From: Ectopseudomonas mendocina
Lineage (GTDB): Bacteria; Pseudomonadota; Gammaproteobacteria; Pseudomonadales; Pseudomonadaceae
Length of the DNA: 64,000 nt
NCBI RefSeq assembly: GCF_016008875.1
Contig: NZ_JADTQG010000008.1
Location: forward strand, 62,001 to 126,000
Direction of reading: 5' to 3'
Position numbers and translations under genes: made by a program. The number at the start of each line of letters is the position of its first letter. Within the stretch, counting starts at the first letter, position 1. The notes beneath the pieces were generated by a model, which had not been told where the DNA came from, ran no database searches, and saw only the letters and a program-made list of their open reading frames with translations. Shown here piece after piece: positions 1 to 64,000 of this stretch.

Positions 1-504
1 GCTTTCAGTGTAGATCCAGGCGTCGTCGGCAAGCCAGCCCTGGCCTTCCAGCAGGTCGCAAGCGCCTTGCAGCAGATCCTTGTGGAACGGCGGATCGAGC
101 AGGACGATATCGAAGCGCCGCGGTGCCGGGCGGGCCAGCAGTTGCAGGGCATCGCCTAGCTGAATCTCGCCCTCGCTGCACTGCAGCGTCGTCAGATGTC
201 CGCGCAGCGCAGCCACCGACGCCGGGTTAAGGTCGCAGGCCAGGCCGCTGGCGGCGCCGCGCGACAGGGCTTCGAGCAGCAGCGCGCCGCTGCCGGCGAA
301 GGGGTCGAGCACGTGTGCGCCCTCCACGTAGGGCGCGAGCCAGTTGAACAGCGTTTCGCGCACCCGATCCGGGGTCGGGCGCAGGCCCGGCCCGTCGGGG
401 AAGGCGAAGCGCCGCGAACGCCATTGCCCACCGATGATGCGCAATTGACCCTGGCCGCCGTGGGCTTTGCCCGCGGCGGGTTTCTGTGGGGCGCGTCCGC
501 GCAT
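1..504 (-). CDS. rsmD: 16S rRNA (guanine-966-N2)-methyltransferase RsmD, 3' end outside window
   Basis: Partial gene: the first 168 codons are present and the 3' end lies beyond base 1. The product resembles RsmD, which methylates G966 of 16S rRNA in the 30S subunit using S-adenosylmethionine. Visible features are the SAM-binding motif DPFAGSGA (about residues 67-74) and the catalytic motif LLDPPF (about 135-140), typical of N2-guanine methyltransferases. The ATG overlaps the stop of the upstream peptidase gene by one base (TGATG), which suggests translational coupling with the M16 pair. The reading frame stays open to the window edge. Confidence 0.9.
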   Translation of the reverse strand, partial: MRGRAPQKPAAGKAHGGQGQLRIIGGQWRSRRFAFPDGPGLRPTPDRVRETLFNWLAPYVEGAHVLDPFAGSGALLLEALSRGAASGLACDLNPASVAALRGHLTTLQCSEGEIQLGDALQLLARPAPRRFDIVLLDPPFHKDLLQGACDLLEGQGWLADDAWIYTES

Positions 505-1964
505 CAGTGCGGCACCGTGCTGGGCTGCTCGGCCGGGCGATCGGTCGGTGGTGGCAACTCCTTCTGCGCCACGGTCGGGCCTGCTGTGACCACCACCAGT
601 GCTTCGGGGTCGAGGTGCTTGGCCATCGCCGCCTGCACCTGCTCGGTGGTCAGGTTCTGCACGTCGCGCATGAAATCGTCCAGGTAGCTCAGCGGCAGAT
701 CGTAGAAGCCCATCGAGGCCAACTGGCCGACGATGGCGGCATTGCTTGCCGTGGACAGCGGGAAGCTGCCGGCCAGCTCGCGTTTGGCGTTATCCAGTTC
801 CTGCTGGGTCGGGCCGTCACGCAGGTAGTCGGTCAGCAGTTGTTTGACCAGCGCCAGGGTGCCCTGGCTGAGCTCGGCGCGGGTCTGCAGATTGATCATG
901 AATGGGCCGCGCGCCTGCATGGTCCTGAAACTGGAGTAGACGCCGTAGGTCAGGCCGCGCTTCTCGCGCACCTCGCTCATCAGGCGGGTGCCGAAGCCGC
1001 CGCCGCCGAAGATCTGGTTGCCCAGATACAGCGCGGCATAATCCGGATCGCTGCGGTCGATGCCGAGCTGGGCGAACATCAGATGGGTCTGGTTGGATGG
1101 GTATTCGATATGGCTGACGCCCGGCTTGGGCGTTTGCGGCTGGGCGATCTTCGCCAGCGCCGGGCCTTGTGGCAGGGCGGCGGAGAGCTGATTGGCGATG
1201 GCCTCGGCCTCGGCGCGCGACAGGTCGCCGACCAGGGCGATCACCGCATTGCCGGCCGCGTAGGCGCGAGCGTGGAAGGCCTGCAGCTGCTGACGGGTGA
1301 TGGCGGGGATCGACTGCGCCGTGCCGTCGCTCGGGTGTGCGTAGGGGTGCTGCCCGTACAGGCGCTCGAACAACTCCAGGCTGGCCAGCTTGCCCGGATT
1401 CTGCTTCTGGTACTCGAAGCCGGCGAGCAGCTGGTTCTTGATCCGCGCCAACGAATCGGCAGGGAAGGTGGGCTTGCCCAGTACATCGGCGAACAGCGCC
1501 AGCGCAGGTTCGCGTTGCTCCCGCGCGCTCAGGCTGCGCAGGCTGGCCACAGCCATGTCGCGGTAGGCGCCGTTGCCGAACTCGGCGCCGAGGCCCTCGA
1601 AACCGGCGGCGATGGCGCCGACGTCCTTGCCCGGCACACCTTCGTTGAGCATCGCGTTGGTCAGGGTAGCCAGGCCCGGCGCGCCGCCGTCCTGACTGCT
1701 GCCGGCGGCGAAGGTCAGGCGCAGGTCGAACATCGGCAGCTCATGGGCTTCGACGAACAGCACCCTGGCGCCCTGTGAGGTATGCCAGCTCTGGATTTCC
1801 AGCGTACGGCGGGTCGGCGCCTTGCCGTCGAGCGCAGCCAGCGACTGCAGCTTGGCGGCATCGCCGGTCGCCGTGCTGTCGGACAGGTTGGCGCAGGCGC
1901 CCAGTGCCAGGGCGGTGGACAGGACCAGGCCGAGCAGGCCCAGGCGGCGTTGCTCAGTCTTCAT
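504..1964 (-). CDS. M16-family peptidase-like lipoprotein, zinc site missing
   Basis: 486 residues. The N-terminus has a lipoprotein signal with lipobox ending at Cys24 (LGAC), so the protein is probably anchored in the cell envelope. The body is an M16 (insulinase/pitrilysin-like) fold, but where active members carry HxxEH this one reads GLATLTNAMLNEG (about residues 97-109), with Thr, Asn and Ala replacing the zinc and catalytic residues. It is therefore probably the non-catalytic partner of the adjacent active M16 protease, as in heterodimeric M16B enzymes. Its start overlaps the stop of that gene by 4 bases (ATGA). The substrate is unknown. Confidence 0.85.
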   Translation of the reverse strand: MKTEQRRLGLLGLVLSTALALGACANLSDSTATGDAAKLQSLAALDGKAPTRRTLEIQSWHTSQGARVLFVEAHELPMFDLRLTFAAGSSQDGGAPGLATLTNAMLNEGVPGKDVGAIAAGFEGLGAEFGNGAYRDMAVASLRSLSAREQREPALALFADVLGKPTFPADSLARIKNQLLAGFEYQKQNPGKLASLELFERLYGQHPYAHPSDGTAQSIPAITRQQLQAFHARAYAAGNAVIALVGDLSRAEAEAIANQLSAALPQGPALAKIAQPQTPKPGVSHIEYPSNQTHLMFAQLGIDRSDPDYAALYLGNQIFGGGGFGTRLMSEVREKRGLTYGVYSSFRTMQARGPFMINLQTRAELSQGTLALVKQLLTDYLRDGPTQQELDNAKRELAGSFPLSTASNAAIVGQLASMGFYDLPLSYLDDFMRDVQNLTTEQVQAAMAKHLDPEALVVVTAGPTVAQKELPPPTDRPAEQPSTVPH

Positions 1965-3328
1965 GGGCGGGACTCCTCATTGCGAGACTCTTCGGGCAGA
2001 ACGTGGGCGACACTCAGGCGGTCGCGAACGAAGAAGGTACGGGCGGCCTGCTGGATATCGGCCGGGGTGACGGCTTCCAGTTCGGCCAGTTCCTGGTCGA
2101 TCAACTGCCAGGACAGGCCGACGGTTTCCAGTTGACCGATACCGGTGGCCTGGCTGGTGATCGAGTCGCGCTCGAATACCAGGCCGGCGATGACCTGGGC
2201 GCGTACGCGTGCCAGTTCGGCAGCGGACGGCGGGGCCTTCTTCAGTTCTTCCAGTTCGCGCCACAGGCCGGCTTCGGCCTGCTCCAGGGTCTTGCCCTTC
2301 TGCACGTTGGGCATAGCCGAGAGGATGAACAGGCTGTCGCCGCGGGTGAAGGCGTTGTACCAGACGCTGGCACCGGAAACGAGCTCCTCGGCGCGCTCCA
2401 GGCGGGTCGGCAGGCGCGCGCTGTAGCCGCCATCGAGCAGTGCGGCGGCCAGGCGCAGGGCATAGACCTGGCGCGGCGTTTGCGCAGTGGCCAGGCCCGG
2501 CACGTTGAAGCCCATGACCAGATTGGGCAGTTGGGTCTTGAGATACAGGGTGGTGCGCCGTTCGCCCGGCGCGGCCAGTTCCAGCGGCAGCTTGGCGGTG
2601 GGAACGTCGCGACGCGGAATGTCACCAAAGTAGCGCTGCGCCTGGGTCTTGACCTCGTCCACGCTGATGTCGCCGACCACCACCAGGGTGGCGTTGTTCG
2701 GCGCGTACCACTTCTTGTACCAGGCGCGCAGTTCGTCGATGTGCATGCGCTCGAGGTCGGCCATCCAGCCGATGGTCGGGATGCTGTAGCCGCTGGCCGG
2801 GTAGGCCATGGGTTTGAAGCGCTCGAATGCCAGGGACGAGGGACGGTCGTCGGTGCGCAGACGGCGCTCTTCCTTGATCACCTCGATTTCCTTGGCGAAC
2901 TCGTCTGCCGGCAGTTTCAGACTGGCGAGACGGTCGGCTTCCAGCTCCAGCGCCACGCCCAGGCGGTCGCGGGCCAGCACCTGGTAGTAGGCGGTGTAGT
3001 CGTCACTGGTGAAGGCGTTCTCTTCTGCGCCCAGTTGACGCAGCACTTCCGAGGCTTCGCCTGGGCCGAGCTTGGCGCTGCCCTTGAACATCATGTGTTC
3101 CAGTGCGTGGGACAGGCCGGTGGAACCGGGTGTCTCGTAGCTGGAGCCGACCTTGTACCAGAGCTGGGAAACCACCACTGGTGCACGATGATCCTCGCGG
3201 ACGATGACCTTGAGGCCGTTGTCCAGTTCGAATTCGTGGGTGGGTTGAGCGGGAGAGGCGAAGGCTGCGAGTGGCACGCAAAGGGCGCCGAACAGCAGGC
3301 CGAGGGAACGGCGGGCAATGGCATTCAT
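1961..3328 (-). CDS. M16-family zinc metalloprotease, active subunit
   Basis: 455 residues with a Sec-type signal peptide (cleavage near residue 24, AFA/SP). The inverted zinc motif HxxEH is intact as HALEH at residues 74-78, followed by the family's glutamate-rich helix ALELEADR (about 126-133) that supplies the third ligand. This makes it the catalytic half of a periplasmic or envelope M16B pair, with the downstream lipoprotein as the regulatory half. It is transcribed divergently from ftsY and is the first gene of the apparent operon M16-M16-rsmD. The physiological substrate cannot be told from sequence. Confidence 0.9.
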   Translation of the reverse strand: MNAIARRSLGLLFGALCVPLAAFASPAQPTHEFELDNGLKVIVREDHRAPVVVSQLWYKVGSSYETPGSTGLSHALEHMMFKGSAKLGPGEASEVLRQLGAEENAFTSDDYTAYYQVLARDRLGVALELEADRLASLKLPADEFAKEIEVIKEERRLRTDDRPSSLAFERFKPMAYPASGYSIPTIGWMADLERMHIDELRAWYKKWYAPNNATLVVVGDISVDEVKTQAQRYFGDIPRRDVPTAKLPLELAAPGERRTTLYLKTQLPNLVMGFNVPGLATAQTPRQVYALRLAAALLDGGYSARLPTRLERAEELVSGASVWYNAFTRGDSLFILSAMPNVQKGKTLEQAEAGLWRELEELKKAPPSAAELARVRAQVIAGLVFERDSITSQATGIGQLETVGLSWQLIDQELAELEAVTPADIQQAARTFFVRDRLSVAHVLPEESRNEESRP

Positions 3329-3470
3329 TGAAAGTCAGACCTGTCGGATAGCCTGGGCGGTCGTACCGCCGGCGGGCGAAGAGGTGCTAGGATACCCCAT
3401 CCTTTTCCGGGGCGGCGCGGCAAGGCTTTGCAGCCTGTTGGCGTCCGCTCCCCTGAGATGCAAGCGACCC

Positions 3471-4802
3471 ATGTTTGGTTCCAATGACGACAAGAAGTCG
3501 CCGGCCGAGGCTGGCGCGCAGACCCCGCCTGTGACCGAAGAAAAGAAATCCCTGTTCAGCTGGTGGCGCAAGAAGCCGGCAGAGAGTACCTCGGAGCCGG
3601 CTAAGCCTGCGCCCGCCGAGCAGCCTGCTGCCCAGGCGCCTGCCGAGCCGGCAACGCCTGAGCCCCTGTCCGAAGCCTTGCCGGTAGTCGAGCCGCAAGT
3701 GGTTGAAGTCACGCCTGCACCGGCGCCGCAACCTGAATCGCCAGTTGCCGAAACCCCGGTTGTCGCACCTGTGGTTGCCGAGCTACCGCCAGTCGTAGCC
3801 GAACCCATCGTCGAGGCCGCTCCGGTGACTGCTGCGCCAGCGCCTGTCGCTGCGCCCGCCACGCAGGACAAACCGGGTTTCTTCGCCCGCCTCAAGCAGG
3901 GGCTGTCCAAGACCAGCGCCAGTCTCGGCGAAGGCATGGCCAGCCTGTTCCTCGGCAAGAAGGCCATCGACGACGACCTGCTCGACGATCTGGAAACTCG
4001 ACTGCTGACCGCCGACGTCGGTGTCGAGGCGACCACCGCCATCATCGGCAATCTGACCAAGCGCGTGGCGCGCAAGGAACTGGCCGACAGCGGCGCGCTG
4101 TACAAGGCCCTGCAGGAAGAGCTGGTCACCCTGCTCAAGCCGGTCGAGCAGCCGCTAGTGATCGATACGGCCAAGCAGCCGTATGTGATCCTCGTGGTCG
4201 GCGTCAACGGCGTGGGCAAGACCACCACCATTGGCAAGCTCGCCAAGAAGCTGCAGCAAGACGGCAAGAAGGTCATGCTCGCCGCCGGCGATACCTTCCG
4301 CGCCGCTGCCGTGGAGCAGCTGCAGGTCTGGGGTGAGCGCAACAACATCGCAGTCATCGCCCAGCACACCGGCGCCGACTCGGCCTCGGTGATCTTCGAT
4401 GCGGTGCAGGCCGCCAAGTCCCGTGGCATCGATGTGCTGATCGCCGACACCGCCGGGCGCCTGCACACCAAGGACAACCTGATGGAAGAGCTGAAGAAGG
4501 TCCGTCGGGTGATCGGCAAGCTGGACGAGACGGCGCCGCACGAAGTGCTGCTGGTGCTCGACGCCGGCACCGGGCAGAACGCCATCAGTCAGGCCAAGCA
4601 GTTCAACCAGACGGTGAACCTCACCGGCCTGGCGCTGACCAAACTCGACGGCACCGCCAAGGGCGGCGTCATCTTCGCCCTGGCCAAGCAGTTCGGCCTG
4701 CCGATTCGCTATATCGGCGTGGGCGAGGGCATCGATGATTTGCGTCCGTTCGAGGCGCAGGCTTTCGTCCAGGCACTGTTCGAGGAGCGTGAGCGCGGAT
4801 GA
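3471..4802 (+). CDS. ftsY: Signal recognition particle receptor FtsY
   Basis: 443 residues from the ATG at 3471; longer in-frame starts upstream would add sequence unlike FtsY. The protein docks SRP-ribosome complexes at the inner membrane for co-translational insertion. An acidic, Pro/Ala/Glu-rich N-terminal region (about residues 1-130) precedes the NG GTPase domain: P-loop GVNGVGKTTT (about 244-253), DTAGR (about 327), TKLDG (about 390) and a C-terminal GVGEGIDDLRPF segment. The stop overlaps the ftsE start by 4 bases (ATGA), giving the conserved ftsY-ftsE-ftsX operon with rpoH immediately downstream. Confidence 0.97.
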   Translation: MFGSNDDKKSPAEAGAQTPPVTEEKKSLFSWWRKKPAESTSEPAKPAPAEQPAAQAPAEPATPEPLSEALPVVEPQVVEVTPAPAPQPESPVAETPVVAPVVAELPPVVAEPIVEAAPVTAAPAPVAAPATQDKPGFFARLKQGLSKTSASLGEGMASLFLGKKAIDDDLLDDLETRLLTADVGVEATTAIIGNLTKRVARKELADSGALYKALQEELVTLLKPVEQPLVIDTAKQPYVILVVGVNGVGKTTTIGKLAKKLQQDGKKVMLAAGDTFRAAAVEQLQVWGERNNIAVIAQHTGADSASVIFDAVQAAKSRGIDVLIADTAGRLHTKDNLMEELKKVRRVIGKLDETAPHEVLLVLDAGTGQNAISQAKQFNQTVNLTGLALTKLDGTAKGGVIFALAKQFGLPIRYIGVGEGIDDLRPFEAQAFVQALFEERERG

Positions 4803-5467
4803 TCCGATTCGAACAGGTCGCCAAGCGTTACCCCAATGGCCATGTCGGGCTGCACGAGCTGACTTTCCGCGTTCGCCCCGGCGAATTTCTCTTCGTCACC
4901 GGCCACTCCGGTGCCGGCAAGAGCACGCTGCTGCGCCTGCTGCTGGCGATGGAGCGGCCCACCAGCGGCAAGCTGCTGCTGGCCGGACAGGATCTGTCGA
5001 CCATCACCAACGCGCAGATTCCCTTCCTGCGCCGGCAGATCGGCGTGGTGTTCCAGAATCACCAACTGCTGTTCGATCGCACGGTCTACGACAACGTCGC
5101 CTTGCCGCTGCAGATTCTCGGTCTGTCCAAGCCGGAGATCGCCAAGCGCGTCGGCGCAGCGCTGGAGCGTGTCAGCCTCAGCGACAAGGCCGCGCAAGCG
5201 CCTGGGGATCTGTCCACCGGTCAGCAGCAGCGCGTCGGCATCGCCCGCGCCATCGTCCACCGCCCGGCGCTGCTGCTGGCGGACGAGCCCACCGGCAACC
5301 TCGACCCGCGCCTGGCCGCCGAGATCATGGGCGTGTTCGAGGACATCAACCAGCTGGGTACCACGGTGCTGATCGCCAGCCACGACCTGGCGCTGATCGC
5401 GCGCATGCGCCAGCGCATGCTCACCCTGCAACGCGGTCGCCTGATCGGTGACGGGGAGGCTGCCTGA
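4799..5467 (+). CDS. ftsE: Cell-division ABC ATPase FtsE
   Basis: 222 residues, a stand-alone ABC ATPase. Walker A is GHSGAGKST (residues 35-43), Walker B is LLLADEPTGNLD, and the signature is LSTGQQQRV rather than the usual LSGGEQQRV. FtsE pairs with FtsX at the division septum and drives activation of peptidoglycan hydrolases through periplasmic partners. The start overlaps the ftsY stop (ATGA) and the stop overlaps the ftsX start (TGATG), so the three proteins are probably translationally coupled. Confidence 0.96.
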   Translation: MIRFEQVAKRYPNGHVGLHELTFRVRPGEFLFVTGHSGAGKSTLLRLLLAMERPTSGKLLLAGQDLSTITNAQIPFLRRQIGVVFQNHQLLFDRTVYDNVALPLQILGLSKPEIAKRVGAALERVSLSDKAAQAPGDLSTGQQQRVGIARAIVHRPALLLADEPTGNLDPRLAAEIMGVFEDINQLGTTVLIASHDLALIARMRQRMLTLQRGRLIGDGEAA

Positions 5468-6483
5468 TGAGCGCATCGAAGATGCCCACGCCGCAGCCGG
5501 CCGAACGTGTCGGCGCGGCGCCGCGCAACAAGGTGGTCGATGGCCCGGCGGATGAGCCGGATTTTCGCACCCTGCTCAATGCCTGGCTGGAAAGCCACCG
5601 CGCCAGCCTGGTCGACAGTCTGCGCCGCCTGGCGCGCCAGCCCATCGGCAGCTTCTTCACCTGCCTGGTGATGGCCGTGGCGCTGAGCCTGCCCATGGGG
5701 CTGTCGCTGCTGCTGGACAACGTCGAGAAGCTCGGTGGCTCCTGGCAGCGTGCGGCGCAGATTTCCCTGTTCCTCGATATGTCCGCCGGTGAGCGCGACG
5801 GCCAGGCGCTGCGCGAGCAGATCGCGGCGATGGATGACGTTTCCGACGCCGAATGGATCAGCCGTGAGCAGGCACTCGAAGAGTTTCAGCAGCTGTCCGG
5901 CCTGGGGCAGGCGTTGAAGGAACTGCCGGAGAATCCGCTGCCGGGCGTGGTTTTGGTTACGCCGAGGGAAGTCGACAAGGCCAAGCTCGAAGCCCTGCGC
6001 CAGCGCCTGGCGGAGCTGCCGAAGGTGGAGCAGGCGCAGCTCGATCTGGTCTGGGTCGAGCGCTTGACCGCGATCCTCAAGCTGGGTGACCGCTTCGTCT
6101 TCGGCCTCAGCCTGCTGCTGATCCTGGCGCTGCTGCTGGTGATCGGCAATACCATCCGCCTGCACATCGAGAACCGCCGCGCCGAGATCGAGGTGATCAA
6201 GCTGGTAGGTGGAACCGATGGCTACGTGCGACGTCCCTTTCTTTATATGGGCGCGTTGTACGGTTTCGGCGCAGGTATCTTCGCCTGGCTGCTGCTGGCC
6301 TTCGGGCTGGATTGGCTGAACGATGCTGTAGTACGTTTGGCCGGCCTTTACGGTAGCGATTTCGCGCTGGGTGGCGTACCTTCTTCCGACGGTTTTTCGC
6401 TGCTGCTCGGCGCCGTGCTGTTGGGCTATATTGGCGCCTGGCTGGCGGTGGCGCGTCATCTGAATGAACTGGCACCCCGTTAG
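5467..6483 (+). CDS. ftsX: Cell-division membrane protein FtsX
   Basis: 338 residues. The layout is cytoplasmic N-terminus, a first membrane segment (about residues 60-80), a periplasmic domain of about 130 residues, and three more hydrophobic segments towards the C-terminus, typical of FtsX. It is the permease-like partner of FtsE and links cytoplasmic ATP hydrolysis to cell-wall hydrolase activation at the septum. The N-terminal cytoplasmic extension (about 55 residues) is longer than in E. coli, as is usual in Pseudomonas. It is the last gene before the rpoH control region. Confidence 0.95.
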   Translation: MSASKMPTPQPAERVGAAPRNKVVDGPADEPDFRTLLNAWLESHRASLVDSLRRLARQPIGSFFTCLVMAVALSLPMGLSLLLDNVEKLGGSWQRAAQISLFLDMSAGERDGQALREQIAAMDDVSDAEWISREQALEEFQQLSGLGQALKELPENPLPGVVLVTPREVDKAKLEALRQRLAELPKVEQAQLDLVWVERLTAILKLGDRFVFGLSLLLILALLLVIGNTIRLHIENRRAEIEVIKLVGGTDGYVRRPFLYMGALYGFGAGIFAWLLLAFGLDWLNDAVVRLAGLYGSDFALGGVPSSDGFSLLLGAVLLGYIGAWLAVARHLNELAPR

Positions 6484-6552
6484 GGCGCTGTTCGGCAAGG
6501 CTGAACGCAAGCTGACAACTTATTGTTTTGGTTGATATTGACTATCTGGGCA

Positions 6553-6580
6553 GGAACTTATCCACAGGCTCTGCATCAGA
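6553..6580 (+). promoter_or_regulatory. sigmaE/AlgU-type promoter of rpoH
   Basis: GGAACTT at 6553-6559, a 16-base spacer, then TCAGA at 6576-6580. The extracytoplasmic-stress sigma factor (RpoE/AlgU) consensus is GAACTT-N16/17-TCTGA, so the only deviation is one base in the -10 element. It lies about 50 bases before the rpoH start codon. Control of rpoH by the envelope-stress sigma factor is known in E. coli and P. aeruginosa. Confidence 0.75.
6558..6566 (+). promoter_or_regulatory. Perfect DnaA box inside the rpoH promoter
   Basis: TTATCCACA, an exact match to the consensus DnaA box, overlaps the end of the sigmaE -35 element. E. coli rpoH is also known to carry DnaA boxes over its promoters, so DnaA-dependent modulation of rpoH here is plausible but unproven. 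Confidence 0.55.
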
Positions 6581-6626
6581 TAGCGCAGTGCTACACTGCA
6601 CGAGTTTCGTGAATCGGAGGATTCGA

Positions 6627-7481
6627 ATGTCCACTTCCTTGCAACCTGTTCATGCTCTGGTTCCAGGCGCCAACCTGGAAGCATACGTGCATGCCGTCAA
6701 CAGCATCCCGCTGCTGACACCCGAGCAGGAGCGTGAACTGGCCGAAAATCTCTTTTACCAGCAGGATCTCGAGGCCGCCCGCCAGATGGTGTTGGCCCAC
6801 CTGCGTTTCGTGGTGCATATCGCGCGTAGCTACTCCGGTTATGGTCTGGCCCAGGCCGACCTGATCCAGGAAGGCAACGTTGGCCTGATGAAGGCGGTCA
6901 AGCGCTTCAACCCGGAAATGGGTGTGCGTCTGGTGTCCTTCGCCGTGCACTGGATTCGCGCGGAAATCCACGAGTTCATTCTGAAGAACTGGCGCATCGT
7001 CAAAGTGGCCACCACCAAGGCGCAACGCAAACTGTTCTTCAATCTGCGCAGCCAGAAGAAGCGTCTGGCCTGGCTGAATAACGATGAAGTGACCGCCGTG
7101 GCCGCCAGCCTGGGCGTCGAGCCGCACGAAGTGCGCGAGATGGAAAGTCGCCTGACCGGCCAGGACATGGCCTTCGATCCGGCAGCCGATGCCGACGACG
7201 ACAGCGCCTTCCAGTCGCCCGCGCATTACCTGGAAGACCATCGTTACGACCCGGCTCGCCAGCTCGAGGATGCCGATTGGAGCGACAGCTCCAGCAGCAA
7301 CCTGCACGAAGCGCTGGAAAGCCTCGACGAGCGCAGCCGCGACATCCTCTACCAGCGCTGGCTGGCCGAGGAAAAGGCGACGCTGCACGACCTGGCTGCC
7401 AAGTACAACGTATCGGCCGAGCGTATTCGTCAGCTTGAAAAGAACGCGATGAACAAGCTCAAAGGCTGTATCGCCGCCTGA
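6627..7481 (+). CDS. rpoH: Heat-shock sigma factor RpoH (sigma32)
   Basis: 284 residues from the ATG at 6627, which follows the ribosome-binding sequence CGGAGG at the usual distance. It directs RNA polymerase to heat-shock promoters. Region 2 is clear ([23 protein letters not shown]), the diagnostic RpoH box QRKLFFNLR sits at residues 133-141, and region 4 ends with a helix-turn-helix ([17 protein letters not shown]). It is monocistronic in appearance, with its own sigmaE-type promoter upstream and a strong terminator downstream. The early mRNA may contribute to temperature control, but I did not fold it. Confidence 0.97.
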
Positions 7482-7496
7482 GTCTGTCGCTACCCC

Positions 7497-7526
7497 GAAA
7501 AGCCGCACCCTGGTGCGGCTTTTTTC
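7497..7526 (+). terminator. Rho-independent terminator of rpoH
   Basis: Perfect 9-bp stem AGCCGCACC / GGTGCGGCT (7501-7509 / 7512-7520) with a 2-base loop, preceded by an A run and followed by a run of T, 16 bases after the rpoH stop. Confidence 0.9.
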
Positions 7527-7543
7527 TGTCTGGAGCAATTGCC

Positions 7544-8155
7544 TTGAACAAAGCCCCACTGAAAGTGCAGCACTGGCTGATATTCGCGCTCGTCGCCGTG
7601 CTGTTCTTCGCCTGGGGCGCCTGGCTGATGCGCGGTACCGAAGTTGAACCGGTGGCCAATCTGCAGCAGTGGCGCGATGTACTGTTGCAGCCGCTGGCCG
7701 AAGACGAATTGACGCTGCGTGATGTGCAGGCGTCAGCGCCGGGCGAGCTATGGCTGGAGCCGCGCCTCGACGGCGCAAGGCTTGTCTATCGTGCGCCATT
7801 CGAAGGGGAGGAGGGTGAGTGGTCGCTCGACGCCGAGCTGAAGTTGAGCGCGGAGCAGCGCGACAGTCTGATGACGGCGCAAGGCCTCAATGCCGGTGAT
7901 GGCGAGCAGGCCCTTGGCCAATCACTGGTCGATCAGATGGCCGGTTTTTCCATCGCCAGCCTCAATCTGAATGCCCCGCAAGCCCTGGCCAGCGAGCGCC
8001 TGGCCGCCAGTCTCGGGCAGCCGCGTCTGACCTTGGAATTGGTCGACGGTCAGGCTTGGGTCTATCCACAATGGGGTTTGACCGTGCACCTGCGCGGCGA
8101 TGAGGTCGCGCTGCTGCATGCGGTGCCGCGCCAGGCTTTTCGCGCGACCCGCTAG
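7544..8155 (+). CDS. Conserved hypothetical membrane-anchored protein
   Basis: 203 residues starting at TTG 7544 (after a TGGAG ribosome-binding sequence); later in-frame starts would remove the membrane segment. One N-terminal hydrophobic segment (about residues 11-30, IFALVAVLFFAWGAWLM) suggests an inner-membrane anchor with a periplasmic domain of about 170 residues. I see no catalytic motif or known fold. It is convergent with mtgA and lies next to it, an arrangement I recall from other pseudomonads, but no functional link can be claimed. Confidence 0.75.
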   Translation: MNKAPLKVQHWLIFALVAVLFFAWGAWLMRGTEVEPVANLQQWRDVLLQPLAEDELTLRDVQASAPGELWLEPRLDGARLVYRAPFEGEEGEWSLDAELKLSAEQRDSLMTAQGLNAGDGEQALGQSLVDQMAGFSIASLNLNAPQALASERLAASLGQPRLTLELVDGQAWVYPQWGLTVHLRGDEVALLHAVPRQAFRATR

Positions 8156-8165
8156 CTGGCCTCGC

Positions 8166-8906
8166 TTACAGCCAGCGTGGCCACCAGTCTGGGCGTGCTG
8201 CCTTGAGCTGGTCGAGGTAGTGGCTGCCACCCAGCTGGTTCATCTGTTGGCGAATCCAGGCGGCGCGGCGATTGACGTAGGCGTCCGGTCGGCCTGCGCT
8301 CCAGCGCAGCGGGTTGGGTAGTACCGCTGCCAGCTGGCTGGCCTGCTGGCGATTGAGATAAGGCGCGCCGACACCGAAATGGTGTTGTGCCGCGGCTTCG
8401 GCGCCAAAGATGCCATCGCCCCACTCGACGCTATTGAGGTACACCTCAAGGATGCGTTCTTTCGACCAGAGCACTTCGATCAGTGCGGTGAACCAGGCTT
8501 CCAGTCCCTTGCGCAGCCAGCTACGGCCAGACCAGAGGAACAGGTTCTTCGCCACCTGCTGGCTGAGGGTACTGGCGCCACGTAGCGAGCCGCCGCTCTG
8601 GTTGTGTGCCAGTGCCGCCTGAATCGCGCCGACATCGAACCCCCAGTGTTCGGCAAACTTCTGGTCTTCGGCGGCGATCACCGCCATCTTCAGGTGATCC
8701 GGCAACTCGTTCCACGGGCGCCACTGACGCTTCAGTTCAATGGGCTGTTCGCTGCCCCAGGATTCGATCTTGCGCTCGACCATCAGCGCCGTGCCGGGCG
8801 GCGGCACCCAGCGCAGTACGAGCACCAGCAGCGCACTGGCCAACATCAGCCAGAGCAGCAGTTTCAGCAGGCGGCGGGTCAGGGCTCGGAGCATGGGGTC
8901 TCGCAT
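8166..8906 (-). CDS. mtgA: Monofunctional biosynthetic peptidoglycan transglycosylase MtgA
   Basis: 246 residues, a single GT51 glycosyltransferase domain that polymerises lipid II into glycan strands at the inner membrane, without a transpeptidase domain. An N-terminal transmembrane helix covers about residues 14-33. GT51 motifs are visible: catalytic Glu80 in VIAAEDQKF, GASTLSQQVAKNLFL (110-124), and the KERILEVYLN helix. The length fits the family. It is convergent with the preceding hypothetical gene, with a 10-bp gap. Confidence 0.95.
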   Translation of the reverse strand: MRDPMLRALTRRLLKLLLWLMLASALLVLVLRWVPPPGTALMVERKIESWGSEQPIELKRQWRPWNELPDHLKMAVIAAEDQKFAEHWGFDVGAIQAALAHNQSGGSLRGASTLSQQVAKNLFLWSGRSWLRKGLEAWFTALIEVLWSKERILEVYLNSVEWGDGIFGAEAAAQHHFGVGAPYLNRQQASQLAAVLPNPLRWSAGRPDAYVNRRAAWIRQQMNQLGGSHYLDQLKAARPDWWPRWL

Positions 8907-8932
8907 TGATCGGATGTGGCGCTATTAAAACA

Positions 8933-8955
8933 AAAAATCGCCGGGAGCGATTTTT
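8933..8955. other. Perfect hairpin between mtgA and the DUF423 gene
   Basis: Arms AAAAATCGC and GCGATTTTT with a 5-base loop (CGGGA). It looks like a bidirectional terminator, but it lies upstream of both flanking genes, about 27 bases before the mtgA start on the minus strand. It may be an operator, or the terminator or attenuator of a leader transcript. Nothing else is recognisable in 8907-9118 except the ribosome-binding site of the next gene. Confidence 0.5.
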
Positions 8956-9118
8956 GACGTCGCCCGCTAGGGGTGCCGCCAAGGATGGCAGGCAACAAAA
9001 AGTGCCGAGTAAGTTCCCGCGAAACCACAGGGTTGGGCGTAGGTGTGACAATAACGACCATTTCGTCTTCAGGCCCAATGGCTAAACTGCGCACAGGTCG
9101 ATTTATTCAGGAGTTTCC

Positions 9119-9490
9119 ATGGCCCGTCTCTGGCTGCTGTTGTCCGCATTCACCGGCTTTACTGGTGTCGCCCTGGGCGCGTTCGCGGCCCATGGCCTGA
9201 AGCACAGGCTGACGCCCGAATATCTGGCGGTGTTCCAGACCGGCACGCACTATCAGTTGATCCACGCGCTGGCCCTGTTCGGCGTCGGCCTGCTGGCGAT
9301 GCATGCACCCGGACGGCTGGTGAATCTGGCTGGTGGCGCCTTCGCGCTGGGTATCCTGCTGTTTTCCGGCAGCCTCTATCTGCTGACCCTCAGCGGTATC
9401 GGCAAGCTCGGCATGATCACGCCTTTCGGCGGCGTCGCCTTCCTCGTTGGCTGGCTGTGCTTAGGCCTGAGCGCCTGGAAGCTGACCTGA
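9119..9490 (+). CDS. DUF423 family small inner-membrane protein
   Basis: 123 residues with four hydrophobic segments and the family features GxxxGAFAAHGLK near the N-terminus (about residues 19-30) and TPFGG followed by GWLCLG near the C-terminus. E. coli YgdD is a member. The family is widespread, but its biochemical role is unknown to me. The ATG at 9119 follows an AGGAG ribosome-binding sequence. It lies upstream of the thiS promoter and is probably transcribed separately. Confidence 0.85.
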   Translation: MARLWLLLSAFTGFTGVALGAFAAHGLKHRLTPEYLAVFQTGTHYQLIHALALFGVGLLAMHAPGRLVNLAGGAFALGILLFSGSLYLLTLSGIGKLGMITPFGGVAFLVGWLCLGLSAWKLT

Positions 9491-9530
9491 CCCTGGCGTC
9501 AGAAATGAGGACGAATGGCGCCTTTTAGCC

Positions 9531-9559
9531 TTGGTCGTGGCCAGTTAACGGGCTAGAAT
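9531..9559 (+). promoter_or_regulatory. Probable sigma70 promoter of thiS-thiG
   Basis: TTGGTC (9531-9536), a 17-base spacer, then TAGAAT (9554-9559), 34 bases before the thiS ATG. No thiamine-pyrophosphate riboswitch sequence could be recognised in the short leader. Confidence 0.6.
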
Positions 9560-9592
9560 GCCGGCCCTCTTTCCAGTTGTGACCGAGTCGTC

Positions 9593-9793
9593 ATGCGTAT
9601 CCAGTTGAATGGTGAACCCTTCGAACTGCCGGATAACCAGAGCGTCGCCGACCTGTTGGTTCGCCTCGACCTGACCGGGCGCCGTGTGGCGGTCGAACTC
9701 AATCAGGACATCGTTCCACGCAGCCAGCATAACAGCACCCAGCTCGCCGAGGGCGATCAGGTGGAAGTGGTGCACGCCATCGGCGGCGGTTGA
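9593..9793 (+). CDS. thiS: Sulfur carrier protein ThiS
   Basis: 66 residues, ubiquitin-like fold, ending in the essential Gly-Gly (AIGGG) that is adenylated and thiocarboxylated to deliver sulfur to the thiamine thiazole ring. It is followed after 18 bases by thiG, the thiazole synthase that consumes the thiocarboxylate. The same window carries thiI, whose rhodanese domain can feed sulfur to this pathway in some bacteria. Confidence 0.95.
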   Translation: MRIQLNGEPFELPDNQSVADLLVRLDLTGRRVAVELNQDIVPRSQHNSTQLAEGDQVEVVHAIGGG

Positions 9794-9811
9794 CCTCACG
9801 AGGAGTATTCC

Positions 9812-10606
9812 ATGAGCCAAGTTCGCAGCGACAAGCCCTTCACCCTGGCCGGTCGTACGTTCCAGTCGCGCCTGCTGGTCGGTACCGGCAAGTACAAGGA
9901 TATGGACGAGACCCGTGACGCCATCGCCGCCTCCGGCGCCGAGATCGTCACCGTGGCGGTGCGCCGCACCAATATCGGCCAAAACCCCGGTGAGCCGAAC
10001 CTGCTCGACGTGATCAGCCCGGACCAGTACACCATCCTGCCCAACACCGCCGGCTGCTACGACGCTGTCGAGGCCGTGCGCACCTGCCGCCTGGCCCGTG
10101 AGCTGCTCGATGGCCACAACCTGGTCAAGCTGGAAGTGCTGGCCGACCAGAAAACCCTGTTCCCCAACGTCATCGAGACCATCAAGGCCGCCGAAGTGCT
10201 GGTCAAGGATGGCTTCGACGTCATGGTGTACACCAGCGACGATCCGATCATCGCGCGTCAGCTGGCCGAGATCGGCTGCATCGCGGTGATGCCGCTGGCC
10301 GGCCTGATCGGCTCGGGCCTGGGTATCTGCAACCCGTACAACCTGCGCATCATTCTCGAGGAATCGAAAGTGCCGGTGCTGGTCGATGCCGGTGTGGGCA
10401 CTGCCTCCGACGCCACCATCGCCATGGAGCTGGGCTGCGAGGCGGTGCTGATGAACAGCGCCATTGCCGAAGCGCAGAATCCGGTGCTGATGGCGCGCGC
10501 CATGCAGCATGCCGTCGAGGCTGGCCGCCTGGCCTACCTGGCCGGCCGCATGCCGAAGAAACTCTATGCCAGTGCTTCGTCGCCGCTGACTGGCCTGATC
10601 AACTAA
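9812..10606 (+). CDS. thiG: Thiazole synthase ThiG
   Basis: 264 residues, full length. It forms the thiazole phosphate of thiamine from deoxyxylulose phosphate, dehydroglycine and ThiS thiocarboxylate. Conserved signatures include LLVGTGKY (about residues 18-25), the VKLEVL strand with the Schiff-base lysine, the [12 protein letters not shown] loop and the [10 protein letters not shown] phosphate-binding segment. It has a GAGG ribosome-binding site and forms an evident operon with thiS; trmB follows after 88 bases. Confidence 0.97.
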
Positions 10607-10611
10607 GGATG

Positions 10612-10642
10612 ACGATTTGCTGCGCGTCGGCCCTGCTGCGTT
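10612..10642 (+). repeat. Partial copy of the MITE-like element
   Basis: These 31 bases match 11512-11542, the left part of the complete element, with about four differences. The rest of the thiG-trmB gap does not match, so this is a truncated remnant or a chance-retained end. Confidence 0.55.
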
Positions 10643-10694
10643 GAATGCAGGGCTTCAGCCCGCAGAGTCGTAAAACACTCGACAAGAGCCCAGC

Positions 10695-11411
10695 ATGACC
10701 GATACCCAACAGCCCGAACTGACCGAAGACGGTCGCCAGCGCCGTACCATCAAGAGCTTCGTGATGCGCGCCGGGCGCATGACCGAAGGCCAGCAGCGCG
10801 GCCTGGACAAGGGCTGGCCGCTGTTCGGCCTGGAACTGGAAGATGGCCTGCGCGACTTCGACCAGGTGTTCGGTCGCAGCGCGCCGCGCACCTTCGAAAT
10901 CGGCTTCGGTATGGGCCACTCCACCCTGGAGATGGCCGCTGCCGCACCCGAGCAGGATTTCATTGGCGTCGAGGTACATAAACCCGGCGTCGGTGCGTTG
11001 CTGAGCGGCGCGATGATGCAGAATCTGCACAACATTCGCGTGTACAGCTGCGATGCGCTGGAGGTGCTGCGCGACTGCGTCGCCGATGCCAGCCTCGATC
11101 GCGTGCTGCTGTTCTTCCCCGACCCCTGGCACAAGTCGCGGCACCACAAGCGCCGCATCGTCCAGCCGGCTTTCGCCGAGCTGGTGCGCAGCAAGTTGAA
11201 GATCGGTGGTGTGCTGCACATGGCTACCGATTGGGAGAACTACGCCGAGCATATGCTCGAAGTGATGAATGCAGCGCCGGGCTATCGCAACCTGGCGGCC
11301 GATGGCACCTACGTGCCGCGTCCCGAGGAGCGCCCGGTGACCAAGTTCGAACGTCGTGGCGAGCGTCTCGGCCATGGCGTGTGGGATCTGAAGTTCCAGC
11401 GTCAGGAATGA
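10695..11411 (+). CDS. trmB: tRNA (guanine-46-N7)-methyltransferase TrmB
   Basis: 238 residues. It methylates G46 of tRNA with S-adenosylmethionine. The SAM-binding loop [10 protein letters not shown] (about residues 69-78) is present, as is the family signature [14 protein letters not shown] (about 139-152), which carries the catalytic and tRNA-binding residues. The C-terminus ends in the usual [17 protein letters not shown] segment. Start at ATG 10695. It lies in the conserved order thiS-thiG-trmB. Confidence 0.96.
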
Positions 11412-11496
11412 CTCACCCAGCGACAAGCGTTTGATTAGAACCGGCAGGATGCACGATTAGATCGGGATAACCCGACAGCCAGGATGGCGCCTCACC

Positions 11497-11656
11497 TCAG
11501 AACCTGCTCACGATCTGCTGCGCGTCGGCGCTACTGCGTTAAAAACAAGCTCGGAATGCTCATTTACCACTCGTAAAGTCGAGCGCGACTCCGACCGTTC
11601 CTCGCTTGTTTTTGCCTTGTATCGCTCTAGCTCGCGAGATCGTGAGCAGGCTCTCA
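11497..11656. mobile_element. MITE-like element with terminal inverted repeats
   Basis: About 160 bp between trmB and the DUF1329 gene. The ends are imperfect inverted repeats with a perfect 14-bp core, CCTGCTCACGATCT at 11503-11516 and its complement at 11637-11650. The interior contains further palindromes (AAAAACAAGC versus GCTTGTTTTT; TTTACCACTCGTAAA), so the whole element can fold into one long hairpin. There is no coding capacity. I recognise this sequence type as a repeated intergenic element of Pseudomonas genomes, mobilised if at all by a transposase elsewhere. The rest of the 11412-11735 gap shows no other feature. Confidence 0.7.
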
Positions 11657-11735
11657 GAACACAACAAAGACAAGCGCACCTACAAGGGGCGCGGACGATA
11701 GCGGCCCTGCTTGCAGGCGCCGCGAGGAGAGCATT

Positions 11736-13079
11736 GTGTTGAGATCGGTTTCCCTTCTTCTGCTGACTGCCCTGGCGTTTCAGGCCCTGGCCAAGGTCGA
11801 TGCCAGCCAGGCCGCGCGCCTGGGTCAGGAACTGACGCCACTTGGCGGCGAGCGTGCCGGTAATGCCAGTGGCACCATCCCTGCCTGGACGGGCGGCCTG
11901 GCCACGCCACCGGCCAATTACCAGCCGGGCATGCATCACCCTGATCCCTATGCTGACGACAAACTGCTGTACCGGGTCGACAGCCAGAACCTGGCGCAGT
12001 ACGAACAGCAGCTGCCGGGCGGCCTCAAGACCCTGCTGCAGCAGAACCCCAGTTTCTATCTGCGCGTATTCCCGACCCGGCGCAGTGCGGCCGCGCCACA
12101 ACGCATCTACGACGCCACTCGCTTCAACGCCCTCAATGCCGAGCTGATTGCCGGTGGCAATGGCGTTCAGGGCGCTGCTTCCGGCGTGCCGTTCCCGCTG
12201 CCGGCGAACGGCCAGGAGGCGATCTGGAACCACGTCATGCGGTATCGCGGCGACCAGATCAGCATGGCCACCAATCAGGCGGCGGTGCTCAGCAACGGTA
12301 GTTACAACCTGCTCAAGCTCGAACGCGACATCTACTTCGTCTACGGTCGTGACGGCGTCGCCCCGCAGGACCTGGACAACACCCTGTTCTATTACAAGTA
12401 CAAGGTGGTAGCTCCTGCCAAGCTGGCCGGCTCGGCGCTGGTGGTGCAGGAGACCCTCGATCAGGTGCTGGCTATTCGCAAGGCCTGGCGTTTCAACCGT
12501 GGCGAGCGCCGCGTGCGCCGCCTGCCGATGCTTGCCTACGACACCCTGCAGCCCGACACCAATGGCATGGCCACCGCCGACCAGGTGGATTCCTACAATG
12601 GCGCGCCGGATCGCTACGAGTGGCAGTTGTTGGGCAAGCGCGAGATGCTGGTGCCCTACAACAGCTATGCCGTGCACCAGCGCGGCATTCCCTACGCCGA
12701 TATCCTGCAGGCCAAGCACATCAACCCCGAGCTGTTGCGTTACGAGCTGCACCGCGTCTGGGTGGTCGAGGCGGATCTGCGTACCGGTTTCAGCCATCCC
12801 TATGGCAAACGCCGCTTCTATCTGGATGAAGACAGCTGGCAGATCCTCGCCGTCGACCTGTATGACCGCAACGATAACCTGATCGGTCTGCAGGAGGCCC
12901 ACCCGATCAGCTACTACGACGTGCCGATGTTCGGCTCGACCCTGGAGACCATTTACGACCTCAAGGGTGGCCGCTACTTCGCTGACGGCCTGGATAACAA
13001 CGAGAAGATGTACGACTTCAACGCCCGACTGAGCCCGCGCGACTTCACCCCGCAGGCGTTGCGCCGCGAAGGCAACTGA
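11736..13079 (+). CDS. DUF1329 domain protein, secreted or outer-membrane associated
   Basis: 447 residues with a short signal peptide (cleavage near residue 19, ALA/KV). The rest fits DUF1329, a family of exported beta-rich proteins related in fold to LolB/outer-membrane lipoprotein-sorting proteins. Conserved features include the N-terminal LGQELTPLGGERAGNASGTIPAW segment and the RFYLDEDSWQIL strand. In Pseudomonas such genes often occur beside efflux or degradation clusters, but here the gene stands alone between a MITE and a REP pair. Biochemical function unknown. Confidence 0.85.
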   Translation: MLRSVSLLLLTALAFQALAKVDASQAARLGQELTPLGGERAGNASGTIPAWTGGLATPPANYQPGMHHPDPYADDKLLYRVDSQNLAQYEQQLPGGLKTLLQQNPSFYLRVFPTRRSAAAPQRIYDATRFNALNAELIAGGNGVQGAASGVPFPLPANGQEAIWNHVMRYRGDQISMATNQAAVLSNGSYNLLKLERDIYFVYGRDGVAPQDLDNTLFYYKYKVVAPAKLAGSALVVQETLDQVLAIRKAWRFNRGERRVRRLPMLAYDTLQPDTNGMATADQVDSYNGAPDRYEWQLLGKREMLVPYNSYAVHQRGIPYADILQAKHINPELLRYELHRVWVVEADLRTGFSHPYGKRRFYLDEDSWQILAVDLYDRNDNLIGLQEAHPISYYDVPMFGSTLETIYDLKGGRYFADGLDNNEKMYDFNARLSPRDFTPQALRREGN

Positions 13080-13641
13080 GCCAGCATCATCCGCGCGACC
13101 AGCGCATCGCCAGCTGCGGCTGCCGCTCGCGCACTACAGCGTTATCGCGGACAAGTCCGCTCCCACAGAAGGTCGGCGCGCGCAGCGCCGGCACAATTGT
13201 TCTTATGGGAGCGGACTCGTCCGCGAAGCCTTTCGTCCTGGATGACGACTATGCAGCGGCATGGTCCGTCCGACCGTTGGCGCGATGGACGCCCAGCTCG
13301 AAGTTGTCGCGCCTGCGCATGTGACGACCTGCTTGGTGCATTGAGCGGAAATGCCACGTATAGTCACGCTCGGATCTAAGAAACCGCTCTAAATCGATAC
13401 TTTCAGCGTTTCTGCGCATCTTCGGTTTCAATTTTTCCGGCGCGTGGTCGCTTATTACCCGCGTATGCCCGTTAGCACTACCCAGGTTCTCGGGCACCCA
13501 AACTGTTTCCAGATTCCGGTGATAACGCCCTGCGCGGAAAGCCCGTCCACAGGCTTCTGCTCTTTTGCGCCATCGCTGCGCACGGATCTGGCTTTCAACG
13601 GCGGTTGGCCAGCCCAGCCCGCCATCGATGGAGTCCTTCGC
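13080..13641. other. 562-bp gap before the chemoreceptor, containing a REP pair
   Basis: It holds one inverted pair of REP-like sequences: TCGCGGACAAGTCCGCTCCC at about 13145-13164 and the complement-oriented GGGAGCGGACTCGTCCGCGA at about 13207-13226, separated by a short spacer. The rest, including the 200 bases before the ATG at 13642, holds no gene I can support. It probably carries the chemoreceptor promoter, which I could not place. Confidence 0.6.
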
Positions 13642-15540
13642 ATGAACATCAAGGATTTGCCGCTGCGCCTGAAGATCACCCTGACGGCGGCGGCGCTGTT
13701 ATCGCTGGTCAGCATCACGCTGATCTGGCAGAGCGTTTCCTCTCTCGACAGGACGGTCAACGACACCCTGCAGCGGGACATCGACGGCTTCGCCCAGTCG
13801 GTTTCGGTCAACCTCGGCAACTGGATGCACGACCGCATCAACGCCGTGAAAACCACCTCGACCAGCCTGGTGCAGCAGCCGCAGATCGCTCCGCACATCC
13901 TGCTGCAGCAGACCTGGGCGACCTTCGCCTTCAACATCACCTACATCGGCACCACCGATGGCCGGATGCTGCAGAACGACCCGAGCGTGATCCTGAAGAA
14001 CTACGATCCGCGTCAGCGCGGTTGGTACCAGGGTGCCGAGAAGAACAACGACGTGTTCATCAGCGACCCTTACGTCTCGCTCACCGATGGCGCCTACGTG
14101 GTGACCATCGCCTACCCGGCGCGCCGCGACGGTTCGTTGATCGGTGTGGTCGGGGCCAACCTGACGCTCGATACGCTGACCGAGGCCATCGGCAAATTGA
14201 GCATTCCCAGCGACGGCTACGCACTGCTGATCGACCAGAGCGGGCAGATGATCGCGCATCCGGACAAGGACTGGCGCACCAAGTCGGCCTCCGATTTTTC
14301 GCCGACGCTGGGCGGCGAGCAGCTCAAGGCGCTGGTGCAACAGCGCCGCCTGGCCGAGGCCGATGTGGCCGGTACCGAGAGCCTGCTGTTCGCGGTCGAG
14401 ATTCCCAACACGCGCTGGACCTTCGTGATGGTCATGGACAAGGCCAAGGTGCTCGCTCCGGTGCGTCACCAGCTGTTCGTGCAACTGGCCATCGGCACCG
14501 GCATGCTGGTCGTTGCCATTCTGGTGCTGGCGTTGCTCGGCCGCGTGCTGTTCCGCGACCTGGAGCAGATTCGCCGCAACCTCAATGCCATCGCCGCCGG
14601 TAACGGCGACCTGACCCAGCGCCTGCCGGTCAATTCCAACGATGAGATCGGCCAGCTGTCGAGCAGTTTCAACCGCTTCATCGACCAGTTGCACGGCATC
14701 ATCTCGCGCCTGCGCGATGTCGCCGTGGCGCTGAGCAGCGAGTCCGGGCAGGTGGCGCAGGACGCCGATGCACAGAACCAGCGCGTGCAGCAGCATCAGT
14801 CCGAGCTGCATCTGGTGGCCACCGCGGTGACGCAAATGGCGTCCGCCACCCAGGAAATCTCGCGTAACGCCGAAACCGCTTCCGGCCAGGCCGTGGACTC
14901 GGTCAGTCTCAGCGTGGAAGGTCGCCGCCAGGTGGAGCGCAGTCAGGAGTCCATCTCGTTGCTGGCCGAGGAGGTCGAAGGCGCCGGGCGCATCATCGAC
15001 GAGCTGCACCGTCACTCCAACGAGATCAGCTCGATTCTCTCCACCATCGCCAGCATTGCCGACCAGACCAACCTGCTCGCGCTCAACGCGGCCATCGAGG
15101 CGGCGCGTGCCGGCGAGCACGGCCGCGGCTTCTCGGTGGTGGCCGACGAGGTGCGGGTGCTGTCCAAGCGCACCCACGAGTCGACCCGCGAGATCGAGGC
15201 GATGATCCAGGTGCTGCAGGACGCTACCCGTCAGGCGGTTGGCGTGATGGACAACGCCGGCACCAAGGCCTCGCAGAGCGTCACCGATGCTCAGGCGGCC
15301 AGCGATCTGCTGCAGCGCATCACCGAGGCGGTCGGGCAGATCAACGACATGGCCGCGCAGATCGCATCGGCGGCCGAGGAGCAGGCCAGTGTGACCGTCG
15401 AGGTCAACCGCAACACCGAGAACATCCGCAGCATGGGCGATCAGATGTCGCAGAGCAGCCACGCTGCCTCGGCGGCAGCCTCCAATCTGCAGGCGCTCGG
15501 CCGGCAGATCGGCGACGAGGTTTCCAAGTTCGTCTTGTAA
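13642..15540 (+). CDS. Methyl-accepting chemotaxis protein with dCache_1 sensor
   Basis: 632 residues. TM1 is near residues 11-30, the periplasmic double-Cache sensor spans about 35-275, TM2 about 277-300, HAMP about 300-355, and the cytoplasmic signalling hairpin contains the conserved tip [20 protein letters not shown]. The sensor shows Y121, R126, W128, Y129 and Y144 in the same spacing as the amino-acid-binding motif of PctA-type receptors, but position 173, where I recall an essential Asp, is Asn ([10 protein letters not shown]). It therefore probably derives from an amino-acid receptor, with possibly altered ligand choice. The ATG at 13642 is chosen because TM1 follows directly; upstream in-frame starts would add non-homologous sequence. 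Confidence 0.92.
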
Positions 15541-15558
15541 GTCGGCTGCGCTACTCGC

Positions 15559-15632
15559 CGTAGGAGCCGCTTCAGCCGCGAAACTGTCGAGAGCAATCGC
15601 GGCTGAAGCGGAATCCCGCCCAGCCGCTCCTG
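15559..15632. repeat. REP-like inverted pair
   Basis: Two opposed copies of a motif (TAGGAGCCGCTTCAGCCGCG and CGCGGCTGAAGCGGAATCCC) after the chemoreceptor stop. This is a short intergenic palindromic repeat of the GGAGCGGCTTCAGCCGCG type. Confidence 0.6.
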
Positions 15633-15651
15633 CAAGAAGATCGAGTGCAAA

Positions 15652-15694
15652 GAAAACGCCGCGACTCCGGTAAGGAGCGCGGCGTTTTCGTTTC
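15652..15694. terminator. Bidirectional terminator between chemoreceptor and DUF3392 genes
   Basis: A perfect 12-bp stem GAAAACGCCGCG / CGCGGCGTTTTC (15652-15663 / 15678-15689) with an inner CTCC/GGAG pairing and T-rich flanks on both strands. It separates convergent genes. Confidence 0.85.
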
Positions 15695-15719
15695 AGCCCG
15701 CGATGAGGCGGCCCAGCGT

Positions 15720-16043
15720 CTAATTGCGGTCGGCCATGATGCCGATCACCACGAAGATCAGGATCAGCACCGGCGCCAGGGTGAAGTTGTTGAAATGCGC
15801 CAGGCCCTTGGCCAGCCAGGGCGTGAGGAAGACGATCGCCAGGCCGTAGCCGACCGCGCAGAACACCACGAACAGCAGGGTGCGCAGCACGAAGTTGAGG
15901 TTGCCGATGGTGCGCTGGACCCAGGCATTGATGGCCGGGCCGAACAGCACCAGCAAGGTTGCCATGATGGCCAGGGAAATGTCGCTGAGGTGGCTGCGGC
16001 TCCAGCGCGACAGGGTGACGATCAGATCCAGTAGCAGATCCAT
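15720..16043 (-). CDS. DUF3392 family inner-membrane protein
   Basis: 107 residues from the ATG at 16043. There are three strongly hydrophobic stretches (about residues 18-37, 49-75 and 83-105), so it is an integral membrane protein. It matches my memory of the DUF3392 family found in gammaproteobacteria next to hemW. No function is known to me. The frame stays open upstream, but the added sequence is Arg/Pro-rich and overlaps hemW, so the short form is preferred. It is separated from hemW by 98 bases. Confidence 0.8.
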   Translation of the reverse strand: MDLLLDLIVTLSRWSRSHLSDISLAIMATLLVLFGPAINAWVQRTIGNLNFVLRTLLFVVFCAVGYGLAIVFLTPWLAKGLAHFNNFTLAPVLILIFVVIGIMADRN

Positions 16044-16141
16044 TGGGGCTCCTTGGAAAGCGTAACGGTCAGCGCAGGGCATCTCGGGATGCAAGAGCGA
16101 AGCGCCTAAGCCTAACGGATTGTGCTTGCGCTGTGGGTGAC

Positions 16142-17302
16142 CTAGGCCAGGAACAGCTGCAACAGGTCGTTGAGGAACAATTGTCCCTTGGCAGTGGCTA
16201 CCAGACGGGCCGGATCGGCCTGCAGCAGCCCCTGGCGTTCGGCTTCGCGACGGGCCTGTTCGAGTTGCTGCAGCGGCAGGCCGGTGCGTTGGCTGAACAG
16301 TTCGGCGGGCGCGCCATCGGTCAGGCGCAGCACGTTCATCAGGAACTCGAAGGGCAGCTCTTCGGCTTCGAGGGCACGCTCGCCGGCCTGGAAGGCTTTG
16401 CTGCGGTCCAGATAATCCTTGGGCAGGCGGGTTTTCCAGGTGCGCAGGATGCGTCCGTCCGGTGTGCTCAGCTTGGCGTGGGCGCCGGCGCCGATGCCGA
16501 GAAAGTCGCCGAAGGTCCAGTAGTTGAGGTTGTGCCGCGCCTGCTTGCCTGGCTGGGCGTAGGCCGACACCTCGTACTGGGCGTAACCCTCTGCGGCGAG
16601 CAGGGCCTGGCCGGCTTCCTGGATATCCCACAGCAGATCGTCTTCCGGCAGCACCGGCGGCTGGCTCCAGAACACCGTGTTCGGCTCCATGGTCAGCTGG
16701 TACCAGGACAAGTGCGTGGGTGCCTGAGCGATGGCCGTGCGCAGGTCGAAGAGGGCATCCTCGATGCTCTGCTCGGGCAGGCCGTGCATCAGGTCGAGGT
16801 TGAAGTTGTCGAAGCCGGCGGCGCGCGCCATATCGGCAGCCCGCACGGCCTCGTTGCCATCGTGGATGCGCCCCAGCGCCTTGAGCTTGGCCTCTTGGAA
16901 GCTTTGCACGCCGATGGACAGGCGATTGATGCCCAGCGCCCGGTAGCCCTTGAACTTGGCCTGTTCGAAGGTGCCGGGGTTGGCTTCCAGGGTGATCTCG
17001 ATATCCGGCGCGAAGGCCACGCGCCGTTCGACGCCTGCCAGCAGACGGCCCAGGGCTCGGTCGGAGAACAGGCTGGGGGTGCCGCCGCCGAAGAAGATCG
17101 ACGTTAGCGGCCGGCCATGCACGTGCTGCAGGTCGACATCGAGGTCGGCGAGCAGGGCGTCGACGTATTCCTCTTCAGGCAGCGTCGGCCCGGCGGCGTG
17201 GGAGTTGAAGTCGCAGTAAGGGCACTTGCGCACGCACCACGGGATGTGGATGTAGAGCGCCAGGGGCGGGAGTAGGAAACGCCCGCCAGCGGTATCGCTC
17301 AT
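16142..17302 (-). CDS. hemW: Radical SAM heme chaperone HemW
   Basis: 386 residues from the ATG at 17302, which overlaps the rdgB stop by 4 bases (ATGA). The radical-SAM cluster motif CxxxCxxC is present as C23-VRK-C27-PY-C30, followed by the family sequence DFNSH and the SAM-binding [10 protein letters not shown]. HemW resembles oxygen-independent coproporphyrinogen oxidase but acts as a heme-insertion chaperone for respiratory enzymes. It is part of the series metX-metW-DUF4426-rdgB-hemW. Older annotations call it HemN-like; the first motif [10 protein letters not shown], lacking the additional HemN residue pattern, favours HemW. Confidence 0.93.
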
Positions 17303-17895
17303 GCCAGCCCCAGGCGCTGCTTGAGCAGGGCCATGGCGCGGGCGCGGTGGCTGAGGCGGTTCTTCTGCTCGGGCGGCATCTCGGCGCTGGAGCACTCACC
17401 TTCCGGCACCCAGAACAGCGGGTCGTAGCCGAAGCCGTGTTCGCCGCGCGCTTCATGCAGGATGCTGCCGTGCCACAAGCCTTCGCAGAGGATCGGCAGC
17501 GGGTCGTCGGCATGCCGCACCAGCGCCAGGGCGCAGACGAACTGGGCGCCGCGCTCGGCGTCCGGCACGTCTTTCAGGGCCGCGAGCAGCTTGGCGTTGT
17601 TCGCCGCATCGCCCTGGCCATCGGCATAGCGTGCCGAGTAAATGCCGGGCGCGCCGCCGAGGAAATCCACCGCCAGGCCGGAGTCGTCGGCCAGCGCCGG
17701 CAGGCCGGAGATGCGCGCGGCGTTGCGCGCCTTGAGGATGGCATTCTCGACGAACGACAGGCCGGTTTCTTCCGGCTCGACCTGGCTGAACTCGCCGATC
17801 GAACGCACGCGCACGGCGTCGCCGAGCATGGCCTGCAGTTCCTTGAGCTTGCCGGCGTTATGGCTGGCCAGGACCAACTCTTTGAAATTAGTCAT
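17299..17895 (-). CDS. rdgB: dITP/XTP pyrophosphatase RdgB
   Basis: 198 residues. It hydrolyses non-canonical purine triphosphates (dITP, XTP) to monophosphates and so keeps inosine and xanthine out of DNA. The family motif [10 protein letters not shown] lies at residues 10-19, and [24 protein letters not shown]-type sequence follows in the middle of the protein (split here as ADDSGL...PGIYSARYA). The C-terminal [10 protein letters not shown] helix is typical. It overlaps hemW by 4 bases and the DUF4426 gene by 8 bases, so it is clearly co-transcribed with them. Confidence 0.95.
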
Positions 17896-18304
17896 CCGGG
17901 AACATTTCCTGGTTGAAGGTGATGCGATGTGCGTCGTCGCCCTGGCGCACGTTGAGCGTGAAGCTGAGCACTTCGCGGGTCTTGAACGGGAACTGCGCCA
18001 GGTAATAGATGGCCTCGCCTTCGGTGACCTGGCGGAAGGTCAGCGTGGTGCTCTTGCCCAGCAAATCCTTCACCTCACCGCCCACTACCGCCATGCTGGG
18101 CTTGCCGGTCTTGAGCACGGCGACATTGATCACGCCCTGGGTCTTGCTGCGCACCAGGCCGGCGGCGCTGGCGATATCCGGCTGGATGAAGCTGGAATTG
18201 AACACACTGTAGTGCACGTCAAGGTCGCCGAAGCTCTGCTTGCGCTCGGCGGCGGCCGGCAGGGCCAGGCATAGGGCGATCAGGAAGGGGATGATGCGGC
18301 GCAT
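17888..18304 (-). CDS. DUF4426 exported protein
   Basis: 138 residues with a cleavable signal peptide (about residues 1-19, ALPAAA/ER). The mature part of about 120 residues is soluble, with no cysteines or recognised catalytic motif. It matches the DUF4426 family, which sits between metW and rdgB in many pseudomonads. Role unknown; probably periplasmic. It overlaps rdgB by 8 bases and lies 14 bases after metW. Confidence 0.85.
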
Positions 18305-18318
18305 GATGCTCTCCTAGT

Positions 18319-18945
18319 TCAGACCGCGACGCGGTGGGCGGACAGGTCCGCGCCGCTGATGCGGTAGATGCCGATCTCGCCCAGCAGGTTGGGCCAGATG
18401 CGGCTGGCGATGCCGTGGCGATGGTCACGGTCCACCGCCAGGCGTTCTTCCACACGGGCACCCTGGGCGTGGCACAGGCGCTCGAAGTCCTCGAAGGTGC
18501 AGAAGTGGATGTTCGGCGTGTTGTACCAGGTGTAGGGCAGGAAGTCCGACACCGGCATGCGACCTTTTGTCGTCAGGTACCAGCGGCAGCGCCAGTGGCC
18601 GAAGTTGGGGAAGGTGATGATGCAGGTCTTGCCGACGCGCAGCATCTCGGCCATCACCCTGTCCGGGTAGTGCAGCGCCTGCAGCGACTGGGTCATGACC
18701 ACCACGTCGAAACTGTTGCTGGCGAAGTTGCCCAGGCCCAGGTCGAGGTTCTGCTCGATGACGTTGACGCCGCGTTCGATGCACAGGGCGATCTTGTCCG
18801 GGTCGATTTCCAGGCCGTAGCCGGAAACCTGTTTGTTGTCGCGCAGCCAGGCGAGCAGTTCGCCGTCGCCGCAGCCCAGGTCGAGCACACGGCTGCCCGG
18901 GGCGATCCATTCCTGGATGATGTCCAGATCCGCTCGCATGCTCAT
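18319..18945 (-). CDS. metW: Methionine biosynthesis protein MetW
   Basis: 208 residues with a SAM-methyltransferase fold: the SAM-binding loop [15 protein letters not shown] is at about residues 20-34. MetW is needed with MetX for homoserine acylation in Pseudomonas-type methionine synthesis and is thought to act as its partner rather than as a demonstrated methyltransferase. The start overlaps the metX stop by 4 bases (ATGA), consistent with a stoichiometric partnership. Confidence 0.94.
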
Positions 18946-20081
18946 ACCTCGATTCGCTTCATGTAGCTGCCGAATGCCTGCAGGTAGCGCGGGATCGGCA
19001 TGAGGAAGGCGTCGTGGCCCTGCGGTGCATCGATCTCCAGGTAGCAGACGTTCTTCTTCGCCGCCGTCAGGGCGTCGACGATCTCCCGCGAGCGGGCAGG
19101 GGAGAAACGCCAGTCGGTGGTGAAGGACATCAGGCAGAAGTCCGCCTTGGCCACGGCCAGGGTCCTGGCCAGGTCGCCGTCGTGGGCGGCGGCCGGGTCG
19201 AAGTAGTCCAGCGCCTTGGTCATCAGCAGGTAGGTATTGGCGTCGAAGCGGCCGGAGAATTCCTCGCCCTGATAGCGCAGATAGCTCTCCACCTGGAACT
19301 CGACGCTGTGGAAGTCGTAGTTGAGCTTTTCGCTCTTCAAACCGCGACCGAATTTCTCGCCCATGGCGTCATCGGACAGGTAGGTGATGTGGCCGACCAT
19401 GCGTGCCAGCATCAGGCCGCGCTTGGGGATCACGCCCTGTTCCTGGAAGTGACCACCATGGAATTCCGGGTCGGTGAGGATCGCTTGGCGCGCCACCTCG
19501 TTGAAGGCGATGTTCTGCGCCGACAGCTTGGGCGCCGAGGCGATGGCCAGACAGTGACGCACACGCTCGGGGTAGCTGATGGTCCACTGCATGGCCTGCA
19601 TGCCGCCGAGGCTGCCACCGATCACGGCGGCCCATTGCTCGATGCCGAGTACATCGGCCAGGCGCGCCTGGCTGTGTACCCAGTCTTCGACTGTCATCAC
19701 CGGAAAGTCGGCGCCGTAGGACTTGCCGGTCGCCGGGTTGGTGCTGCTCGGGCCGGTGGAGCCGTTGCAGCCGCCGAGGTTGTTGAGGCTGACGACGAAG
19801 AACTTGTTGGTGTCGATCGGCTTGCCGGGGCCGATGCAGCTGTCCCACCAGCCGGGTTTGCGATCATCCGGGCTGTGGTAGCCGGCGGCGTGATGGTGGC
19901 CGGACAGGGCATGGCAGATCAGCACGGCATTGCTGCGTGCGGCATTCAGCTCGCCGTAGGTTTCGACGACCAGTTCGTACTCGGCCAGGCTGCGCCCGCA
20001 GGCCAGCGCCAGGGGTTCGCTGAAACGGAACACCTGGGGGCTGACCAGGCCGACGGAGTCGATGGGAAAGGCAGTGGGCAT
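18942..20081 (-). CDS. metX: Homoserine O-acyltransferase MetX (succinyltransferase type in Pseudomonas)
   Basis: 379 residues, alpha/beta-hydrolase fold. It acylates homoserine in the first committed step of methionine synthesis; in Pseudomonas the acyl donor is succinyl-CoA (MetXS), which sequence alone does not prove. The nucleophile is Ser157 in the elbow GGSLGGMQ; the acid (TTDWRFSP) and His (APQGHDAFL) of the triad are present near the C-terminus, and the oxyanion segment [13 protein letters not shown] is intact. It is the first gene of metX-metW; upstream lies a small inverted repeat (20161-20184) but no recognisable SAM riboswitch. Confidence 0.94.
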
Positions 20082-20160
20082 GAAGGCGCTGCTAATGAAT
20101 CGGAGGAGGGCGCCAGTCTAAAGAGCACCGACCCGAGCGGCAAGCGAGCGGTCTGGTCTC

Positions 20161-20184
20161 CCCTCTCCCGCTTGCGGGAGAGGG
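20161..20184. repeat. Hairpin repeat of the CCCTCTCCCG family
   Basis: Perfect 10-bp arms CCCTCTCCCG / CGGGAGAGGG with loop CTTG, between the dynamin-like gene and metX. Related sequences occur at 30690-30890, 47435-47458, 48758-48865 and 52908-53015. Confidence 0.7.
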
Positions 20185-20202
20185 CGTGCATGAGAGTAGG
20201 AT

Positions 20203-22179
20203 TTACAGGCTTTGTTGCCGCGCCGCCACCGGCAGGCTGACCACCTTGCCCTGGCGCTGCACCGGCGCCGGCATGCGCAGCACGCGGAGCATGTCGCTGG
20301 CCTGGGCCAGTTGCTGCTCCAGCTCTTCCTGGTAGCGCGCCAGTTGCAGGCTGCGCTTGCGTGTCTGCTGGGTTTCCTGTGCCAGTGCCTTGAGGCGCAG
20401 CATGTGGCTTTCCAGCATCTGCTTGTGTTCGAGGGTGTGCTGCATCAGCGGCATCAGGGCGTCGGCAGCCCATTGCTCGGCGTCCAGGCGCAGGCGCTGG
20501 TGCAGGCCGATCACTTCCTGCGCCAGGGTGGCGAAGAAGCGCCGGGTCAGGCTGCGTTGTTCGGTGAGCAACGTCTTCACGTGCAGGCGGAACTGATCGC
20601 CCTTGTCCTGCAGTTTCTTCAGCTCGCGCAGGTAGCGCTGGATCTTGAACTGCGGCGCGTCGACGCCGCCCAGCGGGCTTTCTTCGTTATGCCGGCGATA
20701 GATGGCGGCGACCATCTTGTTGGCCATCTCCGCTTCGTGCTCAAGGTTGAGCAGGTCCTGCTCGACGGCGCGGAAGAAATGCAGGATGGCTTGGTTGATG
20801 CCGAGGGTGGTCCAGCTGCCTGTGAGGTTGCGACGCACCTCGCTCAGGTGTTGCTCCAGACGCTCGGCGCGTGCGGCGTGGCGCAGCAACTGGCCCTGGC
20901 GTTGCAGCAGGCGCTGATTGGTCTTCAGGCCGAGCAGGCGCTTGTGGTGCTGGTTGTGGTCTTCCTTGGTCTTGGCGGTCAGCTCGAACAACAACTGGCC
21001 GTTGTCCTGCTGATGGCTACCGAGCAGGGCCAGCTGTTCGCTGACCTTTTCCAGGCGCAGGTTGAGCACGTGCTGGCTGTTGTTCACCAGTGCCAGGACC
21101 TGGCGCACCACGTGGTCTTCGATCAGTCGCTCCTTCTGCGCGACGATGCGCTCGCACAGCAGGTTCTCCAGGTCGGCCATCTGGCTGCGGGCCAGCAGCT
21201 CCTCATCCTTGCGCACTTTGGCCAGCAGCGCCTGCTTGGCCGACAGCGGCAGTACGTCCTGCTTGGCGATGCCCAACTGCTTGGCGGTGGCGCTCTGAAT
21301 CTGGCTGATGGCGTTCTGCACGAAGGTCTCGCCGGCCAGATCGTCCCAGAGCACGTCGATCTTGTTCAGCACGGCGAACAGGCAGGTCTGGGTGTCTTCA
21401 TCGAGCTGACGAATGTGCTGCTGCCAGATGCTCATGTCGCTCGCGGTTACGCCGGTATCGGCGGCCAGCAGGAAGATGACCGCCTGCGCGTTGGGCAGCA
21501 TCGACAGAGTCAGCTCCGGCTCGCTGCCCAGGGCGTTGAGGCCCGGTGTGTCGAGAATGCGCAGGCCCTGGCGCAGCAGAGGGTGATCGAAGTTGACCAT
21601 GGCGTGGCGCCAGGCCGGCACCAGCACCTGGCCGCGCTTGCCGGTGCCTTCGAGCATGTCCGGGTGGAAGCCGAGCTGAATCGCCTGCTCCACCGGCATG
21701 GGTTTGGTCTTGGCGACCTGGCTGAAGGCCAGCGCCATGTTGGCCGGGTCGCTGGTATCCAGCGGGATGTTCACCCAGTGCCGTGGAATGCGTTTGAACT
21801 GCGCGACGCTGGCCGAGGCGGTGCGCGTCTCGATCGGCAGCAGACGAATGTAGGGGCGTTCCGAGCGCGGGTCGAAGAACAGCTCGGTGGGGCACATGGT
21901 GGTGCGCCCGGCATGCGAAGGCAGCATGCGCTGGCCGTATTCGGAGAAGAACAGGCTGTTGATCAGCTCGGTCTTGCCGCGCGAGAACTCGCCGACGAAG
22001 GCCAGGGTGATGTGATCGGTGCGCAGAATCTTCAGCGCGCGTTCGAGCTTGGCCTGAACCGCCTCGGAGTTGAGCCGGTTGTGCTCCAGCCAGCTGCGAT
22101 AGCGCGTGATCTCGCGCATCAGTTCGCGTTTCCAGGTGACGTAGGCATCGACCTGCTGGCTGAGACGTTCCATGCTCAT
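20203..22179 (-). CDS. Bacterial dynamin-like GTPase
   Basis: 658 residues from the ATG at 22179, preceded by GAGAGGAGA; an ATG 30 bases upstream would overlap this ribosome-binding site. A large GTPase domain lies near the N-terminus: G1 GEFSRGKTE, G3 DTPGLN and G4 NKID are all present. It is followed by long heptad-rich, Leu/Gln-rich helical segments with no transmembrane helix. This is the architecture of bacterial dynamin family proteins (related to E. coli CrfC/YjdA), which act on membranes or on nascent replicated DNA. The actual role here is not known. It is the last gene of a minus-strand series after yggU. Confidence 0.85.
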   Translation of the reverse strand: MSMERLSQQVDAYVTWKRELMREITRYRSWLEHNRLNSEAVQAKLERALKILRTDHITLAFVGEFSRGKTELINSLFFSEYGQRMLPSHAGRTTMCPTELFFDPRSERPYIRLLPIETRTASASVAQFKRIPRHWVNIPLDTSDPANMALAFSQVAKTKPMPVEQAIQLGFHPDMLEGTGKRGQVLVPAWRHAMVNFDHPLLRQGLRILDTPGLNALGSEPELTLSMLPNAQAVIFLLAADTGVTASDMSIWQQHIRQLDEDTQTCLFAVLNKIDVLWDDLAGETFVQNAISQIQSATAKQLGIAKQDVLPLSAKQALLAKVRKDEELLARSQMADLENLLCERIVAQKERLIEDHVVRQVLALVNNSQHVLNLRLEKVSEQLALLGSHQQDNGQLLFELTAKTKEDHNQHHKRLLGLKTNQRLLQRQGQLLRHAARAERLEQHLSEVRRNLTGSWTTLGINQAILHFFRAVEQDLLNLEHEAEMANKMVAAIYRRHNEESPLGGVDAPQFKIQRYLRELKKLQDKGDQFRLHVKTLLTEQRSLTRRFFATLAQEVIGLHQRLRLDAEQWAADALMPLMQHTLEHKQMLESHMLRLKALAQETQQTRKRSLQLARYQEELEQQLAQASDMLRVLRMPAPVQRQGKVVSLPVAARQQSL

Positions 22180-22360
22180 CCTGGCTCTCCTCTCGGCAAG
22201 ATCATCCACTTGCGGGGGCTATATAAAGATTCGGTTGGGGTGCCGCCAGGACGCACGGCGTTTCACGAGAACAGTTTGCATTATGCGAGCTGCAAGGCGG
22301 CCGTCAATTGGCCTCTTCGCCAGTCCCGCCTTATGGTCGGCTGGGGCGGCTGAGTGGTCG

Positions 22361-22654
22361 TCAGCCGCGCTGCAGACCGGGAATCGGCGGCAGGCTCTGT
22401 GGGGCGCGAATGCGCAGGCGTTTCTGCCGATTGAGTTCGCCGCTTTCCAGGCTCACTTGGCTCTTGGCCACGCCGAACGCCTTGGCCAGGAAGGCCAGCA
22501 GGTGGGCGTTGGCCTTGCCGTCGACCGGCGGGGCGGTGAGGCGGATCTTCAGCCTTTCACCATGCAGCCCGGCGAACTCGTCCTTGCTCGCTTTAGGCTG
22601 CAGGTGGCAGTCGAGGATCAGATCCTCGCCGTCCCAACGAAAGTAGCTCGCCAC
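22361..22654 (-). CDS. yggU: DUF167 (YggU) family protein
   Basis: 97 residues, with the family sequence LQPKASKDEF near the N-terminus and PVDGKANAHLLAFLAKAFGVAKSQV in the centre (split GKANAHLL, KSQVSLESG). It is a small cytosolic fold of unknown function. The start abuts the yggT stop directly, giving the widely conserved order yggS-proC-yggT-yggU. Confidence 0.9.
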   Translation of the reverse strand: MASYFRWDGEDLILDCHLQPKASKDEFAGLHGERLKIRLTAPPVDGKANAHLLAFLAKAFGVAKSQVSLESGELNRQKRLRIRAPQSLPPIPGLQRG

Positions 22655-23248
22655 TCAGAGGAAGGGGCTGAGCATCGGTGGCAGGCCGGTGGAGGCCGCC
22701 AGGGCGCCGATCACGAAGCGGTCGATCAGGTTGATGGTGATGAAGGCGAAGATCGGCGAGATATCCAGGCCGCCGAGGTTCGGCAGCAGCTTGCGGAACG
22801 GTGCCAGCAGCGGTTCGCAAATCTGGTTCACCAGCTGCGCGCCGGGGTTGTAGCTGCCCGGGGCGACCCAGGAGAGGATCACGCTGATGATCAGAGCGAA
22901 GAAGAACACCTTGAGGAACAGCGAGGTCACACCGATCATCGACCACACCAGTAGCTGCAGAATGAAGCCGCCGACGTTGTAGCCCATCAGGGTCAGGGTG
23001 ACGATCATCAGCAGCAGCTGCACCAGAATGGCCAGCACCAGTGAGGCCAGGTCCAGCCCGGCGAAGCCCGGGATGATGCGACGCAGAGGCGTCAGCAGCG
23101 GTTGCGTGGCCTTGACGATGAACTGGCTAAGCGGGTTGTAGAAGTCTGCACGTACCAGCTGCAGGATGAAGCGCAGCAGCACGATCAGCAGATACAGGCT
23201 GCCCAGGGTCTGGATGATATAGATGAGGGCTTCGATGAGTCCGGACAT
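22655..23248 (-). CDS. yggT: YggT family membrane protein
   Basis: 197 residues made of two YggT repeats, each with paired hydrophobic helices around conserved LVRADFYNPLSQFIVKAT-like and APGSYNPGAQLVNQICEP-like segments. YggT proteins have been linked to osmotic-shock tolerance and, in other phyla, to membrane organisation; the role in Pseudomonas is unproven. It lies 10 bases downstream of proC. Confidence 0.9.
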   Translation of the reverse strand: MSGLIEALIYIIQTLGSLYLLIVLLRFILQLVRADFYNPLSQFIVKATQPLLTPLRRIIPGFAGLDLASLVLAILVQLLLMIVTLTLMGYNVGGFILQLLVWSMIGVTSLFLKVFFFALIISVILSWVAPGSYNPGAQLVNQICEPLLAPFRKLLPNLGGLDISPIFAFITINLIDRFVIGALAASTGLPPMLSPFL

Positions 23249-23258
23249 GTGTGCTTCC

Positions 23259-24077
23259 TTATTGACCCAGTTGTTCGGCCAGTTCGGCCGAGCGATTGGC
23301 GGCGGCGTTAAGTGCCTGTTGTACCAGCGCTTCGAAGCCGCCGGCCTGGAAGGTTTTGATCGCCGCTTCGGTGGTTCCGTTCGGTGAGGTCACACGGCGA
23401 CGCAATTCGGCCGCGTCGACATCGCTCTCGCTGGCCATGCGCGCGGCGCCCAGTGCAGTCTGGATGCTCAGGCGTGCTGCGGTTTCACGCGGCAGGCCGA
23501 GCTGTTCGCCAGCCGTGGTCATCGCTTCGATCAGCAGGAAGAAATAGGCCGGGCCGCTGCCGGAGACGGCGGTGACCGCGTCGAGCTGGGTTTCTTCATC
23601 CAGCCACAGGGCCAGGCCCACGGCGCTCAGCACCTGTTCGGCCTGGGCCTTCTGCGCAGCGTTGACCCGCGGGTTGGCGAACAGGCCGGATACGCCCTGG
23701 CGCAGCAGCGCCGGGGTATTGGGCATGCAACGCACCACAGGGCGCTCGCCCAGCCAGTTTTCCAGGCTGGCGCAGCTGATGCCTGCGGCAATGGAGATGA
23801 TCACCTGGTTGGCGGCCAGGTGCGGCGCCAGGTCCAGGCATACCGCTTTCATGATCTGTGGTTTAACCGCCAGCACGATCAGATCGGCGCCTTTGATGGC
23901 CTCGCCATTGTCGGCGAAGGTGGCGATGCCATGCTCCTGCTGCAGGCGCGCGCGCTGTTCGCTGCCGGGCTCGCTGGCGCGGATGGCGCTGGCTGCCACG
24001 CCCTGGGCGCGCAGGCCGCCAATCAGGCTGGCGGCCATGTTGCCGGCGCCGACGAAGGCGATGATCGGGTTGTTCAT
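23259..24077 (-). CDS. proC: Pyrroline-5-carboxylate reductase ProC
   Basis: 272 residues. It reduces 1-pyrroline-5-carboxylate to proline with NAD(P)H. The Rossmann loop FVGAGNMAASLIGGL is at residues 8-22, RCMPNTPALLRQGVSGLF is in the middle, and the C-terminal signature around VTSPNGTTEAAI is intact. It is co-oriented with and 17 bases from yggS, as in many gammaproteobacteria. Confidence 0.96.
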   Translation of the reverse strand: MNNPIIAFVGAGNMAASLIGGLRAQGVAASAIRASEPGSEQRARLQQEHGIATFADNGEAIKGADLIVLAVKPQIMKAVCLDLAPHLAANQVIISIAAGISCASLENWLGERPVVRCMPNTPALLRQGVSGLFANPRVNAAQKAQAEQVLSAVGLALWLDEETQLDAVTAVSGSGPAYFFLLIEAMTTAGEQLGLPRETAARLSIQTALGAARMASESDVDAAELRRRVTSPNGTTEAAIKTFQAGGFEALVQQALNAAANRSAELAEQLGQ

Positions 24078-24094
24078 TGCGGGAATTCCTTCAT

Positions 24095-24787
24095 TCAGTG
24101 AGTGGGCTGGCCGTAATCGCGGGCGCCGAATAGCGCGGTGCCGATGCGCACCCAGGTGGCACCTTCGGCGATGGCGGCTTCCAGGTCATGGCTCATGCCC
24201 ATGGACAGGGTATCGAGATCGAGCGCCAGGTCATCGCGCAACTGGCGCAGACGGGCGAAGGCAGCGTGTTGCGCGGCGACGTCGTCGGTGGGTTCGGGAA
24301 TGGCCATCAACCCACGCAACTGGAGGTTGGGCATGGTGCTAACGGCTCTGGCCAGCTCCGGCAACTCCTCGGGGCTGCAGCCGGACTTGCTGTCCTCACC
24401 GCTGACGTTGACCTGCAGGCAGATGTTCAGCGGCGGCAGATGCGCGGGGCGCTGATCGGACAGGCGTTGAGCGATTTTCAGGCGATCCACGGAATGCACC
24501 CAGTCGAAGTGCTCGGCGATGGGCCGGGTCTTGTTCGACTGAATGGGGCCGATGAAGTGCCAGATCAAGGGCAGTTCGGTCAGCGTGGCCTGCTTTTCCA
24601 GAGCTTCCTGCAGATAATTCTCGCCAAAATCGCGCAGGCCGGCGGCGTGCGCTTCGCGGATGGCGCCGGCCGGTTTGGTCTTGCTCACCGCCAGCAGGCC
24701 GATGTCCGAAAAATTGCGCTGCGAGGCTTGCGCCGCCTCACGGATGCGCGTTCCGACCTTTGCAATATTCTCTGCTATCGTGGACAT
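24095..24787 (-). CDS. yggS: PLP homeostasis protein YggS
   Basis: 230 residues from the ATG at 24787 (M-STIAENIAKV). This is a single-domain fold-type III PLP-binding protein of the PLPBP family; the cofactor lysine lies in LLAVSKTKP (about residues 32-40), and SMGMSHDLEAAIAEGATWVRIGTALFG near the C-terminus carries the phosphate-binding site. It has no known enzyme activity and buffers PLP and amino-acid pools. It is divergent from pilT across 76 bases. Confidence 0.94.
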   Translation of the reverse strand: MSTIAENIAKVGTRIREAAQASQRNFSDIGLLAVSKTKPAGAIREAHAAGLRDFGENYLQEALEKQATLTELPLIWHFIGPIQSNKTRPIAEHFDWVHSVDRLKIAQRLSDQRPAHLPPLNICLQVNVSGEDSKSGCSPEELPELARAVSTMPNLQLRGLMAIPEPTDDVAAQHAAFARLRQLRDDLALDLDTLSMGMSHDLEAAIAEGATWVRIGTALFGARDYGQPTH

Positions 24788-24863
24788 TACCTGCGCTCTA
24801 TATAAAGCCCGCTCGTTAAGCGTTCGCGGCATTCTACCTGCTTGCTTGTAATTGGGGAGTCCC

Positions 24864-25898
24864 ATGGATATCACTGAGCTGCTCGCCTTCAGCGCCAAGC
24901 AAGGCGCGTCGGATTTGCACCTCTCGGCGGGGCTGCCGCCGATGATCCGCGTCGACGGCGATGTGCGCCGCATCAACCTGCCGCCGCTGGATCACAAGCA
25001 GGTACACGCGCTGATCTACGACATCATGAACGACAAGCAGCGCAAGGATTTCGAAGAGTTTCTCGAGACCGACTTCTCCTTCGAAGTGCCGGGTGTGGCG
25101 CGCTTCCGGGTCAACGCCTTCAACCAGAACCGTGGCGCCGGTGCGGTGTTCCGTACCATTCCGTCCAAGGTACTGACCATGGAAGACCTGGGCATGGGCG
25201 AGGTGTTCCGCAAGATCACCGACGTGCCGCGCGGCCTGGTGCTGGTCACCGGCCCCACCGGTTCGGGCAAGTCGACCACCCTGGCGGCGATGCTCGACTA
25301 CCTCAACAGCAACAAGTATCACCACATTCTCACCATCGAGGACCCGATCGAATTCGTCCACGAGTCGAAGAAGTGCCTGGTCAACCAGCGCGAGGTGCAC
25401 CGCGACACCCACGGCTTCTCCGAAGCCCTGCGCTCGGCGCTGCGTGAAGACCCGGATATCATCCTGGTGGGCGAAATGCGTGACCTGGAAACCATCCGCC
25501 TGGCGCTGACCGCCGCGGAAACCGGTCACCTGGTGTTCGGCACTCTGCACACCACCTCCGCCGCCAAGACCATCGACCGCGTGGTTGACGTGTTCCCGGC
25601 CGAAGAGAAGTCGATGGTGCGTTCGATGCTCTCTGAGTCGCTGCAGGCGGTGATCTCGCAGACCCTGCTGAAGAAGATCGGCGGCGGTCGTGTCGCCGCC
25701 CACGAAATCATGATCGGTACGCCGGCCATCCGTAACCTGATCCGCGAGGACAAGGTGGCGCAGATGTATTCGGCGATCCAGACCGGTGGTGCGCTGGGCA
25801 TGCAGACCCTCGATGCCTGCCTCAAGACTCTGGTGTCCAAGGGCTTGGTCAGCCGCGACAGTGCGCGCGAGAAGGCCAAGAGCCCGGAAAACTTGTAG
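24864..25898 (+). CDS. pilT: Type IV pilus retraction ATPase PilT
   Basis: 344 residues from the ATG at 24864, after a GGGGAG ribosome-binding sequence. This hexameric cytoplasmic motor powers pilus retraction and twitching motility. It has Walker A GPTGSGKST (about residues 130-138), Walker B ILVGEMRD, the His box and the diagnostic C-terminal AIRNLIRE motif. It is followed by pilU after 165 bases. Divergent transcription from yggS is the usual pseudomonad arrangement. Confidence 0.97.
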   Translation: MDITELLAFSAKQGASDLHLSAGLPPMIRVDGDVRRINLPPLDHKQVHALIYDIMNDKQRKDFEEFLETDFSFEVPGVARFRVNAFNQNRGAGAVFRTIPSKVLTMEDLGMGEVFRKITDVPRGLVLVTGPTGSGKSTTLAAMLDYLNSNKYHHILTIEDPIEFVHESKKCLVNQREVHRDTHGFSEALRSALREDPDIILVGEMRDLETIRLALTAAETGHLVFGTLHTTSAAKTIDRVVDVFPAEEKSMVRSMLSESLQAVISQTLLKKIGGGRVAAHEIMIGTPAIRNLIREDKVAQMYSAIQTGGALGMQTLDACLKTLVSKGLVSRDSAREKAKSPENL

Positions 25899-25904
25899 GA
25901 AAAC

Positions 25905-25977
25905 CCAGTGGGTAGGGTGGGCTTCAGCCCACCAAGGCCGGCCACTGTTGGTGGGCTGAAGCCCACCCTACGGACTG
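25905..25977. repeat. Inverted repeat in the pilT-pilU gap
   Basis: Opposed arms GTAGGGTGGGCTTCAGCCCA and TGGGCTGAAGCCCACCCTAC with a short spacer, each itself palindromic. It is a REP-like intergenic element that could attenuate readthrough from pilT into pilU. Confidence 0.65.
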
Positions 25978-26063
25978 CTTCACGGCTGCGATGGCACGCT
26001 CGCAGCCGCTGGCCCTGCGCTGCGGGGCCGTGCATTCATGCGTGCGGATGAGCGAACACGACG

Positions 26064-27209
26064 ATGGAATTCGAAAAACTGCTGCGCCTGATGGTCGAAA
26101 AAGGTGGTTCCGATCTGTTCATCACCGCCGGTGTACCACCGTCGATGAAGGTCAACGGCAAGATCATGCCGGTGACCAAGAACGCCATGTCGCCGGAGAT
26201 GACCCGCGAAACCGTGCTGGGCGTGATGAACGAGGCGCAGCGCCGCGACTTCGCCGAGAACCACGAGTGCAACTTCGCCATCAGCGCTCGTGGCATCGGT
26301 CGCTTCCGCGTCAGTGCGTTCTACCAGCGCAACCTGGTGGGCATGGTGCTGCGCCGTATCGAGACCACCATCCCGACCATCGATGAGCTGAAGCTGCCGG
26401 AGATCCTCAAGAAGCTGGCGCTGACCAAGCGCGGCCTGGTGCTGTTCGTCGGTGCCACCGGTACCGGTAAGTCCACCTCGCTGGCGGCGATGATCGGCTA
26501 CCGCAACAAGAACAGCAGCGGCCACATCATCTCCATCGAAGACCCGATCGAATACATCCACCAGCACCAGAGCTGCATCGTCACCCAGCGCGAAGTGGGT
26601 ATCGACACCGAGTCGTTCGAGGTGGCGCTGAAGAACACCCTGCGTCAGGCGCCGGACGTGATCCTCATCGGTGAGGTGCGTACTCGCGAGACCATGGATC
26701 ACGCCGTGGCCTTCGCCGAGACCGGGCACCTGTGCCTGGCCACCCTGCACGCCAACAACGCCAACCAGGCGCTGGACCGCATCATCAACTTCTTCCCGGC
26801 CGACCGGCAGAACCAGGTGTGGATGGACCTGTCGCTCAACCTCAAGGCCATCGTCGCTCAGCAGCTGGTGCCGACCCCGGACGGCAAGGGCCGTCGCGCG
26901 GTGATCGAGGTGCTGATCAACACCCCACTGGCCGCCGACCTGATCCGCAAGGGTGAGGTGCACGAGCTCAAGGGCCTGATGAAACGCTCCACCGAGCAGG
27001 GCATGCAGACCTTCGACCAGGCGCTGTACAACCTCTACACCCAGGGCGAGATCACCTACGAAGACGCGCTGCTCTACGCCGACTCGGCCAACGACCTGCG
27101 CCTGATGATCAAGCTTGGCTCGGAAACCGACGGTGATCACCTGACCAGCATGGCTCAGGGCCTGGCGCTAGAGGTCAGCGAGGATGATCCGGGGCGTCGC
27201 TTCCGCTGA
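26064..27209 (+). CDS. pilU: PilT-like accessory retraction ATPase PilU
   Basis: 381 residues, homologous to PilT along its length, with Walker A GATGTGKST (about residues 130-138), Walker B LIGEVRT and a longer C-terminal tail (after LKGLMKRSTEQGMQTFDQAL). PilU is a PilT-dependent co-motor for twitching. ATG at 26064; an upstream in-frame start is unlikely. The downstream gap contains a tandem REP array. Confidence 0.95.
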   Translation: MEFEKLLRLMVEKGGSDLFITAGVPPSMKVNGKIMPVTKNAMSPEMTRETVLGVMNEAQRRDFAENHECNFAISARGIGRFRVSAFYQRNLVGMVLRRIETTIPTIDELKLPEILKKLALTKRGLVLFVGATGTGKSTSLAAMIGYRNKNSSGHIISIEDPIEYIHQHQSCIVTQREVGIDTESFEVALKNTLRQAPDVILIGEVRTRETMDHAVAFAETGHLCLATLHANNANQALDRIINFFPADRQNQVWMDLSLNLKAIVAQQLVPTPDGKGRRAVIEVLINTPLAADLIRKGEVHELKGLMKRSTEQGMQTFDQALYNLYTQGEITYEDALLYADSANDLRLMIKLGSETDGDHLTSMAQGLALEVSEDDPGRRFR

Positions 27210-27240
27210 CGGCGCCGGTAGGTGCATTGGAGTAGGACCT

Positions 27241-27936
27241 CGATCCGTTCAACCGTCTCGCACCATGACATTCGCGGACAAGTCCGCTCCCACAAAGCAG
27301 AGCAGCGTGTCTCCCTGTGGGAGAGGACTTGTCCGCGAGCTTTTCCTTGAGCCATCCATAACCTTTCCCACTGACCGAGCGGCGCTGAGGTTGCCAGCTA
27401 GGAGCGGCGCGGAAGCAGGAGCCCGCTTGCGGGCGATCCGTTTATCCGTCTCGCACCATGACATTCGCGGACAAGTCCGCTCCTACAAAAGCAGAGCAGC
27501 GTGCCTCCCTGTGGGGGCGGACTTGTCCGCGAAGCTTTTCCTTGAGCCATCCATAACCTTTTCCGCTGACCAGCCGGCGTTGAGGTTGCCAGCTAGGCGC
27601 TGCGCGGAAGCAGGAGCCCGCTTGCGGGCGATCCGTTTATCCGTCTCGCACCATGACATTCGCGGACAAGTCCGCTCCTACAAAAGCAAAGCTGCGTGCT
27701 TCCCTGTGGGAGCGGACTTGTCCGCGAGCTTTTCCTTGAGCCATCCATAACCTTTCCCGCTGACCAGCCGGCGCTGAGGTTGCCAGCTAGGAACGGCGTT
27801 GAAGCGGGAGCCGTTTGCGGGTGATCCGTTTATCCGTCTCGCACCATGACATTCGCGGACAAGTCCGCTCCTACAAAAGCAGAGTAGCGTGTCTCCCTGT
27901 GGGAGCGGACTTGTCCGCGAAGCTTTTCCTTGCATC
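27241..27936. repeat. Tandem array of about 3.6 units of ~193 bp, each a REP pair
   Basis: Units begin at about 27241, 27434, 27629 and 27822 (spacings 193, 195, 193); the last is truncated near 27936. Each unit contains two opposed REP-like palindromes, TTCGCGGACAAGTCCGCTCC and the inverse GGACTTGTCCGCGA, separated by about 20 bases, plus a conserved linker containing TTTTCCTTGAGCCATCCATAAC. Units differ at scattered positions, so the duplications are not brand new. Apparent open frames across the array are repeat translation. The whole 27210-28037 gap has no gene I can support. Confidence 0.9.
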
Positions 27937-28037
27937 ACATCACCTTTCCTGGCTGACGAACCCGGCGCGCTGGAGCGGGCCGCTGCCGAGCAGCATGCCA
28001 CAAGACCAGTCGGCGCTCGTGAAGGGGCGGCCACTCA

Positions 28038-28904
28038 CTACGCCTGCTCTCCCGCCCCAATCCGCCCTGCGGTCGCCTCAGCCCCCATGGCGATGCGTTT
28101 GCCTTTCCTGCCGGCCAGCACCAGCGCCTGGCCATCTCGTTGTGCGCCTGCGCGCGCCTCGCTCATCAATTGCGGAATCAACGGGCCTTCCGGCAGGTTC
28201 TTCCAGAATCTCAGCGGCAGATGCTGCTGCATCACCGTGCGGTTGAGACGCGCCGGGTTGAAGGTGCTGCCGTAATAGGCGCGCCACAGCGCCTGGCCAT
28301 CATCCTCGGGCTGCTGTGCCCAGGCTTGCCACTGCGCTGGGCAACGGCGTTCGTGCAGTAGGCGCTGGCCATCCCATAACACACCGTCGCGCGGCGTCGC
28401 GATCAGCCAGCTGTGCTTGCCCAGGCGCTCGGCGAAATGGCCGCTGGCCGAGGCCAGGATGTCATGTGCCGGTTCGAACCAGGCGACGAAATCCGGCGCG
28501 CCGGCAGCCTTGCTCGGTTGAAAGCGCGCGAAGGCATGTAGATGGTGGGCTTCGCGGCGCACTGTCTTGAGTCGCCGATGCAGTTCGCTGCCGTCCGCGT
28601 CGCCGGCCAGCACGGCGCTGCGCTCGCCCTGTACGAAGCGCCAAAGCACGCGGTAGAGCAGACTCCAGCGTTCCTCGCCACGGTACTGCGCAGCGCTTTC
28701 CAGTAGCTCCAGCAGTTCGGGGGATACCCGCAGGCGACCGTTCGGCTCAGGTGCAGGTTCGGCGGGCTGATCGAACAGGCCGGGCGCCGCTTCTTCGTCC
28801 AACCACTGCAGCTGATGTGGCGCCAGTCCCTGGAGCAAGGCGCGGCGTGCGGCCTGACGCCAGGTGGCGAAGGTGCCGTCGAAGCGCAGGCTGTGCATCA
28901 CCAC
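28038..28904 (-). CDS. DUF4130 (TIGR03915-type) putative DNA-repair protein
   Basis: 288 residues. It resembles the TIGR03915/DUF4130 family, always found next to or fused with a radical-SAM protein or a uracil-DNA-glycosylase-like domain. Family features seen are the YRVLWRFVQGE segment, RRLKTVRREAHHLHAFARF, the FVAWFEPAHDIL strand and WQAYYGSTFNPAR-like AYYGSTFNPARLN. The start (ATG 28904 or 28898) overlaps the end of the radical-SAM gene, indicating co-translation. No glycosylase domain is fused here. The reaction is unknown; involvement in DNA metabolism is inferred from family and the upstream SOS box. Confidence 0.8.
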   Translation of the reverse strand: MVMHSLRFDGTFATWRQAARRALLQGLAPHQLQWLDEEAAPGLFDQPAEPAPEPNGRLRVSPELLELLESAAQYRGEERWSLLYRVLWRFVQGERSAVLAGDADGSELHRRLKTVRREAHHLHAFARFQPSKAAGAPDFVAWFEPAHDILASASGHFAERLGKHSWLIATPRDGVLWDGQRLLHERRCPAQWQAWAQQPEDDGQALWRAYYGSTFNPARLNRTVMQQHLPLRFWKNLPEGPLIPQLMSEARAGAQRDGQALVLAGRKGKRIAMGAEATAGRIGAGEQA

Positions 28905-30109
28905 AACGCCATCTGCGCCGGGGTATCGCGCAGTTGCTGGCGCAGCACCACGGACTCGTGCTCGGCCCGCGGTGGCCGGTAATCCTGAGTGACAATGAAG
29001 GGCTTGGCCTTCTCCAGCACGCAGCGCAGGCGGGTCAGATCTTCATAGCGGATGCGCCGTTCACGCCGAAGTGCACCCAGGCGCCGAGCGCTGAGCACGC
29101 CGATACCGGGCACGCGGGCGATCAGCGCTTCGTCGGCGCGGTTCAGATCGACCGGGAACTGCTCGCGGTTGGCCAGTGCCCAGGCCAGCTTGGGGTCGAT
29201 ATCCAGCGCCAGGTTGCCGGGGCCGGCGAGCAGTTCCGTGGCGCTGAAGCCATAGCCGCGCATGAGGAAATCTGCCTGGTACAGACGATGTTCACGCAGC
29301 AAAGGCGGCGCCTCGAAGGGCACGCTTTTCGGGCTTTGCGGAATCGGGCTGAAGGCCGAGTAATAGACGCGGCGCAGGCGATAGTCGTGGTACAGGCTTT
29401 GGGCGTTATGCAGGATGGTGCTGTCGTCGGTGGCGTCGGCGCCGACGATCATCTGCGTGCTCTGCCCGGCCGGAGCGAAGCGCGGCGCGCGGCGTTCTTC
29501 CTGAGCCTCGCGCTCGCCCTGGTGGATGCTGTGCATGGCCTGGTGGATGCTGCCGACGTTCTTTTCCGGTGCCAGGCGTACCAGGCTTGTCTCGGTAGGC
29601 AGTTCGATATTGACGCTGAGGCGGTCGGCATAGAGGCCGGCTTCGGCGATCAGCTCCGGCGCGGCATCGGGGATGGTCTTCAGGTGAATATAGCCGCGGA
29701 ACTGATGCTCCTCGCGCAGCAGCTTGGCGACGCGGATCAACTGTTCCATGGTGTAGTCGGCCGAACGGATGATGCCGGAGCTGAGGAACAGTCCACTGAT
29801 GCAATTGCGTTTGTAGAAATCGAGGGTCAGGGTCACCACGTCCTCGGGTGAAAAACGCGCACGCGGCACGTCGCTGGAGCGGCGGTTGATACAGTACTGG
29901 CAGTCGTACAGGCAGAAGTTGGTCAGCAGGATCTTCAGCAGCGCCACGCAGCGTCCGTCCGGCGTGTAGCTGTGGCAGATGCCCATGCCGTTGGTCGAGC
30001 CGATGCCGTCCTTGCCCTTGGAGCTGCGCTTCGGCGCGCCGCTGCTGGCGCAGGAGGCGTCGTACTTGGCGGCATCGGCAAGGATGGTGAGTTTTTCGAT
30101 CAGTTGCAT
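28898..30109 (-). CDS. Radical SAM putative DNA modification/repair protein (TIGR03916-type)
   Basis: 403 residues. The cluster motif CxxxCxxC is C66-LYD-C70-QY-C73, preceded by conserved cysteines (C20, C45, C54). A helix-hairpin-helix motif, ADEALIARVPGIGVLSARRLGALRR (split PGIGVLSARRLG), lies near residues 325-350, which implies DNA binding. The family is genomically linked to DUF4130 and uracil-DNA-glycosylase-like domains and is annotated as putative DNA repair. It is the first gene of a two-gene operon with a LexA box 18 bases upstream of its ATG. Substrate and chemistry are unknown. Confidence 0.85.
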   Translation of the reverse strand: MQLIEKLTILADAAKYDASCASSGAPKRSSKGKDGIGSTNGMGICHSYTPDGRCVALLKILLTNFCLYDCQYCINRRSSDVPRARFSPEDVVTLTLDFYKRNCISGLFLSSGIIRSADYTMEQLIRVAKLLREEHQFRGYIHLKTIPDAAPELIAEAGLYADRLSVNIELPTETSLVRLAPEKNVGSIHQAMHSIHQGEREAQEERRAPRFAPAGQSTQMIVGADATDDSTILHNAQSLYHDYRLRRVYYSAFSPIPQSPKSVPFEAPPLLREHRLYQADFLMRGYGFSATELLAGPGNLALDIDPKLAWALANREQFPVDLNRADEALIARVPGIGVLSARRLGALRRERRIRYEDLTRLRCVLEKAKPFIVTQDYRPPRAEHESVVLRQQLRDTPAQMALW

Positions 30110-30126
30110 GGCGTGTCGTAGCTATA

Positions 30127-30142
30127 CTGTTTTTTTATACAG
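30127..30142 (-). promoter_or_regulatory. LexA (SOS) box upstream of the radical-SAM repair operon
   Basis: On the minus strand it reads CTGTATAAAAAAACAG, the CTG-N10-CAG pattern with the expected A/T-only core (consensus CTGTATATATATACAG). It lies 18 bases upstream of the radical-SAM start codon, where LexA would block transcription or initiation. The divergent TM2 gene begins 116 bases to the other side. Confidence 0.85.
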
Positions 30143-30257
30143 TATATGGGCGTCGTACAGCTATCAAGCAGTTCGTGAAGTCGCGCCGCCCAACGGCGTG
30201 TGAAACCTTATGTCGGCGCGCTGCGTCTTACCCGGTACCTCGTTCAAGGAGTACGTC

Positions 30258-30656
30258 ATGCAACGACAGGACACACACAGCAAGCTGATCGGTTACCTGC
30301 TGTGGATCTTCGGTTTTCTCGGTTCGCACCGCTTCTATTACGGCAAGCCGGTGACCGGCACCATCTGGTTCTTCACCCTCGGTTTGCTGTTCATCGGCTG
30401 GATCATCGACCTGTTCTTGATTCCCTCGATGGATCGCGAGGCCGATCTGCGCTTTACCGCGGGCGACACCGACTACAACGTGGCGTGGATTCTGCTGACC
30501 TTCCTCGGCGTGTTCGGCGTGCACCGCATGTATCAGGGCAAGTGGATCACCGGGATCATCTACCTGTTCACCGGTGGGCTGTTTCTGATCGGCGTGCTCT
30601 ATGACTTCTTGACGCTCAACACACAGATCTCGATCAGGAATGCGCAGCGCGGTTGA
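30258..30656 (+). CDS. Tandem TM2-domain membrane protein
   Basis: 132 residues from the ATG at 30258, after an AAGGAG ribosome-binding sequence. It contains two TM2-type hairpins: FLGSHRFYYGKPVTGTIWF (about residues 20-38) followed by a helix, and FGVHRMYQGKWITGIIYLF (about 85-103) followed by a helix. This internal duplication gives four membrane segments. TM2 proteins are small inner-membrane proteins of unknown biochemical role. It is divergent from the radical-SAM gene. Confidence 0.85.
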   Translation: MQRQDTHSKLIGYLLWIFGFLGSHRFYYGKPVTGTIWFFTLGLLFIGWIIDLFLIPSMDREADLRFTAGDTDYNVAWILLTFLGVFGVHRMYQGKWITGIIYLFTGGLFLIGVLYDFLTLNTQISIRNAQRG

Positions 30657-30918
30657 GTCAGAGGCAAGTGATTTGCACGATCTGCCCCCTCTCCCATTTA
30701 TTGGGGGCACGCCTAGTGGAGAGGGCTGGGGAGAGGGTGGCTCAGGCGGTTCGGTGTTGCCGAATAGACCCTCTCCCCGGGCCCCCGCTCCGCGCCCCGG
30801 CCCCTCGCAGAGCTCAGGGCGCTTGAGCGGGCGAAGCGATGCTTCGCTGTTTCCGCTCAAGCCCCGCAAGCGGGAGAGGGGAGACAAGCGTCGTAGCCCG
30901 GTTGCAATCCGGGGAATG
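30657..30918. repeat. Intergenic CTCTCCC/GGGAGAG repeat region
   Basis: The 307-bp TM2-ntrC gap is filled by imperfect inverted copies of a CCCTCTCCC...GGGAGAGGG element (about 30688-30886) and a short GTAGCCCGGTTGCAATCCGG motif at about 30892-30911 related to the 59046-59107 repeat. No gene is supported. The gap ends with a bidirectional terminator. Confidence 0.6.
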
Positions 30919-30950
30919 AAAAGGGCATCCCGCGGGATGCCCTTTTCGTT
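30919..30950. terminator. Bidirectional terminator between TM2 gene and ntrC
   Basis: Perfect 12-bp stem AAAAGGGCATCC / GGATGCCCTTTT with loop CGCG (30919-30930 / 30935-30946), followed by a T-rich run on each strand. Confidence 0.9.
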
Positions 30951-30963
30951 GCTGCTGGCGGGC

Positions 30964-32393
<1,430 letters not shown>

Positions 32394-32397
<4 letters not shown>

Positions 32398-33482
32398 GGC
32401 GTGGTCGCTCCTTGTTCCAGTGGCAGGAAGATCGAGAATACGGTGTGGCCGGGGTGGCTCTCGCACTCGATCAGGCCCTGATGCTGACTGATGATGTTCT
32501 GGGTAATGGCCAGGCCCAGGCCGGTGCCGTCGGCACGCCCGCTGACCATGGGATAGAAGATGGTTTCCTGCAGTTCGGCCGGGATGCCGGGGCCGTTGTC
32601 GATGATCTCGACCTTGACCACCAGGCGGTGGCGCGTGTGGCCGATGGTGAACTGGCGCAGGGTGCGGGTGCGCAGGCTGATGCGGCCCAGGCCCATGTCG
32701 TGCTTCTGCCCGGCGATGGCCTGCATGGCGTTGCGCACGATGTTGAGCACGGCCTGGATCATCTGCTCGCGGTCGATCATCAGGTCCGGAATGCTCGGAT
32801 CGTAATCGCGCACCAGGGTGATGCCGCCCTGGCTTTCCGCCTCGATCAGGTTGGCGACGCGCTCGAGCACCTCGTGCACGTTGGTCATCGCCAGCGACGG
32901 CAGCTTGTTCGAGCCGAGCATACGGTCGACCAGATTGCGCAGGCGGTCGGCCTCTTCGATGATGACGTTGGTGTAGTCCTTGAGGTCTTCGTTGGGCAGC
33001 TCGCGCGAGAGCAGTTGCGCGGCGCCGCGGATGCCGCCGAGCGGGTTCTTGATCTCGTGGGCCAGGCCGCGCACCAGCAGTTTGGTGGTTTCCTGCTTGG
33101 ACAGCTGGGCCTCTTCCTTGGTGATGCGCAGCAAGCGATCGCGCGGATGCACCTCCAGCAGCAGCAGGGTTTCGCCCTTGCTGAACAGTGGCGTCACCGC
33201 ATAGTCCACGGTCAGCGTCTGGCCGGTGACCGAGGTCAGCACGGCTTCACGCTTGTTGAACGGATGCGCCTGCTCCACCGCTTGGCGCAGCGACGAAAGC
33301 GCCTCGGGCGATTCGGTGAACAGGTCACTGATGAACTGTCCATGGCTGCGCTGGCCGCTGACGGCCAGGAGCATTTCCGCCGCCGGGTTCATGTACTCAA
33401 GGCACAGTTGGCTGTCGAGCAGCAGGGTGGCGGTAGTCAGGTTGTCGAGTAGTAGTCGGTGCAGCGCGTCGTTGATGGTCAT
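32394..33482 (-). CDS. ntrB: Nitrogen regulation sensor kinase NtrB
   Basis: 362 residues from the ATG at 33482; a longer in-frame start would add unrelated sequence. A cytosolic PAS domain (about 8-75), the H-box with phospho-accepting His142 (RGLAHEIKNPLGG) and an HATPase_c domain with GTGLGLAI are present; there is no membrane segment, as expected. It phosphorylates or dephosphorylates NtrC under PII control. It overlaps ntrC by 4 bases. Unlike the enteric glnA-glnL-glnG operon, glnA is separated here by two DUF4124 genes. Confidence 0.96.
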
Positions 33483-33512
33483 AGGCAGTGCGTTCCGGCG
33501 ATGGGCAGGAAA

Positions 33513-33529
33513 ATGCAAGAAGCAAACCA
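33513..33529 (-). promoter_or_regulatory. Candidate sigma54 promoter of ntrBC
   Basis: Minus strand TTGGTTTGCTTCTTGCA contains the invariant GG-N10-GC spacing with a consensus -12 element (TTGCA) and partial -24 (TTGG). The predicted start of transcription is about 20 bases before the ntrB ATG. An NtrC-type dyad lies about 150 bases upstream. Confidence 0.55.
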
Positions 33530-33642
33530 AGGCCCCGAAAAGACGCATGATGTGTGCGGTCTGGCAGGTTTTGGGGGCGTAGCGGCGCAGTTGGGTAGCG
33601 AAAAGCGACCCAAAACAGGGAGAGCTTAGGAGGTGGTGCGCC

Positions 33643-33667
33643 AGATTGCACCATTAAGGTGCAATCT
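33643..33667. promoter_or_regulatory. NtrC-type binding dyad upstream of ntrB
   Basis: Perfect 10-bp inverted repeat AGATTGCACC-N5-GGTGCAATCT. Its core GCACC-N5-GGTGC equals the NtrC operator consensus. The dyad lies five bases from the end of the convergent DUF4124 gene, lacks a T run, and is positioned as an enhancer for the candidate sigma54 promoter of ntrBC. Confidence 0.7.
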
Positions 33668-33671
33668 GCTT

Positions 33672-34286
33672 TCAGAGGAAAGGAAGGATGCTGACTTCTT
33701 CCTTGGGTTTGTCTTTCAGCGGGCATTCGGGCCTTACGCCGTATTCATCCTTCTTGCACGGGTTGACCTTGCGCTTCTGCGCCAGGCTCATGCGGTGCAT
33801 GTGGAAGGGCTGCGCCGGTGTGCGCTCGACGATGAGGCCAGCAGAGTCGATAATCTCTGCCACCAGTTGGTGCGTGCCGCGGTCGACGTGCCGCAGGGAA
33901 AACACCGGGCTGCGGCTGATTTCGCCCTGTGGCTCGCCGTCCAGCAGCAGGCGGTAACTATGGCCGGGCAGCAGGCCCGGCTCGCTATTGAGGGTGACGA
34001 TCATGTCCCCAGAGCCGTTGTGGATCGAGGCGTCCGGCTCCGGCAGGAGAATGCGCAGCAACTGATAGTGCACGGTCGGCTTGGTGACGGCAGGCGGGGT
34101 CGCGCGCACCGTGGGCGTGGGCTGGCTCAACTCCACGCTGTTGGAGGGCGCGAGCATCACACGCTCGGCATTGCTGCTGCGCGGCTTGTCGGTGAATACG
34201 CGGTTACCTTCGGCGTCGATGTAGGTGTAGACCTGGCCAAACGCGAACGGCGCGACAAGCGCAAGCAGGATGAGCGGAAATCGCAT
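33672..34286 (-). CDS. DUF4124 domain exported protein (second of two)
   Basis: 204 residues from the ATG at 34286 (a TTG two codons upstream is possible). A signal peptide (about residues 1-17, APFAFG/QV) is followed by the DUF4124 core VYTYIDAEGNRVFTDKP and a longer C-terminal region resembling a beta-sandwich (VDRGTHQLVAEIIDSAG). DUF4124 proteins are envelope proteins of unknown function. It is paralogous to the gene immediately upstream, from which it is separated by two bases; the pair is a local duplication. Confidence 0.85.
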   Translation of the reverse strand: MRFPLILLALVAPFAFGQVYTYIDAEGNRVFTDKPRSSNAERVMLAPSNSVELSQPTPTVRATPPAVTKPTVHYQLLRILLPEPDASIHNGSGDMIVTLNSEPGLLPGHSYRLLLDGEPQGEISRSPVFSLRHVDRGTHQLVAEIIDSAGLIVERTPAQPFHMHRMSLAQKRKVNPCKKDEYGVRPECPLKDKPKEEVSILPFL

Positions 34287-34288
34287 GG

Positions 34289-34855
34289 TCAATTGACAGG
34301 CTTCGGTGTTGGACGGGGAGGCGGTGGTGGTGTCTGGCGCGCCGGACTGTTCAGGCTGATGCGCTGCACGGTAAAGGTTTCGGTGGCGCTCTGCTGGACG
34401 ATGCGCTCGCCATCCATCACGGCCACGGCCAGTGCGTGCTCGCCGCGGTCCAGGTTGGTCAATTGCAGGCTCGGCACGTTGCTGGCCTGACCATAGGGTT
34501 CGCCATCGAGGATCAGGCGCAGGCGGTGACCGGGTTGCAGGCGCGGCTGAATGTTCACCCCGACGATGAAGGTACCGTTGTTGGCGCGCATGGCCTCATC
34601 ATCCGGAATGCCAGTCAGGCTCAGCTCGGCGTAGGGCGCTTCGCTCTGCGTCGGGGCGTCGTCTCTGGGCGCTGGCAGGCTGGGCGTCTGCATCTCCACC
34701 GTGTTGGTCGGCGGCAATTCGACGCTCTCGGCGGCCGTGCCATCCGGCGGCTGATTGGTGAAGACCGTGTTGCCGTTGGCATCGGTGTATTTGTAAATCT
34801 GCGCACTGACCGGCAGGGCCAGGGTAAGCAACAGGCAGGCGAGTAATGGGCGCAT
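34289..34855 (-). CDS. DUF4124 domain exported protein (first of two)
   Basis: 188 residues from the ATG at 34855, preceded by GGAGGGAT. The signal peptide ends near residue 18 (LPVSA/QI). The DUF4124 core IYKYTDANGNTVFTNQPP is followed by a C-terminal domain (LDRGEHALAVAVMDGERIVQQS) that aligns with the downstream paralogue. It ends in a Pro-rich tail. Both genes lie between glnA and ntrBC and are probably cotranscribed; a nitrogen-related role is only suggested by position. Confidence 0.85.
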   Translation of the reverse strand: MRPLLACLLLTLALPVSAQIYKYTDANGNTVFTNQPPDGTAAESVELPPTNTVEMQTPSLPAPRDDAPTQSEAPYAELSLTGIPDDEAMRANNGTFIVGVNIQPRLQPGHRLRLILDGEPYGQASNVPSLQLTNLDRGEHALAVAVMDGERIVQQSATETFTVQRISLNSPARQTPPPPPRPTPKPVN

Positions 34856-34968
34856 GGGCCGATCCCTCCTCGGGTGATGCGCTAAGCCTTGCACTGCAAT
34901 CGGTTCCTGGCAAGCGCAGGGCGCCTTGGCTGTGATGTTTGGCTACAAAAAGTGGACTCGGATCTGCC

Positions 34969-35037
34969 GTAGGAGCGAGCTCTGCTCGCGAACCTGGCGA
35001 CCTGAAGAGCTTCGCGAGCAGAGCTCGCTCCTACAGG
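34969..35037. repeat. REP-like inverted repeat
   Basis: Arms GTAGGAGCGAGCTCTGCTCG and CGAGCAGAGCTCGCTCCTAC separated by about 25 bases, each arm itself palindromic (GAGCTC / CGAGCAGAGCTCG). It lies between glnA's terminator and the DUF4124 pair. Confidence 0.75.
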
Positions 35038-35060
35038 GCATGGTGTTGCTGCGTGCCCAT

Positions 35061-35100
35061 AAAAAAGCCCCGCCAGGCAGAGCCGGGCGGGGCTTTCGAA
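35061..35100 (-). terminator. Terminator of glnA
   Basis: Stem AAAGCCCCGCC / GGCGGGGCTTT (35064-35074 / 35086-35096), followed on the minus strand by a run of six T, 30 bases after the glnA stop. Confidence 0.88.
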
Positions 35101-35128
35101 AGCGCCGCACGAGGCGGCGCAGACTGGC

Positions 35129-36535
35129 TTAGACGCTGTAGTACAGGTCGTATTCCAGCGGGTGCACGAAGGTGCGCACCTTGATTTCTTCTTCCGATTT
35201 CAGCTCGATGTAAGCATCGATGAAGTCGTCGGAGAACACGCCGCCCTTGGTCAGGAACGCGCGGCCCTTGTCCAGCTCTTCCAAGGCTTCTTTCAGGCTG
35301 CCGCAGACCTGCGGGATCAGCTTGCCTTCTTCCGGCGGCAGATCGTACAGGTTCTTGTCGGCGGCATCGCCCGGGTGGATCTTGTTCTGGATACCGTCCA
35401 GACCGGCCATCAGCAGTGCAGCGAAGCACAGGTACGGGTTGGCAGCCGGGTCCGGGAAGCGCGCTTCGATACGGCGGGCTTTCGGGCTGGAAACGTACGG
35501 AATACGGATCGAGGCGCTACGGTTGCGAGCCGAGTAGGCCAGCATCACCGGCGCTTCGAAGCCCGGAACCAGACGCTTGTAGGAGTTGGTCGACGGGTTG
35601 GTGAACCCGTTCAGGGCCTTACCGTGCTTGATGATGCCGCCGATGAAGTACAGGGCGGTCTCGGACAGACCGGCATAGCCTTCGCCTGCGAAGGTGTTCT
35701 TGCCGTCCTTGGAGATCGACATATGCACATGCATGCCCGAACCGTTGTCGCCGTACAGGGGCTTGGGCATGAAGGTAGCGGTCTTGCCGTAGGCGTCGGC
35801 CACGTTGTGCACGCAGTACTTCAGGGTCTGAACTTCGTCAGCCTTGGCGACCAGGGTGTTGAACTTCACGCCGATTTCGTTCTGACCGGCAGTGGCTACT
35901 TCGTGGTGGTGCACTTCGACGACCAGGCCCATTTCTTCCATGGCATTACACATGGCAGTACGGATTTCGTGGTCGTGGTCGCACGGCGGAACCGGGAAGT
36001 AACCGCCTTTGACGGCCGGACGGTGGCCCTTGTTGCCGCCTTCCACGTCCTGGTCGGTCATCCAGGAGCCTTGCTCGGAGTAGATCTTGAACATGGAGCC
36101 GGAGATGTCGGACTTGAACTTCACTTCGTCGAAGATGAAGAACTCGGGCTCCGGGCCCACGAATACGGTGTCACCGATGCCGGTGGTTTTCAGGAACTCT
36201 TCGGCACGCTTGGCGATGGAGCGCGGGTCGCGATCGTAGCCCTGCATGGTGCTCGGCTCGATGATGTCGCAAACGATGATCAGGGTCGGCTCTTCGGTGA
36301 ACGGGTCCAGCACGGAGGTTTCGTCGACCGGCATCAGGATCATGTCGGAGGCTTCGATGCCTTTCCAGCCATGGATGGACGAGCCATCGAACATCTTGCC
36401 GTGCTCGAAGAAGTCTTCGTCCAGGGCGTCACGGGCCGGCATGGTCACGTGGTGCTGCTTGCCCTTGGTGTCGGTGAAGCGCAGGTCTACCCACTTCACG
36501 TCATGTTCTTTGATCAGTTGAACAGCCTTAGACAT
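35129..36535 (-). CDS. glnA: Glutamine synthetase, type I (GlnA)
   Basis: 468 residues, the class I length. It makes glutamine from glutamate, ammonia and ATP as a dodecamer. The adenylylation tyrosine is Tyr397 in NLYDLPPEE, so activity is probably controlled by GlnE. Active-site signatures include [23 protein letters not shown] and [12 protein letters not shown]. Transcription appears to start at a sigma54 promoter (36633-36648) with two NtrC-type sites further upstream. Confidence 0.98.
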
Positions 36536-36632
36536 GTTGTCCTCCAGATGGAAAAGGCTCGCTTAGTGGAGCCCCGATATGTGCGGTGAAGCCCGGCGGG
36601 ATAGTCCTTCAGGGCAACCTGCCTCACAAGGG

Positions 36633-36648
36633 AGCAAATTGCATGCCA
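36633..36648 (-). promoter_or_regulatory. sigma54 promoter of glnA
   Basis: Minus strand TGGCATGCAATTTGCT matches the -24/-12 consensus TGGCAC-N5-TTGCW with exact GG-N10-GC spacing. It is about 100 bases before the glnA start codon, with a leader of roughly 85-90 bases. Confidence 0.85.
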
Positions 36649-36721
36649 GTGCCCTTTATTGGGCAGAGGCCGCGAAACTCAGGCGCTGCGCCGCCTGCGC
36701 AGCGATTTCGCTTTGAGTTTT

Positions 36722-36736
36722 GCACCATTTGAGGGC
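36722..36736. promoter_or_regulatory. NtrC-type site, proximal (half-conserved)
   Basis: GCACCATTTGAGGGC compared with the dyad GCACC-N5-GGTGC: the left arm is perfect, the right arm has two differences. Its centre is about 107 bases upstream of the predicted glnA transcription start. Confidence 0.6.
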
Positions 36737-36765
36737 TGCCATTTATGCAAAAGACCTATTTTGGT

Positions 36766-36780
36766 GCGCCATCTTGGTGC
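36766..36780. promoter_or_regulatory. NtrC-type site, distal
   Basis: GCGCCATCTTGGTGC: one difference from the dyad GCACC-N5-GGTGC. Its centre is about 150 bases upstream of the predicted glnA start, similar to the enhancer layout known for enteric glnA. Confidence 0.7.
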
Positions 36781-36816
36781 TGCAGTATTTTTGGTCAAAG
36801 CTTGAACAATTTCCGC

Positions 36817-36822
36817 TATAAT
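36817..36822 (+). promoter_or_regulatory. -10 element of the thiI promoter
   Basis: TATAAT, a perfect -10 hexamer, 43 bases before the thiI ATG. The -35 region is weak (GTCAAA at 36794-36799 gives a 17-base spacer). The promoter is divergent from glnA and next to the distal NtrC site. Confidence 0.6.
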
Positions 36823-36864
36823 CCGCGCCCCTGTTTTTTCGTCCCCGAAGTGGGCGGCCTATTC

Positions 36865-38319
36865 ATGAAGCTGATCGTCAAAGTTTTCCCTGAAATCACC
36901 ATCAAGAGTCGCCCGGTGCGCAAGCAGTTCATCCGCCAGTTGGGGAAGAACATCCGCGCCGTGCTGCGCGATCTTGACCCCGATCTGCGGGTCACCGGTG
37001 TGTGGGACAACCTGGAGGTCGAGACCGACCTGGACGACGCCAAGCTTCTGGCCGAGATGACCGAGCGCCTGCGCAACACGCCAGGTATCGGCCTGTTCCT
37101 CGAAGTTAATGAATACCCGCTGGGCGATCTGGATGAGATCACCGAACACTGTAAGCGCCACTATGCCGACCAGCTGCCGGGCAAGATCTTCGCCGTGCGC
37201 TGCAAGCGTGGCGGCAAGCACGCGTTCAGCTCCATCGACGTCGAGCGCCACGTCGGTTCGCGTCTGCGCCAGGAATGCGGTGCAGCCGGCATCGACCTGA
37301 AGAAGCCGGAAGTCGAAGTGCGCATGGAGATTCGCGACCAGCGCCTGTTCGTGGTGCACAACCGTCACGAAGGCCTCGGCGGCTACCCGCTGGGTTCGCT
37401 GGAGCAGACGCTGGTGCTGATGAGCGGTGGCTTCGACTCCACCGTCGCGGCCTACCAGATGATGCGGCGCGGCCTGGTCAGCCACTTCTGCTTCTTCAAT
37501 CTGGGGGGGCGTGCCCATGAACTGGGCGTGATGGAAGTGGCGCACTACATCTGGCAGAAGTTCGGCCGCTCGCAGCGCGTGCTGTTCATCAGCGTGCCGT
37601 TCGAGGAAGTGGTCGGCGAGATTCTCGGCAAGGTCGACAACAGCCAGATGGGCGTCATCCTCAAACGCATGATGCTGCGCGCGGCCACCCGGGTCGCCGA
37701 GAAACTGCAGATCGAGGCGCTGGTGACTGGCGAGGCGATCAGCCAGGTGTCGAGCCAGACCCTGACCAACCTGGCGGTGATCGATTCGGCCACCGACATG
37801 CTGGTGATGCGCCCGCTGATCGCCAGCCACAAGCAGGACATCATCGACACCGCCACGCAGATTGGCACCGCCGAGTTCGCCAAGAACATGCCTGAGTACT
37901 GTGGCGTTATCTCGGTCAACCCGACCACCAAGGCGCGCGGTTACCGCGTGGAGAAGGAGGAGGCGCAGTTCGACATGGCCATCCTCGACCGTGCTCTGGA
38001 GCGTGCTACCCAATTGCCCATCGACCGCGTGATCGACGAGCTGGGCAAGGACGTGCAGGTCGAGGAGGTGCGTGAGGCGCTGGCCGGGCAAATCGTCATC
38101 GACATCCGCCATCCCGATGCTGCCGAAGACGAGCCGCTGGACGTGCCGGGCGTCGAGGTGCAGACGCTGCCGTTCTATGCGCTGAACAACAAATTCAAGG
38201 AACTGGATGAGAACCGCCAGTACCTGCTGTATTGCGACAAGGGCGTCATGAGCCGCCTGCATGCCCATCACCTGCTGAGTGAGGGACACGCCAATGTGCG
38301 CGTTTATCGTCCGGCATAG
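36865..38319 (+). CDS. thiI: tRNA 4-thiouridine synthase / sulfurtransferase ThiI
   Basis: 484 residues from the ATG at 36865 ([11 protein letters not shown]). Ferredoxin-like and THUMP RNA-binding domains (about 1-165), a PP-loop ATPase with SGGFDST (about 185), and a C-terminal rhodanese domain with catalytic Cys457 in [11 protein letters not shown]; the partner cysteine MPEYCGV is also present. This full-length form can make s4U in tRNA and may also support thiazole synthesis with ThiS/ThiG. It is divergent from glnA and upstream of typA. Confidence 0.96.
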
Positions 38320-38469
38320 GACGCCGGGGTTGAATGGCGGGAGTATCCGCCATCGCCCTCCCGACCTAGCGCTTTAAGCGATGCCCTACTTGGTTCGCTG
38401 AAACAGTTTTCTTCATATTCGTCGTCCAGGCTGGGCGACACACCGAATCCTCTGATCGAGATACACACA

Positions 38470-40290
38470 GTGATCGAAAATCTGCGCAACATCGCCATCA
38501 TCGCCCACGTCGACCATGGCAAGACCACCCTCGTCGACAAACTGCTGCGTCTGTCCGGCACCCTCGACCGCAAAGAAGCGGAAAACGAGCGCGTCATGGA
38601 CTCCAATGACCAGGAAAAAGAGCGCGGCATTACCATTCTGGCCAAGAACACTGCGCTGAAGTGGGGCGACTACAACATCAACATCGTCGACACCCCCGGG
38701 CACGCCGACTTCGGTGGTGAAGTAGAGCGCGTAATGTCGATGGTCGACTCCGTACTGCTGGTGGTCGACGCCCAGGACGGCCCGATGCCGCAAACCCGTT
38801 TCGTGACCCAGAAGGCGTTCAAGGCCGGCCTGCGTCCGATCGTCGTGGTCAACAAGATCGACCGTCCGGGCGCGCGTCCTGACTGGGTCATCGACCAGAT
38901 CTTCGACCTGTTCGACAACCTCGGCGCCACCGACGAGCAGCTGGACTTCCCGATCGTCTACGCCTCGGCCCTGAACGGCATCGCCGGCATGGACCACGAG
39001 AAGATGGACGACAACATGGACGCCCTGTTCCAGGCCATCGTCGACCACGTCCCGGCTCCGGTCGTCGACGTCAACGGCCCGTTCCAGATGCAGATTTCGC
39101 AGCTGGACTACAACAGCTTCCTCGGCGTCATCGGTATCGGCCGCATCGCCCGCGGCACCGTCAAGGCCAACAGCCCGGTGACCGCCATCGGTGCCGACGG
39201 CAAGCGCCGCAACGGCCGTATTCTCAAGATCATGGGCCACTCCGGCCTGCAGCGCGTCGAAGTGCAGGAAGCCCAGGCTGGCGACATCGTCTGCGTCTCG
39301 GGCATGGATGAGCTGTTCATCTCCGACACCCTGTGCGACCAGAACAACGTCGAAGCGCTGCCGCCGCTGACCGTCGACCAGCCGACCGTGAGCATGACCT
39401 TCCAGGTCAACGACTCGCCGTTCGCTGGCAAGGAAGGCAAGTTCGTCACCAGCCGCAACATCAAGGATCGTCTGGAGAAGGAACTGCTGCACAATGTCGC
39501 CCTGCGCGTCGAGCCGGGCGAGACCCCGGAGAAGTTCAAGGTCTCCGGCCGTGGTGAGCTGCACCTGTCGGTACTGATCGAAACCATGCGCCGCGAAGGC
39601 TTCGAACTGGCCGTAGGCCGTCCGGAAGTGGTGATCATCGAGAACGAGGCCGGCGAGAAGCAGGAGCCGTACGAGAACGTCACCATCGACATCGAAGAAC
39701 AGCACCAGGGTTCGGTGATGGAGCAGATGGGCCTGCGCAAGGGCGATCTGACCAACATGGTTCCCGATGGCAAGGGTCGTATCCGCCTGGAGTACACCAT
39801 CCCGGCGCGTGGCCTGATCGGCTTCCGTAACAACTTCCTGACCCTGACCTCGGGCAGCGGCATCCTGACCTCGACCTTCAGCCACTACGGCGCGATCAAG
39901 GCCGGTGAGGTGAGCAACCGTCAGAACGGCGTACTGGTCTCTATGGCCACCGGCACCGCGCTGACCTACTCGCTGGAAACCCTGCAGGCGCGCGGCAAGC
40001 TGTTCCTCGAGCCGGGCCAGGAAATCTACGAAGGTCAGCTGGCCGGCATCAACAGCCGTGACAACGACCTGGTGATCAACCCCACCAAGGGCAAGAAGCT
40101 CGACAACATGCGCGCCTCCGGCAAGGACGAAGTCATCGCTCTGGTACCGCCGATCAAGTTCACCCTCGAACAGGCGCTGGAATTCATCGCCGATGACGAG
40201 CTGGTGGAAGTGACGCCGAAGTCGATCCGTCTGCGCAAGAAGTACCTGAACGAGAACGACCGCAAGCGCTTCGAGCGCGCCAAGGTCTAA
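38470..40290 (+). CDS. typA: Ribosome-binding translational GTPase TypA/BipA
   Basis: 606 residues starting at GTG 38470 ([10 protein letters not shown]). The G domain has HVDHGKTT (about residues 13-20), a RGITI switch, DTPGHADF and NKID; domains II and III, resembling EF-G, follow, then the BipA-specific C-terminal domain. It assists 50S biogenesis and stress adaptation at low temperature. The GTG start has only a weak ribosome-binding sequence. A strong terminator follows. Confidence 0.97.
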
Positions 40291-40330
40291 GAGCGGCCGC
40301 AAGCGGCAAGCTTCAAGCTGCAGGTAAAAG

Positions 40331-40366
40331 CAAAGCCCCGCCAGAGCGATCTGGCGGGGCTTTTTT
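40331..40366 (+). terminator. Terminator of typA
   Basis: Perfect 12-bp stem AAGCCCCGCCAG / CTGGCGGGGCTT (40333-40344 / 40351-40362), followed by T6. Confidence 0.92.
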
Positions 40367-40470
40367 CATGGTCTGTCATACCTTGCGTGGAGCTCTCGGA
40401 TGTCGCGCGTTGACGCCAGGCATTGCTGCCGAGCATTTTCGGCTCAATGCCGCCTGAGCGGAGCAGGGCG

Positions 40471-40513
40471 GCAAAAGAAACCCCGGCCTCCTTGCGGAGC
40501 CGGGGCTTTCTCA
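40471..40513 (-). terminator. Terminator of the gbcA transcript
   Basis: Stem CCCCGGC(C)TCC / GGAGCCGGGG with one bulge (40481-40491 / 40496-40505), followed on the minus strand by TTTCTTTT. It lies directly after the small coupled ORF. Confidence 0.8.
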
Positions 40514-40520
40514 TATCGAT

Positions 40521-40595
40521 TCAGCGTGCATTCGGTCGGCAGGCCAGCAGCCCGTAGGCCGTCAGCCCGATCAACAGCAGCAGGCTGAGCGTCAT
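40521..40595 (-). CDS. Putative 24-residue membrane peptide coupled to gbcA
   Basis: The ATG overlaps the gbcA stop codon in the arrangement TGATG, and the ORF ends just before the gbcA terminator. The peptide has one hydrophobic stretch, LLLLIGLTAYGLLAC, and a basic tail (RPNAR), so it would be a single-span inner-membrane peptide. There is no independent ribosome-binding site beyond that expected from termination-reinitiation. I do not recognise it. It may be a real small protein or a fortuitous frame. Confidence 0.45.
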   Translation of the reverse strand: MTLSLLLLIGLTAYGLLACRPNAR

Positions 40596-41887
40596 CACTC
40601 GCCCGCGACCTGGCGCAGGTTCTGCGCTGGGGTGTCGTCGAGGTTGTTGAGCATGCGTTCGCTGTACCAGTCGAGGAAGTTGATCACGCCGAACTCGTAG
40701 GTCTTCGAGTACGGGCCAGGCTGGTAGGCGGTGGAGTTGATGCCGCGCTGGTTTTCTTCGCCCAGACGGCGGTCCTGATCGTTGGTGGCATCCCAGACTT
40801 CGCGCAGGCGCGCCACGTCGTAGTCGACGCCTTCCACGGCATCCTTGTGTACCAGCCACTTGGTGACGACGATCGATTCCTGGGCACTGATCGGCCACAC
40901 GGTGAAGTTGATCAGGTGATCGCCCATGCAGTGGTTCCACGAGTGCGGCAGGTGCAGGATGCGCATCGAGCCCAGATCCGGGTCGGTGATGCGGCCCATC
41001 AGCTTCTTGCTGCCCTGCTTGCCGTCCATGGTCATGGATACGGTGCCCTTGAGCAGCGGCATGCGCACGATGCGGTTACGCAGGCCGAAGCTGGCGTGAG
41101 CGTAGGGAATGTTGTCCCTGTCCCAGCGGGTGGTGCACTCGGCAACCTGGTCCTTGAACGCCTGGCTGGCGCGCGGGTCGGTAACGTCGTCCCATTCCAG
41201 CAGGGTGTTGAGCAGCTCCGGGTGCGAACCATTGCAGTGGTAGCACTCGCGGTTGTTCTCCAGCACGAGTTTCCAGTTGGCCTGCTCACGCATGGTGCTC
41301 TGGACCGCGACCTTGGTGTTCTCCATGTCGTACGGCTCCATGTAGTGAGCCAGGGTCGCGAGGAATTCGTCGATGGCCGGCGGATTTTCCGCCAGGCTGG
41401 TGAAGATGAAGCCGCCAGCGGTCTTGCACTGCACGGGTTTGAGGCTGTAGTCCTTGAGATCGAAGTCGGCGCCCATTTCGGTGCCGGCGAACAGCAGGCG
41501 GCCGTCCAGCTCGTAGGTCCACTGGTGGTACGGGCACACCAGCTTGGCGACCTTGCCCTTGTCGGAGACGCACAGACGCGAGCCGCGGTGACGGCAGACG
41601 TTGTGAAAGGCGTGGATCTGACCTTCGGCGCCGCGGATGACCAGGATCGGGTTGTCGCCGATCTGCACGGTGAGGAAGTTGCCCTTGGCCGGGATCTCGC
41701 AGGTCATGCCGGCGATCAGCCATTCCTTATGGAAGATCTCCTGCATGTCGACCTGGAACAGGCGCTCGTCGTTGTAGAAGGGCTGCGGCAGCGAGAAAGT
41801 GTGGTCGCGCTCGTGCAGCATCTGGGCGGTGGCCTTGCGGACGGGCTCCAGTGGGTCGCCCAGGCTCAGGTTTTGGGTGCAGTCCAT
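40595..41887 (-). CDS. gbcA: Glycine betaine demethylase, Rieske oxygenase subunit GbcA
   Basis: 430 residues. It is the terminal oxygenase that removes one methyl group from glycine betaine as formaldehyde, giving dimethylglycine. Rieske ligands are Cys98, His100, Cys118 and His121 (C-x-H-x17-C-x2-H). The mononuclear iron site is in NNRECYHCNGSHPEL. The electron partner gbcB is divergent across 313 bases. Context with sox, purU and fdhA genes strongly supports betaine catabolism over other Rieske substrates such as stachydrine. Confidence 0.93.
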   Translation of the reverse strand: MDCTQNLSLGDPLEPVRKATAQMLHERDHTFSLPQPFYNDERLFQVDMQEIFHKEWLIAGMTCEIPAKGNFLTVQIGDNPILVIRGAEGQIHAFHNVCRHRGSRLCVSDKGKVAKLVCPYHQWTYELDGRLLFAGTEMGADFDLKDYSLKPVQCKTAGGFIFTSLAENPPAIDEFLATLAHYMEPYDMENTKVAVQSTMREQANWKLVLENNRECYHCNGSHPELLNTLLEWDDVTDPRASQAFKDQVAECTTRWDRDNIPYAHASFGLRNRIVRMPLLKGTVSMTMDGKQGSKKLMGRITDPDLGSMRILHLPHSWNHCMGDHLINFTVWPISAQESIVVTKWLVHKDAVEGVDYDVARLREVWDATNDQDRRLGEENQRGINSTAYQPGPYSKTYEFGVINFLDWYSERMLNNLDDTPAQNLRQVAGE

Positions 41888-42200
41888 GTTGGCTCCTCAA
41901 TGGCGGGCGCGGCGCGCCTGCCGGAAAAAGTGGCTGATACGGTATGTGCCGCAAGGTGTCGATCAATCGCTGCCGCCTGCAACGGGCGCGCATGCTTGGT
42001 GAGGCGGAGTGTGGAGCCGGCCGATGGGCAATCCTTATCCATGGGCGACATGCCTGGATTTGTTTCCGACGCGTCAGGCCCCGTGCTATCAGGCAGGTCG
42101 CGATAAGCATGCGGATGTCGCTGGCAGATAAATGACGGTCGGCGGGCTTTCGCACAATCCGCGCCATATAGGCCGATATCCGGCCGCGTGGAGAGCTGTC
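41888..42200. promoter_or_regulatory. Divergent gbcA/gbcB control region with GCGACATGCC motif
   Basis: A 313-bp gap between divergent gbcA and gbcB. It contains GCGACATGCC at 42045-42054 and a near copy, GCGACATCCG, on the minus strand at 42112-42121. The exact ten bases recur within a dyad upstream of glyA (46026-46035, minus strand). The betaine-responsive AraC-type activator GbdR is the obvious candidate binder, but I did not recall its consensus well enough to assign it. Confidence 0.5.
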
Positions 42201-43304
42201 ATGACCACTAACTCCTTCCTTAACCCGGTTACCACCCAAACCTGGACCAACGGCCGCCATCTGGTGCGTTGCGTCAAGGTGATCCAGGAAACCTGGGATG
42301 TCCGCACCTTCTGCTTCATGGCCGACTTGCCGGTGCTGTTCTTCTTCAAGCCGGGTCAATTCGTCACCATGGAGCTGGAGATCGACGGTCAGCCGATCAT
42401 GCGCTCTTACACCATTTCCAGCTCGCCCTCGGTGCCCTACAGCTTCTCCATCACCATCAAGCGGGTGCCGGGCGGCAAGGTGTCGAACTGGTTGCACGAC
42501 AATCTCAAGGAAGGCGACGAGGTGCCGGTGCACGGCCCGGTCGGGCTGTTCAACGCCATCGATTTCCCCTCCGAAAAAGTGCTGTATCTATCCGGTGGCG
42601 TTGGCATCACCCCGGTGATGTCGATGGCGCGCTGGTTCTACGACACCAACGCCAACGTCGACATGGTGTTCGTGCACAGCGCCCGTTCGCCGAAGGACAT
42701 CATCTACCAGCGCGAGCTGGAGCACATGGCGGCGCGCATCAACAACTTCAGCCTGCACGTGATCTGCGAGAAGCACGGCCTGGGCGAAGCCTGGGCTGGC
42801 TATCGGGGTTATCTGAACAAGACGATGCTGGAGCTGATCGCGCCGGATTACCTCGAACGCGAGATTTTCTGCTGCGGCCCGACGCCCTACATGAGTGCGG
42901 TCAAGCGCCTGCTCGAAGCGTCCGGCTACGACATGAGCCGCTACCACGAAGAAGCCTTCGGCCCGACGCCGCCGGAGATTCGTGCCGAGGTCAAGGAGCT
43001 GGCAGCCGAAGCTGCCGACGCGCCGGAATTGCCGGTCGGCGAGCTCAATCAGGTGGAGTTCACCAGCACCGGCAAAAGCATTCGCGTCGCGCCCGGCGAG
43101 ACCGTGCATGCCGCTGCCGCCAAGCTCGGCCTGCATATTCCCAAGGCCTGCGGCATGGGCATCTGCGGCACCTGCAAGGTCATGAAGACGGCGGGCGAAG
43201 TGGACATGGAGCACAACGGCGGGATCACCGACGAGGACGTGGCCGAAGGCTACATTCTGTCGTGCTGCAGCGTGCCGAAAGGGGATGTCGCCATCGACTA
43301 CTGA
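42201..43304 (+). CDS. gbcB: Glycine betaine demethylase reductase subunit GbcB
   Basis: 367 residues from the ATG at 42201. An FAD-binding domain (RSYTISSSPS), an NAD-binding domain (LYLSGGVGITPVMSMARW), and a C-terminal plant-type 2Fe-2S ferredoxin domain with CGMGICGTC and the fourth ligand in YILSCCS. It passes electrons from NAD(P)H to the GbcA Rieske centre. It is divergent from gbcA. Confidence 0.93.
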   Translation: MTTNSFLNPVTTQTWTNGRHLVRCVKVIQETWDVRTFCFMADLPVLFFFKPGQFVTMELEIDGQPIMRSYTISSSPSVPYSFSITIKRVPGGKVSNWLHDNLKEGDEVPVHGPVGLFNAIDFPSEKVLYLSGGVGITPVMSMARWFYDTNANVDMVFVHSARSPKDIIYQRELEHMAARINNFSLHVICEKHGLGEAWAGYRGYLNKTMLELIAPDYLEREIFCCGPTPYMSAVKRLLEASGYDMSRYHEEAFGPTPPEIRAEVKELAAEAADAPELPVGELNQVEFTSTGKSIRVAPGETVHAAAAKLGLHIPKACGMGICGTCKVMKTAGEVDMEHNGGITDEDVAEGYILSCCSVPKGDVAIDY

Positions 43305-43359
43305 TGGCGGATCAGGCTGCTGTCAGTGGAAGGAAAGGCGGCGCTATGCGGCCTTTCCA

Positions 43360-43875
43360 TCATTCATCGCATTGCCAGGACTGCGTGCCAGTCTCGCGCC
43401 TGGCTTGCGTGACCGTCCAGGCTCCAGCCTCGCCAGCCAGGCAGAAGCGTTTGTAGAACCAGGCGCGCCGGTTTTTCTGGTCGCCTGCCTGTAAAAACAC
43501 CTCATAGACGCCAGGGGCAAGAGGTCTGGGTGGGGCCTGGGTTTCCAGCCCGGTGAGCGGCTGCCCGTACTCGATACAGCCACCTGGTTCCAGTCGCACT
43601 GCCGATGGCTTCTTGCCTTGCGGTGCGCTCAGTTCCCACGCCTGTATCGAATGCTGATTGACCTGCAGCGCATACAGGTCGACCTGATTCTGATCGAGGC
43701 GAGCGCTGCTGGAGAGGAAGCCGGATACCTCGTAGGTCTCGGCTGCTCCCAGGCACAGCACGCCATCTTTCATCCAAACCTGCGCCTCGCCGTCATGATG
43801 ACGCGACGTGGCATGCCCTTGTCCCAGCACTGCAAGGGCCAATATTGGCAGGAGCGCTCTAAGTGCGTTGGGCAT
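43360..43875 (-). CDS. Hypothetical exported protein of the betaine cluster
   Basis: 171 residues with a signal peptide (about residues 1-22, GQGHA/TS). The mature protein has four cysteines (one each in VLCLG, GGCIEYG, KRFCLAG and SWQCDE), probably forming two disulfides, and ends in SWQCDE. I recognise no domain. It lies between gbcB and ltaE, 18 bases downstream of ltaE on the same strand, so it is probably cotranscribed with ltaE. I recall an unnamed gene at this place in P. aeruginosa, so it may be a conserved cluster member. Confidence 0.75.
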   Translation of the reverse strand: MPNALRALLPILALAVLGQGHATSRHHDGEAQVWMKDGVLCLGAAETYEVSGFLSSSARLDQNQVDLYALQVNQHSIQAWELSAPQGKKPSAVRLEPGGCIEYGQPLTGLETQAPPRPLAPGVYEVFLQAGDQKNRRAWFYKRFCLAGEAGAWTVTQARRETGTQSWQCDE

Positions 43876-43893
43876 TTCGGGGCGCTCGGATGG

Positions 43894-44931
43894 TCAGGCC
43901 ATCACCTCACGAATATCCGCAGCCAACTGACGCACTCGCGCTTCGTCGGTATCCCACGAGCACATGAAGCGCGCGCCGCCAGCACCGATGAAGGTATAGA
44001 AACGCCAGCCGCGTGCGGTCAGGGCGGCGATGGCCGGCTCGGACAGTTGCAGGAACACGCCGTTGGCTTCGACCGGGAACATCAGGCTGACGCCGGGCAC
44101 GTCTTCGACCAGCGAGGCGAGCAGCTGGGCGCAGTGGTTGGCGTGGTTGGCGTAACGCAGCCAGGCGTCGTCCTGCAGGATGCCGACCCAGGGGGCCGAC
44201 AGGTAGCGCATCTTCGAAGCCAGCTGGCCGGCCTGCTTGCAGCGATAGTCGAAGTCCTCGGCCAGCGCCTTGTTGAAGAAGATGATTGCCTCGCCCACTG
44301 CCATGCCGTTTTTGGTGCCGCCGAAGCACAGCACGTCGACGCCGGCCTTCCAGGTCAGCTCCGCCGGGCTGCAGCCCAGGAATGCGCAGGCATTGGAGAA
44401 GCGCGCGCCGTCCATGTGCAGGTTGAGGTTCAGCTCCTTGCAGACCTGGCTGATGGCGCGGACTTCTTCCGGGCGGTACACGGTGCCGACTTCGGTGGCC
44501 TGGGTGAGGGTGACCACACGTGGTTTCGGGTAGTGGATGTCCTGGCGCTTGAGGGCGATTTCGCGGATCGCCTGTGGCGTCAGCTTGCCGTTCTCAGTTT
44601 CAGCCAGTAGCAATTTCGAGCCGTTGGAAAAGAACTCCGGCGCGCCGCATTCGTCGGTCTCGACGTGAGCGGTCTCCGAGCAGATCACGCTATGGAAGCT
44701 CTGGCACAGCGAGGCCAGGGCCAGCGAATTGGCAGCGGTGCCGTTGAAGGCGAAGAACACCTCGCAGTCGGTCTCGAACAGGTGGCGGAAGTGGTCGGCG
44801 GCGCGGGCGGTCCACTCGTCATCGCCGTAGGCGCGCTGGTGGCCCTGGTTGGCCTCGGCCATGGCGGCCCAGGCTTCGGGACAGATGCCGGAGTAGTTGT
44901 CGCTGGCGAATTGCTGGGCATTGTCGGGCAT
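43894..44931 (-). CDS. ltaE: Low-specificity L-threonine aldolase
   Basis: 345 residues, fold-type I PLP enzyme. It cleaves threonine or allo-threonine to glycine and acetaldehyde and may also act on phenylserine-type substrates. The PLP lysine lies in DVLCFGGTKNGMAVGE, and LHMDGARFSNA carries the cofactor-binding Asp. Located in the glycine/serine/one-carbon cluster, it connects threonine to the same glycine pool as the sox products. Confidence 0.93.
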   Translation of the reverse strand: MPDNAQQFASDNYSGICPEAWAAMAEANQGHQRAYGDDEWTARAADHFRHLFETDCEVFFAFNGTAANSLALASLCQSFHSVICSETAHVETDECGAPEFFSNGSKLLLAETENGKLTPQAIREIALKRQDIHYPKPRVVTLTQATEVGTVYRPEEVRAISQVCKELNLNLHMDGARFSNACAFLGCSPAELTWKAGVDVLCFGGTKNGMAVGEAIIFFNKALAEDFDYRCKQAGQLASKMRYLSAPWVGILQDDAWLRYANHANHCAQLLASLVEDVPGVSLMFPVEANGVFLQLSEPAIAALTARGWRFYTFIGAGGARFMCSWDTDEARVRQLAADIREVMA

Positions 44932-45169
44932 GGATGCGTTCCTTCTGAAAAGCCTGCCGGCAGGTCATCCGGCAAAGCGTGCACTTTACTCCAAGGGCCT
45001 GTGACCGAGGGTCCGTGGCGGCGACGAGTTGTTGCACTGATGCGTACTGCCTGGTCCGTTGGTGAACCGCCGTTCGGCTCCGCAATGGAACTTGAGGCTT
45101 TCTGCGGTGTTCACACCTACCAGAGGGCGGCACTCGACCCGCCCTTCGCAATCAGAGAAGGAGTTTCAT

Positions 45170-45469
45170 ATGACTTATCGTCACCTGCTCGCCCTTGCCC
45201 TGCCGCTGGCTGTGGCGCTGCCCGTTTCCGCTGCCGAGTGGTCGGATAGCGCGAAGAACGAGTTCGTTCAGCAGTGCATCGCTGGCGCGCCGGCGGGATA
45301 TGAGGAGCCACAATTGCGAGCTTATTGCGACTGCGCCGCGACCAAGGTCAGTGAAGAGTTCAGTGAGGCCGAGCTGCACGAGATGACCCGTCAGTCCCCT
45401 CCCGACACTGCCATGCAGCAGCGCCTGGTGAATGCGTCCAGTAGCTGCAGCAGCAAGCTCAAGCCGTAA
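45170..45469 (+). CDS. Small exported cysteine-containing hypothetical protein
   Basis: 99 residues from the ATG at 45170, after AGAAGGAG. Signal peptide about residues 1-21 (VSA/AE). The mature 78 residues carry Cys in VQQCIAG, two in AYCDCAA, and one in SSSCSSK, a pattern of likely two disulfides. No domain is recognised. It is divergent from ltaE and lies just before the DnaA-box-rich gap and glyA. Confidence 0.75.
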   Translation: MTYRHLLALALPLAVALPVSAAEWSDSAKNEFVQQCIAGAPAGYEEPQLRAYCDCAATKVSEEFSEAELHEMTRQSPPDTAMQQRLVNASSSCSSKLKP

Positions 45470-46161
45470 TCATCCATCTGAGTAGTTAGTGCGCGGTCAG
45501 GCCAGGGCCTTGTGGGCTCTGGCCTGGCGACGCATTTCCACAGCCAGTGCACAACACAGTCCACAGTATTTGTGCACAAGCTAAACCTATCTTATTGATC
45601 CTGCTCGATTTTTAGGCGATTTCCGGAAGGCCGCGGCAGCCCTGACTTGGAGCCTACGTCGAACAGGCTATGCACACTTTCATCCACATCTTCTGTGCAT
45701 ATCCCCAACCGTCTTTCTTCTTTTCAGCGGTCGCTGGTGGATAAGCCATGGGGCCTGCGCTGTGCAGATATCGACCTCACGCGCGGGGCTCAGAGCTGGT
45801 GAGCCCTGCACTCATCGATCGACAGCTTTTCCACAGGCTAATCCACGGCTTCTGTGCATGGCTCGCCTTGCTAACTAACTGATATCGATCAGGAAATGAT
45901 CGTTCCTCGGCAGCCCTCGCAGGCGCTGGCGCAGCGCGCTGTATGCACGGTTTATCCACAGCTTGATCCCCGCCATTTGTGCGCAAAACTGCAGCCTCGT
46001 ATCGACGCGCCTGATTGCGACACGCGGCATGTCGCAAACGAATGCTCTCGTGGCGTTGGCAGGCATCTGAGGGGGCAGGGCCGGCCCTACCATCGCTGCA
46101 CAGGGCCTTGCCGGCCCGTCAGTCCAAGACCGCCGTATACAGGCGCTGCAGGAGAGTCGAG
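45470..46161. other. 692-bp gap before glyA with a cluster of DnaA-box-like sites
   Basis: Sites compared with TTWTNCACA: perfect at 45827-45835 (TTTTCCACA) and 45952-45960 (TTATCCACA). One-mismatch sites at 45534-45542, 45570-45578 and its overlapping complement 45571-45579, 45668-45676, 45680-45688, and on the minus strand at 45694-45702 and 45736-45744. Several two-mismatch copies lie between. An AT-rich stretch is at about 45579-45622. The array looks like a replication-origin or DnaA-titration region rather than an ordinary promoter. No rpmH or dnaA gene is near, and I found no supportable gene within the gap. Confidence 0.65.
46015..46037. promoter_or_regulatory. Perfect operator-like dyad upstream of glyA
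   Basis: TTGCGACA-N7-TGTCGCAA, perfect 8-bp arms, centred about 136 bases before the glyA ATG. The right half includes, on the minus strand, GCGACATGCC, the same ten bases found in the gbcA/gbcB control region. It is a likely binding site for a regulator of the betaine/sarcosine genes. Confidence 0.6.
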
Positions 46162-47415
46162 ATGTTCAGCAAGCAAGATCAGATTCAGGGTTACGACGAC
46201 GAGTTGCTCGCGGCGATCAATCAGGAAGAACGCCGTCAGGAAGAGCACATCGAGCTGATCGCCTCGGAAAACTACTGCAGCCAGCGTGTGATGGAAGCAC
46301 AGGGCAGCGGCCTGACCAACAAGTACGCCGAAGGCTATCCGGGCAAGCGTTATTACGGTGGTTGCGAGTATGTCGACAAGGTCGAGCAGCTTGCCATCGA
46401 TCGCGCCAAGCAGCTGTTCGGCGCCGACTTCGCCAACGTTCAGCCGCACTCCGGCTCGTCCGCCAACGCCGCTGTCTACCTGGCGCTGCTCAACGCGGGT
46501 GACACCATTCTGGGCATGAGCCTGGCCCACGGCGGCCACTTGACCCACGGCGCCAAGGTGTCGTCCTCGGGCAAGCTGTACAACGCCGTGCAGTATGGTC
46601 TGAACCCTGCCACTGGCCTGATCGACTACGACGAGGTCGAGCGTCTGGCGGTCGAGCACAAGCCGAAGATGATCGTCGCCGGTTTCTCCGCCTATTCCAA
46701 GACCCTCGATTTCCCGCGTTTCCGTGCCATCGCCGACAAGGTCGGGGCGCTGCTGTTCGTCGACATGGCGCACGTGGCGGGTCTGGTCGCCGCTGGCCTG
46801 TATCCCAACCCGATTCCGTTCGCCGATGTGGTCACCACCACTACCCACAAGACCCTGCGCGGTCCGCGTGGCGGCCTGATCCTGGCCAAGGCCAACGAAG
46901 AGATCGAGAAGAAGCTTAACTCTGCCGTATTCCCCGGCGCCCAGGGCGGCCCGCTGATGCACGTGATCGCAGCCAAGGCCGTGTGCTTCAAAGAAGCCAT
47001 GGAGCCTGAGTTCAAGGCTTACCAGCAGCAGGTGATCGACAACGCCCAGGCCATGGCCAAGGTCTTCGTCGAGCGCGGTTTCGAAGTGGTCTCCGGCGGT
47101 ACCGACAATCACCTGTTCCTGCTCAGCCTGATCAAGCAGGGGCTGACCGGTAAGGAAGCCGATGCTGCCCTGGGCCGCGCCGGCATCACCGTGAACAAGA
47201 ACGCCGTGCCGAACGACCCGCAATCACCGTTCGTGACCTCGGGCATCCGCATTGGTACCCCGGCCGTGACCACCCGTGGTTTCAAGGTCGCCCAGTGCGA
47301 AGCGCTGGCTGGCTGGATCTGCGACATCCTCGACCACCTCGGAGATGCCGATGTCGAGGCGCAGGTGGCCAAGCTGGTGGCCGGGTTGTGCGCGGATTAC
47401 CCGGTCTATCGCTAA
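46162..47415 (+). CDS. glyA: Serine hydroxymethyltransferase GlyA
   Basis: 417 residues from the ATG at 46162, after GGAGAG. It interconverts glycine plus methylene-THF with serine plus THF, using PLP bound at the lysine in [15 protein letters not shown]. Here it is at the head of the sox operon, where it would turn the glycine and methylene-THF made by sarcosine oxidase into serine. It is probably the catabolic paralogue; another glyA copy elsewhere is expected but cannot be seen. Confidence 0.96.
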
Positions 47416-47434
47416 GCCAACCCTCTCTCTCGGT

Positions 47435-47458
47435 CCCTCTCGCGCAGTCGCGAGAGGG
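47435..47458. repeat. Perfect hairpin between glyA and soxB
   Basis: Arms CCCTCTCGCG / CGCGAGAGGG with a 4-base loop, no T run. It belongs to the CTCTC/GAGAG intergenic family seen at 20161, 30690, 48758 and 52908. It may stabilise or attenuate the glyA-sox mRNA. Confidence 0.65.
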
Positions 47459-47481
47459 CAGTAGAACCCTGGAGCATGCCC

Positions 47482-48732
47482 ATGCAACGTTATTCCGGCT
47501 TCGGCCTGTTCAAGCACTCGTTCAGCCATCATGAGAACTGGCAGCGCATGTGGCGTAATCCAACGCCCAAGCCGGTTTACGACGTGGTCATCGTCGGCGG
47601 TGGCGGCCACGGCCTGGCCACGGCCTATTACCTGGCCAAGGAATTCGGCGTGAAGAACGTCGCCGTGGTGGAGAAGGGCTGGCTGGGTGGTGGCAACACC
47701 GCGCGCAACACCACCATCGTGCGTTCCAACTACCTGTGGGACGAGTCCGCGCACCTCTACGAGCATGCGATGAAGCTGTGGGAAGGTCTGTCCCAGGACC
47801 TGAACTACAACGTCATGTTCTCCCAGCGTGGCGTGTTCAACCTCGGTCACACCCTGCAGGACATGCGTGACATCGAGCGCCGCGTCAGCGCCAACCGCCT
47901 CAACGGTATCGACGGTGAGGTGGTGGATGCCAAGCAAGTAGCGGAGATGATCCCTTACCTGGATTGCTCGAAGAACACCCGTTACCCGATTCTCGGCGCC
48001 TCGCTGCAGCGCCGTGGCGGCGTGGCCCGTCACGATGCCGTGGCCTGGGGCTTCGCCCGCGCCGCCGACGCCCTGGGCGTCGACCTGATCCAGCAGACCG
48101 AAGTGATCGGTTTCCGCAAGGAAAACGGCGCGGTGATCGGTGTGGAAACCAGCAAGGGCTTCATCGGCGCCAAGCGCGTCGGCGTGGTCGCCGCCGGTAA
48201 CTCCGGGCACCTGGCCAAGCTCGCCGGCTTCCGCCTGCCGCTGGAATCGCACCCGCTGCAGGCGCTGGTCTCCGAGCCGATCAAGCCCATCATCGACACG
48301 GTGATCATGTCCAACGCCGTACACGGCTACATCAGCCAGTCGGACAAGGGCGACCTGGTCATCGGTGCCGGCATCGACGGCTACAACGGCTACGGTCAGC
48401 GCGGTTCCTACCCGACCATCGAACACACCCTGCAGGCCATCGTCGAGATGTTCCCGGTGCTCTCGCGCGTGCGCATGAACCGCCAGTGGGGCGGCATCGT
48501 CGACACCACGCCGGACGCCTGCCCGATCATCGCCAAGACGCCGGTGAAGAATCTGTTCTTCAACTGCGGTTGGGGCACCGGCGGCTTCAAGGCCACACCG
48601 GGCTCGGGCAACGTGTTCGCGGCCAGCCTGGCCAAGGGCGAGATGCATCCGCTGGCCAAGGCCTTCTCGATCGAGCGCTTCCACAACGGCGCGCTGATCG
48701 ACGAGCACGGCGCAGCCGGGGTTGCTCACTAA
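47482..48732 (+). CDS. soxB: Heterotetrameric sarcosine oxidase beta subunit SoxB
   Basis: 416 residues; the second ATG (47482) is preferred because GGAG sits at the right distance from it and too near the first. FAD-binding loop VVIVGGGGHGLATAYYLA at residues 35-52. The family's covalent-FMN histidine matches His184 in GGVARHDAV. It holds the sarcosine-oxidising site of SoxBDAG, which converts sarcosine to glycine, hydrogen peroxide and methylene-THF. It is followed by a repeat-filled gap before soxD. Confidence 0.95.
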   Translation: MQRYSGFGLFKHSFSHHENWQRMWRNPTPKPVYDVVIVGGGGHGLATAYYLAKEFGVKNVAVVEKGWLGGGNTARNTTIVRSNYLWDESAHLYEHAMKLWEGLSQDLNYNVMFSQRGVFNLGHTLQDMRDIERRVSANRLNGIDGEVVDAKQVAEMIPYLDCSKNTRYPILGASLQRRGGVARHDAVAWGFARAADALGVDLIQQTEVIGFRKENGAVIGVETSKGFIGAKRVGVVAAGNSGHLAKLAGFRLPLESHPLQALVSEPIKPIIDTVIMSNAVHGYISQSDKGDLVIGAGIDGYNGYGQRGSYPTIEHTLQAIVEMFPVLSRVRMNRQWGGIVDTTPDACPIIAKTPVKNLFFNCGWGTGGFKATPGSGNVFAASLAKGEMHPLAKAFSIERFHNGALIDEHGAAGVAH

Positions 48733-48757
48733 AAGGTCGCGCGTAGCGCGACGGCTG

Positions 48758-48865
48758 ATGCCCTCTCCTTCCGGGAGAGGGTGCCCGAAGGGCGGGAGAG
48801 GGTAGAGCGGGCGACACCGCACCCCTCACCCCCGCCCCTCTCCCTGGGGAGAGGGGAGACAAGCT
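48758..48865. repeat. CTCTCCC-type inverted repeats between soxB and soxD
   Basis: Imperfect opposed copies of the CCCTCTCC...GGAGAGGG element occupy most of the 185-bp gap inside an otherwise tightly packed operon. No gene is supported. Confidence 0.65.
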
Positions 48866-48917
48866 TGCCCCGCGCGGTTTTCCGAGCGGGTCTGAAGATT
48901 TACCGGAGGTAGCGACC

Positions 48918-49244
48918 ATGCTGCACATCTTCTGCCCTCACTGTGGCGAACTGCGTTCCGAAGAAGAATTCCACGCTGGTGGCCAGGCGCACATCGCCCG
49001 CCCGCTGGACCCGAACGCCTGCACCGACGCGGAGTGGGGCGAGTACCTGTTCTTCCGCGACAACCCGCGCGGTATCCATCACGAGCTGTGGATTCACGCG
49101 GCGGGCTGCCGTCAGTACTTCAACGTCACCCGTCACACGGTGAGCTACGAAATCCTCGAAACCTACAAGATCGGCGAGCGCCCCAGCGTCACTGAAGCTT
49201 CGCTCGCCGAGAAAAAGGCCGTCGACCAAGGAGTAACGGCATGA
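48918..49244 (+). CDS. soxD: Sarcosine oxidase delta subunit SoxD
   Basis: 108 residues. This is the small zinc-binding subunit of the heterotetramer: Cys6 and Cys9 (FCPHCGE) with His60 and Cys64 (IHAAGC) fit the known zinc ligands. Start ATG 48918 after CCGGAGG. It overlaps soxA by 4 bases. Confidence 0.95.
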   Translation: MLHIFCPHCGELRSEEEFHAGGQAHIARPLDPNACTDAEWGEYLFFRDNPRGIHHELWIHAAGCRQYFNVTRHTVSYEILETYKIGERPSVTEASLAEKKAVDQGVTA

Positions 49245-52200
49245 GCCAGGTCAATCGTCTTTCCCAGGGTGGCCGCATCGACCGCAGCCAGCCGCTGAGT
49301 TTCAGTTTCAACGGCCAGACCTACCAGGGTTACGCCGGTGACACCCTGGCCGCCGCGCTGCTGGCCAACGGCGTCGACGTGGTCGGCCGCAGCTTCAAGT
49401 ACTCGCGTCCGCGCGGCATTGTTGCCGCCGGTGCCGAAGAGCCCAATGCCGTGCTGCAGATCGGTTCCACCGAGGCCGCGCAGATCCCCAACGTGCGCGC
49501 CACTCAGCAGGCTCTGTACGCGAACCTGACCGCCACCAGCACCAACGGCTGGCCAAGCGTGAACACCGACCTGATGGGCATTCTCGGTAAGGTCGGCGGC
49601 GGCATGATGCCGCCCGGTTTCTACTACAAGACCTTCATGTATCCGCAGAACCTCTGGCTGACCTACGAGAAGTACATTCGTAAGGCCGCCGGTCTCGGTC
49701 GCTCGCCCAAGGAAAACGATCCGGACATCTACGATTACCTGAACCAGCATTGCGACGTGCTGGTGGTCGGTGCCGGCCCTGCCGGTCTGGCCGCAGCCCT
49801 GGCCGCCGGCCGCAGTGGTGCGCGGGTGATCCTGGCCGACGAACAGGAAGAGTTCGGTGGCAGCCTGCTGTCCACCCGCGAGATGCTCGATGACAAGCCG
49901 GCCGCCGACTGGGCTGCCAAGGCCATAGCCGAACTGCAAAAGATGCCGGAAGTGACCCTGCTGCCTCGCGCCACGGTCAACGGTTACCACGACCACAACT
50001 TCCTCACCATCCACCAGCGCCTCACCGATCACCTCGGTGAAGTCGCGCCGCCCTTGGTTAACGGAGCGTGCCAGCCGCGCCAGCGCCTGCACCGTGTACG
50101 CGCCGGTCGTGTGGTGCTGGCCACCGGCGCCCACGAGCGCCCGCTGGTGTATGGCAACAACGACGTGCCCGGCAACATGCTGGCCGATGCCGTGTCGACC
50201 TACGTGCGCCGCTATGGCGTGGCGCCCGGCCAGAAGCTGGTGCTGTCGACCAACAACGATTACGCCTACCGCGTGGTGCTCGACTGGCTCGACGCCGGTC
50301 GCCAGGTGGTGGCCGTCGCCGACGCCCGCAGCAACCCGCGCGGCAGTTGGGTCGAAGAAGCGCGCCGACGTGGCGTGCGGGTACTCACCGGCAGTGCCGT
50401 GGTCGAAGCGCGTGGCAGCAAGCGCGTCACCGGTGCGCGCATCTGCGCCATCGATCTGGCCAAGCACAAGGTCACCAGCCCGGGCGAGACCCTCGACTGC
50501 GACCTGATCGTCAGCTCCGGCGGCTACAGCCCGGTGGTGCATCTGGCGTCGCACCTGGGCGGTCGTCCGGTATGGCGTGAAGACATCCTCGCCTTCGTGC
50601 CGGGTGAAGGCTTCCAGAAGCGTCATTGCGCCGGTGCGGTCAACGGTGTGTTCGGTCTGGGCGATAGCCTCGCCGATGGCTTCGAGGCCGGTGCCAAGGC
50701 AGCCGCCGAAGTAGGCTTCCAGGCCGTGACCGGCACCCTGCCGAAGGCCGAGAAGCGCATCGAGGAGGCGTCGGTCGCACTGTTCCAGGTGCCCCACGAC
50801 AAGAACACCGCGCGTGCACCGAAGCAGTTCGTCGACCAGCAGAACGACGTCACCGCGGCTGGCATCGAGCTGGCCACCCGCGAGGGCTTCGAGTCGGTCG
50901 AGCACGTCAAACGCTACACCGCGCTGGGCTTCGGCACCGACCAGGGCAAGCTGGGCAACATCAACGGCCTGGCCATCGCTGCCCGCTCACTGGGCATCAG
51001 CATCAGTGAAATGGGCACCACCATGTTCCGCCCGAACTACACCCCGGTGACCTTCGGCGCCATCGCCGGCCGCCATTGCGGTGAGCTGTTCGAGCCCAAG
51101 CGCTACACCGCGTTGCAGAAATGGCACCTGGAGCAGGGCGCCGAATTCGAGGATGTCGGCCAGTGGAAGCGTCCCTGGTACTTCCCGAAAAACGGTGAGG
51201 ACATGCACGCCGCCGTGGCCCGCGAATGCCTGGCCGTACGTAACGCAGTGGGCATTCTCGACGCCTCGACCCTGGGCAAGATCGACATCCAGGGTCCGGA
51301 TGCCCGCGAGTTTCTCAACCGCGTCTACACGAACGCCTGGACCAAGCTGGACGTGGGCAAGGCCCGCTACGGCCTGATGTGCAAGGAAGACGGCATGGTC
51401 TTCGACGACGGCGTCACCGCCTGCCTGGCCGACAACCATTTCGTCATGACCACCACCACCGGCGGTGCCGGGCGCGTGCTGGAGTGGCTGGAGATCTACC
51501 ACCAGACCGAATGGCCGGAGCTGAAGGTGTACTTCACCTCGGTCACCGACCACTGGGCGACCATGACCCTGTCCGGCCCCAACAGCCGCAAGCTGCTGGC
51601 CGAGGTCACCGACATCGACCTGGACAAGGACGCCTTCCCGTTCATGACCTGGAAGGAAGGCAAGGTCGGCGGCGTACCGGCGCGGGTGTTCCGCATCTCC
51701 TTCACCGGTGAGCTGAGCTACGAAGTCAACGTGCAGGCCGACTACGCCCTGGGCGTGTTGGAGAAGATCGCCGAGGCCGGCAAGAAGCACGGCCTGACCC
51801 CATACGGCACCGAGACCATGCACGTGCTGCGTGCCGAGAAGGGCTTCATCATCGTCGGCCAGGATACCGACGGCTCGGTCACCCCGGACGACCTGGGCAT
51901 GGGCTGGTGCGTGGGCCGCACCAAGCCGTTCTCCTGGATCGGCTGGCGCGGCATGAACCGCGAGGACTGCCTGAAGGAAAACCGCAAGCAGCTGATCGGC
52001 CTCAAGCCGGTGGACCCGAACAAGGTTCTGCCGGAAGGCGCCCAGTTGGTGTTCGATCCCAAGCAGTCGATTCCGATGACCATGGTCGGCCACGTCACCT
52101 CCAGCTACATGAGCGCCGCGATGGGTCATTCCTTCGCCATGGCCCTGGTCAGGGGCGGCCTCAAGCGCATCGGCGAGCGCGTCTTCGCGCCGTTGGTCGA

Positions 52201-52273
52201 TGGCAGTGTGATCGAAGCCGAAATCGTCAGCCCCGTGTTCTATGACCCGAAAGGGGATCGCCAGAATGTCTAA
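49241..52273 (+). CDS. soxA: Sarcosine oxidase alpha subunit SoxA
   Basis: 1010 residues, full length. An N-terminal ferredoxin-like domain (FNGQTYQGYAGDTLAAALLANG), an NAD(P)-binding domain (VVGAGPAGLAAALAAGRSGA, near residue 175) and a C-terminal aminomethyltransferase (GcvT-like) domain that receives the methylene group on tetrahydrofolate. Two further loops, TGAHERPLVYGNNDVPG and VNGVFGLGDSLADGFEAG, are typical of the family. It overlaps soxD by 4 bases and soxG by 8. Confidence 0.96.
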   Translation: MSQVNRLSQGGRIDRSQPLSFSFNGQTYQGYAGDTLAAALLANGVDVVGRSFKYSRPRGIVAAGAEEPNAVLQIGSTEAAQIPNVRATQQALYANLTATSTNGWPSVNTDLMGILGKVGGGMMPPGFYYKTFMYPQNLWLTYEKYIRKAAGLGRSPKENDPDIYDYLNQHCDVLVVGAGPAGLAAALAAGRSGARVILADEQEEFGGSLLSTREMLDDKPAADWAAKAIAELQKMPEVTLLPRATVNGYHDHNFLTIHQRLTDHLGEVAPPLVNGACQPRQRLHRVRAGRVVLATGAHERPLVYGNNDVPGNMLADAVSTYVRRYGVAPGQKLVLSTNNDYAYRVVLDWLDAGRQVVAVADARSNPRGSWVEEARRRGVRVLTGSAVVEARGSKRVTGARICAIDLAKHKVTSPGETLDCDLIVSSGGYSPVVHLASHLGGRPVWREDILAFVPGEGFQKRHCAGAVNGVFGLGDSLADGFEAGAKAAAEVGFQAVTGTLPKAEKRIEEASVALFQVPHDKNTARAPKQFVDQQNDVTAAGIELATREGFESVEHVKRYTALGFGTDQGKLGNINGLAIAARSLGISISEMGTTMFRPNYTPVTFGAIAGRHCGELFEPKRYTALQKWHLEQGAEFEDVGQWKRPWYFPKNGEDMHAAVARECLAVRNAVGILDASTLGKIDIQGPDAREFLNRVYTNAWTKLDVGKARYGLMCKEDGMVFDDGVTACLADNHFVMTTTTGGAGRVLEWLEIYHQTEWPELKVYFTSVTDHWATMTLSGPNSRKLLAEVTDIDLDKDAFPFMTWKEGKVGGVPARVFRISFTGELSYEVNVQADYALGVLEKIAEAGKKHGLTPYGTETMHVLRAEKGFIIVGQDTDGSVTPDDLGMGWCVGRTKPFSWIGWRGMNREDCLKENRKQLIGLKPVDPNKVLPEGAQLVFDPKQSIPMTMVGHVTSSYMSAAMGHSFAMALVRGGLKRIGERVFAPLVDGSVIEAEIVSPVFYDPKGDRQNV

Positions 52274-52895
52274 CGTCAATGTCTACAAGCAACGCCCCGA
52301 CGACATCGCCGGGCAATCGCCGCTGCACCACGCCGGCCTGCACGAGCTGGCCGGCAAGGGCCGCAAGGGCGCCGGGGTAACCCTGCGTGAGAAGAAGCTG
52401 CTGGGCCATCTGGTGCTGCGTGGCGACGCCGACGATGCCGAGTTCGCTGGTGGCGTGCACAAGGCCCTGGGTCTGGAGCTGCCGGTGGCCTTGACCCTGG
52501 TGGCCAACGGCGATACCTCGCTGCAATGGCTGGGCCCGGATGAATGGCTGCTGATCGTCCCCGGCGGCAGCGAATTCGAGGTCGAGCGCAAGCTGCGCGA
52601 GGCCCTGGACGGCCAGCACATTTCGGTGGTCAACGTCAGCGGTGGGCAGACCCTGCTCGAGCTGCGCGGCCCCAAGGTGCGTGAACTACTGATGAAATCC
52701 AGCAGCTACGACGTGCATCCGAACAACTTCCCGGTGGGCAAGGCGGTCGGCACGGTGTTCGCCAAGTCGCAACTGGTGATTCGCCACACCGGCGAGGATA
52801 CCTGGGAACTGCTGATCCGCCGCAGCTTCGCCGATTACTTCTGGCTGTGGCTGCAGGATGCCAGTGCGGAGTATGGGTTGGCGGTCGAAGCCTGA
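52266..52895 (+). CDS. soxG: Sarcosine oxidase gamma subunit SoxG
   Basis: 209 residues from the ATG at 52266, which overlaps the soxA end by 8 bases. This is the GcvT-related small subunit that completes the SoxBDAG complex; the segment LGPDEWLLIVPGG and the SGGQTLLELRGPKVRELL region are typical. A repeat-filled gap separates it from purU. Confidence 0.94.
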   Translation: MSNVNVYKQRPDDIAGQSPLHHAGLHELAGKGRKGAGVTLREKKLLGHLVLRGDADDAEFAGGVHKALGLELPVALTLVANGDTSLQWLGPDEWLLIVPGGSEFEVERKLREALDGQHISVVNVSGGQTLLELRGPKVRELLMKSSSYDVHPNNFPVGKAVGTVFAKSQLVIRHTGEDTWELLIRRSFADYFWLWLQDASAEYGLAVEA

Positions 52896-52907
52896 AGCTG
52901 ACACGAA

Positions 52908-53015
52908 CGGCTCCCTCTCCCCTTTGGGGAGAGGGCTGGGGAGAGGGGAAAGGCGGATCGCGTTGTTCCGGCGGCCCTCTCCCCCGGCCCCTCTTCCATA
53001 AATGGGAGAGGGGTG
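52908..53015. repeat. CTCTCCC-type inverted repeats between soxG and purU
   Basis: Opposed copies of the CCCTCTCCC / GGGAGAGGG element fill the 151-bp gap, like the soxB-soxD gap. This is a dispersed intergenic repeat of the window. Confidence 0.65.
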
Positions 53016-53046
53016 AACAGCAACGGAGTTTGTCTCGGAGTCCACT

Positions 53047-53904
53047 ATGAGCCGCACCCCCGATACCTGGATTCTCACCGCCCACTGCCCGAGCCTGCTC
53101 GGTACGGTCGACGTGGTGACCCGCTACCTGTTCGAACAGGGCTGCTACGTCACCGAGCACCACAGCTTCGATGACCGCCTGGCCAGTCGCTTCTTCATCC
53201 GCGTGGAATTCCGCACCCAGGCCGATTTCGACGAGGCGACCTTCCTCGCCGGCCTCAACGAACGCACCGCGCCGTTCGATATGTGCACCGAGCTGACCCC
53301 GCCTGGCTATCGCGCCAAGGTGGTGATCATGGTCTCCAAGGCCGATCACTGCCTCAACGACCTGCTCTACCGCCAGCGTACCGGCCAACTGCCGATGGAC
53401 ATCACCGCCATCATCTCCAACCACCCGGATCTCAAGCCGCTCGCCGACTGGCACGGCATTCCCTATCACCATTTTCCCCTCGACCCCAACGACAAGCCCG
53501 CCCAGGAGCGTCGCGTGATGCAGGTGGTCGAGGATACCGGCGCCGAGCTGGTGGTGCTTGCCCGTTACATGCAGGTGCTGTCCGCCGACCTGTGCCGCAA
53601 ACTCGATGGCCGTGCGATCAACATCCACCACTCGCTGCTGCCCGGCTTCAAGGGCGCCAAGCCCTACCACCAGGCGTACCAGAAGGGCGTGAAACTGGTC
53701 GGCGCCACCGCGCACTTCATCAACAACGACCTGGACGAAGGCCCGATCATCACTCAGGGGGTGGAAAGCGTCGACCATGCGCACTACCCCGAGGATCTGG
53801 TGGCAAAGGGACGCGATATCGAATGCCTGACCCTGGCTCGTGCAGTCGGCTACTTCCTCGAACGCCGGGTGTTCCTCAACGCCAACCGTACCGTAGTCCT
53901 TTAA
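53047..53904 (+). CDS. purU: Formyltetrahydrofolate deformylase PurU
   Basis: 285 residues. An N-terminal ACT regulatory domain (TAHCPSLLGTVDVVTRYLFEQG, split CPSLLGTVDV) and a C-terminal formyltransferase-fold hydrolase with AIISNHPDL, INIHHSLLPGFKGA and the catalytic Asp in the C-terminal loop LDEGPIITQ. It releases formate from 10-formyl-THF, regenerating THF for SoxA. Its place between the sox genes and fdhA suggests balancing of one-carbon units during betaine growth. Confidence 0.95.
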   Translation: MSRTPDTWILTAHCPSLLGTVDVVTRYLFEQGCYVTEHHSFDDRLASRFFIRVEFRTQADFDEATFLAGLNERTAPFDMCTELTPPGYRAKVVIMVSKADHCLNDLLYRQRTGQLPMDITAIISNHPDLKPLADWHGIPYHHFPLDPNDKPAQERRVMQVVEDTGAELVVLARYMQVLSADLCRKLDGRAINIHHSLLPGFKGAKPYHQAYQKGVKLVGATAHFINNDLDEGPIITQGVESVDHAHYPEDLVAKGRDIECLTLARAVGYFLERRVFLNANRTVVL

Positions 53905-53992
53905 CCAGAGACGTTGCCGCACAGAGAACGGCGGCTGTCGGTTTTGCATCCGCGGCCGCGTCGCACGCTAGCTAGTCTGGCTAGACCATCGA

Positions 53993-54074
53993 CACCCGTC
54001 CTGCCCCCTGACGGCGGGTGCCGATAAAGACGCTCATTACTCCGCTACAAGGCCCGCGCGACTTGACGTCGCGC
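53993..54074 (+). other. Two hairpins in the fdhA leader
   Basis: First hairpin: CACCCGTC (53993-54000) with GGCGGGTG (54013-54020, one G-T pair). Second: GCGCGAC / GTCGCGC (54056-54062 / 54068-54074) with a 5-base loop, followed by CTTTGT and then the fdhA ribosome-binding site GAAAGGAG. They could be terminator remnants after purU or an RNA leader controlling fdhA. Confidence 0.4.
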
Positions 54075-54106
54075 CTTTGTATCCACAAGAAGAAAGGAGA
54101 TTTCAT

Positions 54107-55306
54107 ATGTCTGATAATCGCGGTGTGGTTTACCTCGGCGCAGGCAAGGTCGAAGTACAGAAGATCGACTACCCGAAAATGCAGGATCCGCGCGGCAAGA
54201 AGATCGAGCACGGGGTCATCCTCAAGGTCGTTTCCACCAACATCTGCGGCTCCGACCAGCACATGGTGCGCGGTCGTACCACCGCTCAGGTCGGCCTGGT
54301 GCTGGGCCACGAGATCACCGGCGAGGTGATCGAAAAGGGCCGCGACGTCGAGCGTCTGCAGATCGGTGACCTGGTTTCCGTGCCCTTCAACGTCGCCTGT
54401 GGTCGTTGCCGCAGCTGCAAGGAACAGCACACCGGCGTCTGCCTGACCGTCAACCCGGCGCGTGCCGGCGGCGCCTACGGCTACGTCGACATGGGCGACT
54501 GGACCGGTGGCCAGGCCGAATACGTGCTGGTGCCCTACGCCGACTTCAACCTGCTCAAACTGCCGGATCGCGACAAGGCCATGGAGAAGATCCGTGACCT
54601 GACCTGCCTGTCCGACATCCTGCCGACCGGCTACCACGGCGCCGTTACCGCTGGCGTCGGCCCAGGCTCCACCGTATACGTCGCGGGCGCCGGTCCGGTC
54701 GGTCTGGCCGCTGCTGCCTCGGCTCGCCTGCTCGGCGCTGCCGTGGTCATCGTCGGTGACCTCAACCCGGCACGTCTGGCGCACGCCAAGGCGCAGGGTT
54801 TCGAGATCGCCGACCTGTCGCTGGATACTCCGCTGCACGAGCAGGTCGCCGCGCTGCTGGGTGAACCGGAAGTGGACTGCGCCATCGACTGCGTGGGCTT
54901 CGAGGCCCGTGGTCATGGCCACGAAGGCGTCAAGCACGAGGCTCCGGCCACGGTGCTCAACTCGCTGATGCAGATCACCCGCGTCGCCGGCAAGATCGGT
55001 ATCCCCGGCCTGTACGTAACCGAAGACCCGGGTGCGGTCGATGCCGCTGCCAAGATGGGCGCGCTGAGCATTCGCTTCGGTCTGGGCTGGGCCAAGTCGC
55101 ACAGCTTCCACACCGGTCAGACTCCGACCATGAAGTACAACCGTCAGCTGATGCAGGCCATCATGTGGGACCGCATCAACATCGCCGAAGTGGTGGGCGT
55201 GCAGGTGATCAGCCTGGACGACGCACCGCGCGGTTACGGCGAGTTCGACGCAGGCGTGCCGAAGAAATTCGTCATCGATCCGCACAAGATGTTCAGCGCG
55301 GCGTAA
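54107..55306 (+). CDS. fdhA: Glutathione-independent formaldehyde dehydrogenase FdhA
   Basis: 399 residues from the ATG at 54107, after GAAAGGAG. Zinc-dependent medium-chain dehydrogenase/reductase: catalytic zinc residues in ICGSDQH and GHEITGEV, structural zinc site C-GR-C-RS-C-KEQHTGV-C, NAD-binding loop GAGPVGLAAAASA. It oxidises formaldehyde to formate with tightly bound NAD(H) and without glutathione. It removes the formaldehyde produced by GbcAB and Sox. Confidence 0.95.
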   Translation: MSDNRGVVYLGAGKVEVQKIDYPKMQDPRGKKIEHGVILKVVSTNICGSDQHMVRGRTTAQVGLVLGHEITGEVIEKGRDVERLQIGDLVSVPFNVACGRCRSCKEQHTGVCLTVNPARAGGAYGYVDMGDWTGGQAEYVLVPYADFNLLKLPDRDKAMEKIRDLTCLSDILPTGYHGAVTAGVGPGSTVYVAGAGPVGLAAAASARLLGAAVVIVGDLNPARLAHAKAQGFEIADLSLDTPLHEQVAALLGEPEVDCAIDCVGFEARGHGHEGVKHEAPATVLNSLMQITRVAGKIGIPGLYVTEDPGAVDAAAKMGALSIRFGLGWAKSHSFHTGQTPTMKYNRQLMQAIMWDRINIAEVVGVQVISLDDAPRGYGEFDAGVPKKFVIDPHKMFSAA

Positions 55307-55421
55307 TGCCCAGCTGCGTGGCCCGGCGCTGTCGCGGGCCACGCGTGTTTGCGTTGGCGGCGCGCTGCGCGCGTCGCGGATAGGTTTACGGCCAGGCGCA
55401 TTGGTCCGCGCCTTCTTCTTC

Positions 55422-55448
55422 GGGAGCCTTCGGGCTCCCTTTTTTGTT
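55422..55448 (+). terminator. Terminator of fdhA
   Basis: Perfect 7-bp stem GGGAGCC / GGCTCCC with a TTCG tetraloop, followed by six T. Confidence 0.92.
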
Positions 55449-55539
55449 GTGGGCGGCAATCTGCTGCGGACCTTCGGGCGCCGATCGCCCGACTATCGAC
55501 GCGTGGCGCATTCGACGATCCGAACGCGCCCGCCACCAG

Positions 55540-56433
55540 TCAGCCAGGGTTTTCGCCGCGCAGCTGTTCGATGCGTTTGTCCTTGGCCAGCCAGAGGTCC
55601 GAAACCCAGTCCTGCACCCGCAGGCGGAAGGCCGGATCATTCTCGTAATCACCCAGATACAGCGCCGGATCGAGTTCCAGGGTCTGGATATCGATGATCA
55701 CCTTCGGCACCTGGCCGCTGAGCAGCGCCCAGAAGCCCGGTACCTGCTTGGCGGGGTACACCAGCGTCACGTCCAGCACGGCATCGATCTGCTCGCCCAG
55801 CGCGGCGAGCACGAAGGCCACGCCGCCGGCCTTGGGCTTGAGCAGGTAGCGGTAGGGTGACTGCTGCTGGGCCTGCTTGGCCGGGGTGAAGCGGGTGCCT
55901 TCCAGGTAGTTGACCACGGTCACCGGCAGGCGCTTGAACTTCTCGCAGGCAGCCTTGGTGATCTCCAGATCCTTGCCTTTCATATGCGGGTTCTTCTGCA
56001 GGAAGGCCTTGGAGTAGCGCTTCATGAAGGGGTAGTCGAGCGCCCAGAAGGCCAGACCGAGAAAGGGCACCCAGATCAGCTGCTGCTTGAGGAAAAACTT
56101 GAAATAGGGCGTCTTGCGGTTGAACGCCTGCACCAGCGCCGGGATGTCGACCCAGGATTGATGATTGCTGATCACCAGATAGGAGCGGTCGGGGCGTAGT
56201 GCGGCATTGCCACGGATGTCCCAATGCGTCGGGGTCAGCAGGGCGAAGATGCGTTTGCAGTTCTCCGCCCAGAACTCGGCGACCCACATCACCCCGCGTG
56301 AGCAGGTATCGCGCGCCGCCTGGCCCGGCAGCACGAACTTGGCCAGGGCGATCAGCAGCAGGGGGCCGATCAGCAACAGGGTATTGCTCAGCAGCAGGAC
56401 TATATTGAGTAGGCCGGTCAGCAGGGGACGCAT
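55540..56433 (-). CDS. PlsC-type 1-acylglycerol-3-phosphate acyltransferase family protein
   Basis: 297 residues. N-terminal membrane segment (about 5-35), then the acyltransferase motifs NHQSWVD (H-x4-D) and EGTRFTP. It resembles E. coli YihG and related lysophospholipid acyltransferases that introduce acyl chains into lysophosphatidic acid. In Pseudomonas several paralogues exist, so the exact substrate is open. It stands alone, convergent with fdhA and divergent from the HD-GYP gene. Confidence 0.9.
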   Translation of the reverse strand: MRPLLTGLLNIVLLLSNTLLLIGPLLLIALAKFVLPGQAARDTCSRGVMWVAEFWAENCKRIFALLTPTHWDIRGNAALRPDRSYLVISNHQSWVDIPALVQAFNRKTPYFKFFLKQQLIWVPFLGLAFWALDYPFMKRYSKAFLQKNPHMKGKDLEITKAACEKFKRLPVTVVNYLEGTRFTPAKQAQQQSPYRYLLKPKAGGVAFVLAALGEQIDAVLDVTLVYPAKQVPGFWALLSGQVPKVIIDIQTLELDPALYLGDYENDPAFRLRVQDWVSDLWLAKDKRIEQLRGENPG

Positions 56434-56625
56434 ATCAACTCCTTGGCGGGCGCGAAGGGGCCATCATAAGCAACTGAAGAATCTGGCTCAAAATTGCGAC
56501 TAGTGGCATATGGCCAATTATTGCGAAAAGCGTGATGCTGATCGGTGTGGAACGTAAGGGGATTGCTCGTCGATTCCAAGGTGACGCGCTCGAGCGCTCC
56601 CACCAACTTGCTCTGGATTATCTCG

Positions 56626-57867
56626 ATGTTGAAACGCATTGCGGTAGCCGATCTGCGCATCGGCATGTATGTCCAGGAATTTTGCGGATCATGGATGGAC
56701 CATCCATTCTGGAAGTCGAAATTTCTTCTCAATTCACCACAGGATCTGCAGCGTATCCGCGCCAGTAGCATCGGTGAGTTGTGGATCGACGTCAGCAAGG
56801 GCCTGGATGTTGAGGCCGGTGCCGTTGTCAGCACCGAGGCAGAGGCGCAGAAGGAGGTCGAGGCCACGCTGATGGCAGCGGTGCAGCCCCGTAGCACCGC
56901 GCTGAGTGCATCGATGGACGCCGAACTGGAACGTGCCGCTAAGCTCTGCGCCCGCTCCAAGCAGGCGGTGCTGAGCATGTTCGGCGATGCGCGCATGGGC
57001 AAGGCGCTGAATTTCGAACAGGCCGAGTCGCTGGTGGAGGAAATCTCCGAGTCGGTGATGCGCCACCCCAATGCCCTGATCAGCCTGGCGCGACTCAAGC
57101 ATGCCGATGAATACACCTATATGCACTCGGTGGCGGTCTGCGCACTGATGATCGCCCTCGCGCGGCAGCTTGGTCTGGGCGAGGGGGCGGTACGCGAGGC
57201 AGGCCTGGCCGGCCTGCTGCACGACGTGGGCAAGATGGCCATCGATCAGGAGGTGCTGAACAAGCCCGGCAAGCTCAGCGACGCAGAGTTCGCGGCGGTG
57301 CGCCGTCACCCCGAGGCCGGCGGCGAGATCCTCCTGGCAGGCAAGCATGTCAGCGCCCTGGTGCTGGATGTCTGCCTGCATCACCACGAAAAGATCGATG
57401 GCAGCGGTTATCCGTATGGCCTGCAGGGTGAGCAGATCAGTCTGTTCGCCAGAATGGGCGCGGTCTGCGACGTGTACGACGCCATCACCTCCAACCGGCC
57501 CTACAAGCCGGGCTGGGACCCGGCCGAGTCGATCCGCAAGATGGCCGAGTGGAAGGGGCATTTCGACGAGGCGGTATTCCAGGCCTTCGTCAAGACGGTC
57601 GGCATCTATCCGGTGGGGGCGCTGGTGCGTCTGGAAAGCGGCCGGCTTGCGGTCGTGCTCGAACAGAATGCCAAGTCGCTGCTGGTGCCCAAGGTCAAGG
57701 CGTTCTTCCTGGCCAAGTCGAAAGTGCAGATTCCGCCGGTGGTGATCGACCTGAGCAAAGCGAACGCACAGGATCGCATCGTCGGGCGCGAGTCGGCAGC
57801 GGCCTGGGGCTTCGAACATCTGGACGAACTCTGGAGCGGCATGCCAGCGCAGCGAGCCCGGCCGTAA
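56626..57867 (+). CDS. HD-GYP domain protein (c-di-GMP phosphodiesterase candidate) with DUF3391
   Basis: 413 residues from the ATG at 56626 (M-LKRIAVADL). The N-terminal DUF3391 region (about 1-110) is followed by a complete HD-GYP domain: HD motif LLHDVGK (about 199-205), HHHEKIDGSGYPYGL with both HHE and GYP, and NRPYKPGW. With all metal and GYP residues present, it is probably active on cyclic di-GMP. The trigger is unknown; the N-terminal domain is probably regulatory. It has no signal peptide or membrane helix. Confidence 0.9.
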   Translation: MLKRIAVADLRIGMYVQEFCGSWMDHPFWKSKFLLNSPQDLQRIRASSIGELWIDVSKGLDVEAGAVVSTEAEAQKEVEATLMAAVQPRSTALSASMDAELERAAKLCARSKQAVLSMFGDARMGKALNFEQAESLVEEISESVMRHPNALISLARLKHADEYTYMHSVAVCALMIALARQLGLGEGAVREAGLAGLLHDVGKMAIDQEVLNKPGKLSDAEFAAVRRHPEAGGEILLAGKHVSALVLDVCLHHHEKIDGSGYPYGLQGEQISLFARMGAVCDVYDAITSNRPYKPGWDPAESIRKMAEWKGHFDEAVFQAFVKTVGIYPVGALVRLESGRLAVVLEQNAKSLLVPKVKAFFLAKSKVQIPPVVIDLSKANAQDRIVGRESAAAWGFEHLDELWSGMPAQRARP

Positions 57868-57948
57868 CGCTTTGTCATCCTTGCCGGGGAACACCGCAGG
57901 ACAGGGGCAGTCGGATAACGGGACTTCCATTGCACAGGAGTGCCGACC

Positions 57949-58458
57949 TTGAAATACGCCCTGTTTCTGCTGGCTGCTGCGATCAGCCTGCCGGCCATGG
58001 CCGATGAGCAACCAGACCTTTACGGCCGCTACGAGCTGATCAAACTCCCCGCCCTCGGCCAGACCCTCAAGGCCAAGATGGATACCGGTGCCATGACCGC
58101 CTCGTTGTCGGCCAAGGACATCGAACCGTTCGAGCGCGATGGCGAGGACTGGGTGCGCTTCCGCCTGGCCGTCGACGGTGCCGAAGATACGGTCTACGAA
58201 CATCCGCTGGTGCGCATCGCCGAGATCAAGAAACGCGCCGAAGAGAGCGATGCAGAAACCAAGGAAGTCGCCTACTCGCAACGTCCGGTGATCGAAATGC
58301 CGATTTGCCTGGGCGAGGAGGAGCGCACCATCGAGGTCAACCTGACCGATCGCAGCACCTTCAGCTATCCGCTGCTGATCGGCGCCAGCGCCATGCGCGA
58401 TCTTGGCGTGGCCGTGGACCCGGCGGAGCGTTACACCCGCGAACGTCCGCAATGCTGA
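57949..58458 (+). CDS. Exported retropepsin-like protease (Zn_protease / DUF785 family)
   Basis: 169 residues from the TTG at 57949, which has AGGAG at the correct distance; a GTG nine bases upstream lies within that ribosome-binding sequence. Signal peptide about residues 1-19 (AMA/DE). The motif AKMDTGAMTASLSA fits the DTGA active site of the bacterial retropepsin-like family formerly called ATP-dependent zinc proteases. It is probably periplasmic. Substrate unknown. Confidence 0.8.
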   Translation: MKYALFLLAAAISLPAMADEQPDLYGRYELIKLPALGQTLKAKMDTGAMTASLSAKDIEPFERDGEDWVRFRLAVDGAEDTVYEHPLVRIAEIKKRAEESDAETKEVAYSQRPVIEMPICLGEEERTIEVNLTDRSTFSYPLLIGASAMRDLGVAVDPAERYTRERPQC

Positions 58459-58600
58459 ACTAAGGGGTTTATTTCCCGAGTAGCCATCGCTCAAGCCGGA
58501 CGAGGGCTTGCGCACGATACTCGGCGATTGGGCCTTGAACGAGGCTGACCGCGGCGGCCAACTCTGCTAAAAACGGATAACAACGAAAGGAGCCGCCCGC

Positions 58601-59041
58601 ATGAAAACCGTCGCAGAGGTCATTCGCAATAAAGCCAACGCCTACGTCTACAGCGTCGACAGTGAGGATTCACTGCTCGACGGGCTGCGCATCCTCGCCG
58701 AGCAAAAGATCGGTGCACTGCTGGTGCTCTCCGGCGGGCGTCTGGTCGGCATCGTCAGCGAGCGCGACTACGTGAGAACGGTGGCGCTGGCCGAACGCTC
58801 GCTGCTCAACACCAGGATCAGCGAAATCATGACCCGCGACGTGATCAGCGTCGGCCCGCGTGACAGCGTGCAGTACTGCATGGAACTGATGACCGAGCGT
58901 CGCCTGCGTCACCTGCCGGTACTGGCCGAAGGCGAGCTGATCGGCCTGTTGTCGATCGGTGACCTGGTCAAGGAAACCATCGCCGAACAGGCCGACCTGA
59001 TCCGTCAGCTGGAGCAGTACATCCGCGGCGAGATTCCATAA
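58601..59041 (+). CDS. Tandem CBS domain protein
   Basis: 146 residues made of two CBS domains (about 8-65 and 75-130), with VGIVSERDYVR ending the first and IGLLSIGDLVKETI ending the second. It has no fused enzyme domain. Such proteins bind adenine nucleotides and act as energy or redox sensors. Start ATG after AAAGGAG. The partner cannot be deduced from context. Confidence 0.9.
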   Translation: MKTVAEVIRNKANAYVYSVDSEDSLLDGLRILAEQKIGALLVLSGGRLVGIVSERDYVRTVALAERSLLNTRISEIMTRDVISVGPRDSVQYCMELMTERRLRHLPVLAEGELIGLLSIGDLVKETIAEQADLIRQLEQYIRGEIP

Positions 59042-59045
59042 GCGC

Positions 59046-59107
59046 TTAGCCCGGATGCAATCCGGGGAACGAATGGCACGATTTCCCGGATTCCATCCGG
59101 GCTACGA
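59046..59107. repeat. Inverted repeat AGCCCGGAT...ATCCGGGCT
   Basis: Opposed arms AGCCCGGATGCAATCCGGGG and CCCGGATTCCATCCGGGCT. A single copy of a related motif occurs at about 30892-30911, and a GTAGGGCGGGTGTAACCCGCC palindrome follows at about 59191-59211. The 59042-59316 gap before creB holds these repeats; I saw no CreB-type TTCAC direct repeat. Confidence 0.65.
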
Positions 59108-59316
59108 AAACCTCACGGGAGGCGCTTTCGACTCCGGCATCCTGCTTCGTTCTACCTCCTGCATCCATGCAGTCGCAGCGGCGGTTGTCGCGTAGGGCGG
59201 GTGTAACCCGCCAATCTCCCCTGGCGGCTTGCTCCCGTCCTAAGTTATGGCCCGCTTGACGCCCGCCGCGGCCCCCGGCAGTCTGCCGCCGTCGCCCCAC
59301 AGGTGCAGGACGCCCG

Positions 59317-59997
59317 ATGCCGCAGATACTTATAGTCGAAGACGAAGCCGCGATTGCCGACACGCTGGTCTATGCCCTGCAGGCCGAAGGCTTCGTCACC
59401 CATTGGTCGAGTCTCGGCGGCGAGGCGCTGACGCTGCTGGAGAACGGCACCTTCGACCTGGCCATTCTTGACGTTGGTCTGCCCGATATCAGTGGCTTCG
59501 AAGTGTGCAAACGCCTGCGCCGTTTCTCCGAGGTGCCGGTGATCTTCCTGACCGCGCGCAGCGAGGAAATCGACCGTGTGGTGGGTCTGGAAATCGGCGC
59601 CGACGATTACGTGGTCAAACCCTTCAGCCCGCGTGAAGTGGCGGCGCGGGTCAAGGCCATCCTCAAGCGCGTGGCGCCGCGTGAGATGCCGACAGCCAGC
59701 GCGCCCAGCGTCTTTCAGATCGACGATGCCGCCTTTCGCATTCATTACCACGGCCAGCCCCTGAGCCTGACGCGCCATGAATTTCGCCTGCTGCGCACGC
59801 TGCTTGGCCAGCCGCGCCGGGTCTATTCACGCGAGCAACTGCTCGATGCCCTCGGCGTCGCCAGCGAAGCCGGCTACGAGCGCAACATCGACAGCCATAT
59901 CAAGAGCCTGCGCGCCAAGCTGCGCGCCATCGCCGCAGCCGAGGAGCCGATCCAGACCCATCGCGGCCTGGGCTACAGCTACGAGTCGGAGCTCTGA
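59317..59997 (+). CDS. creB: Response regulator CreB
   Basis: 226 residues, OmpR-type: receiver with phospho-acceptor Asp52 (AILDVGLPD), then a winged-helix domain ending in THRGLGYSYE. It forms a two-component pair with CreC, which follows after 3 bases. In P. aeruginosa CreBC responds to cell-wall (PBP) inhibition and metabolism. The family-specific assignment rests on the partner and on resemblance to CreB. Confidence 0.9.
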   Translation: MPQILIVEDEAAIADTLVYALQAEGFVTHWSSLGGEALTLLENGTFDLAILDVGLPDISGFEVCKRLRRFSEVPVIFLTARSEEIDRVVGLEIGADDYVVKPFSPREVAARVKAILKRVAPREMPTASAPSVFQIDDAAFRIHYHGQPLSLTRHEFRLLRTLLGQPRRVYSREQLLDALGVASEAGYERNIDSHIKSLRAKLRAIAAAEEPIQTHRGLGYSYESEL

Positions 59998-60000
59998 ATC

Positions 60001-61422
60001 ATGCCGCTGGGCGTTCGCATCTTCCTCGTCTACTTCCTCTTCGTCGGGCTGGCCGGCTGGTTCGTGCTGAGCACGGTGATGGACGAGATTCGCCCCGGCG
60101 TGCGCCAGAGCACCGAGGAAACCCTGGTCGACACCGCCAACCTGCTGGCCGAGATCCTGCGCGACGACCTCAAGTCCGGCACCCTCGGCCAGGGCCGCCT
60201 GCACGAGGCGCTTGAAGCCTATGGCCGGCGTCAGCCGCAGGCGAGCATCTGGGGCGTGACCAAGGCCGAGGTCAACCACCGCATCTACGTTACCGACGAC
60301 CGGGGCATCGTCCTGCTGGACTCGACTGGTGTGGCGGTTGGCCAGGACTACTCGCGCTGGAACGACGTGCTGCTGACCCTGCGTGGCCAGTACGGCGCGC
60401 GCTCGACCCGTGAAGACCCGGACGACCCGGATTCCTCGGTGATGTACGTGGCCGCACCGATCAGGGACGGCGAGCGCATCATCGGCGTGGTCTCGGTGGC
60501 CAAGCCCAACCGCACCCTGCTGCCCTATATCGAACGCTCGCAGAACCGTCTGAGCTGGCTCGGTGCCGGGCTGATCGGCCTTGGCCTGCTGATCGGCGCT
60601 GCGCTGTCCTGGTGGCTGAGCGCCGCCCTGGGCAAGCTTACCCGCTACGCCCAGGCGGTCAGCGAAGGCCAGCGCGCCGAGGCGCCGAAGGTGCGCGGTG
60701 GCGAACTCGCGCAACTGGCCCAGGCGGTCGAGCGCATGCGCACCGAACTGGAAGGCAAGGCCTACGTCGAGCGCTACGTGCACACCCTGACCCACGAACT
60801 GAAAAGCCCGTTGGCCGCCATTCGCGGCGCCGCCGAACTGCTCGATGGCGATATGCCGGCGGAGCAGCGCCAGCGCTTCGTGGCCAATATCCAGCAGGAA
60901 AGCGCGCGCCTGCAGAACCTGATCGAACGCCTGCTGCACCTGGCTCAGGTGGAGCAGCGCCAGGGCCTTGAGGAGCGCGTGGCAGTGCCGCTGGCGCCGC
61001 TGGTGGAGGAACTGTTGCAGGCGCAGCAGGCGCGTATCACAGCTACCAATTTGCAGATCGAACACTCGCTGCCAGCCGGCCTCAGTCTGCGTGGCGAACG
61101 CTTTCTGCTACGCCAGGCGTTGGCCAATCTGCTGGACAACGCCCTCGACTTCACCCCACCCGGAGGGCTTATCCGCATCTGCGCCGAACCGCAGGGCGAG
61201 CGCATCGTGTTGCGTCTATTCAATCAGGGCGAAGCCATCCCCGACTACGCCCTGGCCCGCCTGACCGAACGCTTCTACTCCCTGCCACGCCCCAATGGCG
61301 GCCGCAAGAGCACCGGGCTTGGCCTCAACTTCGTGCAGGAAGTGGCCGAGCTGCATGCTGGTGAATTGCATATCGGCAATGTCGAAGGTGGCGTTGAAGT
61401 GAGCCTGACGCTGCCCATCTAG
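60001..61422 (+). CDS. creC: Sensor histidine kinase CreC
   Basis: 473 residues. TM1 about 7-27, periplasmic sensor about 30-180, TM2 about 183-205, HAMP, H-box with His265 (HTLTHELKSPLAAIRG), and an HATPase_c domain with KSTGLGLNFVQEV. It is the cognate kinase of CreB. The usual third gene, creD, an inner-membrane protein, is not downstream here. Confidence 0.9.
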   Translation: MPLGVRIFLVYFLFVGLAGWFVLSTVMDEIRPGVRQSTEETLVDTANLLAEILRDDLKSGTLGQGRLHEALEAYGRRQPQASIWGVTKAEVNHRIYVTDDRGIVLLDSTGVAVGQDYSRWNDVLLTLRGQYGARSTREDPDDPDSSVMYVAAPIRDGERIIGVVSVAKPNRTLLPYIERSQNRLSWLGAGLIGLGLLIGAALSWWLSAALGKLTRYAQAVSEGQRAEAPKVRGGELAQLAQAVERMRTELEGKAYVERYVHTLTHELKSPLAAIRGAAELLDGDMPAEQRQRFVANIQQESARLQNLIERLLHLAQVEQRQGLEERVAVPLAPLVEELLQAQQARITATNLQIEHSLPAGLSLRGERFLLRQALANLLDNALDFTPPGGLIRICAEPQGERIVLRLFNQGEAIPDYALARLTERFYSLPRPNGGRKSTGLGLNFVQEVAELHAGELHIGNVEGGVEVSLTLPI

Positions 61423-61529
61423 GGCACGCTGGCGCTGCCGTGGGGTAGGCTTTGCCGCGACCGATGCATAAACCTGTCGCCGCTAAAGCGCCTCCCACCA
61501 GGGCTGCCCAGCGCAGAAATTAACCGCTA

Positions 61530-61655
61530 GCGCCCACGCTCCAGCGTGGGAGCCGTCTCACGACGCTCCGCATCGCTCACTCGTTCGGATATGCAGCTGC
61601 CTGCTGGTCAGTGCTGTAGCGTCGAGGTCTTCGTCCCCACGCAGCCGTGGGAGCG
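61530..61655. repeat. REP-like palindromes downstream of creC
   Basis: Short GTGGGAGC-type palindromes: CCCACGCTCCAGCGTGGGAGC at about 61532-61552 (stem CCCACGCT / AGCGTGGG) and CCCACGCAGCCGTGGGAGC at about 61636-61654. No gene is supported in 61423-61657. Confidence 0.6.
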
Positions 61656-61657
61656 AT

Positions 61658-62146
61658 CTATTCGGGAATGTCCTTCACGAAAGTGGCTTCGACTCGTCTC
61701 GATACGAGCATGTAAGGCACCCAGATAACGGCGCTGAACAAGGTGCGTGCAAATTCCTTGGTCGTGTCCGGATCGAATACAGGTTCGTCGGTAAAGATGA
61801 GCGAGCCTAACCAGGCATCAAAGGGAATGAAGACCAGGGAAATCAGGATCGTGGCAATAAAGACCTTTGGGAAGAGATAGTGTTTTGTGAAGAACAGGTA
61901 AAGCAGAAGTGCGCACGCAATGAGCATGCATGAATTGAAGATGGCTTCGAAGACCAGCAGGGGCGCCCACAGCCAGTGATAGTACTCGGTGCCGGGAGTG
62001 GTCAGCGTTTCGAAGGTTCCGTCAGTGAATACTGAATAGAACATCGGCCCGTAGGTGATGGATATGCGCAGGGGCGTGATGATCAGACCGAGCCCGACCA
62101 GAATCAACCAGCCACCCAATCCCTTTAATTTTGCGTTATCGCTCAT
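61658..62146 (-). CDS. DUF2569 family membrane protein
   Basis: 162 residues from the ATG at 62146, which has AAGGAT at the right spacing. Four hydrophobic segments and the N-terminal LKGLGGWLILVGLGLIITP that is typical of DUF2569. The gene looks distinctly less GC-rich than its neighbours and uses more A/T-ending codons, suggesting recent acquisition. Function unknown. It is divergent from the YCII gene. Confidence 0.8.
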   Translation of the reverse strand: MSDNAKLKGLGGWLILVGLGLIITPLRISITYGPMFYSVFTDGTFETLTTPGTEYYHWLWAPLLVFEAIFNSCMLIACALLLYLFFTKHYLFPKVFIATILISLVFIPFDAWLGSLIFTDEPVFDPDTTKEFARTLFSAVIWVPYMLVSRRVEATFVKDIPE

Positions 62147-62258
62147 GTTTACATCCTTGTGATGCATGTCTGACTATGAATGGACACCCGCTCTGCTGGC
62201 GCCTGGGTTTCGCTGTGCGCGACCTAGGATACCTGCTGACGTAAACCAAGGAGAACGC

Positions 62259-62561
62259 ATGCAATATGTAGTGACGGCATTCGATTTTACCGACCCGGAT
62301 GCATTGTCTCGTCGTCTGGAACACCGAGAAGCTCACCTGGACGGGTTAAAGAAAATGACGGCGGCCGGTACGTTTCTCAGCGGTGGGGCGATTCTTGATG
62401 CAGAGGGCCGTATGGTGGGCTCTTCTGCCCATGTCGAGTTTGCCAGCAGAGATGCACTTGAGCATTGGCTTGATCATGATCCCTATACGCTGGGGAAGGT
62501 CTGGGAAAAAGTAGACGTGCGGGAGATCAAGCTCTTTCCTGTCGCGCAGTTTGCCCGCTAG
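62259..62561 (+). CDS. YCII-related protein
   Basis: 100 residues from the ATG at 62259, after AAGGAG. It is a small dimeric alpha+beta barrel of the YCII family: the pattern REAHLDGLKKMTAAGTFLSGG with conserved His and the Asp/Pro in HDPYTLGKVW is characteristic. Members are possible isomerases or hydrolases without proven substrate. Like the DUF2569 gene, it is less GC-rich than its neighbours. Confidence 0.85.
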   Translation: MQYVVTAFDFTDPDALSRRLEHREAHLDGLKKMTAAGTFLSGGAILDAEGRMVGSSAHVEFASRDALEHWLDHDPYTLGKVWEKVDVREIKLFPVAQFAR

Positions 62562-62594
62562 CTCAGCATCACCAACGCTAGGACTTATGCACTG

Positions 62595-62620
62595 ATCGCG
62601 GATAAATCCGCTCCTACAGG
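62595..62620. repeat. Single degenerate REP-like copy
   Basis: GATCGCGGATAAATCCGCTCCTACAGG, a variant of the GCGGACAAGTCCGCTCC motif of the 27.2-27.9 kb array, just at the 3' end of the helicase gene. Confidence 0.6.
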
Positions 62621-64000
62621 TCGGGTTGTGGCTCGGCTGTGGTGCTTTTGTGCGGCAGACGCAGCAGTTCCACCTGCCACCAGGTTGGCAGCAGGCGGCG
62701 GACTTCGGGACGGGCGAAGCGGTCGTCGATCAGGTAGAGCACGCCCTGGTCTTCCGGTGTGCGGATCACCCGGCCAGCGGCCTGCACGACCTTCTGCAGA
62801 CCGGGGTAAAGGTAGGTGTAGTCGTAGCCATTGCCGAACAGGGCGTCCATGCGCTGGCGGATTTCTTCGTTGATTGGGTTGAGCTGGGCCAGGCCGAGGG
62901 TGGCGACGAAGGCGCCTATCAGGCGTTCGCCGGGCAGGTCGACACCTTCGCCAAAAACGCCGCCGAGCACGGCGAAGCCTATGCCGCGGCCGCCGATCTG
63001 GAAGCGTTCGATAAAGCCCTGGCGCGCCGCTTCGTCCATCTGTCGCGATTGTGTCCACACTGGGATGTGCGGGTGATCGCGGCGCAGCTCCTGCAGCACT
63101 TGCTCCAGATACTGATAGCTGCTGAAAAAGGCCAGGTAGTTGCCGGGGCGTTCGGCGTATTGGCGCGCCATCAACTGGCAGATCGGCGCCAGCGAGGCGT
63201 CGCGGTGCTGGTAGCGGGTCGACAGGTTGCGCACCACCTGCACATGCAGTTGTTCGGCACTGAAGGGTGAGGCGACGTCCAGGCACTGCGTCTCTTCCGG
63301 CAGGCCGAGCAGGTCGAGGTAGTAGTGACTGGGGCTGAGGGTGGCGGAGAACAGCGTGGCGCTGTGGGCGTCCTCGAAGCGTGGGCCGAGGAAGGGCGCC
63401 GGCAGAATATTGCGGATGCACAGGGTCGAATAGCTGCGCCCGTTGACGGCCTCATCGCGGTTGATGTCGAACAGCGAGTGCGGGCCGAAGCTTTCCGCTA
63501 GGCGGCAGAACAGCATGGCGTCCAGATAGAAGTTGAGCAGTTCACCGGCATTGCCTTCGGGCTGGTCGGTCAGCAGGTCGGTGATGGCGCTGACCGCCTT
63601 GCCCAGGGCGGCGAGCAGCAGGTCCGGCGCCAGCGGGTAGACCTGATAGGGCACCTCTTGCTCGCGGTGCAGCTGATCCCAGTGGCGGTCGATCCGGTCC
63701 AGCACGCTCTTCAGGCGTTTCGGCGCGTCGCGGCACATGGCCTTGAAGCGCGCCTGATCCAACTCGGCGCTGTACATGCCGCGCCCGCGCTCCACCAGGT
63801 TGTGTGCTTCGTCCACCAACAGGCAGACGCGCCACTGGTTGATCAGGGTGAGGCTGTGCAGCAGCGCGCCGAGGTCGAAATAGTAGTTGTAGTCGCCCAC
63901 CACCACGTCGCTCCAGCGGCACAGCTCCTGGCTCAGGTAGTAGGGGCACACGCCATGGGCGATGGCGATATTGCGCACGGCCTGCTGATCCAGCCAGCGT
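62614..64000 (-). CDS. XPD/DinG-type ATP-dependent DNA helicase, 5' end outside window
   Basis: The gene runs open to the window edge, so the N-terminus is missing; about 462 residues are visible. It contains a DEAH box (LLVDEAHNL) and the C-terminal helicase motifs VFGEGVDLPGE and VVQAAGRVIR. A cysteine in HGVCPYYLS may be the last ligand of the iron-sulfur cluster found in XPD-type enzymes. The family unwinds damaged or branched DNA; in pseudomonads it often neighbours a VRR-NUC (FAN1-like) nuclease gene, which would lie outside. Confidence 0.88.
   Translation of the reverse strand, partial: RWLDQQAVRNIAIAHGVCPYYLSQELCRWSDVVVGDYNYYFDLGALLHSLTLINQWRVCLLVDEAHNLVERGRGMYSAELDQARFKAMCRDAPKRLKSVLDRIDRHWDQLHREQEVPYQVYPLAPDLLLAALGKAVSAITDLLTDQPEGNAGELLNFYLDAMLFCRLAESFGPHSLFDINRDEAVNGRSYSTLCIRNILPAPFLGPRFEDAHSATLFSATLSPSHYYLDLLGLPEETQCLDVASPFSAEQLHVQVVRNLSTRYQHRDASLAPICQLMARQYAERPGNYLAFFSSYQYLEQVLQELRRDHPHIPVWTQSRQMDEAARQGFIERFQIGGRGIGFAVLGGVFGEGVDLPGERLIGAFVATLGLAQLNPINEEIRQRMDALFGNGYDYTYLYPGLQKVVQAAGRVIRTPEDQGVLYLIDDRFARPEVRRLLPTWWQVELLRLPHKSTTAEPQPDL

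Follow-up and report, generated by a model that had tools for sequence, protein, structure and literature searches.

Which function can be assigned to a cluster of DnaA boxes that is as dense as an origin and lies outside oriC? We address this question for a locus in a Pseudomonas genome of 5.1 Mb (44 contigs), where such a cluster precedes glyA1. The locus is situated in a stretch of 64,000 nt of contig C8, here called the window, whose preliminary description had proposed a second origin-like locus or a DnaA titration site. As detailed below, box density, architecture, and genus-wide conservation give good support to a locus outside oriC at which DnaA directs replication control. A second origin or plain titration is not the best fit, because the repeats share the geometry of the E. 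coli DARS cores (DnaA-reactivating sequences), which neither oriC nor datA of E. coli has.

Density of DnaA boxes upstream of glyA1

Between 45534 and 45960 (427 bp), nine sites match TTWTNCACA with at most one mismatch. Two are perfect (45827 and 45952) and seven carry one mismatch (45534, 45570, 45668, and 45680, as well as 45571, 45694, and 45736 on the minus strand), in agreement with the two perfect and about seven one-mismatch boxes counted in the preliminary description. The interval given there holds all nine sites, but the feature overruns its right end, as module 4 closes with a box at 45978-45986.

The next-best 427-bp segment within the 64 kb contains three sites. As a background, we analysed 400 kb of the same genome in 20 unbiased stretches of 20 kb each, which yielded 0.39 sites per kb and at most two per 427 bp, i.e. 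a Poisson probability of about 2.5e-13 per segment for nine sites or more. Stretches of this genome that were picked for an exact TTATCCACA have at most five sites per 427 bp, and oriC, directly upstream of dnaA, has eight; these densities were derived from lists of exact sites and sampled stretches rather than from a full scan. The cluster upstream of glyA1 is therefore as rich in boxes as a real oriC. Its density is far beyond chance, with nine sites versus at most two in the unbiased stretches, and the canonical oriC indeed lies elsewhere, with dnaA and its adjacent box cluster on another contig (C18). Searches against Rfam, of the whole window and, with an E-value threshold, around the gap, gave no credible match, and a tRNA scan found none.

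Exact copies of TTATCCACA are strongly enriched near dnaA, with about 16 sites in 47 kb (C18:1-47000; L007-L009), most of them intragenic. On the whole chromosome of G015, the interval from 2.06 to 4.11 Mb, presumably the half that contains the terminus, is free of them. The enrichment near dnaA may be compared with the origin-proximal DnaA-box density reported for E. coli (PMC12371093).

Architecture of the four-module array

Repeat analysis revealed a 38-nt unit that is present four times, at spacings of 123, 159, and 125. Each copy contains a 35-bp module of three DnaA boxes with start offsets of +0, +12, and +26, the first two on the plus strand and the third reversed, so that the 12/14 offsets are present in four of four repeats. 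Box quality varies, i.e. some boxes are perfect and others are several mismatches away from the consensus. We denote the units DARS-core-like modules.

Module 1 (45545..45579, plus strand) comprises boxes at 45545 (CAGTGCACA, plus), 45557 (CAGTCCACA, plus), and 45571 (TTGTGCACA, minus) and has a triad score of 17 out of 24. It is preceded at a distance of 11 bp by an extra box with one mismatch, ATTTCCACA (45534..45542, plus strand), which is kept in close relatives, and it is adjoined by an AT-rich element, CTATCTTATTGATCCTGCTCGATTTTTAG (45587..45615), which is near-invariant in five aligned sequences. Module 2 (45668..45702, plus strand) has boxes at 45668 (CTATGCACA, plus), 45680 (TCATCCACA, plus), and 45694 (ATATGCACA, minus), which are nearly invariant among close relatives; its score of 21 out of 24 equals that of E. 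coli DARS2. An isolated conserved box, TTATCCACC (45736..45744, minus strand), lies between modules 2 and 3.

Module 3 (45827..45861, plus strand; score 20 out of 24) consists of boxes at 45827 (TTTTCCACA, plus), 45839 (TAATCCACG, plus), and 45853 (CCATGCACA, minus). Next to it, the conserved block TTGCTAACTAACTGATATCGATCAGGAAATGATC (45868..45901) contains a candidate IHF site on the minus strand (45872-45884), which deviates from the consensus at one position here and at none in P. indoloxydans, and which is found at the same place in G008 and G012. Over all clusters, 27 IHF-like sites were counted versus 15 +/- 4 expected; such sites are weakly supported outside the close relatives. Module 4 (45952..45986, plus strand; score 19 out of 24) has boxes at 45952 (TTATCCACA, plus), 45964 (TGATCCCCG, plus), and 45978 (TTGCGCACA, minus). 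With R1, a profile built from 24 Pseudomonas modules, modules 1, 3, and 4 score 26.4, 35.5, and 29.7 bits, respectively; these values are not independent, because the four modules of the array belong to the training set.

The array is flanked by a small ORF (45170-45469) and by glyA1 (46162..47415, plus strand; serine hydroxymethyltransferase, Pfam SHMT PF00464), a landmark outside the element, which is followed by soxB, soxD, and soxA. In an alignment with P818, P. indoloxydans, G008, and G012, the boxes are among the best-conserved blocks of the gap, together with the AT-rich element, the block with the IHF-like site, and the glyA1-proximal region from about 46000 onwards. The latter contains a conserved palindrome, TTGCGACA-N7-TGTCGCAA (46015-46037), and a conserved leader that reaches glyA1. 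Both are probably the operator and leader of the glyA1-sox genes and separate from the DnaA array.

Triads with scores of at least 17 out of 24 occur four times in the 64 kb (17, 21, 20, and 19), every one inside the cluster. A Markov null predicts about 0.3 per 64 kb, and one was found in the 400 kb of unbiased sequence from the same genome. An offset scan of 17x17 pairs in 24 Pseudomonas clusters returned 59 triads for the combination (12,14), 27 for the next one, and a median of one. Of 43 double boxes with the 12-bp offset, 31 have an opposed box scoring at least 6 at offset 14, and each of the other offsets accounts for at most six. A strict triad pattern (at most three mismatches) had 19 matches in seven Pseudomonas genomes, and the reversed control had none. 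The profile had 9-19 matches per genome at E<=1 (eight genomes).

The spacing of modules across the 24 clusters is confined to a few values, i.e. about 124, 139, 145, 150, 161, 172, 182, and 193 bp. A helical phasing of the ladder 139/150/161/172/182/193 (p 0.002) was discarded as post hoc; after inclusion of the 124 and 145 classes the p value is 0.79.

Distribution of the arrays across Pseudomonas

Arrays of up to eight modules recur near gbcA, ltaE, or glyA1 in most of the pseudomonads examined. Comparison of the glyA upstream gap, which the preliminary description had suggested as a check, revealed that close relatives, including P. indoloxydans, retain the cluster in front of glyA1. Beyond these, the glyA1 gap is mostly empty and the array is found in the neighbourhood.

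P. argentinensis, P. straminea, and G001 have seven to eight modules between gbcB and ltaE, and most other complete genomes have the array in the gap past the gbcA 3' end. In P. citronellolis and P. pseudonitroreducens, the box clusters adjoin ltaE and the triads are weaker. The genes gbcA and glyA1 are 43 kb apart in G018, where the array remains with gbcA. In fluorescens-type genomes, the modules are oriented oppositely relative to glyA1. No array was found within 20 kb upstream of glyA1 in G003, and that of G041 is located elsewhere, at 1.11 Mb. The only glyA found in G014 has a lower identity (80%). The small protein encoded next to the array fails as a locus marker outside the close relatives. 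Because the arrays sit in different gaps and orientations across the genus, they most likely do not serve glyA, and several of the gaps have no promoter because they are convergent.

The distance between the array and dnaA is about 330-650 kb in most genomes. For 14 complete genomes, its median is 8.4% of the genome, with outliers at 5.9%, 6.1%, and 17%.

Some further features were noted at these loci. In the fluorescens-type arrays (L182-L192), the intervals between modules repeatedly contain TTGATCAAAAAATGATCA, an AT-rich inverted element, and many modules are preceded by the inverted repeat AGCC..GGCT. Within the glyA coding sequence, TTATCCACA or a near match is present on the minus strand at base 210 in several loci (L074, L075, L077, L082, and L095), a position in glyA1 that is shared by several species.

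The array at gbcA/glyA1 is the densest locus of its kind seen in the source genome. At other module loci, gene names were assigned by eye from translations. Beside rarD, two DARS-core-like triads are spaced by 112 bp (L005 5471-5617; contig C8 at about 145.5 kb, outside the window). Pairs at about 111-113 bp recur in G003, G015, G034, and G041, exact boxes at that spacing of about 112 bp are present in G011 and G017, and another recurrent pair has a spacing of about 200 bp. A single strict triad, CTGTTCACAAGGTTATCCACA..TGTGGATAA, which is very close to E. coli DARS1, was found in G015, G034, G018, G029, and G003 (L207-L211), in most cases next to a small conserved gene (MKAPWNF...) and often with an FKBP-like gene on its other flank. 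G000 and G012 have variants in a comparable location (L212 and L213). G000, G012, G041, and G014 have a multi-module array near azurin-like, LOG-like, and HupE-like genes (L011, L222, L216, and L217); in G041, this array has seven modules that alternate at 167-169 and 193-194 bp.

Comparison with E. coli loci and candidate functions

The DARS cores of E. coli contain three boxes with identical spacing, of which box I has the orientation opposite to that of II and III (PMC5742627). In MG1655, the offsets and orientations of the DARS1 and DARS2 cores are identical to those of the Pseudomonas module, i.e. three boxes, offsets of 12 and 14, and an opposed outer box, and in both organisms they lie in non-coding DNA. 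As a control, 313 kb of chosen E. coli stretches, not the whole genome, were analysed, which included eight published DnaA-bound double boxes; triads scoring at least 21 were found only at DARS1 and DARS2. The third box scores 7 at DARS1 and DARS2, versus 2-4 at oriC, datA, nrdA, polA, purH, and mioC. The 12-bp pair alone proves little, because DnaA generally prefers double boxes 2-3 bp apart (PMC11317965); the discriminating feature of a DARS-type module is the opposed third box. When a profile derived only from Pseudomonas was applied unfiltered to 13 kb of E. coli, its best match was the DARS1 core and its second-best the DARS2 core, with weak E-values of 0.011 and 0.029; with default filters, the same profile had no match in the E. 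coli loci, DARS included.

Four copies of the DARS three-box arrangement and similar arrays across the genus suggest that the array most likely helps to time chromosome copying as a control site. Judged from sequence, we favour an interpretation as four tandem triads of the DARS-core type and a counterpart, in Pseudomonas, of the DnaA-reactivating sequences of E. coli, with a probability of slightly less than 0.6. The recharging mechanism comes from work on E. coli (PMC5742627, PMC4245941). Applied to the array, ADP-DnaA would bind to the three boxes of a module after initiation, the opposed box (+26, reversed) would place two DnaA molecules head to head, and ADP would be released. The freed DnaA would take up ATP and be competent for oriC again, and modules in series may both increase the recharging capacity and retain DnaA. 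The array is thus predicted to bind DnaA, to promote nucleotide exchange, and to affect the timing of initiation. A second, Hda-sized DnaA relative is encoded alongside DnaA in 20 of the 20 genomes searched, so that formation of ADP-DnaA is expected.

The array differs from the E. coli sites in several respects. Each E. coli DARS has a single core, whereas four are in tandem here and up to eight elsewhere. The middle box is the strong one in E. coli DARS; in Pseudomonas arrays it is usually the first, and the middle box of the fluorescens-type arrays is degenerate (GCGCCAACA). The neighbouring genes and the place in the genome, usually about 8% of its length from dnaA, are also different. In DARS2, IHF and Fis bind at fixed distances from the core; for IHF, the array has the candidate site at 45872, which is conserved in the close group. 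DARS1 adjoins uvrB and DARS2 adjoins mutH in E. coli and V. cholerae (PMC6090056), but neither gene is beside this array, which has the small ORF and glyA1 as neighbours, and inspection of the other module loci by eye revealed neither of them; we therefore do not call the array DARS1 or DARS2. The order of box strengths and a position like that of datA pull away from the DARS interpretation.

For these two reasons, a DnaA sink, acting by titration or by datA-like inactivation, remains the main rival. The array would bind many DnaA molecules soon after its replication and lower the initiation potential, and the triad geometry would merely provide tight cooperative binding. Four triads (12 boxes) plus extra boxes within about 450 bp are compatible with a sink, and so is the general preference of DnaA for closely spaced double boxes (PMC11317965). 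So is the distance from dnaA, as E. coli datA is more than 450 kb away from oriC (PMC4451416); datA, which promotes the hydrolysis of DnaA-ATP, is likewise a non-coding DnaA-box cluster with a possible IHF site. However, neither datA nor the other E. coli double boxes have the conserved third box that is opposed and stands at offset 14 (score of 4 at datA versus 6-7 in the array), and no tandem triad repeat was seen in datA. We regard a sink as less likely than a DARS-type array. In Bacillus subtilis and Streptomyces, DnaA boxes are also densely clustered in intergenic DNA outside the origin, and these clusters are thought to titrate DnaA, a likeness drawn from the literature alone.

A second origin, at which the box cluster and the AT-rich element would recruit the replisome and start replication, be it only when carried on a plasmid, is quite improbable. 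The box density equals that of oriC, and a conserved AT-rich element adjoins module 1. The AT-rich stretch of the preliminary description is real, but it is mild, with a lowest 60-bp GC content of 0.37 versus 0.27 at oriC. The cumulative GC skew keeps rising overall through the cluster and does not change sign, dnaA and its adjacent cluster are on a different contig, and the double box of E. coli oriC has no triad. For P. aeruginosa, two autonomously replicating segments, one of them dispensable, have been reported (PMC4403523, citing Jiang 2006). Two genomes of our set that were retrieved by the PA-IL family have a 343-aa frame and are therefore not regarded as P. aeruginosa. Like the array, its oriC2 is a second chromosomal segment in the genus that lies outside oriC1, and it replicates autonomously and is dispensable for viability; it could be this locus.

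Still less probable is a promoter element, by which DnaA would couple the transcription of glyA1-sox to the cell cycle: here the cluster precedes glyA1, and in E. coli, genes for nucleotide synthesis such as purH and nrdA have DnaA bound in front of them (PMC11317965), but most other pseudomonads carry the array 3-15 kb away, often in the opposite orientation and in convergent gaps without a promoter (gbcB-ltaE, or past the gbcA 3' end), the array of G018 is beside gbcA and far from glyA1, and glyA1 has a separate operator-like palindrome of its own.

To our knowledge, DARS sites have been described mainly from E. coli and its relatives and from V. cholerae, and a multi-core layout is not known from E. 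coli. According to previous reports, the DARS2 core is confined to relatives of E. coli among the gamma-proteobacteria (PMC4245941) or to beta/gamma species proximal to E. coli (PMC5742627), and a literature search, mostly without subscription papers, returned nothing that links DnaA-box clusters or DARS to Pseudomonas. Because profile and strict-pattern sites recur in other places, the genus seems to use several DARS-like loci. A broader DARS interpretation, to which we assign slightly less than even odds, is that initiation in Pseudomonas is controlled via tandem DARS arrays, with four to eight cores at gbcA/glyA1 and pairs or arrays elsewhere, which would have been retained throughout the genus despite relocation from gap to gap. 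If true, a conserved multi-core DARS would show how a large genus keeps its DnaA charged, and it would provide the field with a testable cis-element. It might also explain the long-standing puzzle of the second, dispensable replicating segment in P. aeruginosa.
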